Assembly (NCBI GenBank): GCA_027315385.1
Contig: DAHUYD010000150.1
Coordinates: forward strand, 1-33,527
DNA from: Acidobacterium sp.
GTDB lineage: Bacteria; Acidobacteriota; Terriglobia; Terriglobales; Acidobacteriaceae
Direction of reading: 5' to 3'
Length of the DNA: 33,527 nucleotides
A program made the position numbers and the translations under genes. The notes under the pieces were generated by a model. That model was not told the DNA's origin and did not search any database. It was given only the letters and a program-made list of their open reading frames with translations. Shown piece after piece: positions 1 to 33,527 of this stretch. Position 1 is the stretch's first letter. Every line of letters starts with the position of its first letter.

Positions 1-2
1 CG

Positions 3-410
3 CTGGCCTTCAGCCAGCAGGAGATGATTGCGCAGCTGACTTCGTTGTTCGGGGCACTGGCGCTGGTGCTGGCGGCGATCGGACTCTACGGAGTGACGGC
101 ATATACGGTGGCGCAGCGCACGCGGGAAATCGGCGTGCGCATGGCACTGGGCGCGAATCGGCTGCACGTGCAGCGAATGGTGCTGCGCAGCGCGTTCCTG
201 CAAGTGGGCGCCGGACTGCTCATCGGGATTCCGGCGGCCATGGTTGCGGGGCACCTGATGAAGGCTCAGCTCTTCGGGGTCACGGGGTACAACCCTGTTG
301 TGCTCGGGCTTGCGATTCTGGTGCTGGGAGCCGCGGCCCTCATCGCCTCCGTGTTGCCGGCGCGGCGGGCGGCGGGAGTGGAACCGATGGAGGCGCTGCG
401 GATGGAGTAG
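3..410 (+). CDS. ABC transporter permease, C-terminal part (MacB/FtsX-like, ADOP type), cut by window edge
   Basis: This is the 3' end of a larger gene that starts before the window: the reading frame is open from base 3, upstream of the first ATG at 24, and ends with TAG at 408-410. The visible part (about 135 residues) has the typical last half of a MacB/FtsX permease domain: a hydrophobic segment (ALALVLAAIGLYGVTAY), then the hallmark QRTREIGVRMALGA loop, two further membrane segments and the terminal PARRAAGVEPMEALRME motif. Proteins of this family are inner-membrane permeases coupled to an ABC ATPase and move lipoproteins, peptides or drugs. The long ADOP form is abundant in Acidobacteriota, which fits the rest of the window. 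Substrate unknown. Its neighbour is convergent, so no operon relation to the right. Confidence 0.93.
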   Translation: MAFSQQEMIAQLTSLFGALALVLAAIGLYGVTAYTVAQRTREIGVRMALGANRLHVQRMVLRSAFLQVGAGLLIGIPAAMVAGHLMKAQLFGVTGYNPVVLGLAILVLGAAALIASVLPARRAAGVEPMEALRME

Positions 411-728
411 TGCGGATACCGCGATCCGCGTCTACGTAAATGCCGCCGCTGTCCCGGGGGCGACGCTGACCTTCAGCGCCGCGGCATAATTCACAGCCGG
501 CCGGTAATTCCCCGGGAGCTGGAGATGGAGCGACCCAGGCAGTTGCTTCGACTGCACTCGCTCCTGTGTTCCGAGCAACTCCACCGCTCCATTATCCGCA
601 AACCGCAGTATAAGGGGGGGCAGGCCGGGGGATGGGCGTCGCGACGGAGTGTGCGCCAATTATGGAGCTGGACGAAGCGCGGGGGAGGGTGGAATGGACA
701 GGCGCGGCGAATACTCCGCCACCGGATT
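411..728. other. Convergent intergenic region, no gene seen
   Basis: This stretch lies between the stop codons of the ABC permease (plus) and the beta-barrel protein (minus). The only structure noticed is a 6-bp inverted repeat just after the permease stop: GCGGAT (412-417) and ATCCGC (424-429) with a 6-nt loop. It is not followed by a T-run, so a classical terminator is not supported. The ORFs crossing the rest look like antisense shadows of GC-rich DNA. Confidence 0.5.
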
Positions 729-1283
729 CTAGAAGATGCGGTAGCGGAGACCAGCGCTGAGGCTGACATTGCCGATGGCGCCGAAGGTGAACTGAGGCCA
801 GATCTGGTATTCGACATCGCAGAGACGGAGGTCGAAGCGCGGCTTCCAGCGGTAGTCAATACCGCCGCCGGGAGCCATGACGAAGTAGTTGCCGGTGCCA
901 AGGTTGTAGGGAAAATTGAATGTGCCGTCGCCGATGAGGAATTTGGCGTAGGGGGCGAACCGGTAATGATCGAAGCCGGTGAAGCGATAGCGGGGCCCGA
1001 TGAGGTATGTGGTGGCGTAGGTATCGGATTGCTCGTGCCAGCGGGACCAGGTGGCCTCGCCCTCGATGCCGTAGTGCCAGGTGAGATTGGCGTCGACGAA
1101 AGCGCCGGCGCCCAGTACCCAGTGCTCTCCGTACTGGAGATGGGTGGCGTTGAAAACGCCGCCGACGGAGAGGGTCTGGTCGCCGTATATGGCGGACTGA
1201 GGGGATTGGGCAAGGGCCGGGATCGCGGCTGCCAGAAGACAGACGGCGATAAGAATGCGCAGCCGGGAACGACGGAGGATCAT
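729..1283 (-). CDS. Small outer-membrane beta-barrel protein
   Basis: A 184-residue protein when started at the ATG at 1283, which has a GAGG ribosome-binding site 4 nt upstream and places the signal peptide (MILRRSRLRILIAVCLLAAA, cleavage after ALA) at the N-terminus. A GTG at 1298 is an alternative that would overlap the upstream stop. The mature part alternates aromatic and polar residues in short beta strands (for example YGIEGEATW, TYLIGPRYRF, GGGIDYRW) and ends LSAGLRYRIF with a terminal phenylalanine, the usual signal for Bam-dependent insertion. Size and pattern fit an eight-stranded OmpA/opacity-type barrel. It lies directly behind the large NHL/Ig gene in the same direction, with only 11 nt between that gene's stop and this ATG, so the two are probably co-transcribed. 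Specific role unknown. Confidence 0.85.
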   Translation of the reverse strand: MILRRSRLRILIAVCLLAAAIPALAQSPQSAIYGDQTLSVGGVFNATHLQYGEHWVLGAGAFVDANLTWHYGIEGEATWSRWHEQSDTYATTYLIGPRYRFTGFDHYRFAPYAKFLIGDGTFNFPYNLGTGNYFVMAPGGGIDYRWKPRFDLRLCDVEYQIWPQFTFGAIGNVSLSAGLRYRIF

Positions 1284-1294
1284 GATGCCTCGGC

Positions 1295-4200
1295 TCACTG
1301 GGTCACCTGAACGGTGAGGTTGGCAACGTGGGTAACGGTGGTGTTTGTGCCGGTGGCGGTGACCTCGATGACGTACGTGCCCGGCTTGGCGGTGGAGAGC
1401 GACAGGCCGCCGCAGCCGTTCATGGCGAGCGTGGCGCCGGCGACGACAGCCAGGATGGCGACGAGTTTGAGGAGCCCGGTGCGCCTGCGGAACCGCCAGA
1501 GGGTCAACAGGCCCGCACCGGGAAAGAGGAAGGCGGCGAGAATTGCGCCGCTGCCGCGGGTGGCAGGGGCATGGTTGCGCGCCTGAGCGCCGGCGGCGAG
1601 GGGCGAGTTGGTGTCGACGGTGAGGGTTGCCGAAGCGTTGCCGTTTGCGCTGAGGGTGCGGGCGGGCACCGAGAAATTACAGGTGACCGCGGACGGCAGC
1701 GAACCGCAGCCGAGGGCAATGTTATCCGCGAAGCCGTCGAGCGAAGTGAGCGCAATTTTGATGTTCGCGTAGTCGCCGGTTGGGATGGAGACGGAAGTTG
1801 GATTGATCTGAATGCTGAAATCCGTGGCCTGGCCGACGGAGACGGTGACGGTATTGGACGTTGACGCGGCGTCATCGGTATCGCCGCTGTATTTAGCGGT
1901 GATCGTGTCGCTGCCGGCGGTGAGAGCGATGGAAAACGATGCAGACCCGTTGGCGCCAATGTTCGAGGCGCCGAGTTTTGCCGAGCCGTTGAAGAAGCTG
2001 ACGGTTCCTCCGGTGACGGCTTTGCCGCTGGCGGAGATGACGGTGGCGAGCAGAGCAACCGGCTGGGTGGAGGCAACCGTATTGGCGGACGCGGCCAGAG
2101 TGGTCTGCGTAGCGAGGGTGGTGACGGTAACCGAGACGGCGTTGGACGTCGCGCCGGCGACGTCGGTATCACCCTGGTAGACGGCGGTGATGCTGTGCTG
2201 GCCCAGCGGGAGCGCCGAGGTCGCGTAGACGGCAACGCCGCTTCCATTGAGTTTGGCAGTGGCAAGCGTAGTTGCGCCGGCCATGAAGGCGACGGAGCCG
2301 GAAGGCGTGCCGGCTTTGCCGGTGACTGTGGCTGTGAAGGTGACGGGCATGGTGACGGCAACGGTGGCAGCGCTGGCCGTGAGCTGAACGCTGCTGGTGG
2401 CCTGGATAACGCTGAAGTTGAGCGGCGGCGAGGAGGTGCTGGAACTGTCGCTGGCGTCGCCCTGATAAGCGGCAGTCAGCGAATAAGTTCCAACCGGGAG
2501 GCTGGAGGTTGTGTAATTCGCCATGCCTTTGGCATTCAGGTTTGCGCTGCCCAGCAACGCGGGTCCGTTATAGAAATCCACGGCGCCGCCGGGGACATTT
2601 CCACCGCTGCTGGTCACTGTCGCGGTGAAGGTGACAGACGCGCCGGCAAGTGAGGGGTTCGCGCTGGACGTCAGCACGGTGGTGGTGGTGGCAGGATTCA
2701 CCGTGAGCGTATAGGGGCCGGAAACGCTGGAGAAGTTGTCGTTATCGTCGTTGTAGGCCGCGGTTATGGTGTGGGTTCCAACAGCCAGGCTGGAGGTGGA
2801 ATAGGTAGCGGTCGCAGTGGTTCCGGAACCGGCGCGCAGGGTTTGCGTGCTCAATTTGGCAGCGCCGTCATAGAAGGTGACATTTCCAGTGGGAGCGACT
2901 GTTCCCGTGGCAGTGACAGTGGCGGTGAAGGTGACGGACGCGCCGTAGGCGGACTGGTTGCCGGCCGCGCTGGATGTGACGACTGTCGCCGTGTTCTGCT
3001 TAACGCTCTGTACAAACGCGGGAGAAGAGCCGGAGACGCTGTTCACGTCAGTGTAGGTAGCGGTGATGCTGTTCCTGCCCGGAGGAAGGCTGGAGGTGGT
3101 GAACGTGGCATTGTTGCTGGAATCCAGCGGGGAACTGCCCAGGAACGTGGCGCCGTCATAGAACGAGACGCTGGTGCCGGTGGTGGATACGTTTCCGGTG
3201 ATGCTGACCCCGGCTGCGAACGTGACGGAGCTGCCGTAGGTGGAAGGATTGTTGCCGCTGGAGTTTGTCAACGTGACGGTAACCTGCTCTGTGACCTGCT
3301 GTTGAAGCGGCGTTGCGGAATTGGCCGCCACGTAATAGGTATTGCCGCCGTATGCCGCGTAAATGTCATGCAATCCCACGGCCAGCGTGCTGTCCTGGAT
3401 GACCACCGTGCCGCTGGAACCGAGTGTCCCGGAGCCAATGACCACACCCGGCGGAAGAGATGGCGGATTAGGAACAGTTGGCGCGGTTGGGGGCGCGGGG
3501 AAGAGATCGTAAAGCGTCACGGTCCCGGAGGGGGTGCTTCCTGAAGGGCTTTTGGTCACCGTCACCGTAAAGTTGATGTTTTGGTTGTAGTTGGACGGAT
3601 TGGGTGTGGAGGAGGTGACCGCTACGACAGGGGTATTCTGGGCGAGCGCCTGCCCTACGGCATCGACGATGAGGGAGGAATTGACCTGGGTGGTGAGGCC
3701 GATGGCGGCGACGAGGGGATTACCGCTGCTGGTGGGAGCGAATTCGACCGCAACCGTGCACTGATTACCGACCGCGACGGTGTTGGTGGTGGAGCAGGTG
3801 CCGCCGGAGCCGAGATCGGAATTCGCATCTTTGGCAATTGAGGTGAAGGACAAGGTCTGGTTGCCGTCGTTTTCGATGGACTGATTCTGAGGAGAGCTGA
3901 CCTGGCCTACCCACATCGCCGGTGTAAAGAAGAGAGTGGCCTCGCTGGCTGTGACCTTGCGGACGACGTTATCGAAATATTCGGCGATGTAGATATCGCC
4001 GGCGGAATCGACGGCGAGGCCATACGGCGCATAGATACCGGCACCCGCGATTTTTGGCGAAACGCCGGAATAGGCAATTCCACTGCCCGTATACAATTCG
4101 CCGTTCTGGCCATTGCCGTAGGTGTAGCCGGATTTGCCATCGTTATAAACCTGGCTGCCGTTGTTGCCGGCAACGGTGGAGATCGTTTGGCTGGTGGCGT

Positions 4201-5536
4201 TCACCTTGCGGACGACGTAGTTGCGGGCATCGGCAATGTAGAGATTGCCGGCCGCGTCGCAGGCCACGGCGAGGGGGGAATCCAGTTCGGCAGTGGCGGC
4301 GGCGCTTCCGTCGCCGGAATAGCCGGCCGAGCCGTCTCCGGCATAGGAGCTAATGACATTCGAGCTGTTGACCTCCCGCACGACGTTATCGCCGGAATCC
4401 GGGATGTACATGTTGCCTGCGGGATCGAATACGACGCCGTAAGGAGCATTGAGCAGTGCCGAGGTGGCTGCACACCCATCCCCGAGAGAGTCCGCGGAGC
4501 CAGTGCAGGCGCCGGGAGTCGCGCCGCCGCCGGCGACGGTGGAGATGAGGCCTGTGGAGGCGCTGATTTCGCGAATGCGGTTGTTACCGGTGTCGGCAAT
4601 GTAGATGTCTCCGGAGGCGTCTACGGCGACGCCGCGCGGGGCATTGAATTCCGTTGTGGTGTTGTTGGGAGCCTGCCCGTCTCCGGCATAACCTGACTGT
4701 CCGTTGCCCCACCGGGCGAGGATATTGCCGGAGGTGAGGTTCACTTCCAGGAGTTCGTCGTTGTCGGTATCGACGACGAAGAGATTGCCGGCGCCATCGA
4801 GCGCCACGCCGGAGGGAAGGGTGATGGAGGTGTCGATGGCGACGGCGCCGGTTGGATCGTAACCGGGATTGCCAGTCCCGACGACGGTCTGGATGAGACC
4901 CGTGGAAGCCACGACCTCGCGGACGCGATTGTGGCTGGAGTCGGCAATGAAGAGGTCGCCGGCGCCGTCGACTGCAATGCTGGTGGGCAGGTACAGGTCA
5001 GCCTTCGTGGCAGCCTGGCCGTCGTTCACGGAGGTCCACTGGCCTACCTCGCCGGCAACAAGGCTGATGGTTCCGGGAACCATGACGGGCAGCGGGCCCT
5101 GCCCAATGCCGGTGAGATATTCGGTGCCAAGCGCGTTCCCGGAAGCGTCCTCAAGGACGACGGCGCCGTTGCGAGCGCCGGGATAGAGCGGAGAAAAAGT
5201 GACGCTGAACTGGCAGGACGCGGGCGCCGTGAACGCATTGCCGGTGCAGCCATCGGCGCCGGCGGTCGTCGCGGTGTAGTCGAGCTTCGCCGATCCCATG
5301 GTGAGCACGGCGACCGAAGCGACCTTGCCGGAAACATTGACGGGAACCGTGACCGTTTGCGCAGTGGAAGCACCTACGGCGGACAAGCCGAAGCTGGTGA
5401 GGTTCTGGGCATGGGCTGAGGCCAGGGTGGCGAGAGCGAGAACGGCGGCGCCAAATGAACCGGCGGCGGCACGGAAGGGAGCGCGGCTGGTTCGTGCGGG
5501 GAGCGGCCAGGCTTCAGAAAGCAAAGGGGAATTCAT
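1295..5536 (-). CDS. Secreted NHL-repeat / bacterial Ig-like repeat surface protein with C-terminal membrane hairpin
   Basis: A very large exported protein (1413 residues from the ATG at 5536, which has GAGG 8 nt upstream; an in-frame start at 5572 adds 12 residues that do not look like a signal sequence). Order of domains by eye: signal peptide ending ASAHAQ; an ASH/HYDIN-like beta-sandwich (about 45-150); about six NHL-type beta-propeller repeats (about 160-530) with recurring GVAVDAAGNLYIADxxNxxVRKV units; a second ASH-like domain (about 535-625); six Ig-like repeats of 95-115 residues (about 630-1235), each with VTFTATVT...GxVxFYDG...G.HxITAxYxGD; and a last beta domain. That last domain is interrupted by two hydrophobic segments joined by WRFRRR, the second ending AMNGCGG. 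Such proteins are common in Acidobacteriota and are presumed adhesins or surface scaffolds; no enzyme motif was seen. The repetitive DNA makes it prone to length change. Confidence 0.87.
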   Translation of the reverse strand: MNSPLLSEAWPLPARTSRAPFRAAAGSFGAAVLALATLASAHAQNLTSFGLSAVGASTAQTVTVPVNVSGKVASVAVLTMGSAKLDYTATTAGADGCTGNAFTAPASCQFSVTFSPLYPGARNGAVVLEDASGNALGTEYLTGIGQGPLPVMVPGTISLVAGEVGQWTSVNDGQAATKADLYLPTSIAVDGAGDLFIADSSHNRVREVVASTGLIQTVVGTGNPGYDPTGAVAIDTSITLPSGVALDGAGNLFVVDTDNDELLEVNLTSGNILARWGNGQSGYAGDGQAPNNTTTEFNAPRGVAVDASGDIYIADTGNNRIREISASTGLISTVAGGGATPGACTGSADSLGDGCAATSALLNAPYGVVFDPAGNMYIPDSGDNVVREVNSSNVISSYAGDGSAGYSGDGSAAATAELDSPLAVACDAAGNLYIADARNYVVRKVNATSQTISTVAGNNGSQVYNDGKSGYTYGNGQNGELYTGSGIAYSGVSPKIAGAGIYAPYGLAVDSAGDIYIAEYFDNVVRKVTASEATLFFTPAMWVGQVSSPQNQSIENDGNQTLSFTSIAKDANSDLGSGGTCSTTNTVAVGNQCTVAVEFAPTSSGNPLVAAIGLTTQVNSSLIVDAVGQALAQNTPVVAVTSSTPNPSNYNQNINFTVTVTKSPSGSTPSGTVTLYDLFPAPPTAPTVPNPPSLPPGVVIGSGTLGSSGTVVIQDSTLAVGLHDIYAAYGGNTYYVAANSATPLQQQVTEQVTVTLTNSSGNNPSTYGSSVTFAAGVSITGNVSTTGTSVSFYDGATFLGSSPLDSSNNATFTTSSLPPGRNSITATYTDVNSVSGSSPAFVQSVKQNTATVVTSSAAGNQSAYGASVTFTATVTATGTVAPTGNVTFYDGAAKLSTQTLRAGSGTTATATYSTSSLAVGTHTITAAYNDDNDNFSSVSGPYTLTVNPATTTTVLTSSANPSLAGASVTFTATVTSSGGNVPGGAVDFYNGPALLGSANLNAKGMANYTTSSLPVGTYSLTAAYQGDASDSSSTSSPPLNFSVIQATSSVQLTASAATVAVTMPVTFTATVTGKAGTPSGSVAFMAGATTLATAKLNGSGVAVYATSALPLGQHSITAVYQGDTDVAGATSNAVSVTVTTLATQTTLAASANTVASTQPVALLATVISASGKAVTGGTVSFFNGSAKLGASNIGANGSASFSIALTAGSDTITAKYSGDTDDAASTSNTVTVSVGQATDFSIQINPTSVSIPTGDYANIKIALTSLDGFADNIALGCGSLPSAVTCNFSVPARTLSANGNASATLTVDTNSPLAAGAQARNHAPATRGSGAILAAFLFPGAGLLTLWRFRRRTGLLKLVAILAVVAGATLAMNGCGGLSLSTAKPGTYVIEVTATGTNTTVTHVANLTVQVTQ

Positions 5537-6020
5537 GCTGCAGACCTCGACAGAAATCTGAATCCGTACCATCAGGGGAGCGGCTTCAGAGAACCAGCAG
5601 GAGGGCGCCTGGCAAGCGGGAGCGCACCGAAACGGGCGGGAGCATGGCCAGCAGGACCCGGGATGCTGAGAACTGCGGCAACAATAGCATTCCGCGGCGG
5701 GTCAATGATATTACCTTTGTAAGTTGTTACCTGGCACTTTAGTGTGATCTGTGGATTGTGAGAACAGCCAGTAAATACGCGCAAATCGTCGAGGTTGCGG
5801 GAAGAGGATGGCCATTTTTCCAGCTCGGCATCGGCACCGAAGGTAACCATGCCCGACACCCGCAAACATGGGCGGAGCAGACGGTCTGCGGAAGCAGGGA
5901 TGGTTGCGAAACGGCGGAGGAGCGGGGGGCTATGGACGAAATCGAGGCAGGTGCAATCAGCCCGGGATGGGGGCTGCGGAGTTGGTGGAATGGGGCAGAG
6001 GCCGCTCCTGCATCAGGCGC
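5537..6020. other. Intergenic region holding the promoter side of the NHL/Ig gene
   Basis: No convincing gene lies here. On the minus strand a TAATAT hexamer sits in an AT-rich pocket at about 5705-5735, the most AT-rich part of the gap, and is a possible -10 element for the NHL/Ig gene; no good -35 was found at the right distance. A short palindrome GCAGAC-G-GTCTGC at 5877-5889 could be a protein-binding site but has no partner elsewhere in the window. No T-run hairpin was seen behind the amidohydrolase gene. Confidence 0.35.
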
Positions 6021-7085
6021 TCAGGCTGACGGCATCAGCCGCAGGGCGTTGTCTCGATAAACCTTTTTGAGCACATCGTCGGGAAGGTTGAGACCGTAGA
6101 TGTTCCAGCGGCCCTGGCGGGAGGCGTGGGACGGGTATTCGAAGTACTCGTCGGCTGTTTCCAGGAATCGAAAATACAGCCGGTACATCGATTCGTCGGG
6201 GAGCAGGTCGCTGCCAAAAAGAATGCGGTTCGCATAGCGGAGGAAAAACTCGCGAGCTGTGAATGGCTGTCGGCCCAGTTCCGAGGCGCGCGCGCTGATG
6301 TCCACATAGACGTTAGGGAAGGAATCGAGCACGTGAGCGGCGCGGGCCAGATGCTCGCTGCTGCCGGCGACGTGCGCGCCGACGAAGGTGGTATTGGGAT
6401 GGCGCGCAAAGACGCGGTCACGCTGGCGCAGGAGTTCTTCCTTTGAGTATTGCGAGCCGCAGAAACTCCAGTCGGGATGCGCCGCCAGTTCCTCATATCG
6501 CTCATTGGCCGCATCGATGGGGAGAAAGAAGGCGTCCGGGTCGGCCGTGTGGAACATGACCGGAATGCGCAGCTGAGCGGCTTTATCGAAAATGGGCGCC
6601 AGCCGGTCGTCGTCAATGCGTACTAACTGACCGTCCGCGCCGCGCACCGACAGGCCGAGGTCCTTCCATAACTTGATGCCCACCGCGCCGTGTTCGACGA
6701 GCCGCTCCAGCTCATCGCAGGCGCGCGCTGCGAATCCCGATTGGCCGATGCCGTTCCAGTTCATCCAGCCGATGGTGGCGAATCGGTAAGGGTCGGCTGC
6801 GTGGAACTCTTCGACGATGCGCAGGGCTTCGTCGCCGGTGCGCATGGTGATGTTCACAATTCGCTCGATTCCGCAGGCATCCATTACGCGCAGCACCTCG
6901 GCTGGGTCCATGGAATCGAGGTGATTATGGTAGTCGATGGCCGGATACTTTGGTCTTTCGACGATGTGCTCGATGACGCGAAGCATGGACTTCGGCCGGA
7001 AGTCGCTCAGCGGCAGCGCGACCTTTGCCGTTGCCGACACGAGCGCGACGAATTTGTCCTGTTGGTTCGTATCCGGCCCGCTCAT
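6021..7085 (-). CDS. Metal-dependent amidohydrolase, Amidohydro_2 family
   Basis: A 354-residue TIM-barrel hydrolase without a signal peptide, so cytoplasmic. Visible metal and catalytic residues follow the Amidohydro_2 order: H53 and H55 in DYHNHLD, H179 in MFHTAD, H238 in GAHVAG and D293 in FGSDLLPDE. The segment GIKLWKDLGL around 137-144 gives a lysine at the usual barrel position. Family members hydrolyse lactones, decarboxylate aromatic acids or act on sugar-acid derivatives; the substrate cannot be read from sequence. Its ATG overlaps the stop of the upstream DeoR-type gene as ATGA (7082-7085), a strong sign of translational coupling, so it is probably a step in the pathway controlled by that regulator. 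A NagA-type deacetylase is a different branch of the superfamily, so a deacetylase role is possible only as speculation. Confidence 0.88.
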   Translation of the reverse strand: MSGPDTNQQDKFVALVSATAKVALPLSDFRPKSMLRVIEHIVERPKYPAIDYHNHLDSMDPAEVLRVMDACGIERIVNITMRTGDEALRIVEEFHAADPYRFATIGWMNWNGIGQSGFAARACDELERLVEHGAVGIKLWKDLGLSVRGADGQLVRIDDDRLAPIFDKAAQLRIPVMFHTADPDAFFLPIDAANERYEELAAHPDWSFCGSQYSKEELLRQRDRVFARHPNTTFVGAHVAGSSEHLARAAHVLDSFPNVYVDISARASELGRQPFTAREFFLRYANRILFGSDLLPDESMYRLYFRFLETADEYFEYPSHASRQGRWNIYGLNLPDDVLKKVYRDNALRLMPSA

Positions 7086-7894
7086 ACGAGAATGAGTTCC
7101 ACGCCCTGGCCGCGCAGGTTCTCTTCCACGTCGCGGGGAATATTACGGTCTGTGATGACGGTATGAATCGCGGAGATGGGGACGATGCGCGACAGGCTGC
7201 GGCGATTGAACTTGGTGGAGTCGCACACCACGACGACGCGACGGGAAGACTTCACCATGGCGCGATTGACGCGCGATTCAAGGAAATTCGGCGTGGTGAT
7301 ACCGGCCTCCACATCGAAGCCGTCGACACCGAGGAAGAGAATGTCGGCGTGCATTTCATTGAGGACATCCTCGGCGAGCGGACCGACCAGGGAGAAGGAG
7401 TTTTTGCGGAGAGTGCCGCCGATGAGAATCACTTCGAAGGGGGTGTTGGTCAGCTCGGCGGCTATGTTTACCGCATTGGTAATAAGGGTGAGCTGCGAGA
7501 AGCGGGTGAGAACGCGCGCCACGGCGCTGGTGGTGGTGCCGGAGTCCAACATGACGCACTGGCCCTCCTGCACCATTTTGGCCGCGGCTTCGGCGATCCG
7601 GTGTTTCTCTTCCGAGTGCTGCTTCTGTTTTTCCTGGAGGGATGGGTCGAACAACGCATTGGACTGAATACGCAGCGCACCGCCATGGCTGCGCTGCACC
7701 AGCCCCCGCGACTGGAGATACTCCAGGTCCTTGCGGATGGTGATCTGCGAAATGCCGAGAGTCCGCGACAACTCGCCCACGAGTACGCGGCCCTGGTTCT
7801 GCACCAGCGCGAGAATGTGCTGGCGCCGCTCATCGATCAGCATTTGACTGTTCTCCGGCGCATTTCCAGCGCCGGCCTTCGGCTTAGTCACCAT
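7082..7894 (-). CDS. DeoR-family transcriptional regulator (AgaR/GlpR-like)
   Basis: A 270-residue repressor-type protein. An N-terminal winged helix (about 20-75) contains LVGELSRTLGISQITIRKDL followed by GLVQRSHGGA, the classical DeoR signature. The sensor domain shows the sugar-phosphate pocket motifs MLDSGTTT (115-122), LITNA (137-141), GVDGFD (189-194) and CDSTKF (224-229). DeoR-family proteins of this type bind phosphorylated sugars and lift repression of catabolic operons. The ATG at 7894 has only a weak GGGG upstream; the in-frame ATG at 7843 has GGAGAA 8 nt upstream and would give a 253-residue protein, closer to the usual length, so the start is uncertain. It lies 66 nt behind the GH36 gene and is coupled to the amidohydrolase gene. 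The shared elements upstream of GH36, agaS and the TonB receptor are its candidate operators. Confidence 0.93.
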   Translation of the reverse strand: MVTKPKAGAGNAPENSQMLIDERRQHILALVQNQGRVLVGELSRTLGISQITIRKDLEYLQSRGLVQRSHGGALRIQSNALFDPSLQEKQKQHSEEKHRIAEAAAKMVQEGQCVMLDSGTTTSAVARVLTRFSQLTLITNAVNIAAELTNTPFEVILIGGTLRKNSFSLVGPLAEDVLNEMHADILFLGVDGFDVEAGITTPNFLESRVNRAMVKSSRRVVVVCDSTKFNRRSLSRIVPISAIHTVITDRNIPRDVEENLRGQGVELILV

Positions 7895-7960
7895 GATCGA
7901 GCCCCGATTCTCCTGCCACAGTGTGTCTCCCGAATGATACCGACTTGAAAAGCAGCGTTG

Positions 7961-10432
7961 CTAGGGATTCGATGGGGGGCGGCGGATCTCCGCCGGATCG
8001 AACACCGTGGACATATAGCCGGCGATGTGCACTGAGAACGTCTGTGCGGTGTGGCGGCCGTCGATCCCCCGCACCGTCAGGCTGACGGTATAGTCGCCCG
8101 GTTCGGTCCACGTGTGATTCACTGAGGCGCCTTCCGCGCTCACGCCGTCGCCGAAGGTCCAGTGCCAGGAGACGACCGGCTCGGCGTCCGAGGCGGTGGC
8201 ATCGAAGTCCAGCGTCTGCCCGGCATGGCCGCTGCCGGGGTGGTGCACCGTCAGGGTGGGAACAGCCGCGGCTGCGTCTTGATTCACGATCCTGAACATC
8301 CGCACGGCTTGTCCCGGGACGGTTAACTGCACGGCGGCGGATGCGATTGTGGCGCGGGCGAAGGAATCAAGGACGGGAGCGACGGTGTAATGAGCATCCG
8401 GCGCCAGTCCGAGCCGCGAGAGGGAAATGGAATGGGTGCGCGGCTGCTCTGTCCAGTTGAAGACGGTGAGGATACTCTGCCGCGGAGACTCTTTCAGGAA
8501 GAAGATGCTGGGCTGGCCGTCTGCCTCTGAGTAGTCCATGAGGTCGACGGGGGTTGAGGCGCGGCTCAGGTGCACCATGTCCAGGAGGTCACGGTTCTCC
8601 AGCAGCGCCATCCGTTCGGGCGAGTGCTCGAGCGACGGCAGGTTGTCGCCGATTTCGAACATACCGCCGGCTACGGCAGCCAGAGCGATGGAAGTTCGCG
8701 CTTGATCGAGGGTGGCGGGCGTGCGGCTTTCATGCCAGCTCTGGTCGGAGATGGTCTGCGTGGAGACGGCAAAGGCGTCGGGATCGGAGACAAAGAAATT
8801 GCGATCCATATAGTAGCGTGCCGCGATGCCGGGGGCGGCCTCTCTGGCTGCGTCGAAGGTGTGGCCAGTGTCCTGCGAGATTCGGCCGTAATCGACATAG
8901 CCGACGGGATTCAGCATGGCGCTGCCGTCCTTGTCGAGCCAGACGCGATTGCCGACCGCTTTGCGAATGATCTTAAGGCCGATGCGCTGGGCTTCCATGG
9001 CCGTCGTGTTGGGCCTGTAGCGATAGCCTTCGATGGCGCTGTCGTCCATGAAGTCGAGTTTGATGTAACGAATGCCCCATTGGCGCACCATGGTGGAGTA
9101 AGTCTTCGACAGGCAGGCCTGCGCTCCGGGGTTTGTGGTGTCGAGCATGTAGAGCACATCCTTGCCATCGACTACGTCCCCGGCGGGAATCGGCTGGCCC
9201 TTGGCATTCTTTACCAGCCAGTCGGGATGGTGCATGTAAACCCAGGAACGCACCGACACCTCAAACGGCGCGGTCCAGATTCCCGGGGTCAGGCCGAGCC
9301 CATGCACTTTGTACTCCAGGCGCCGCATGCCGCCGGGGAACAGAGTGGCATCGGGGGTGGTGTACTCCCCGCGCGCGTAGTCGTAGCCTTCGTCGATGTG
9401 GAATGTCGTGTAGCCGTACCGCTCCAGATGCTGCGCCAGCCATTCCGCATTGGTGAGAGCTGCACCCTGGTTGAGGCCAAAGTAGAAGGCGGTCCAGCTC
9501 CACCAGCCCATCAGCGGCGGACCCGAGACGCGTGCGTGATGGATCCTGCGGATCAGCTCGCCATAGGTTTCAAGCTGGCGATGATAATGGCGGCTCACAC
9601 TCAGCAGCGTGCGCTCAGAACTCAGCTGGTCGTTTGCCGCCACAGGCAGACTCAGCTCGATCAGGTCCTGCGCCGGAGAATTCTGCAGCGAGTTTTCCTT
9701 TTCCAGCTCGGTGGTTCCGGCCGAATCCACCTGATAAGAGGCGATGGCGGGATTGCCTCCGGCCGCGGTTCCCATGTGCAGCCGCAGGATGGTGAGAAAA
9801 CGGTCGGAGGTGAGCGCGCCAACGAAGAGGCTCTCGTGGCTGCGGCGGTTGTATATGAGCTCGCTGCCTACCGCTCTGAGCATCCCGTGAGTCGCCGCCA
9901 GGTCATGGATTCGCATGGCCGGACGGTCTTCGCTGAAGCTGTCCGCCAGCACGCGTTCTTCGGCGGAAGGGCCATGAAGATCGATAAGACTGGCGCCGGT
10001 TGCATCCACAATGCGAATGGATTGCACGTGGATTGTCCTGGCGGCGGTGTTCTGCACCGCCACCTGGATCTCAGCAAATGGGGTGCTGTGAAAGGTACGA
10101 AGGGAGTAGGTCAGCCGGGGCTGGCCGGCGAGGCCTGAAAACACGACCTGCCAATCGGTCGCCGGACCCAGATCGCCCTGGACCTGCTGCCGGCGGACAG
10201 AATGGTGGGGGTACGCTGCGGAGCGGAGCCAGCGGCCATCCACCTTCGCGGCTACTCCAGCAAGCAGTACCGGCTCGGCCTGCCCGGGTTCGCCCAGGCT
10301 GTACTGCCCATCTGGAGCCACGGATGCCGTGAGGCCCTGTTGCTGGGCAACAGCGAAGCTCGCCAGCAGATTGAGAGTCAACGCAATCATGCCGGCCCGG
10401 GTGATCCTGGTCCTGAAACTCCTCGGCGCCAC
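7961..10432 (-). CDS. Secreted GH36-type alpha-galactosidase / alpha-N-acetylgalactosaminidase with C-terminal PKD domain
   Basis: An exported glycoside hydrolase of about 823 residues. The chosen start is the GTG at 10432, preceded by an AAGGGGGG run, giving MAPRSFRTRITRAGMIALTL with a charged N-region; the longer TTG at 10453 and the ATG at 10390 fit less well. Residue numbers here are from the TTG start. A beta-sandwich N-terminal domain (about 40-290) is followed by a TIM barrel with GWWSWTAFYFG (316-326), HIDEGYDY (352-359) and the nucleophile motif YIKLDFMDD (463-471, D467). RISQDTGHTF (524-533) supplies the likely acid/base D528. A C-terminal barrel-flanking beta domain and a PKD domain (about 735-812, WTFGDG) follow. 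GH27/36 enzymes release terminal alpha-galactose or alpha-GalNAc. Which sugar is used here is not settled; AgaS nearby favours GalNAc or galactosamine. Confidence 0.85.
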   Translation of the reverse strand: MAPRSFRTRITRAGMIALTLNLLASFAVAQQQGLTASVAPDGQYSLGEPGQAEPVLLAGVAAKVDGRWLRSAAYPHHSVRRQQVQGDLGPATDWQVVFSGLAGQPRLTYSLRTFHSTPFAEIQVAVQNTAARTIHVQSIRIVDATGASLIDLHGPSAEERVLADSFSEDRPAMRIHDLAATHGMLRAVGSELIYNRRSHESLFVGALTSDRFLTILRLHMGTAAGGNPAIASYQVDSAGTTELEKENSLQNSPAQDLIELSLPVAANDQLSSERTLLSVSRHYHRQLETYGELIRRIHHARVSGPPLMGWWSWTAFYFGLNQGAALTNAEWLAQHLERYGYTTFHIDEGYDYARGEYTTPDATLFPGGMRRLEYKVHGLGLTPGIWTAPFEVSVRSWVYMHHPDWLVKNAKGQPIPAGDVVDGKDVLYMLDTTNPGAQACLSKTYSTMVRQWGIRYIKLDFMDDSAIEGYRYRPNTTAMEAQRIGLKIIRKAVGNRVWLDKDGSAMLNPVGYVDYGRISQDTGHTFDAAREAAPGIAARYYMDRNFFVSDPDAFAVSTQTISDQSWHESRTPATLDQARTSIALAAVAGGMFEIGDNLPSLEHSPERMALLENRDLLDMVHLSRASTPVDLMDYSEADGQPSIFFLKESPRQSILTVFNWTEQPRTHSISLSRLGLAPDAHYTVAPVLDSFARATIASAAVQLTVPGQAVRMFRIVNQDAAAAVPTLTVHHPGSGHAGQTLDFDATASDAEPVVSWHWTFGDGVSAEGASVNHTWTEPGDYTVSLTVRGIDGRHTAQTFSVHIAGYMSTVFDPAEIRRPPSNP

Positions 10433-10454
10433 GTCAGCCCCCCTTGCCTGCAAA

Positions 10455-10472
10455 CTTTCGTTTAGTTACGAG
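10455..10472 (-). promoter_or_regulatory. Candidate DeoR operator upstream of the GH36 gene
   Basis: Read on the minus strand this is CTCGTA, one base, then CTAAACGAAAG. The plus-strand CTTTCGTTT resembles the TTTCRTTT core known for AgaR-type DeoR regulators. Near-copies of both halves occur upstream of agaS and the TonB receptor. It lies between the predicted promoter and the start codon of GH36, where a repressor could block transcription. Binding is inferred. Confidence 0.45.
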
Positions 10473-10492
10473 ACACGGTGCTCAGAAGACGA

Positions 10493-10521
10493 AGGGTAGT
10501 CCGTCGCGATAGCTGTGTCAA
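10493..10521 (-). promoter_or_regulatory. Candidate sigma-70 promoter of the GH36-DeoR-amidohydrolase operon
   Basis: On the minus strand a perfect -35 TTGACA (10521-10516) is followed by 17 nt and TACCCT (10498-10493), a weak -10. The position, about 60 nt upstream of the GTG start, suits the operon. Confidence 0.4.
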
Positions 10522-10715
10522 GGCGCCGGGAAATGGGAGCAATCAGCGGATGTTGAAATGTTTCCGGCATCTACAGCGGCCCGCCGGTGCGTGCTCTTCG
10601 GGGAGGAAGCATCATGGACCATTCGCCGGATTGCGTAGCACTGGAAAATAATGGTAATAATACGGAATCCAGCGTGAAGCCCGCATTTTTGGACGGCATT
10701 CTCAGATAAAACATC

Positions 10716-11690
10716 ATGGCGGAACGAGATCTCATCATTGCCGGCGAGGTCAATCTGGACCTGATTCTCTACGGCCTGCCCGAATCGCTCCCGATGGATC
10801 GCGAACTGCTCGCCACGGGTTTCCGGTTGACTCTGGGAAGCTCGTCGGCAATCCTCGCGCACAACATCTCTCTCCTTGGGCCTCGGACCGGGTTTGTGAC
10901 CCGTGTGGGGGGGGACGAATTAGGCGGCATAGCGCTGGAGCGGCTGGAGGAAAGCGGCGCCGACCTGTCCCGGGTTGTTCGCGACGAGCCGGCCACCACC
11001 GGCGTGACGATACTGCTTCACCACGGGGGTAAGCGGCGGATACTTACCTATCCCGGGCTTATGTTCGATATGACGTGCGGCGAGATCGACCTGGCCTATC
11101 TCGCCACAGCGCGTCATTTTCATCTGTCTTCGTTGTTTCTGCAGCGGGGCCTGCATGCGGGATTGCCGGATCTGCTGCGGACACTGAAGCAGCGTGGCAT
11201 CACGGTATCTCTGGATACGAACGACGACCCCGAGGACCGCTGGGACGGAGTTCTCGAAGAAGTGCTGCCTCTGGTGGATGTGCTGTTGCCGAATGAAGAT
11301 GAGGCCCTGCGCATCGGACACCGCGATACAGTGGAGTCCGCTCTGGATCGGTTGTGCGAGCAGGTGCCGCTGGTCGGGATTAAATGCGGCGCACGGGGGG
11401 CGGTAGTCGGCCGCGGCAGGGAGCGCTTTGTCGCCGCTCCGGTTCGGCTCCCGCCTGCTGACGTGGTCGACACCATCGGCGCCGGCGACAGCTTCAACGC
11501 AGGCTTTCTCGCCGCGTGGCTGGCCGGCTGCGACCCGGAAACCTGCGGCCGTTGCGGCAATATCACGGGAGCGCTGTCGACGCTTCGGCCGGGCGGCACC
11601 GAAGCATTCCGCGATGCGGAGCTCAGGCGAGAATTTCTGGCCGAGCATGGCTTTGTTCTTCAGGGTGCTTTGAACTCGAGTCCTGAGTAA
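10716..11690 (+). CDS. PfkB-family carbohydrate kinase
   Basis: A 324-residue cytoplasmic sugar kinase of the ribokinase/PfkB family. Visible motifs: an N-terminal GEVNLDLIL strand, the glycine-rich substrate loop GFRLTLGSSSAILAHNISLL (36-55), RVGGDELGG (63-71), LLPNEDEAL (190-198) and the C-terminal signature DTIGAGDSFNAGF (252-264) with catalytic base D258 and the anion hole GAGD. The family phosphorylates hydroxyls of free or phosphorylated sugars; the neighbouring AgaS and DeoR genes make a tagatose-6-phosphate, GalNAc or fructose-type substrate plausible, but this is context only. The ATG at 10716 has no evident Shine-Dalgarno sequence. The nearest promoter-like pair is TTGCGT (10631-10636) with TAATAA 18 nt later. 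It is divergent from the GH36 operon and leads the plus-strand arm: kinase, permease, isomerase. Confidence 0.92.
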   Translation: MAERDLIIAGEVNLDLILYGLPESLPMDRELLATGFRLTLGSSSAILAHNISLLGPRTGFVTRVGGDELGGIALERLEESGADLSRVVRDEPATTGVTILLHHGGKRRILTYPGLMFDMTCGEIDLAYLATARHFHLSSLFLQRGLHAGLPDLLRTLKQRGITVSLDTNDDPEDRWDGVLEEVLPLVDVLLPNEDEALRIGHRDTVESALDRLCEQVPLVGIKCGARGAVVGRGRERFVAAPVRLPPADVVDTIGAGDSFNAGFLAAWLAGCDPETCGRCGNITGALSTLRPGGTEAFRDAELRREFLAEHGFVLQGALNSSPE

Positions 11691-11709
11691 ACAGAAAGAG
11701 GCACGCGCC

Positions 11710-11751
11710 ATGATCGTCAGGAATTGTGTGTGGCAAGGAGGCCGGCACTGA
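11710..11751 (+). CDS. Putative 13-codon leader ORF coupled to the permease gene
   Basis: ATG at 11710, preceded by AAAGAGG (8 nt spacing), opens a 13-residue peptide MIVRNCVWQGGRH ending in TGA at 11749-11751. The stop overlaps the apparent CTG start of the permease as CTGA, and the permease ribosome-binding site AAGGAGG (11735-11741) lies inside the leader. Ribosomes ending the leader could re-initiate on the permease. Whether it is translated is unknown; a chance ORF of this size is possible, but the exact stop/start overlap is striking. Confidence 0.4.
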   Translation: MIVRNCVWQGGRH

Positions 11752-13106
11752 ACAGCTCCGCATCGACCGACTCGACGGTTACCGCGCCGGGGCTGCGCCG
11801 CACGCTGAAGCTGCGGCACCTGCTGCTCTTCGGCATCATCATAATTCAGCCCACCGCGCCCATGAGCATTTATGGGGTGGTGAGCAACGCCGCGCGCGGG
11901 CACGTGGTGACCACCATCCTGGTGGCCATGGTCGCCATGCTGTTTACCGCGGTCAGCTATGGGCGGATGGCGCGGGTGTATCCCAGCGCCGGTTCGGCTT
12001 ACACCTATGTGGGGAGCGAGCTGCACCCGCTGGCCGGTTATGTGGTTGGGTGGGCCATGCTGATGGACTACATGCTGAACCCGATCATCTGTGTGATCTG
12101 GTGCAGCGCGGCCGCGCGGAATGTGATCCCGCAGGTTCCCTATGCGGCGTGGGTAGTGGCCTTCGTGATTGTATTCACCGGGCTGAACCTGCTCGGCGTA
12201 CAGGCCTCCAGCCGCATCAATGCGGGGCTTGCGCTGGGAATGAGCATCGTGGTGGTGATCTTCCTGGCATTCGCCATCCACTACATTGCCCTGGTAACGC
12301 GACCGATGGGATACGCGTGGCTACAGCCTTTTTACGACCCGGCGACCTTCTCCGCGGGACGCCTGTTCAACGGCGCCTCCATCGCGGTGCTGACCTATAT
12401 CGGCTTCGACGGCATCTCGACGATGTCGGAAGAAGTGGAGAATCCACGCCGCAACGTGATGCTGGCGACGGTGCTGACCTGCTTCATCATCGGAGTGCTC
12501 TCGGCAATCGAAGTGTATGCGGCGCAGCTGGTATGGCCGGGACGCACGCCGTTTCCGCCGAGCATGGTGGATACGGCCTACGTTCACGTGGCGATGCGCG
12601 TCGGCGGCAAATTTCTCTTCCAGCTGCTGAACGCGACGCTGCTGGTGGCCAATCTGGGATCCGGCATTGCCGCGCAGTTCGGCGCGTCGCGGCTGCTGTA
12701 TGGCATGGGGCGCGAAAATGCACTGCCGCGTCGCTTCTTTGGCGCGGTGAGCCGGCGCTCCGGAATTCCCAGCAACAACGTGATGCTGCTGGGCCTGATC
12801 ACGCTCGCCGGGGCATTCATGCTCACCTATGCGAAGGGAGCGGAGCTGCTGAATTTTGGAGCCTTCATTGCCTTTATCGGGGTGAACGCGGCGGCGCTCG
12901 TGCACTATAAGTTCCGGTCTCGCGAGAAGGTCCTGCTGCCGGCTCTGCTGCCGCTGCTCGGCATGGCGATCTGCATCTTTATCTGGCTCAACCTGGACAA
13001 AGATGCCAAAGTGCTGGGCGTTTCGTGGGTGGCCACGGGGCTGCTGGTTTATCTGCTGATGCGCCGCAAACGCGCCCGGAGCGATTCCGCAGGAGCGCAG
13101 GCATAA
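11748..13106 (+). CDS. APC-superfamily permease (amino acid/polyamine/organocation type), apparent CTG start
   Basis: An inner-membrane transporter of about 452 residues with some 12 hydrophobic segments. The first contains LRHLLLFGIIIIQPTAPMSIYG, matching the unwound TM1 region of APC permeases; SAGSAYTYVG lies after TM2-3, and FNGASIAVLTYIGFDGISTMSEEVENPRRN, the conserved TM6-loop motif of amino-acid permeases, lies mid-protein. The C-terminus is short and basic (RRKRAR). The start is chosen from a perfect AAGGAGG at 11735-11741 placed 6 nt before CTG 11748; the only other in-frame candidates are TTG 11724 and GTG 11730, which would bury that ribosome-binding site inside codons. The gene sits 57 nt after the PfkB kinase, so it likely imports a substrate of the same pathway, perhaps an amino sugar, amino acid or glyco-amino acid. 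Substrate unproven. Confidence 0.85.
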   Translation: MNSSASTDSTVTAPGLRRTLKLRHLLLFGIIIIQPTAPMSIYGVVSNAARGHVVTTILVAMVAMLFTAVSYGRMARVYPSAGSAYTYVGSELHPLAGYVVGWAMLMDYMLNPIICVIWCSAAARNVIPQVPYAAWVVAFVIVFTGLNLLGVQASSRINAGLALGMSIVVVIFLAFAIHYIALVTRPMGYAWLQPFYDPATFSAGRLFNGASIAVLTYIGFDGISTMSEEVENPRRNVMLATVLTCFIIGVLSAIEVYAAQLVWPGRTPFPPSMVDTAYVHVAMRVGGKFLFQLLNATLLVANLGSGIAAQFGASRLLYGMGRENALPRRFFGAVSRRSGIPSNNVMLLGLITLAGAFMLTYAKGAELLNFGAFIAFIGVNAAALVHYKFRSREKVLLPALLPLLGMAICIFIWLNLDKDAKVLGVSWVATGLLVYLLMRRKRARSDSAGAQA

Positions 13107-13235
13107 TTTCGCGGAGAAGTGGCTGCTTCTGAAGGGGAACGTGATGCGCCTGAAGACAATTGAAACGAAGAGGCTTCGGTCCGCCCGCAGGTGAGCCGCA
13201 AATTCACGAGGATGGGCACTTCTTAAGTTGTAAAA

Positions 13236-13277
13236 CTTCGGTTTGTGTGTTGTTATTACGAGTTGTTACGATAGAAT
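13236..13277 (+). promoter_or_regulatory. Promoter and overlapping candidate operator of agaS
   Basis: TTGTTA (13250-13255), 16 nt, TAGAAT (13272-13277) forms a good sigma-70 promoter about 55 nt upstream of the GTG start. Inside and just before it lie CTTCGGTTTG (13236-13245) and TACGAG (13257-13262), which on the minus strand read CTCGTA, 11 nt, CAAACCGAAG. This matches the element at the TonB-receptor promoter (CTCGTA, 10 nt, CTAAACGAAG) in 8 of 10 bases of the second half. Overlap with the -35/-10 spacer suits repression by the DeoR protein. Confidence 0.5.
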
Positions 13278-13332
13278 AGACAATGCGATACAGTATCCTT
13301 TCGACCGGCGACTCGCAAAGGAGCGTGCCTTC

Positions 13333-14517
13333 GTGAATTCATCTCTTTCCTCCCTGCTGCAGCTCCCCGCGGAGCAGAAGCTGGAGCGGGGACTGCTGCA
13401 TACGCCGGGTGAAATTGCTCAGCAACCGAGCAGCTGGATTCGGACCCTGGAAATGCTGACTTCGCGTGCTTCCGAGATTCAGGGGTTCCTTGCCGATGCA
13501 GGTCTGCGGCGCCCTTTCGAACAGCGGCCAGTGGTTTTTCTGGTGGGAGCGGGGACATCAGACTACATCGGCCAATCGCTGCATCTCCTGCTGCGTTACT
13601 GCTGGCATTGCGAGGTGATTCCCGTCCCGAGCACGAGCCTGCTGACTGATTTTGGGGAGTATGTGCTGCCTGGCCGCCCAGCGCTGTGGATCTCCTTTTC
13701 CCGCTCGGGCGACAGTCCTGAGGGCGTTGCAGTGCTGGAACGCGCTCTGGAGGATCGTCCTGATATTTTCCATATCCTGGTTTCCTGCAACGCATCCGGA
13801 CGCATGTCACAGGCCGTGGCCGGCCGGTCAACCTGCCTGGCGATCGTGCTGGACGACAGCACCAACGATCGCGGGCTGGCGATGACCAGCTCGTTTACGA
13901 ACATGGTTGTGAGCGGGCAATTTTTGGCGCATGCCTGGAACCCGGAGGTATACGCACCCATCCTGCGCACCCTCGCGGCAAGCGGAGAGAGCCTGTTGCC
14001 CACAGCTGCGAATCTCGCTTCAGAGATAGCCGAGAAAGAATTCTTCAGAGCCTGCTTTGTGGGGTCCGGAGCGCAGACCGGGACTGCCATGGAAAGCGCT
14101 CTGAAGATGCTGGAGCTCACGGCCGGCAGAGTGTTGACCATGGCGCAGTCCACACTGGGCTTGCGGCATGGCCCCATGGCTGCGTTGAATCCCTCGACGC
14201 TTTTGGTTTGCCTGGTCAGCAGCGACCCGCGCCGCCGCCACTACGACCTGGAACTGCTGCGCGAAATTGGAAGCAAGTCTCTGGTCAGTACCCGTGTGGC
14301 GGTCGCGGCCGATCCGGCGAACCTGGCCGGCTATGCAGAATATGTGCTGGCCCCCGAAACACGGGGAGCGGTGCCTGATCTCTACCGCCCGCCCCTCGAT
14401 GTGATTTTCGGGCAGCTGCTTGGCCTTTTCGCCTCGATTCACTGCGGACTAAAACCGGACAACCCCAGCCCCAACGGGGCAATCAGCCGCGTGGTGCCAG
14501 GCCTGCAGCTCCGTTAG
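13333..14517 (+). CDS. agaS: SIS-domain sugar isomerase/deaminase, AgaS family
   Basis: A 394-residue cytoplasmic enzyme when started at GTG 13333, which has AAAGGAG 9 nt upstream; the longer frame from 13243 runs back through the promoter and is rejected. Two SIS domains are visible: VVFLVGAGTSDYIGQSL (67-83) with SFSRSGDSPE (121-130), and FVGSGAQTGTAMESALKMLE (242-261). LGLRHGPMAALNP (275-287) and the C-terminal GLKPDNPSPNGAISRVVPGL are typical of AgaS. Family members isomerise and deaminate galactosamine-6-phosphate to tagatose-6-phosphate, or act as tagatose-6-phosphate ketose/aldose isomerases. With the PfkB kinase and GH36 enzyme this suggests galactosamine/GalNAc use; a tagatose-bisphosphate aldolase is not in the window. 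It has its own promoter, 226 nt after the permease. Confidence 0.9.
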   Translation: MNSSLSSLLQLPAEQKLERGLLHTPGEIAQQPSSWIRTLEMLTSRASEIQGFLADAGLRRPFEQRPVVFLVGAGTSDYIGQSLHLLLRYCWHCEVIPVPSTSLLTDFGEYVLPGRPALWISFSRSGDSPEGVAVLERALEDRPDIFHILVSCNASGRMSQAVAGRSTCLAIVLDDSTNDRGLAMTSSFTNMVVSGQFLAHAWNPEVYAPILRTLAASGESLLPTAANLASEIAEKEFFRACFVGSGAQTGTAMESALKMLELTAGRVLTMAQSTLGLRHGPMAALNPSTLLVCLVSSDPRRRHYDLELLREIGSKSLVSTRVAVAADPANLAGYAEYVLAPETRGAVPDLYRPPLDVIFGQLLGLFASIHCGLKPDNPSPNGAISRVVPGLQLR

Positions 14518-14826
14518 CTTCCGAGAGCTCGATGATGCGTCGTTTTCCGTCGGAGTTGTGGTTGCGTCGCGGAACACGGCAGATCGATCGACTCCTTTAG
14601 CGTCCCCGGTTATCCTGGGCGATCAGGCATGGGCGGCGGCTGCCGTCAGCGAAACGCGGCATTGGCCAGGGAGCCGCGGGCACGACTTTTGGCCGAGGAT
14701 GGTTCGCGATGCTCCCAAAGGCCCGAGCCCATTTTCCTGTTGACAGCACACCAACAAAACTCGTACAAAGAATCCCTAAACGAAGTATTCGCTCCCAATC
14801 GAAAGTCTTCGAAAAGAGGTTAGGAG
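14518..14826. other. Intergenic region with the TonB-receptor promoter and operator
   Basis: A gap of 309 nt between agaS and the receptor. Apart from the promoter/operator at 14740-14785 it contains several CGAAAG/CGAAAA repeats close to the start codon (14799-14816), which again resemble half-sites of AgaR-type DeoR proteins. No gene was seen. Confidence 0.5.
14740..14785 (+). promoter_or_regulatory. Promoter and candidate DeoR operator of the TonB-dependent receptor
   Basis: A perfect TTGACA (14740-14745) is followed after 18 nt by TACAAA (14764-14769). CTCGTA (14760-14765) overlaps the -10 and, 10 nt later, CTAAACGAAG (14776-14785) lies around the expected transcription start. Both half-elements recur at the GH36 and agaS promoters. 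Confidence 0.5.
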
Positions 14827-17800
14827 ATGAAGCAACATCGTCTGGCACCGATTTGCGCTCTCATTCTCAGTCTTGTGTGGATCTTTCCCTCCGCGTCGTT
14901 CGCTCAAGCCACGAATCAGGCCCAACTTCACGGCACCATCACGGACGCATCCGGCGATGTGATAGCCGGAGCGACCGCGACGATGACGAATGTGGGAACC
15001 AACATCTCAGTGACCGTCAAAACAAACAAAAAGGGAACGTACTTCTTTGCCGTCTTAAATCCCGGCACGTACCAGTTGAGTATTTCAGCGCCAACCTTCG
15101 CCACAGTGAAAGAGATCCTGACCCTGACGGTGAACCAGAAGACCTCCCTGAATCTCACGCTCCCCCCAGCCAGCCAGAGCACCAGCGTGACCGTGCGGGC
15201 GATACCGGAGATGCTGAACACGAGTTCGGCGACACTGGGTACGGCCATTCCCGCGAAGCTGATCGAGCAGCTGCCGCTGCCAGGCAACGATGTCTTCGGT
15301 CTGGCCTATCTGACGGCGGGCGTGTCGGAAGCCGCGGGAACCGGAATTCAGAACTCCTATCCCGGGGGCACCCAGTTCGTTTCCAATGGTCAAAGAGACG
15401 CTACAGCCAATATCCGCCTGGATGGCGTTCTGATTACATCGCCGGAGCAGGGGGAAGGCGACACCTCCGGAACCTATTACCAGGCGCTTTCAGAAGCTTT
15501 GCAGGAGACGAAGGTCTCCAACAACAGCACCTCGGCCGAATATGGCGGAGGGACCGTCATTAATGAGGTCATGAAGTCCGGGACAAACCATTTCCACGGC
15601 GGAGGCTTCTGGCTGAATCAGAACTCCGTCTTCGCCGCGAAGGATTTCTTCAACAACGGACCGAAACCTCAGTTCTCGCAGAATCAGGCCGGGTTCGATA
15701 TCGGCGGGCCGGTCGTGCGCAACAAGACGTTCTTTTTCGGAGACTTTCAGTGGATCCACAACAGTTCGCCCGTTAATATCGTGGCCACGGTGCCCACGGC
15801 GCAGGAGGATACCGGCGACTTTTCAGGAGCCATGACCTATGATGCGAACGGCAACCCGGCGTTGAACCAGATCTTTAATCCGTACCTGATCGACCCTGTG
15901 TCTCTGAACCGCACTGCGTTCAATAACAACACAGTGGACCCGAAGTATATCGACTCAGTAGGCCAGGCCATTCTGAACCTGTATCCCAAGCCGAACACGC
16001 CTGGGGATCCGGTCACGAATACCAACAACTTCCGGGATATCATTCTCAGCGCGTTTCATTCAGAACAGTACGACGTGAAAGTCGATCAGCAGTTTTCCCA
16101 GAAATCGGCGCTCTCTGTGCGCTACGGCAGCATTCTCGACAAAGGCGCCACGCCGACCGTTCTGGCCCGCAGCGCATTCAACGACGGTACTCTGTATACA
16201 GACCAGATCTTCAACACAGGCATTACCTACACATATACACTCAGCCCAAACATGGTCTGGATCTCCACGCTCGGGCTGGATCGAGTATCGGAGCCGACAT
16301 CCAACAACAACTATCCTGCCCTGACATCCGTTGGACTTCCGTCGATTCTCGAGCAAAACGGCCTGACCAGAATGCCCGGAATCATCATGGAGAACTCCGC
16401 GTTCTCATCCTTCTTCAGCCAGTGCTGCGTCGATACACTGTTTGGCCACACATTACTGAACTACTCTTCCGCACTTACGTGGACCATTGGTCAGCACACG
16501 CTCCAGTTCGGCGGAAATCAGTGGCTGTTCTACAACAATTTCATGCAGCCCTCCTACGGAACCGGCTACTTCGAATTCTCGCGCTATCAGACATCGCAGA
16601 CTCCTAATACGTCCGATGGCGGAGTGCAGGGAAATGACTTTGCCGACCTGCTGCTCGGCTGGGGCGACTACGGCGGTATACAAGTGGTTCACGGCGTTGC
16701 TGACAAGTCGGAACAAACAGCCTTCTATGTGGAGGACGAATGGCGCGTCAACCCTAAGCTGACCCTAACATACGGGTTGCGCTATCAGTGGTTTACTCCC
16801 TATACCGAGCGGCACAATCTAAGCGAATTCACCAACTTCGCGGGAAACAGCGGCATCACCGTCGCCGGATACGGAACCCTGAAGGGAACCACGAACTTCG
16901 CGTCATCTTCGTTCAGGCGCTCCCCCATTCAATGGACGAACATGGATCCGCGGTTTGGATTTGCGTATCTGGTAAATCCGAATACTGTCATCCGCGGAGG
17001 CGCAGGCGTCTACACCGGATATCCGGTTGAGACCAATTTCCAATACCCCGGCCCGTCGTTCATTTCCAATCCGGCGATCGAATTTTCATTGGACAACGAT
17101 GTCACCCGATATGCGTCCCTGGAAAACCCGTTTCCCAACGGATTGCCGGTTCCTCCGGGAACCAAATTTGGAAAATTTGCGCGCTGGGGCCGCTCGGACA
17201 ACAATAATCTGGATCTGTCGCCCGCGCGAAGCGGCCAGATCTACCAGTGGAATATTGGAGTACAGCAGGCGCTCCCGTGGAAGCTCGTTATGGCGCTGAA
17301 CTATTCTGCCAACCGCAGCACACACCTGCCGTGGCTCGGAACCTCAAATCGCAACTATATCCCGTCGGCCGTGCGCGAGAAGTACACTAGCGCCCAGCTG
17401 GCGGGACTGGTCAATAATCCATTCCAGTCGCTGTTCGTGGGACCGGGGGCGCTCGTCGATCAGCCCACCTCAATCTATGACAATCCTCAGATACCCCTGC
17501 TGAACCTGCTCAGGCCGTATCCGCAATTCAACGGCATATTCGCCGGGTACAGGAGGACCGAGGCTGCCTCCTGGTACAATGCGCTGCAGGTTGTATTCCA
17601 CCGAAGGGCGGGAAAGTATCTGAACTTCGAGGGGAACTATACCTGGTCGAAATGGGAGGATAACTCTTCCGCCGGAGCAAACTCTTTCATGGGAACCCTG
17701 GGAGCCGGACTACCTCAGGAGCTGGACCACCTGAACCGCGAGTGGTCGGTAAGCGCGAATGATGCCCCCAGCAGAGCGGTATTCGGCGTGGATTACCAAT

Positions 17801-18333
17801 TACCGATTGGGCGCGGCTATTTCATTGGAACTAACATGAATCGGCTGTTGAATGACGCGATCGGCGGCTGGCAGCTTTCGACGATCACAACCTTCCAAAG
17901 CGGGCAGCCGCTGAACATCTTCATGGGCAATCCGCGCCTTGCGGACGGGAACCAGCGCCCGAATGTGGTGTGCCCCACTGTCCTTACGACCGGGATCAGC
18001 TTCGTCAATGCCGCCGAGACCGGAAACCCTTACCTGAACCAGAGCTGCTTTGCCGATCCCGGCGATCAGCAGCCAGGCGATGCTCCGCGATACTTTTCGA
18101 GCCTCCGGTCTCAGGGAATCCGGGAATTCGATCTCTCGATGCAGAAGGGTTTCAATATCGGTTCGGCTGACCGCACCGTGCAGGCACGCGTGGATTGCTT
18201 CAACTGCGCGAATACTCCGCGATTTGCGCCTCCAGACACCGGGTACGAAGACGGCAGCTTCGGTACTGTGGCATCGAGCGCTCAGGGGTGGTCGCCACGT
18301 TACCTGCAGTTAGGCATCAATTACACATTTTGA
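14827..18333 (+). CDS. TonB-dependent receptor, Oar-like, with N-terminal carboxypeptidase-regulatory domain
   Basis: A 1168-residue outer-membrane transporter. ATG 14827 has GAGG 7 nt upstream. Order: signal peptide (1-26, ending SASFA); a CarboxypepD_reg-like beta-sandwich (about 33-118, with LHGTITDASGDVIAGATATM and GTYQLSIS); a plug domain (about 125-260) with IRLDGVLITSPEQ, EYGGGTVINEVMKSGTNHFHGG; then a 22-strand-type barrel ending LQLGINYTF with a terminal phenylalanine. This Oar-like architecture is heavily expanded in Acidobacteriota and takes up glycans or their breakdown products using TonB energy. There is no SusD partner, as usual in this phylum. Position behind agaS and a shared operator suggest uptake of the oligosaccharide handled by GH36/AgaS; the minus-strand beta-helix and TIM-barrel genes beyond it may process the same polymer outside the cell. 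Confidence 0.93.
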   Translation: MKQHRLAPICALILSLVWIFPSASFAQATNQAQLHGTITDASGDVIAGATATMTNVGTNISVTVKTNKKGTYFFAVLNPGTYQLSISAPTFATVKEILTLTVNQKTSLNLTLPPASQSTSVTVRAIPEMLNTSSATLGTAIPAKLIEQLPLPGNDVFGLAYLTAGVSEAAGTGIQNSYPGGTQFVSNGQRDATANIRLDGVLITSPEQGEGDTSGTYYQALSEALQETKVSNNSTSAEYGGGTVINEVMKSGTNHFHGGGFWLNQNSVFAAKDFFNNGPKPQFSQNQAGFDIGGPVVRNKTFFFGDFQWIHNSSPVNIVATVPTAQEDTGDFSGAMTYDANGNPALNQIFNPYLIDPVSLNRTAFNNNTVDPKYIDSVGQAILNLYPKPNTPGDPVTNTNNFRDIILSAFHSEQYDVKVDQQFSQKSALSVRYGSILDKGATPTVLARSAFNDGTLYTDQIFNTGITYTYTLSPNMVWISTLGLDRVSEPTSNNNYPALTSVGLPSILEQNGLTRMPGIIMENSAFSSFFSQCCVDTLFGHTLLNYSSALTWTIGQHTLQFGGNQWLFYNNFMQPSYGTGYFEFSRYQTSQTPNTSDGGVQGNDFADLLLGWGDYGGIQVVHGVADKSEQTAFYVEDEWRVNPKLTLTYGLRYQWFTPYTERHNLSEFTNFAGNSGITVAGYGTLKGTTNFASSSFRRSPIQWTNMDPRFGFAYLVNPNTVIRGGAGVYTGYPVETNFQYPGPSFISNPAIEFSLDNDVTRYASLENPFPNGLPVPPGTKFGKFARWGRSDNNNLDLSPARSGQIYQWNIGVQQALPWKLVMALNYSANRSTHLPWLGTSNRNYIPSAVREKYTSAQLAGLVNNPFQSLFVGPGALVDQPTSIYDNPQIPLLNLLRPYPQFNGIFAGYRRTEAASWYNALQVVFHRRAGKYLNFEGNYTWSKWEDNSSAGANSFMGTLGAGLPQELDHLNREWSVSANDAPSRAVFGVDYQLPIGRGYFIGTNMNRLLNDAIGGWQLSTITTFQSGQPLNIFMGNPRLADGNQRPNVVCPTVLTTGISFVNAAETGNPYLNQSCFADPGDQQPGDAPRYFSSLRSQGIREFDLSMQKGFNIGSADRTVQARVDCFNCANTPRFAPPDTGYEDGSFGTVASSAQGWSPRYLQLGINYTF

Positions 18334-18378
18334 CGCCGTATCAGATACTGCCCTGCGTCCTGTCGAGAAAGTGAGTGG

Positions 18379-18398
18379 CGGCGCCGCCGGAGGCGCCG
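18379..18398. terminator. GC-rich hairpin between convergent genes
   Basis: CGGCGCC (18379-18385), a 6-nt loop, then GGCGCCG (18392-18398) make a perfect 7-bp stem located between the converging TonB-receptor and TIM-barrel genes. There is no T-run, so termination is only suggested by its strength and place. Confidence 0.3.
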
Positions 18399-18573
18399 TA
18401 CAGCTGATTCCGCGATACCTGGAGATGCGTCATGTTGCCACTGAGTGACACAGCAGAAGGTACGGCAGGAGGACTCCGAGCTTCGTTGGGCCGCCTTCCG
18501 AACGAGCCTCCATTTCAATGGCCGGGCTCACGGACTCCACTCAGGAGCGATCCCCTGGCCGCCCGCCGCGTAG

Positions 18574-20187
18574 TTACCCGTTGTGGCGGAGAGTGCGCCG
18601 AAGCGTAAGAGAGCCGTCATGGTTCAGCTTCTGGTGACAGGCCCACTGCACTGGATGACGCACTCCCTTCACTTCAATTTCCGCCCGCAATCTGAGACCG
18701 TCGAGCTGCACTCCCGATGGCAGCACGAACTGCGCCTGGCGGATCTTCCCCGGATACGGATACCCGGCGTCCAGGCAGCCACTCGCAATCGGCTTTATGT
18801 CGGGGCTGTCAAGACTCACGCGAAGTACTCCGGGTACGCCGGAGATTCCATCGTTGGCAAAGCCAATGACGATCCCGGTATGTCCGTCCGCGTCGTACTG
18901 CCACACAAAGGAGGGACGCACCCGGTATCCGATGCGGCTGTTGAGATGATCAAACCATTTTGGAAAGGCCTGATACCATCTCATCAGGTTTGAAGCGCCG
19001 ATATCATGGAAGTTCCACAGCGACCAGTAGTTGGCTCCCACATCCATCACATGGGCAATGATGTCATCGGAGGGCGACACGCCGTCTGCTAAAGAGTCTG
19101 AGGAAGGTAGCCTCGCCGGCAGCCCAGCCTCGACGGTTGCGGCGATCCAGGGCGGCCGGTTACTGAGGGCTTCAATCTGCTGATTCTCAATGAAGATGGT
19201 GTCGCTCCGTATCCAGTTATTGCCGCGGACCGTATGATCGAGGATCTCGGAGTTCCCGACGCGGCTGAAATCGGGCTGGGTGTTGGTTACGAGCGGGGTC
19301 TTTGTAAAGCGCTCTAACTGCACATCGAGCATCTTCATCCAGGTGCGCTCTGCTGTGTAGTAGTCGGGAAAGGGGTTATTAGTGAACGGCCAGGTATGCC
19401 CTTCCCCCCAGAAGCCATACATGAAAGTATCCATAAATTCAATCGCGGGGTTGCCATTGAATTCATCTGCCAGCAGGCCTACCAGCTCGGCGAAGCAATC
19501 CTGAAAGAAAGAATTCTGAAAGCAGGGTTGATAGAGGGCGTGCGGATTGCGCTCGCGTTTTGCGCTGGGCCAGGCTCCTCCGGTAAGCTTCACCAGCGGC
19601 ACCTTATCGAGCACGAAGTCGGGCAGGGCGGGCGCGGTATCATAGTCGGGCGCGCTCATCTGGATTCGATACGCTACGCGCTTCCCGCTTGTTCTCGCCA
19701 GATCTAATACGAGCTTGATGTAATCGGGGAAAACTAGGCGGCCGCGGCGTTGCTGAACTTCTCTCCAGGTAGGCCGGATATAGAGCTTTTGCCCCAGCGG
19801 GAATTTGACCAGATCTTCGATGGCCTGAGGAATATTCGCTGAGCGGATCTCCGCTGTCCCCATATCGGCGGTGATATAGGTGATCAGGCCCTTGCCGTAG
19901 CCGGGGACCGGATCGAACGAAGGCGTAGTCGTCATTACGACGTCATCGCCGGGGATGGTGGCATCCGGAGGATATTGCGGAAATGGGCCCTGGTCGAGCC
20001 GATCGAAAACATGGGGTCCCGCACCGAAGTCATAGTGTCCCCAGTTGTGAGCGGGCACGACGGGGCCCGAACCGAAGGTGTAGTGGCCTCGATTGCCGGC
20101 GGGCACATAGTGTTGCGCGGCATTAGCCCCGCTTCCTGCCACCAACACGACAGAACTGCCCGCCTTCAGGAACGTTCTTCGATCCAT
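18574..20187 (-). CDS. Tat-exported TIM-barrel-like protein, putative glycoside hydrolase
   Basis: A 537-residue protein starting at ATG 20187 (GAGG 5 nt upstream). The N-terminus DRRTFLKAGSSVVLVAGSGA is a twin-arginine signal, so the protein folds in the cytoplasm before export. Then comes a curious duplicated motif GHYTFGSGP (34-42) and GHYDFGAGP (50-58). The body looks like a clan-A (beta/alpha)8 hydrolase: IRPTWREVQQRRGRLVFPDY (137-156), RVAYRIQMSAPD (170-181), EFMDTFMYGFWGEGH (250-264) with a candidate acid/base E262, and WIAATVEAGL (347-356) with a candidate nucleophile E353. A C-terminal beta domain (about 425-537) follows. I do not recognise a defined CAZy family; GH42- or DUF4832-like folds are possible. 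It lies 57 nt behind the beta-helix gene in an apparent operon. Confidence 0.72.
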   Translation of the reverse strand: MDRRTFLKAGSSVVLVAGSGANAAQHYVPAGNRGHYTFGSGPVVPAHNWGHYDFGAGPHVFDRLDQGPFPQYPPDATIPGDDVVMTTTPSFDPVPGYGKGLITYITADMGTAEIRSANIPQAIEDLVKFPLGQKLYIRPTWREVQQRRGRLVFPDYIKLVLDLARTSGKRVAYRIQMSAPDYDTAPALPDFVLDKVPLVKLTGGAWPSAKRERNPHALYQPCFQNSFFQDCFAELVGLLADEFNGNPAIEFMDTFMYGFWGEGHTWPFTNNPFPDYYTAERTWMKMLDVQLERFTKTPLVTNTQPDFSRVGNSEILDHTVRGNNWIRSDTIFIENQQIEALSNRPPWIAATVEAGLPARLPSSDSLADGVSPSDDIIAHVMDVGANYWSLWNFHDIGASNLMRWYQAFPKWFDHLNSRIGYRVRPSFVWQYDADGHTGIVIGFANDGISGVPGVLRVSLDSPDIKPIASGCLDAGYPYPGKIRQAQFVLPSGVQLDGLRLRAEIEVKGVRHPVQWACHQKLNHDGSLTLRRTLRHNG

Positions 20188-20244
20188 ATTGGCCTCATTC
20201 GGGCGCTGAGGAGTTAGCTCTCTACCTGGATTGCCCCCGCCCTG

Positions 20245-21804
20245 TCAATGCTGATAACAGCCCATGTCGACCTTGCCGTTGGCCGTTCTCGGCCGCCCGT
20301 CCAGATCCCTTTCGCCGATGGCCGCTTCTCCCAGATCGGCGCCGGCGCCAATTGCAGGCGAGCCGCTCTTCAGATGGAAGTCTTCCTGATAGACGTTGGC
20401 GAAACGCGGGTCGGCAAAGGCCTGATGGGAGCCTCCGGTCGCCTTCAGAAAGGCTTCGAAGCCGTTGTATTCCCGGTGATTGTACGACCATTTCACAGCG
20501 GAGGGGCTGCCAGAGTAGAAGTACAGGTTGCGATCGATCGTCACTGTGGGAACGCCGGCGCTCATCGGCCCGGATCGACTGTGCATGGCGCGAGCCGGCT
20601 CGCCGATGTAAACGATGTTGTTCTCAAAGATGTTATGCCGCATGTGAAATTGCATGTAGAACTCGCCGGTACCGGCATGCCAGGCGTTGTCCATATACAG
20701 AGTGTTGTTGACGATCGTCACATCTTTGGAACCGCCGCGATGCTCGCCATATCCTCCGATGGAAATCCCGGCGTCATGGCAGAAGTAAATCAGGTTGTTG
20801 CGCGCAATGATGTGGCTGGTGTTGCGTCCAAAGTGCTCGCTCGCCATCTCGATACCGAAATCCACGTCGTGAACGACATTCCTCTGGATCACGACGTGCG
20901 TTCCGCCATCCACATAGATCCCGTCAGAGGAGGCGTCGCCCCGGCGGGAAGGAGAAAGTCCGTAAGCGGGATTGCCTTCAGAACTGATGTCGTAGACCAG
21001 GTTATCCTCCACAACACCATCGCGGGCGCGATCCACTTTGGGATCGGCCGTGGTGGGCTCATAGCCAATCACATCGATACCGATGTTGTCGTTGTCGTAG
21101 ACCTGATTTCCGGAGACTCTGAAATACGTTACATTTCCGTTCAGGGTCAGCGACTCGCTTGATCCTGTGTGCAGGCCGTGAACCTTGTTGCCGTCAATTA
21201 CGAGGTCGCTCACAGGGATGGAAGAGTCCGTGCCATACACCGCAATGCCAAATCCGTTGGCGCCGCTTCCGACCCTGTTGAGCCCCTGATAGAGCTGCTC
21301 GATGCTCTGGACATCATTTTTGAGGACGTTGATATGTGAACCATGGCCATCAATCCGGATCCCGAAAGGCACGGCTTTGGGGTCATTAGTTTTATAATTA
21401 CGGACTACGAGCCTCTTGATGGTTATGTAACTGACGTTGTGCAACGAGACCATGGCGCTGGAGCCTTCCTGGGGAAGGAGGCAACCACCGTCCAACACGG
21501 CGGTCTCGCCGGGGGCGCTCCGGTAAGTGATGTAGCCAGATGCCGGAGTTCCGGAACCCGTCACAGCGAGACGCTGGCAGTACGTCCCCCCCCGGACATC
21601 CACAGTATCCCCCGGCCTGGCGACGTCGGCGGCATGCTGTAGAGTTGCGAAGGGCTTCTCAATTGTTCCTGGAGCTGAATCGCTTCCCGTCATCGAGACA
21701 TACAGATGCCTGCCCTTAATTGCCGGAACAGCCTGTGCCGAAGCATAACCAGCCACCATTAGGGAAAAGAGCAATATGTTTACCATCGTTCGCTTGCGTT
21801 CCAA
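20245..21804 (-). CDS. Secreted right-handed parallel beta-helix protein (pectate-lyase/glycan-lyase-like)
   Basis: A 519-residue exported protein. TTG 21804 is preferred as start because AAAAGGGGG lies 5 nt upstream and it gives a charged signal-peptide N-region (MERKRTMVNILLFSLMVAGY); ATG 21786 has no ribosome-binding site. After the signal comes the DUF1565/PL9-like opening YVSMTGSDSAPGTIEKPFATL and GDTVDVRGGTY, then many beta-helix coils rich in IxVxxNxVxD units (about 110-430), for example VIDGNKVHGL, VIQRNVVHDV and TIVNNTLYMDN, and a C-terminal tail with FADPRF and SPAIGAGADLG typical of this group. Such proteins cleave or hydrolyse acidic polysaccharides such as pectin; PL9 versus another family cannot be decided by eye. 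Probably first gene of a two-gene operon with the Tat TIM-barrel protein. Confidence 0.82.
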   Translation of the reverse strand: MERKRTMVNILLFSLMVAGYASAQAVPAIKGRHLYVSMTGSDSAPGTIEKPFATLQHAADVARPGDTVDVRGGTYCQRLAVTGSGTPASGYITYRSAPGETAVLDGGCLLPQEGSSAMVSLHNVSYITIKRLVVRNYKTNDPKAVPFGIRIDGHGSHINVLKNDVQSIEQLYQGLNRVGSGANGFGIAVYGTDSSIPVSDLVIDGNKVHGLHTGSSESLTLNGNVTYFRVSGNQVYDNDNIGIDVIGYEPTTADPKVDRARDGVVEDNLVYDISSEGNPAYGLSPSRRGDASSDGIYVDGGTHVVIQRNVVHDVDFGIEMASEHFGRNTSHIIARNNLIYFCHDAGISIGGYGEHRGGSKDVTIVNNTLYMDNAWHAGTGEFYMQFHMRHNIFENNIVYIGEPARAMHSRSGPMSAGVPTVTIDRNLYFYSGSPSAVKWSYNHREYNGFEAFLKATGGSHQAFADPRFANVYQEDFHLKSGSPAIGAGADLGEAAIGERDLDGRPRTANGKVDMGCYQH

Positions 21805-22325
21805 TCAGACCCCCTTTTCGCCGGCCGCGTTCACCCGACGTGATGCGACGATGCTGAATTCCTGTAGTTTGTGGTCGTCATGTGGAGCGAGCCTCCACCC
21901 CGGGGGAGAGGATTCACCCCGACAGTTACCAGCAGCTGTCGAAGTGTGAGTACGTCTGAGCCAAAGTGCCAAAGAGGAGAACAGGCTGCCGCACTGAGGT
22001 TCGGACGTTGGTTCAGACACCTCCCAAGAGCTATCTAAATCCGATATTGATCGCAATGCAAAACTTTCGAAAGGCTTCGATTTAATTCCGTTTCATTGCG
22101 ACCACCCTTGTAACGCCCCAGGCGTGGAGCTGTCAAGCGGGGCGGTCCCGGCGCCGCATTGAGGACTCCCCGAACACGATGGAAGCGGAATCAGCGTCCA
22201 CCCCTGCGAGGAGAAGAAAAGCTGCAGGATTTCTCCATGGATCCTCGGGAGAGTCGCCGGGCAATGGACGGCTCAAGAGATGGAAGCCAGCCCAGCGGTA
22301 CCGCCGCTGTTCGGGAAGACGGGTC
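21805..22325. other. Intergenic region upstream of the beta-helix gene
   Basis: A gap of 521 nt between the stop of the MFS gene (minus) and the start of the beta-helix gene (minus). It holds the nested palindrome at 22051-22101 and an AT-rich pocket there. ORFs in it are GC-rich shadows with no recognisable domain. No T-run terminator behind the MFS gene was seen. Confidence 0.5.
22051..22101 (-). promoter_or_regulatory. Nested palindromic regulatory element upstream of the beta-helix operon
   Basis: TCGCAATG (22051-22058) and CATTGCGA (22094-22101) form a perfect 8-bp inverted repeat 35 nt apart. A 10-bp perfect palindrome CTTTCGAAAG (22064-22073) lies between them. A poor promoter-like pair TTGCAT, 17 nt, TTAGAT overlaps on the minus strand. 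The element is about 250 nt upstream of the beta-helix start. It looks like a regulator binding region; the regulator is unknown. Confidence 0.4.
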
Positions 22326-23792
22326 TTATCCGGCATGTACAAGTTTCTGCCTGCTGATGGAGAGGCCGTCGCGGCGCCGCAGATTGCGGAAGACCGCGGT
22401 GGAGACGACGGTCAGGATACCGAGGGCGACGAAGGCTTTATGGATCCCATGGATGAAAACCACAGGAGAGGACCAGATGTGCTCGGGCAGGAAGAAGGCG
22501 GTGGCGAGACCGGCGATGGCTACGCCGAAGCTGAGGGCCATCTGCTGGACGGTGGCGAAGATGGTGCTGGCGGCGCTGGTCTCCTCTTCAACGACGTCCG
22601 CGTAGACGAGGGTGTTCATGCTGGTGTACTGGAGGGTGCTGAAGGCGCCGTAGAGGAAGGCCAGCAGCACGATGAACCAGAGCGGCGTGCGCAGTCCGAT
22701 GGTGGCGAAGAGCACGAGCAGGACACCAATGATGAAGGTGTTGGAGAGGAGAATGTAGCGATAGCCGAGGCGATTCAGCAGGCGAGTCATGCAGGCGTTC
22801 ATCATCATGGCCGCAAGAGCCTGGGGCATGATGAGGAGGCCTGACTGAACCGGGGTATAGCCAAGTCCGATCTGATAGAGCAGGGGCAGGAGAAAGGGCA
22901 CGCCGCCGATGCCGAGACGGGTGATGAATCCGCCGCCGACGGCCGCGCGGAAGGTGCGGAGGCGGAAGAGGGCGAGCCGGAGCAGAGGGAAGGGAGTTTC
23001 CCTGGCATGCAGCCAGTAGCCAGCGAGAAGGGCGGCGGCGATTGCCAGCAGACTGAAGATCTCGCGGATGCTGAGGGCGTGGTCACCGAAGACTTCGAGG
23101 ACGTAAGAAAGCAGGGCGATCCCGGAGCCGAAGAGGATGAGGCCCAGCAGGTCGAGAGGCGGAGTATCCGGCTCGCGATAATCGGGCAGGCGGAGGTAGA
23201 CCATGACGAGGCCGAGGAGGCCGATGGGGATGTTGAGGAAGAAGATGATGCGCCAGTGCAGGTAATCGACGATGAGGCCGCCGGCGACCGGACCGAGCAT
23301 GGGGCCAATGAGGGCGGGGATGGAGACGAAGCTCATCACGCGGACGAGTTCATGTTTGGCAAAGGCTCGGACCAGAGTAAGGCGTCCGACAGGAACCATC
23401 ATGGCGCCGCCGCAGCCCTGGAGCACACGGCAGAAGACGAGTACGTGGATGTTGGTCGAGATGCCGCAGAGGAGTGAGCCGAGGGTGAAGAGGCCGATGG
23501 CGGCGGCGAAGACGCGCCGGGTGCCGAAGCGGTCGGCCATCCAGCCGCTGATGGGGATGAAGATGGCCAGGGCGAGCGTATAGCTGGCCAGGACGGCCTT
23601 CATGGCCAGGGCAGTGACGCCGAGGGCTTTGGCGATGACGGGGACACCGGTGTTGAGAATGGTGGTGTCCAGCGATTCCATGAAAAAGGCCACCGCGACC
23701 AGCCAGGGGAGAAGGCTGCGGGTCGAAGGCGTGAGGGCCGGGAGGGGGGGCGCCGGCTGGGTTGGCGGGGAAGGGTCCATGGGTGAAAACAT
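22326..23792 (-). CDS. MFS transporter, DHA2 (EmrB/QacA) drug-efflux type
   Basis: An inner-membrane protein of about 488 residues with some 14 hydrophobic segments. TM1 carries LDTTILNTGVPVIA, the DHA2 motif D1; the loop after TM2 has GWMADRFGTRRVF (motif A); TM5 has GPMLGPVAGGLIVDYLHWR (motif C of drug/H+ antiporters) followed by FFLNIPIGLLG. The family expels drugs, bile salts or other hydrophobic compounds by proton antiport. No EmrA adaptor lies beside it, so it may work alone. ATG 23792 has GGAG only 2 nt upstream and ATG 23780 is an alternative; the TTG at 23849 adds an unconserved-looking segment. No regulator is adjacent, and 256 nt separate it from the AtuA-like unit upstream. Confidence 0.9.
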   Translation of the reverse strand: MFSPMDPSPPTQPAPPLPALTPSTRSLLPWLVAVAFFMESLDTTILNTGVPVIAKALGVTALAMKAVLASYTLALAIFIPISGWMADRFGTRRVFAAAIGLFTLGSLLCGISTNIHVLVFCRVLQGCGGAMMVPVGRLTLVRAFAKHELVRVMSFVSIPALIGPMLGPVAGGLIVDYLHWRIIFFLNIPIGLLGLVMVYLRLPDYREPDTPPLDLLGLILFGSGIALLSYVLEVFGDHALSIREIFSLLAIAAALLAGYWLHARETPFPLLRLALFRLRTFRAAVGGGFITRLGIGGVPFLLPLLYQIGLGYTPVQSGLLIMPQALAAMMMNACMTRLLNRLGYRYILLSNTFIIGVLLVLFATIGLRTPLWFIVLLAFLYGAFSTLQYTSMNTLVYADVVEEETSAASTIFATVQQMALSFGVAIAGLATAFFLPEHIWSSPVVFIHGIHKAFVALGILTVVSTAVFRNLRRRDGLSISRQKLVHAG

Positions 23793-24048
23793 CTCTCCAA
23801 CGCAGGGTGAGCCAGAGGCCTTGACGTGCGCGTGGAGGCCGATCTCCAAAGCGAATGGTCTGAGCTGGACATCGCACGCGGATTGGCCAACGGAACTGCT
23901 GTTTCCTTATGATCGTATCCCTCTCACGCGATAATCTCCCCGAGCGCTCCCGAGGCATCATGGATAGGCGGTTCCCCTCGGACGCGCGGCCTCGGGGCCT
24001 GAAGAAGATCGGCAGGGGAGCCCGGAGCACTGGAGCGTTGTGCCTTCC

Positions 24049-24417
24049 TCAATCGATTTGGCGCGGCCAGCCGGGATTCTGAGTCGCGGGGATCTCTCCA
24101 TTGCGGGGAGGGAGCGGATCCAGTGAGAGGGCGAGCAGGACAGAGCTGAGGCATTTGCCATGAGCATCGAGAGCCAGAGAACGAGTAACAGACTGGCTGG
24201 GCGGGCGGTACAGGACAAAATTCAGTGCGCAAAGATGCGGGATTGCATAGCGGAGCACCGGGCGATCGATAATTTGCCGGAAATGGGCACTGACGCGCTC
24301 GGCGGTTACGACTTCGCTCAGCAGGGCAAAGTCCTTAGGGCGGCGGGCGATCAGAGATATCGTGACAATATTTCCTTTATCGCCGGCGCGTGCATGGGCA
24401 ATCTTACGGAGCAGCAT
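24049..24417 (-). CDS. Small AtuA-related partner protein (ferredoxin-like fold type)
   Basis: A 122-residue protein. The first 100 residues (MLLRKIAHARAGDKGNIVTI, then LRYAIPHLCALNFVLY) match the small domain that follows the DUF1446/AtuA domain, either fused or as a separate gene. ATG 24417 is only 1 nt after the stop of the larger AtuA-like gene, so the two are translationally coupled and probably form one complex. The last 20 residues, after LSLDPLPPRNG, look like an unconserved tail. Function is unknown beyond association with AtuA-like proteins, which were first linked to acyclic terpene degradation in Pseudomonas. Confidence 0.82.
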   Translation of the reverse strand: MLLRKIAHARAGDKGNIVTISLIARRPKDFALLSEVVTAERVSAHFRQIIDRPVLRYAIPHLCALNFVLYRPPSQSVTRSLALDAHGKCLSSVLLALSLDPLPPRNGEIPATQNPGWPRQID

Positions 24418-24418
24418 A

Positions 24419-25738
24419 TCAGGAGACCTCGAGCTGGACTACGGGCGCAACCGCTGATCGAGGAATGGAAACAGAGACGACTCCGATGGAGTCCCTTACC
24501 GTTTGAACGACTCCGCCTCCCGCCGCCGGGCCGTTTGTGTAGAGCGCCTCTACCTCGCGGGGGATCATGGAGGCGGCATGCCGCGATTCCGATCGGCCGG
24601 CGGCGCGCAGCCGCACTTCCTGGGGCGGGCACGCAATGATCGGCAGGACGTCTCCGGCGATTGCATTGACTCCGATAAGGTCGAAGCGAAGCTCGTCGAG
24701 CGGATAACCACGGAGACGCTGACTTAGAATCTCCCGCGCCAGTTGCGCCCGCGCCAGCGCACCCGGCCCCGCGTAGGAGATCTGCCCCTCCGCCACATAT
24801 CCGTCGTGAAACCCGACGGAAACCTTAAGGAATTCCGGCCGCGGCTTCCCAGAGCCGCCGCGCACACAGATTCGATTGGCCCCGGCCCCCTCGATCGACA
24901 CTCCGGAAAAATCGGCGACCACGTCCGGCGTCACATAGGCAGCGGGATCCTGGATCTCGTAGAGCAGCTGCTCCGTGCACGTGGCCCGACTAATTAGCCC
25001 GCCTGACCCTTCCACCTTGGTGATGGCCGCATTCCCGTTTTGCGCAACCTCGGCGATGGGAAATCCCAGATGAGCCAGATCGGGAACATCGCCGTAGCCG
25101 GGGTCGGCAAAGTAACCGCCTGTCAGTTGCCCCGCGCACTCCATCAGATGTCCAACCAGGGTTCCCTGGCCCAGCAAATTCCAGTCGTCGGCCGGCCAAC
25201 CGAACTCATGCATGAGAATCCCCACAAACATCGAAGGGTCGGCGACACGCCCGGTTAGCACCACGTCGGCCCCCTCCGCCAGTGCGCGCGCGATCGGTTC
25301 CGCGCCAAGATAAGCGTTCGCCGCAATCAGTTTTTGCCGGGGAACTCCCTGCAGTTCGTCCGGCGAAAGGTTGCGGACCTCCGACAGCACGTCGTCCCCG
25401 GTTACCGCGGCAATCCGCAATCCGAAAAGTCCGAGCCGCCGCGCAGTTTCCATCGTCCTCCGTGCGGCAGCCACCGGATTGGCCGCGCCCATGTTGCTCA
25501 CAATCCCTATCCCCTGCTTCGCGCAAAGAGGCAGCACAGCCTCCATGCGCTCTTCAAGAAAGGGATCGTAACCGGCGTCCGGGTGCAGAAGCCGCTCCTT
25601 TTGAGCCAGCGCGATCGTGCGTTCCGCGAGGCATTCAAACACCAGCCAGTCAACGGAGCCCTTCGCGGCCAGCTCCACAGCCGAATCGATCCTGTCGCCC
25701 GAAAATCCCGCTCCCGCGCCAATTCTGACAGTTCTCAC
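24419..25738 (-). CDS. AtuA-like protein, DUF1446 family
   Basis: A cytoplasmic protein of 439 residues when started at GTG 25738 (GGGGA about 6 nt upstream), giving VRTVRIGAGAGFSGDRIDSA, the usual N-terminus of this family; the longer TTG start at 25840 adds a low-complexity Arg/Gly tract that also overlaps the promoter and is rejected. Family landmarks include DWLVFECLAERTIALAQ, GIVSNMGAANPVAAAR, DVVLTGRVADPS and a glycine-rich LTGGYFADPGYGDVPDLA. AtuA-type proteins are needed for citronellol/geraniol use in Pseudomonas, but most homologues occur beside LysR or esterase genes with no terpene pathway and their reaction is unknown. Here the neighbours are the small partner gene, a divergent LysR regulator and, beyond it, an esterase with a matching promoter. 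Confidence 0.85.
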   Translation of the reverse strand: MRTVRIGAGAGFSGDRIDSAVELAAKGSVDWLVFECLAERTIALAQKERLLHPDAGYDPFLEERMEAVLPLCAKQGIGIVSNMGAANPVAAARRTMETARRLGLFGLRIAAVTGDDVLSEVRNLSPDELQGVPRQKLIAANAYLGAEPIARALAEGADVVLTGRVADPSMFVGILMHEFGWPADDWNLLGQGTLVGHLMECAGQLTGGYFADPGYGDVPDLAHLGFPIAEVAQNGNAAITKVEGSGGLISRATCTEQLLYEIQDPAAYVTPDVVADFSGVSIEGAGANRICVRGGSGKPRPEFLKVSVGFHDGYVAEGQISYAGPGALARAQLAREILSQRLRGYPLDELRFDLIGVNAIAGDVLPIIACPPQEVRLRAAGRSESRHAASMIPREVEALYTNGPAAGGGVVQTVRDSIGVVSVSIPRSAVAPVVQLEVS

Positions 25739-25809
25739 AGGTATTCCCCGTTGGGTTCCGCGGGCACCATGTCCCCCGCGGCCGCGCCGGCGACCGGCGA
25801 CAGGACTGA

Positions 25810-25860
25810 AGTATAGGGAGGTTGTCCTGGTTCTGTACAATTGTTTGATTGCGTCCCTAT
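25810..25860 (-). promoter_or_regulatory. Divergent AtuA-LysR control region with promoter and inverted repeats
   Basis: On the minus strand TTGTAC (25840-25835), 19 nt, TATACT (25815-25810) forms the AtuA promoter. A palindrome ACAATTGT (25837-25844) overlaps the -35. A wider inverted repeat ATAGGGA (25813-25819) and TCCCTAT (25854-25860) brackets the region. The same TTGTAC-N19-TATA layout stands before the esterase gene, suggesting LysR-activated promoters. Confidence 0.5.
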
Positions 25861-25874
25861 GATCGAAAATTCAG

Positions 25875-26771
25875 ATGATTCAGGATCTCCGACATATCCG
25901 CGCATTTCTTGCCGCCGCGCGCCACGGCAACTTCACCCGTGCGGCTATGGAGATGCACATATCGCAGTCCGCTTTCACGGTTCAGATCCGGCAACTGGAA
26001 GACGCTTTAGGAGTTGCGTTATTCGATCGCAGTAAGCGGCGGGTAGCTCTCACTTCAGCGGGACGGGAACTGCTTCAGCCGCTGGAACGTCTCATTGTCG
26101 ATGCTGAATCGATTGTGAGCAAAACGCGTCAGCTCGCGGGCTTGCGGCGGGGAATGATAAATGTTGCGGCGTTGCCAACCGTCGCCGCGCGGCTGCTGCC
26201 GGATGCGATCAAAAGGTTCGCGGACGCCTATCCGGGAATCGTGGTTCAGCTCCGCGACATGGCCGGTGAAAAGATCATCGAGGCGGTGAAAAAGGAAGAG
26301 GTGGATTTCGGAATCGGGAGCAGGATCCGCGTGGATCGAGAGATCAGAACCACGTTGCTGTTTGCCGACAGGCTATGCGCCTTTATTCCAGGAGACCATC
26401 TGCTTGCCAGGCGGGAAACAGCAGCGCTGAAGGATCTGGCTGCTTTCCCGCTGATCGTCACAGGGAAGGACAGCAGCGTGAGGGAACTGCTGGAGAAGTC
26501 GCTGAAGCGCGAGAAAACGTCTTTCAAAGTCGCCTTTGAGACCAACTATATGACTACGGCAATCGGGATGGTTCGTGCGGGATTGGGCATCGCGATCCTG
26601 CCCGAGTCTGCCGCCACCCTCGAAAATCCCGGGCAGATGCGATGCGTTTTCATCGCCAGACCCACGCTCAGCCGAAAGATCGAAATCATCCAGAGGAAAG
26701 ACCGGTCGCTTTCACCCGCAGCTCAGAAACTGGCGGAGATCCTGACGCGGATGGCCGGCCCCGGGACATGA
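25875..26771 (+). CDS. LysR-family transcriptional regulator
   Basis: A 298-residue protein of standard LysR length. The N-terminal HTH (about 4-62) has LRHIRAFLAAARHGNFTRAA, SQSAFTVQIRQLEDALG and LFDRSKRRVALTSAGRELL. A linker helix and a periplasmic-binding-like effector domain (about 90-295) follow. It is transcribed away from the AtuA-like operon with a 136-nt gap, the classic arrangement for LysR control of a divergent operon plus autoregulation. No Shine-Dalgarno sequence is seen at ATG 25875. The effector is unknown. The promoter resemblance on its other side makes the downstream esterase a likely second target. Confidence 0.93.
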   Translation: MIQDLRHIRAFLAAARHGNFTRAAMEMHISQSAFTVQIRQLEDALGVALFDRSKRRVALTSAGRELLQPLERLIVDAESIVSKTRQLAGLRRGMINVAALPTVAARLLPDAIKRFADAYPGIVVQLRDMAGEKIIEAVKKEEVDFGIGSRIRVDREIRTTLLFADRLCAFIPGDHLLARRETAALKDLAAFPLIVTGKDSSVRELLEKSLKREKTSFKVAFETNYMTTAIGMVRAGLGIAILPESAATLENPGQMRCVFIARPTLSRKIEIIQRKDRSLSPAAQKLAEILTRMAGPGT

Positions 26772-26807
26772 CGCAGGCTTTCGTAATTGCAGATCATGAT
26801 GATCGGA

Positions 26808-26846
26808 ACAATCCATTGTACAAATGATTCACGGAGTTCGTATATT
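26808..26846 (+). promoter_or_regulatory. Candidate LysR-controlled promoter of the esterase gene
   Basis: ACAAT-CC-ATTGT (26808-26819) is an inverted repeat overlapping TTGTAC (26816-26821); 19 nt later comes TATATT (26841-26846). Spacer length and sequence match the AtuA promoter on the other side of the LysR gene. The start codon of the esterase is 36 nt further on. Confidence 0.5.
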
Positions 26847-26882
26847 GAACGCCGCGGTCCCATTCGCGAATCGAGGCATTGA

Positions 26883-28520
26883 ATGAAAAGTGTCTTTCGC
26901 ATCGTTTTCCCTGCCGCTCTCGTGCTGGCACCCCTGGTGGCAGCCTCCGCAGGGACCGGCATCTCCCGGGTGAAGATCGACACCGGCGTTGTGCAGGGCG
27001 CGGCCAGCAACGGCATTACCTCCTTCAAGGGGATTCCATTTGCCGCTCCTCCGGTGGGGAAGAATCGCTGGCGTGGGCCGCAGCCCGCGGCAAGATGGAA
27101 GGGCGTCCGCGACGCGACAAAGTATGGCGCCGACTGCATGCAATTACCCTTTCCCTCGGACGCGGCGCCGCTGGGCACGCCTCCCAGCGAGGACTGCCTG
27201 TACATGAATGTGTGGACGCCGGCGCACAGCGCGAATGCCGGCCTGCCGGTGATGGTATGGATCTACGGCGGCGGATTTGTAAACGGGGGCAGTTCGCCGG
27301 CGGTTTACAGTGGCCGGCACTTTGCACAGGGTGGTGTTGTCTTCGTCAGCTTCAACTATCGCGTGGGCCGGTTTGGCTTCTTTGCTTTCCCCGCTCTTTC
27401 AAAGCAGGAGGCTGGACAGCCGTTGAACAACTACGCCTACATGGATCAGATTGCAGCCCTCCGCTGGGTGCAGCGCAATATCGGCGCGTTTGGAGGCAAT
27501 CCAGAGGACGTGACCATCTTTGGGGAGTCGGCGGGCGGGGCGTCGGTTCTCACACTTCTGACTTCGCCGATGACGAAGGGCCTCTTCGAAAAGGCCATTG
27601 TTGAATCCGGCGGCGGCCGCGACTCGATACTGGGCGTGCGCTACCTGAATAAGACTTCGCCGGAAGGCCTGCCCTCAGCGGAGGCGGTGGGCGCGGCCTT
27701 TGCCCGCAGCATGGGAATCGACGGTACCGGTTCCGCGGCGCTGGCGAAATTGCGCGCGCTGCCCGCCGAAAAGATCGTGGATGGTCTGAACATGGCGAGC
27801 ATGGAAAAACAGCAGGACATCTACGGCGGTCCCATCATAGATGGCAGGATCGTCACTGAGACGCCGCAGCAGGCACTTGTCAGCGGCAATTACTGGAAGG
27901 TGCCGCTGATGATCGGAACTAACTCCGCGGATATCGGCTTTCCGCGCTGGCATACGCTTGCCCAGATCTGGGCCGCGTTCGGGCCCAAAGCGAAAGAAGC
28001 AGAAGCCGCCTTCGACCCAACCGGCAAGGCGAACGCGATGATGGTGGGCTGGAAGATCGCGGCGGACATGATGATGACCGAGCCGGCCCGATTCGTCGCC
28101 GGCACCGTCGCTGCGGAGGGGACGCCTGCCTATGAGTACCGTTTCTCCTATGTAGCGCAGTCCCTGCGCGACAAATGGCCCGGAGCTTTCCACGCCAGCG
28201 AGATTCCCTACGTCTTCGACACAGTCGCGGCGAAATACGGCAGCGCGCTGGCGCCTTCCGATGCGGCGATTGCGAAGCAGGCCAACACCTACTGGGTGAA
28301 CTTCGTGAAGACCGGCAATCCCAACGGCCCGGGACTGCCGCACTGGCCCGCGTATCACGGGACCAGTGATCGCCTGCTCAATTTCGCCGAGGATGGCCCG
28401 GTCGGCGAGGCCGATCCCTGGAAAACTCAGCTGAATCTGGTCGAGGGCCTGGAACAGCGCATGGCCGACACGCGGAAGCCGAATTCGCCGGCTAAATCGG
28501 GTACAGCCGCGGCACAATAA
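26883..28520 (+). CDS. Secreted type-B carboxylesterase
   Basis: A 545-residue alpha/beta hydrolase with a signal peptide (MKSVFRIVFPAALVLAPLVA). ATG 26883 has GAGG 6 nt upstream. Family landmarks: IPFAAPPVGKNRWRGPQP (51-68), SEDCLYMNVWTP (102-113), oxyanion-hole IYGGGF (127-132), nucleophile elbow GESAGG (214-219, S216) and the catalytic histidine region FHASEIPYVF (436-445, H437). The acid residue is probably in GTNSAD (345-350). COesterase enzymes hydrolyse carboxylic esters; acetyl or aryl esters on plant material are plausible substrates in this setting. It follows the LysR gene by 111 nt with its own promoter. Confidence 0.93.
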   Translation: MKSVFRIVFPAALVLAPLVAASAGTGISRVKIDTGVVQGAASNGITSFKGIPFAAPPVGKNRWRGPQPAARWKGVRDATKYGADCMQLPFPSDAAPLGTPPSEDCLYMNVWTPAHSANAGLPVMVWIYGGGFVNGGSSPAVYSGRHFAQGGVVFVSFNYRVGRFGFFAFPALSKQEAGQPLNNYAYMDQIAALRWVQRNIGAFGGNPEDVTIFGESAGGASVLTLLTSPMTKGLFEKAIVESGGGRDSILGVRYLNKTSPEGLPSAEAVGAAFARSMGIDGTGSAALAKLRALPAEKIVDGLNMASMEKQQDIYGGPIIDGRIVTETPQQALVSGNYWKVPLMIGTNSADIGFPRWHTLAQIWAAFGPKAKEAEAAFDPTGKANAMMVGWKIAADMMMTEPARFVAGTVAAEGTPAYEYRFSYVAQSLRDKWPGAFHASEIPYVFDTVAAKYGSALAPSDAAIAKQANTYWVNFVKTGNPNGPGLPHWPAYHGTSDRLLNFAEDGPVGEADPWKTQLNLVEGLEQRMADTRKPNSPAKSGTAAAQ

Positions 28521-28633
28521 ATGGCAGAAGGGATGACAACCGGAATAAGCGCGGCGCCGAACCGGCAATGCTGAAGGTCGAGTTGGCAAACTGCCATTTA
28601 ATGGTTTGACATAGTTCGCTCGGGAGGGGAAAG

Positions 28634-30913
28634 ATGAGGCAATCCAGCGTGCGCACGTTGGTTGTTATGGGTGCAGCGCTGTTGTCTGGCTGCATCCTCG
28701 CGGCACAGTCAGTGCCCGTAGCGACCGGGAATCCAAAGCTTGACCGGCTGCTGAGCGAGATGACGCTGCAGGAGAAGATCGCGCTGATCCACGGCACGAA
28801 GGAGACCCCCAGCGTCTATCAGGGGCAGGCGGGTTATCTGGCGGGCGTGCCGCGGCTTGGTATTCCCGGTCTGCGCATGGCCGATGGGCCACCGGGAGTG
28901 CTGACACGGGTTCCGAGCCAGGGCGAGACCGCGACCATGGGCGTTGCGGCGACTTTCAGTGCGCAGGATGCGCTGGAGAACGGCGTGGTGATTGGGCGGG
29001 AGGATCGCGCGAACGGCATCGACGTGAGCCTGCAGCCGTTTGTGAACATTGACAGGGACCTGGAGTTCGGGCGCGGTTACAACACCTTCGGCGAAGATCC
29101 TTACCTGACCAGCGTGATGGGCGCGCAAGAGATCGAGGGGATCCAGTCGCAGCACGTAATGGCAATGGTGAAGCATTTCGTGGCGTATGACTCGAACGCC
29201 ACCAATATCTATGTTGACGATCAGACGCTGCACGAGGTTTATCTGGCGCCCTTCGATGCGGCGGTCAAGGCGGGCGTGGCGGCGATTATGTGCTCGTATA
29301 ACCGCATCAACGGAGCATTTGCGTGCGGGAACAAGCACAATCTGACTACGATTCTGCGAGACCAGATCGGGTTCAAAGGCTTTGTGACGTCGGACTGGGG
29401 CGCGGTGCATGCCGTGAACTTCATTAACGAAGGCCTGGATATGGAAATGCCGGGCACGGGGATTGGGCTTCCGTCGTTCTTCAGCCTCTCGCCGCCTCCT
29501 CCTCCGCCTCCGCCGCATGAGATGAGTGAAATGATGGCGATGTTTGGCGGGCATATTCCGGAGGAGCCGGCGCCGAAGCGCGGGAGCCCGGGAGACTTTG
29601 GTGTGAAGCTGAGCCCGGAGCGTATGCCGGCCGCGCTGAAGGACGGCACCGTGACCGCGGCAACGATTACTCAGGCCGCAGGGCGCGTGCTGTATGAGAT
29701 CGATCAGTTCGGCTATCTGGACGGAATGCAGAAGCATTCCGTGACGCCGCAGGATCTTCAGGCCAACGCGAAGATTATCGAGAAGACCGGGGAGGACGCG
29801 GCGGTTCTGCTGAAGAACGAAGATCACGCGCTGCCGCTGAAGGCTGCGGATCTGAGCAAGGTGGTGCTGATTGGGCCGACGGCGGGACAGGTGGACTCCA
29901 TCGGGATCAGCGGAGAACGCAGCGAAGGGCTGCCCTGGATGGAAGTGGGCCCGCTGGCCGCGATGCGAAAGGTTTCGGGGAACCAGGATATTCAGTTTGC
30001 GGTGGCGGATAACATGACCGGAACCACGATTCCGGCGAGCGCGCTGAGCCACGACGGCAAGCCGGGACTGCTGCGGACGGGCAGCGGCGCGGAGCATGCG
30101 GATGCGCAGCTGAACTTCACGAAGAAGAACGGCAACGCGCTGCCGCCGAATTCAACAGTGACCTGGAAAGGGACCCTGACGGCTCCCCATGCCGGGGAGT
30201 ACTGGATCTACCTGCAGGCACTGGGGACAAACGCCGCCATCGCGATGGACGGCAAGCCGCTTGCGCGAACGGGAGCATTCCAGGGCGGCGTGCACGGAGA
30301 CATTCTGCAGGCTAACCAGGACAACGTGGTGCCCACCACCGATGGGCTGGACAACGTGCGGCGGGCAGTGGAACTCCCGGCGGGTCCGCACGCGGTTGAG
30401 GTGAAGATTACGCCGGATACGTCCGGCGCGCCGGTACAGGTGCGGCTGAACTGGTATACGCCCGAGCAGCGGAAGGCCGACGATGAAGCTGTCATCGAAG
30501 CGGCGAAGAAGGCCAGGGTCGCTGTGGTGTTCGTGTGGACGCGGCTGGCCCCGGTATTCGGACTGCCGGGCGATCAGGACAAGCTCGTCGAAGAGGTGGC
30601 GGCAGTGAACCCGAATACCATCGTGGTGCTGAACACCAGCCAGCCGGTGGCGCTGCCGTGGCTGAACCAGGTGAAGGCCGTGCTGGAGATGTGGTGGCCT
30701 GGCGACGAAGGCGGGTGGTCAACCGCGAATGTGCTGCTGGGCAAAGTGAGTCCGGCCGGGCGGCTGCCGGTGACCTGGGGCAGCAAGCTGACGGATTATC
30801 CGGCGACGGACCCGCAGTATCCGGAGCGCAGCTGGAAGGGTGTGAACGGGCGAACGACCTACAGCGAAGGCGTCAACGTGGGATACCGCTGGTTCGCAAA
30901 GGAGCATATTTAG
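28634..30913 (+). CDS. GH3 beta-glucosidase with PA14 insert, ended early by an in-frame amber codon
   Basis: The visible ORF gives 759 residues, but the same frame continues after TAG 30911-30913 with the normal end of the protein. Order: signal or lipoprotein signal (LLSGC at 16-20 looks like a lipobox); GH3 N-terminal barrel with MADGPPGV (82-89), EDPYLTS (154-160), KHFVAY (180-185), and nucleophile D254 in FVTSDWGAVH; a proline run of eight residues (287-294) in a loop; GH3 C-terminal sandwich (about 385-450 and 615-715) split by a PA14-like domain (about 475-607) that often shapes substrate choice. The product stops at WFAKEHI, just before the conserved PLFPFGYGLSYTTF. Family enzymes release glucose or xylose from oligosaccharides. 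The truncated form lacks the FnIII-like domain and may be unstable. Confidence 0.88.
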   Translation: MRQSSVRTLVVMGAALLSGCILAAQSVPVATGNPKLDRLLSEMTLQEKIALIHGTKETPSVYQGQAGYLAGVPRLGIPGLRMADGPPGVLTRVPSQGETATMGVAATFSAQDALENGVVIGREDRANGIDVSLQPFVNIDRDLEFGRGYNTFGEDPYLTSVMGAQEIEGIQSQHVMAMVKHFVAYDSNATNIYVDDQTLHEVYLAPFDAAVKAGVAAIMCSYNRINGAFACGNKHNLTTILRDQIGFKGFVTSDWGAVHAVNFINEGLDMEMPGTGIGLPSFFSLSPPPPPPPPHEMSEMMAMFGGHIPEEPAPKRGSPGDFGVKLSPERMPAALKDGTVTAATITQAAGRVLYEIDQFGYLDGMQKHSVTPQDLQANAKIIEKTGEDAAVLLKNEDHALPLKAADLSKVVLIGPTAGQVDSIGISGERSEGLPWMEVGPLAAMRKVSGNQDIQFAVADNMTGTTIPASALSHDGKPGLLRTGSGAEHADAQLNFTKKNGNALPPNSTVTWKGTLTAPHAGEYWIYLQALGTNAAIAMDGKPLARTGAFQGGVHGDILQANQDNVVPTTDGLDNVRRAVELPAGPHAVEVKITPDTSGAPVQVRLNWYTPEQRKADDEAVIEAAKKARVAVVFVWTRLAPVFGLPGDQDKLVEEVAAVNPNTIVVLNTSQPVALPWLNQVKAVLEMWWPGDEGGWSTANVLLGKVSPAGRLPVTWGSKLTDYPATDPQYPERSWKGVNGRTTYSEGVNVGYRWFAKEHI

Positions 30914-31321
30914 CCGCTGTTCCCTTTTGGCTACGGACTTAGCTACACGACGTTCGCTTACTCCGGGCTGAAGACGGCAACGGCCGCCGATGGAGGCCTG
31001 GATGTGACGGTACGAATCAGGAACACGGGAGGAATCGAATCCGACGAGGTGCCGCAGGTGTACCTGGGCGCGCCGAGTAAAATCCCTGACGGCGTGCAGT
31101 TTCCGGTGCGGGCCCTGGCTGCTTTTGACCGTGTCCCAATTCCCGCAGGCGAGACTCGGACGGTTACACTGCATGTGCCGCTGCGGCAATTACAGTACTG
31201 GTCGACGAAGAAACGGCAGTGGGTGATGCCGAGAGGCGAGCGAATGCTGAGCGTCGGCCCTTCCTCGCAATCGCTCCCGCTGCACAAGAAGATCGATTGC
31301 GCATCGCATCCGCGAGGTTGA
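30914..31321 (+). pseudogene. Severed C-terminal FnIII-like domain of the GH3 beta-glucosidase
   Basis: This is the continuation of the GH3 gene in the same frame, directly after the TAG: PLFPFGYGLSYTTF, then an FnIII-like beta domain (VTVRIRNTGGIESDEVPQVY, FDRVPIPAGETRTVTL, LQYWSTKKRQWVMPRG) ending at TGA 31319-31321. No shift or missing base is needed; one base change in a GAG, AAG or CAG codon explains the split. There is no ribosome-binding site or start codon at its beginning (first ATG at 31225), so it is not translated unless the amber codon is read through. Confidence 0.85.
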
Positions 31322-31436
31322 GGACGACCGCAGGGCATTCGCAGCGGCCCCGACGGCGGCGAGATCATCTCGCTGCTAAACTCAACCGCGAGCGCTCTCA
31401 CCTACCCGGACTAAACCAAGGGGGAAGCTCAGGCCG

Positions 31437-31673
31437 CATCACGCTCAAGGCGCGTGGCACCTCTATGGACATTCGCATGGCAACCTGCCGGACGAGCCGC
31501 TGGCACTCTCCCTTGATGTTGGCGTTGATAGTCACGAGTTTCGCCCGTGGCATTTTGACGAAATCCAGTTCGTGATGCAGGCCAAGGCAAAGGCACGGGA
31601 GTCGGCAAGCCAGGCAGAACGCCGCGCGGCCCTTGCCGATCTGGCCGCCTACGACCAGGAAATTGGGATCTGA
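31437..31673 (+). pseudogene. 3' remnant of a metallophosphoesterase gene
   Basis: The frame from 31437 reads HHAQGAWHLYGHSHGNLPDE, then LALSLDVGVDSHEFRPWHFD and an Ala-rich tail ending YDQEIGI at TGA 31671. WHLYGHSHG is the C-terminal metal-binding GHxH motif of calcineurin-like phosphoesterases, of a short type often found on phages and plasmids. No start codon, N-terminal metal motifs or ribosome-binding site occur upstream, so only about the last 79 codons survive. It lies between the broken GH3 gene and the MNT/HEPN pair, which marks the segment as rearranged. Confidence 0.72.
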
Positions 31674-31731
31674 AACACGATCACGGTTCACGCTGCTCAG
31701 TCGCGGTGTTGCCGAGATGAATGCGCAGCGT

Positions 31732-31761
31732 TTGCCGGTCTGTACTCATTTTGAGTACAAT
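31732..31761 (+). promoter_or_regulatory. Promoter of the nucleotidyltransferase gene
   Basis: TTGCCG (31732-31737), 18 nt, TACAAT (31756-31761, 5 of 6 with consensus). Transcription would start about 31768, a few bases before the start codon, so the message may be nearly leaderless. The -10 lies between two palindromes. Confidence 0.55.
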
Positions 31762-31779
31762 TGTTCTCGAAATGAGAAC
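31742..31779 (+). repeat. Twin 17-bp palindromic operators over the promoter
   Basis: GTACTCATTTTGAGTAC (31742-31758) and GTTCTCGAAATGAGAAC (31763-31779) are both perfect inverted repeats in their arms and share the pattern GTWCTC-N5-GAGWAC. Their centres are 21 bp apart, two helical turns, and they flank or overlap the -10. The wHTH domain encoded just downstream is the obvious candidate to bind them. Confidence 0.7.
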
Positions 31780-31780
31780 G

Positions 31781-32395
31781 ATGCTCACGTCCGTCGGCGA
31801 TCTGCTCTTTGGCCAGACCAGAGGGCGGGTCCTGGCGCTTCTGTATGGTGCGCCCGACGAGACCCCCTTCGTTCGTCAAATCGCCCGCCAGGTGGAGACC
31901 AGCGTGGGGACCGTGCAGCGGGAGCTTAACTTGCTTGCCGATGCAGGCCTGATCAAGCGCTCCACAGTTGGTAATCAGGTGTTTTACCAGGCCAACCAGG
32001 AGCACCCGGAATATCCGGAACTACGGGCCCTGCTGGCAAAGACCACAGGCGTCTTTCAAATGCTCAAGACGGCGCTTGCGCCGCTCTCGTCGCGCATCAA
32101 TCTTGCTTTTGTCTATGGTTCGGTTGCCCGCGGCGAGGAGAGGGCAACGAGCGATATCGACCTGATGGTGATCGGAGCGGTCTCGCTTGACGATGTGCTC
32201 GACGCGGTTGGCCCTGTCGAAAAGCAGTTAAGCCGACCTGTAAATCCAACTATTTACTCCCTTGAGGATCTGAAGGCGCGGCTTCACGCAGGCAACCACT
32301 TTCTGCAATCATTGCAGAAGAGCAAGAAGGTCTTCCTGATCGGCGACGAGGATGAGTTTAGAAAAGCTGGTACAACTCGGGTGGTACAAGGCTGA
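31781..32395 (+). CDS. wHTH-nucleotidyltransferase protein (MNT antitoxin-like)
   Basis: A protein of 204 residues from ATG 31781 (GAGA a few bases upstream; ATG 31772 is in frame but lies inside an operator, and the frame from 31721 runs through the promoter). Residues 8-72 form a winged helix (LLFGQTRGRVLALLYGAPDE, VRQIARQVETSVGTVQRELN). Residues 105-135 carry the minimal nucleotidyltransferase motif GSVARGEERATSDIDLMV, that is GS-N10-DxD with D125 and D127. In MntA/HepT systems the nucleotidyltransferase AMPylates and silences the HEPN toxin. Here the next gene, overlapping by 44 nt, is a HEPN gene ruined by frameshifts. The wHTH fusion suggests self-repression through the twin palindromes. 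The catalytic residues look intact. Confidence 0.85.
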   Translation: MLTSVGDLLFGQTRGRVLALLYGAPDETPFVRQIARQVETSVGTVQRELNLLADAGLIKRSTVGNQVFYQANQEHPEYPELRALLAKTTGVFQMLKTALAPLSSRINLAFVYGSVARGEERATSDIDLMVIGAVSLDDVLDAVGPVEKQLSRPVNPTIYSLEDLKARLHAGNHFLQSLQKSKKVFLIGDEDEFRKAGTTRVVQG

Positions 32396-32816
32396 GTCCA
32401 GCAGCCCCAAGGAGATTGCCGATCTCTTCAGCATCGTGAACGCTCGCAGGCGGACTCCAGGGTGGAAGGCAACTCCGACGATCTGCGCTTCCAGGCCGCT
32501 TACAATGGCATCCTCACGCTCGCCAACATTGCTCTCCGGGCCAGCGGTTTTCGCGTCTCTCTCGGCCAGGGCCATCACCAGCGCGTGATCGAGAGCCTCG
32601 AACATACGCTGATAACGCAGGATGCCACCGCGCGCGAGAAATGGGTGCGCAAGATCGCAAAAAAGAAATACCACGAGCTACGACCTGGCCGGCGGCATCT
32701 CGCCCACCGAACTCGCCCAGGTCACGAAAGATCTGACCGCCTTGCGGGAGCAGGTAAAGGCCTGGTTGAAAGACGCCCATCCAGAATTTCATCACGACGA
32801 TTCACACCAAAGTTGA
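32352..32816 (+). pseudogene. HEPN-domain gene broken by two frameshifts
   Basis: Reading across three frame segments rebuilds one HEPN-type protein of about 154 residues. Segment 1 (from ATG 32352): MSLEKLVQLGWYKAE to IVNAR. Near 32448 one base is missing, moving to the next segment, ADSRVEGNSDDLRFQAAYNG, ALRASGFRVSLGQGHHQRVI to KWVRKIAK. In an A6 run near 32660-32665 one base is extra, returning to the first frame: NTTSYDLAGGISPTELAQVT to HHDDSHQS, TGA 32814. The R-x-GQGHH stretch matches the HEPN active-site area. The first shift cuts the product before the catalytic region, so no toxin is expected unless the sequence has errors. It overlaps the nucleotidyltransferase gene, the usual MNT-HEPN layout. 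Confidence 0.78.
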
Positions 32817-32969
32817 GCTATGCCTCGGGTCCGCATCGTCTGCGTTTGAATTTGCAGTCCGAAGAGTGACGGGTGAAGACGAACGAATCCATGAGGGCCT
32901 CCCACTTCAGCCGGAGTTTTGCTCGAACGCTGAAATGGGTCAAAAAAATCGGGAGGCTTTTTGTCGCTG

Positions 32970-32987
32970 GTACAAAATGGGTACAAA
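32970..32987 (+). repeat. Left GTACAAA box pair
   Basis: GTACAAA at 32970-32976 and 32981-32987, separated by 4 nt (11-bp period). The same arrangement, same strand, occurs at 33175-33192 on the other side of the tmRNA-like core. Confidence 0.6.
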
Positions 32988-33009
32988 GCGGTCACAAAAA
33001 CGACCCGAT

Positions 33010-33033
33010 TTTCAGGCTCTGTTTCAGGCTCTG
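33010..33033 (+). repeat. 12-bp tandem direct repeat
   Basis: TTTCAGGCTCTG occurs twice back to back (33010-33021, 33022-33033). It lies between the left box pair and the tmRNA-like core. Function unknown; a replication-slippage duplication is the simplest explanation. Confidence 0.6.
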
Positions 33034-33067
33034 ATTGGTAAGTGCAAGAAACTAAAACGCTTAATTA

Positions 33068-33088
33068 TGGTGGAGGCGGCGGGAGTCG
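33068..33088 (-). other. tmRNA 3'-end fragment, attachment-site core
   Basis: On the minus strand the last 21 nt, ending CCCGCCGCCTCCACCA, equal the T-loop, T-stem 3' strand, acceptor strand and CCA of a typical bacterial tmRNA. Sequence further 5' no longer fits a T-stem and there is no tmRNA body, so this is only a 3' fragment. On the plus strand GGAGTC (33082-33087), GGTTG, GACTCC (33093-33098) makes an inverted repeat across its edge, as expected for a tyrosine-recombinase core. tmRNA genes are common integration targets for islands and phages. Confidence 0.6.
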
Positions 33089-33174
33089 GTTGGACTCCAC
33101 TCTTTCAAACCACGTAACTTGCTGATTCTACGAATGTCAAATCAGTAAGAATTGGCATGATTGTCAAGTCTTGC

Positions 33175-33192
33175 GTACAAATCACGTACAAA
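33175..33192 (+). repeat. Right GTACAAA box pair
   Basis: GTACAAA at 33175-33181 and 33186-33192, again with a 4-nt spacer and 11-bp period. The midpoint between this pair and the left pair is 33081, about 3 bp from the centre of the tmRNA-like core. Confidence 0.6.
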
Positions 33193-33275
33193 ATGCCCAA
33201 AAATTTACGCAAAACCGCCGGCCACCACTCTCACAATTCAGGTTCATTGTTCAAGCACTCTGAAGTCTACCACCT

Positions 33276-33527
33276 TTATACATGATGAGCAGCAGCGTCT
33301 GATGGCGCAGGGTATCCGAGGTCGAGCCGTCGAATAGGTCGCGATAACCCATCGGCGGAATGGCCCAATACCGCAATCAGCTGTGCCATCGCTCGCTTCC
33401 GCCATCGGTGCATGCTTGAGAAGCCAAGCGGGGGTCCCGGCGCGCCATGGAGAACAAGCAAGTCAGAATCCAGGGGCGTGGTATCATGCTCTTCAGGCCC
33501 CACGAGCGATGAGCCGGAGTTGATCCC
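33276..33527 (-). other. Unassigned open frame at the right edge
   Basis: A minus-strand frame is open from the window edge to TAA at 33276-33278 (83 codons visible). It contains FSSMHRWRKRAMAQLIAVLG and IRRLDLGYPAPSDAA. I recognise no family, and the codon third positions are not clearly GC-biased, so it may be a gene remnant or chance. It could be the end of a gene that begins beyond the window. Confidence 0.2.

Follow-up and report, generated by a model that had tools for sequence, protein, structure and literature searches.

The site near the right end of the contig described here is very likely a chromosomal junction of two tandem islands, each inserted by a tyrosine integrase into the 3' end of the tmRNA gene. 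This reading is based on the anatomy of the site, on synteny with two relatives, and on comparison with intact islands. From these, we infer the order of events, that the islands on the two sides (called A, to the left, and B, to the right) are different ones, and that the missing end of B abuts the tmRNA gene. Our confidence does not go further because the argument from the flanking DNA rests on two of the five relatives compared.

Organization of the contig

The window, by which we mean the whole stretch of 33,527 nucleotides analysed, is the entire contig C123 of an Acidobacterium sp. assembly (3.75 Mb, 194 contigs, 91% complete), and its end at 33527 lies 439 bp beyond the tmRNA-derived core. 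The features are given below from left to right, with P for the integrase side and P' for the far side of an attachment site; G, C and L numbers are our own handles for genomes, contigs and loci.

1-5782, no strand: chromosomal flank, as found after the tmRNA gene in G003 and G006 (DNA matches and Pfam)
Within 1-5782, strand not given: permease gene, end only, putatively MacB/FtsX-like
1295-5572, minus: Ig-like/NHL-repeat protein gene (Pfam)
5783-6013, no strand: left boundary region of the inserted DNA, with no recognisable core or arm pair
6014-31335, no strand: inserted cargo (Pfam)
31336-31431, no strand: dispersed-repeat fragment of 96 bp (matches in same-genus genomes)
31432-32843, no strand: block with a nucleotidyltransferase/HEPN-type gene pair (90% identity to G008:C25:4724-6147), the PDC-M05B partner being a putative HEPN gene
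31721-32395, plus: nucleotidyltransferase gene, PADLOC candidate PDC-M05A (PDLC04368, E 1.1e-72; Pfam Polbeta and NTP_transf_2)
32462-32869, plus: interrupted partner gene, PADLOC candidate PDC-M05B (PDLC04377, residues 2-58 only)
32844-32892, minus: start of a tyrosine integrase gene (island A), ATG at 32892, cut after about 16 codons
32970-32987, plus: putative P-side arm-type pair of island A, GTACAAA-N4-GTACAAA, located between the core and the start of the integrase gene
33010-33033, no strand: tandem duplication of 12 bp in the stretch separating the P arm from the core
33068-33088, minus: core, a 21-nt copy of the tmRNA 3' end (identity to relatives' tmRNA 3' ends)
33082-33098, no strand: 6-bp inverted repeat with a 5-nt centre, probably incidental
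33175-33192, plus: P'-side putative arm-type pair, distal end of island B (P'-side profile; same layout in G147, G163 and G366)
33193-33527, no strand: first bases of island B up to the contig end, with no Pfam match in the two frames scanned

Core sequence and arm-type sites

An earlier note on this DNA had proposed that the 3' end of tmRNA serves here as an attachment site for a tyrosine integrase, and this proposal is supported. The 21-nt match that it had reported at 33068-33088 on the minus strand, TGGTGGAGGCGGCGGGAGTCG, is indeed there, and is identical to the tmRNA 3' ends of relatives. When other copies were sought, the whole assembly held one copy of the core at zero mismatches and 4 further core-like places with three mismatches, versus 14 for the reversed control; a place at 4502 with three mismatches was put down to chance, as the reversed control has more such places. 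The displaced fragment is on the minus strand, which is the correct orientation, with flank synteny placing the tmRNA gene to the right.

The core site itself had been sought in a 6-bp inverted repeat at the border of this match. The repeat GGAGTC-GGTTG-GACTCC is present at 33082-33098, but its assignment as core site did not hold: as a general core site it was rejected, given that only 3 of 15 distinct P'-side sequences (the window, G438 and G422) have GGAGTC-N5-GACTCC. With tyrosine integrases, strand exchange has to fall inside the block common to attP and attB, and the centre of the repeat (33088-33092) starts at the last base of the tmRNA-identical block. Because it is rare on P' sides and its centre begins at that base, the repeat is probably not the core site, and we take it to be either incidental or a feature of a small subgroup; by simple arithmetic, about 8 perfect 6-bp inverted repeats with a fixed 5-nt centre are expected per 33.5 kb.

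The paired GTACAAA boxes on both sides of the core were found as previously described, at 32970, 32981, 33175 and 33186, all on the plus strand, and their position and conservation support them as putative arm sites. Apart from the two arms, no place in the 3.75-Mb assembly has the pair GTACAAANNNNGTACAAA. Among 41 genomes of the family, GTACAAA-N4-GTACAAA was present at 6 sites in 4 genomes (reversed control, 0), five of these sites lying within about 110 bp of a tmRNA-type core; the exception (L081, at G067:C1:579177) showed no core match, tRNA or same-family integrase in the 3 kb read. The concern that GTACAAA might be frequent at unrelated loci applies to single 7-mers but not to the 11-bp-spaced pair: the window contains 8 of the former versus 0.88 expected, four of them outside the arms, and no core could be seen by eye beside the three at 3010, 14763 and 26818 (the fourth is at 9308). 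The symmetry of the arms also had to be qualified in part, since they are nearly equidistant (midpoint 33081), but partly by accident, as a tandem duplication of 12 bp, TTTCAGGCTCTG, lengthens the left spacer at 33010-33033 and is absent from L085, L087 and L090. The integrase-binding roles of the boxes are putative, deduced from sequence; the 11-bp spacing, about one helical turn, would suit integrase subunits sitting side by side on one face of the DNA.

On a wider scale, the P'-side pattern was found in 4 of 399 genomes of the class (G000, G147, G163 and G366; control, 0), and twice in G016, a genome outside that sample, while two scans of viral contigs returned 0 each for the arm-core and core-arm patterns. 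A P'-side profile of 17 rows, the window among them, matched the window at 33070-33233 with an E value of 3.3e-35, which is therefore an in-sample figure; its other matches there were the left P arm (32969-33020, E 0.0094), 14730-14783 (E 0.6) and 368-388 (E 3.4). By eye, a box resembling ACTTA can also be seen about 9 bp outside the core on many P sides, as can a GTAACTTA- or GTAAGTTA-like one on many P' sides.

On the integrase side, window 32843-33088 (246 bp) is 90% identical to L090 and L085, through the P arm and into the integrase start. In both of those loci the segment adjoins an intact tmRNA gene, and in L090 it continues into a tyrosine integrase. That a random tmRNA-like 21-nt string came to lie among unrelated GTACAAA boxes is an explanation to which the four single 7-mers outside the arms, and the one box pair of the family without a core (G067), lend some color, but which we consider negligible in view of these 246 bp of 90% identity to islands joined to tmRNA, and of reversed controls that gave 0 both in the 41 and in the 399 genomes.

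Chromosomal flank

Window 731-5782 is 76% identical to G003:C46:66406-71504, and window 729-5689 is 74% identical to G006:C105:14207-19185. The tmRNA genes of these two relatives end at 66124 and 14048, respectively, and 282 bp (G003) and 159 bp (G006) separate those ends from the flank-like DNA, which is collinear with the window and in an orientation that places tmRNA to the right; window 3-412 matches further along in both. The comparison with island-free relatives that had been suggested was thus informative, as the tmRNA gene of G003 and G006 adjoins DNA like window 1-5782 after 282 and 159 bp. Because each has one copy of the core, we read these two genomes as empty sites. From the match at 731-5782 it follows that the contig is chromosomal and that the core lies in the chromosome; from the synteny, the tmRNA gene would be expected near window 5.9-6.1 kb, a position that is instead some 27 kb before the core.

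This comparison covered 8-20 kb downstream of tmRNA in each of five same-genus genomes, of which only G003 and G006 match. The other three (G001, G004 and G011) have other DNA after tmRNA, with a match of at most 110 bp, in G004 only, and in the stretches covered there were no arm pairs, extra cores or same-family integrase.

Inserted DNA and integrase remnant

A distal core or arm of island A near 5.8-6.0 kb was sought and rejected, as the mismatch search, the shuffles and the P' profile all remained at chance level: within 5691-6070 the best core match had 7 mismatches, which 103 of 500 shuffles equalled or bettered, and the P'-side profile had no match at 5783-6013. With a left boundary that carries neither core nor P' arm, we can at most infer that the whole of 6-32.8 kb is one island A.

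The cargo, as assigned by Pfam, comprises genes for an amidohydrolase, a DeoR regulator, a melibiase-like protein, a PfkB kinase, an amino-acid permease and a SIS protein, followed by genes for an outer-membrane beta-barrel protein, a beta-helix protein, and MFS, AtuA, LysR, esterase and GH3 proteins. Homologues of the cargo occur at other places in relatives (6014-11654, for example, at G003:C111). In 6 same-genus genomes, the dispersed repeat at 31336-31431 has 10 matches of 84-91% identity, including one close to tmRNA in G002; it is probably the end of an insertion sequence, for which the IS3 family would be a guess from a neighbouring ORF in L062.

The block at 31432-32843 has its counterpart in G008 (C25:4724-6147) on the P' side of a tmRNA-type core located at 8280-8303 of the same contig. 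The PDC-M05B partner ORF, which is interrupted in the window, is a single 158-aa ORF in G008, and the PDC-M05 pair of that genome (L065:4751-5870) is on the island side of the tmRNA-type core, beside SIR2-like and DUF6088 genes. To the right of the block, the tyrosine integrase that was expected beside the core is represented by a remnant at 32844-32892, but only about 16 of its codons are left in the window, where relatives have PF00589 integrases at the same place. On the integrase side, the similarity to L090 and L085 ends at 32843, and so does the match to the 1.4-kb G008 block; shorter matches to L093 and L098 begin at 32838.

It could be argued from this sharp breakpoint, at which the 1.4-kb block abuts the integrase start, from the lack of a distal core or arm at 5.8-6.0 kb, and from the cargo homologues elsewhere in relatives, that all that is left of the older island is a P remnant of 250 bp, and that the cargo at 6-32.8 kb arrived by other rearrangements. 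We consider this less likely than not, for the cargo sits between DNA that belongs downstream of tmRNA and a tmRNA core, and in G008, too, the 1.4-kb block next to it forms cargo beside a tmRNA-type core. Such a scenario would change the extent of island A and not the nature of the seam, and the likelihood we assign to it overlaps with that of the tandem-island reading.

The same signature in other genomes

A genome collection was scanned for GTACAA-N5-GTACAA followed, after 56 to 86 bases, by the core. Sixteen loci were retrieved, 15 of them titled Acidobacteriota or lower taxa (two of these, L087 and L099, come from one assembly) and one Pseudodesulfovibrio. The core runs on into an intact tmRNA gene in 12 of the 16 (not in L087, L092, L095 and L099), and a tyrosine integrase or a fragment of one is beside the arm in 11, namely ten of the same family by phmmer, among which L085, L089 and L098 are weak fragments, plus L100, which is of another type. 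The integrases scanned match PF00589. For L086, L087, L092, L095 and L096, two runs returned no same-family integrase; L086 and L092 show DNA similarity to the integrase-start segment of the window. The Pseudodesulfovibrio locus (L100) has a similar arm-core layout at tmRNA with an integrase carrying DUF6538, and is possibly a case of convergence.

In G147 a complete single island could be delimited (1694306-1718889, 24.6 kb), its tmRNA end carrying the P arms and the integrase, its far end the P' arms. Downstream of the tmRNA gene (1693958-1694310) come four GTACAAA boxes in steps of 11 bp, and then the integrase; a second core is found at 1718889 with three boxes before it, and no box pairs other than those of the two island ends were present in the 29 kb read (1692000-1721000). 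A single integrated island therefore has one set of arms at each end, while the window has both the P and the P' set around one core, with chromosomal flank on the same contig.

One core with both sets of arms implies either an attP or a seam between tandem islands, the two options that the earlier note had left standing, and the evidence from the flank resolves them towards a junction. The attP of an excised element, with both arms of one island caught in the metagenome as a free circle, would indeed look like this, P-core-P' on one molecule, and L087 has the same layout. We find it improbable nonetheless, in that the integrase beside the P arm is cut after about 16 codons, and that the contig runs into chromosomal DNA, found downstream of tmRNA in G003 and G006, that would be absent from a circle. 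Because the left arm adjoins an integrase remnant and the contig is chromosomal, with about 27 kb between its flank and the core, we take the site for a seam between tandem islands; on a chromosomal contig, the P' arm after the core must begin another element. An error of assembly or binning that falsely joined the left part of one island to the right part of another at their common core is just as hard to credit, if not slightly harder, even though the assembly is fragmented and this contig stops 439 bp after the core. The block in common with tmRNA is only 21 nt long, which is below the k-mers usually employed in the final steps of assembly, and the same layout is present in other assemblies, namely in L087 and in G163:C33, which we take to be seams of this type too. 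In the latter the left arm has a different sequence and the integrase start was recognized by eye only; L112, whose P' sequence is the same as that of L087 and which may be the same genome, was not counted apart.

With regard to the tandem-island seam, the earlier suggestion of an island to the right was borne out in that one starts at the core and leaves the window, cut by the contig end, but an island or its remains, with the integrase remnant at 32844-32892, also lies to the left. For the start of island B, the only match outside the P' segment was weak (55 bp in G540), and 11 of 298 genomes of the order match any part of it, mostly in the P' segment. Neither the integrase end of island B nor an intact tmRNA gene, the complete ssrA that was to be looked for, was found in the assembly: RF00023 gave 4 matches, all below the cut-off, of which three are 75-76 nt long and probably tRNAs, RF01849 gave none, and Rfam at gathering thresholds gave none on the window.

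Other arrangements at tmRNA deserve mention here. Arms near tmRNA are also seen in G008 and G002. In the latter (L062, G002:C8), 1.1 kb (7322-8419) separates the tmRNA end from a second core with P arms and contains one 260-aa ORF, with no integrase recognized in it by eye; a very small or collapsed island is our reading of it. Duplications of the tmRNA 3' end occur in G007 and G018 (L066, 343 and 463, 120 bp apart; L064, 8442 and 8589, 147 bp apart), with no GTACAAA pairs nearby and with partly similar sequence between the copies.

Discussion

The following mechanism would account for such a site. The arm-binding domain of the integrase would bind the 11-bp-spaced GTACAAA boxes and its catalytic domain the core, and the enzyme would recombine attP with the tmRNA 3' end; the island would supply a replacement 3' end, by which the tmRNA gene survives, and the displaced core would mark the far end. 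A further island integrating at the restored gene end might then push the first island outward and leave P-core-P' at the seam. From left to right, the contig would hold the flank (1 to about 5.8 kb) and inserted DNA ending in the decayed integrase start and P arm of island A, then the core, a 21-nt tmRNA 3' end, and the first bases of island B with its P' arm; what remains of B, including integrase and P arm, would presumably lie off the contig, along with the regenerated tmRNA gene.

A broader idea, which we put forward tentatively and would not expect to hold in full, is that this integrase family is almost confined to Acidobacteriota and uses 11-bp-spaced GTACAAA boxes, two to four per side; that its islands are repeatedly stacked at tmRNA; and that older members lose their integrase and keep P-core-P' seams with compatible arms, upon which a resident integrase could act to excise neighbours or composite islands, moving metabolic and defence-type cargo in trans.

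In practical terms, islands and their seams can be recognized by a core from the tmRNA 3' end that has a GTACAAA pair at about 60-85 bp towards the integrase and at about 87 bp on the other side, a signature of use in Acidobacteriota, whose genomes are in many cases fragmented metagenome assemblies. It also shows that tmRNA is a repeated landing site in Acidobacteriota, where the seams of decayed islands stay readable. The known picture of how such islands integrate is unchanged.

Lambda-type attP sites consist of a core flanked on both sides by arm-type sites, with the integrase gene next to one arm. The site described here resembles them in having a core with putative arm sites on both sides and an integrase beside one arm, and differs in its sequence, its spacing and its 11-bp-period boxes, which appear peculiar to the present group.

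In the Islander study, an integrase recombines attP with an attB located in a tRNA or tmRNA gene; the gene is restored by the island, and a displaced piece of it is left at the far end. Tandem arrays in which each island has one such fragment are described, and tmRNA is noted as the most enriched target (PMC4383910). Our site agrees with those tandem islands at tDNAs as a case of tyrosine-integrase islands in tRNA or tmRNA genes with a displaced fragment at the far end, whereas Islander requires an integrase and a fragment of its own for each member, and the left member here has an integrase remnant only (PMC4383910). The string 'Acidobacteri' appears 0 times in the main text of that paper (PMC4383910). 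A search of titles and the beginnings of abstracts returned no paper naming this site or this integrase family, which is weak evidence of absence.

In Dehalococcoides, ssrA is followed by multiple tandem islands, each delimited by 20 bp copied from the ssrA 3' end; some of them lack integration genes, and the cargo is metabolic (PMC3146451). The tandem placement at ssrA, the 3'-end copy as boundary, the integrase-poor members and the metabolic cargo are all shared with our contig; in contrast, the putative integrase there belongs to the serine recombinase family (DsiB), while here a tyrosine integrase is accompanied by paired GTACAAA boxes (PMC3146451). Stacked islands at tmRNA are, in short, already known, and the window holds what looks like a clear and well-resolved but ordinary example of them.
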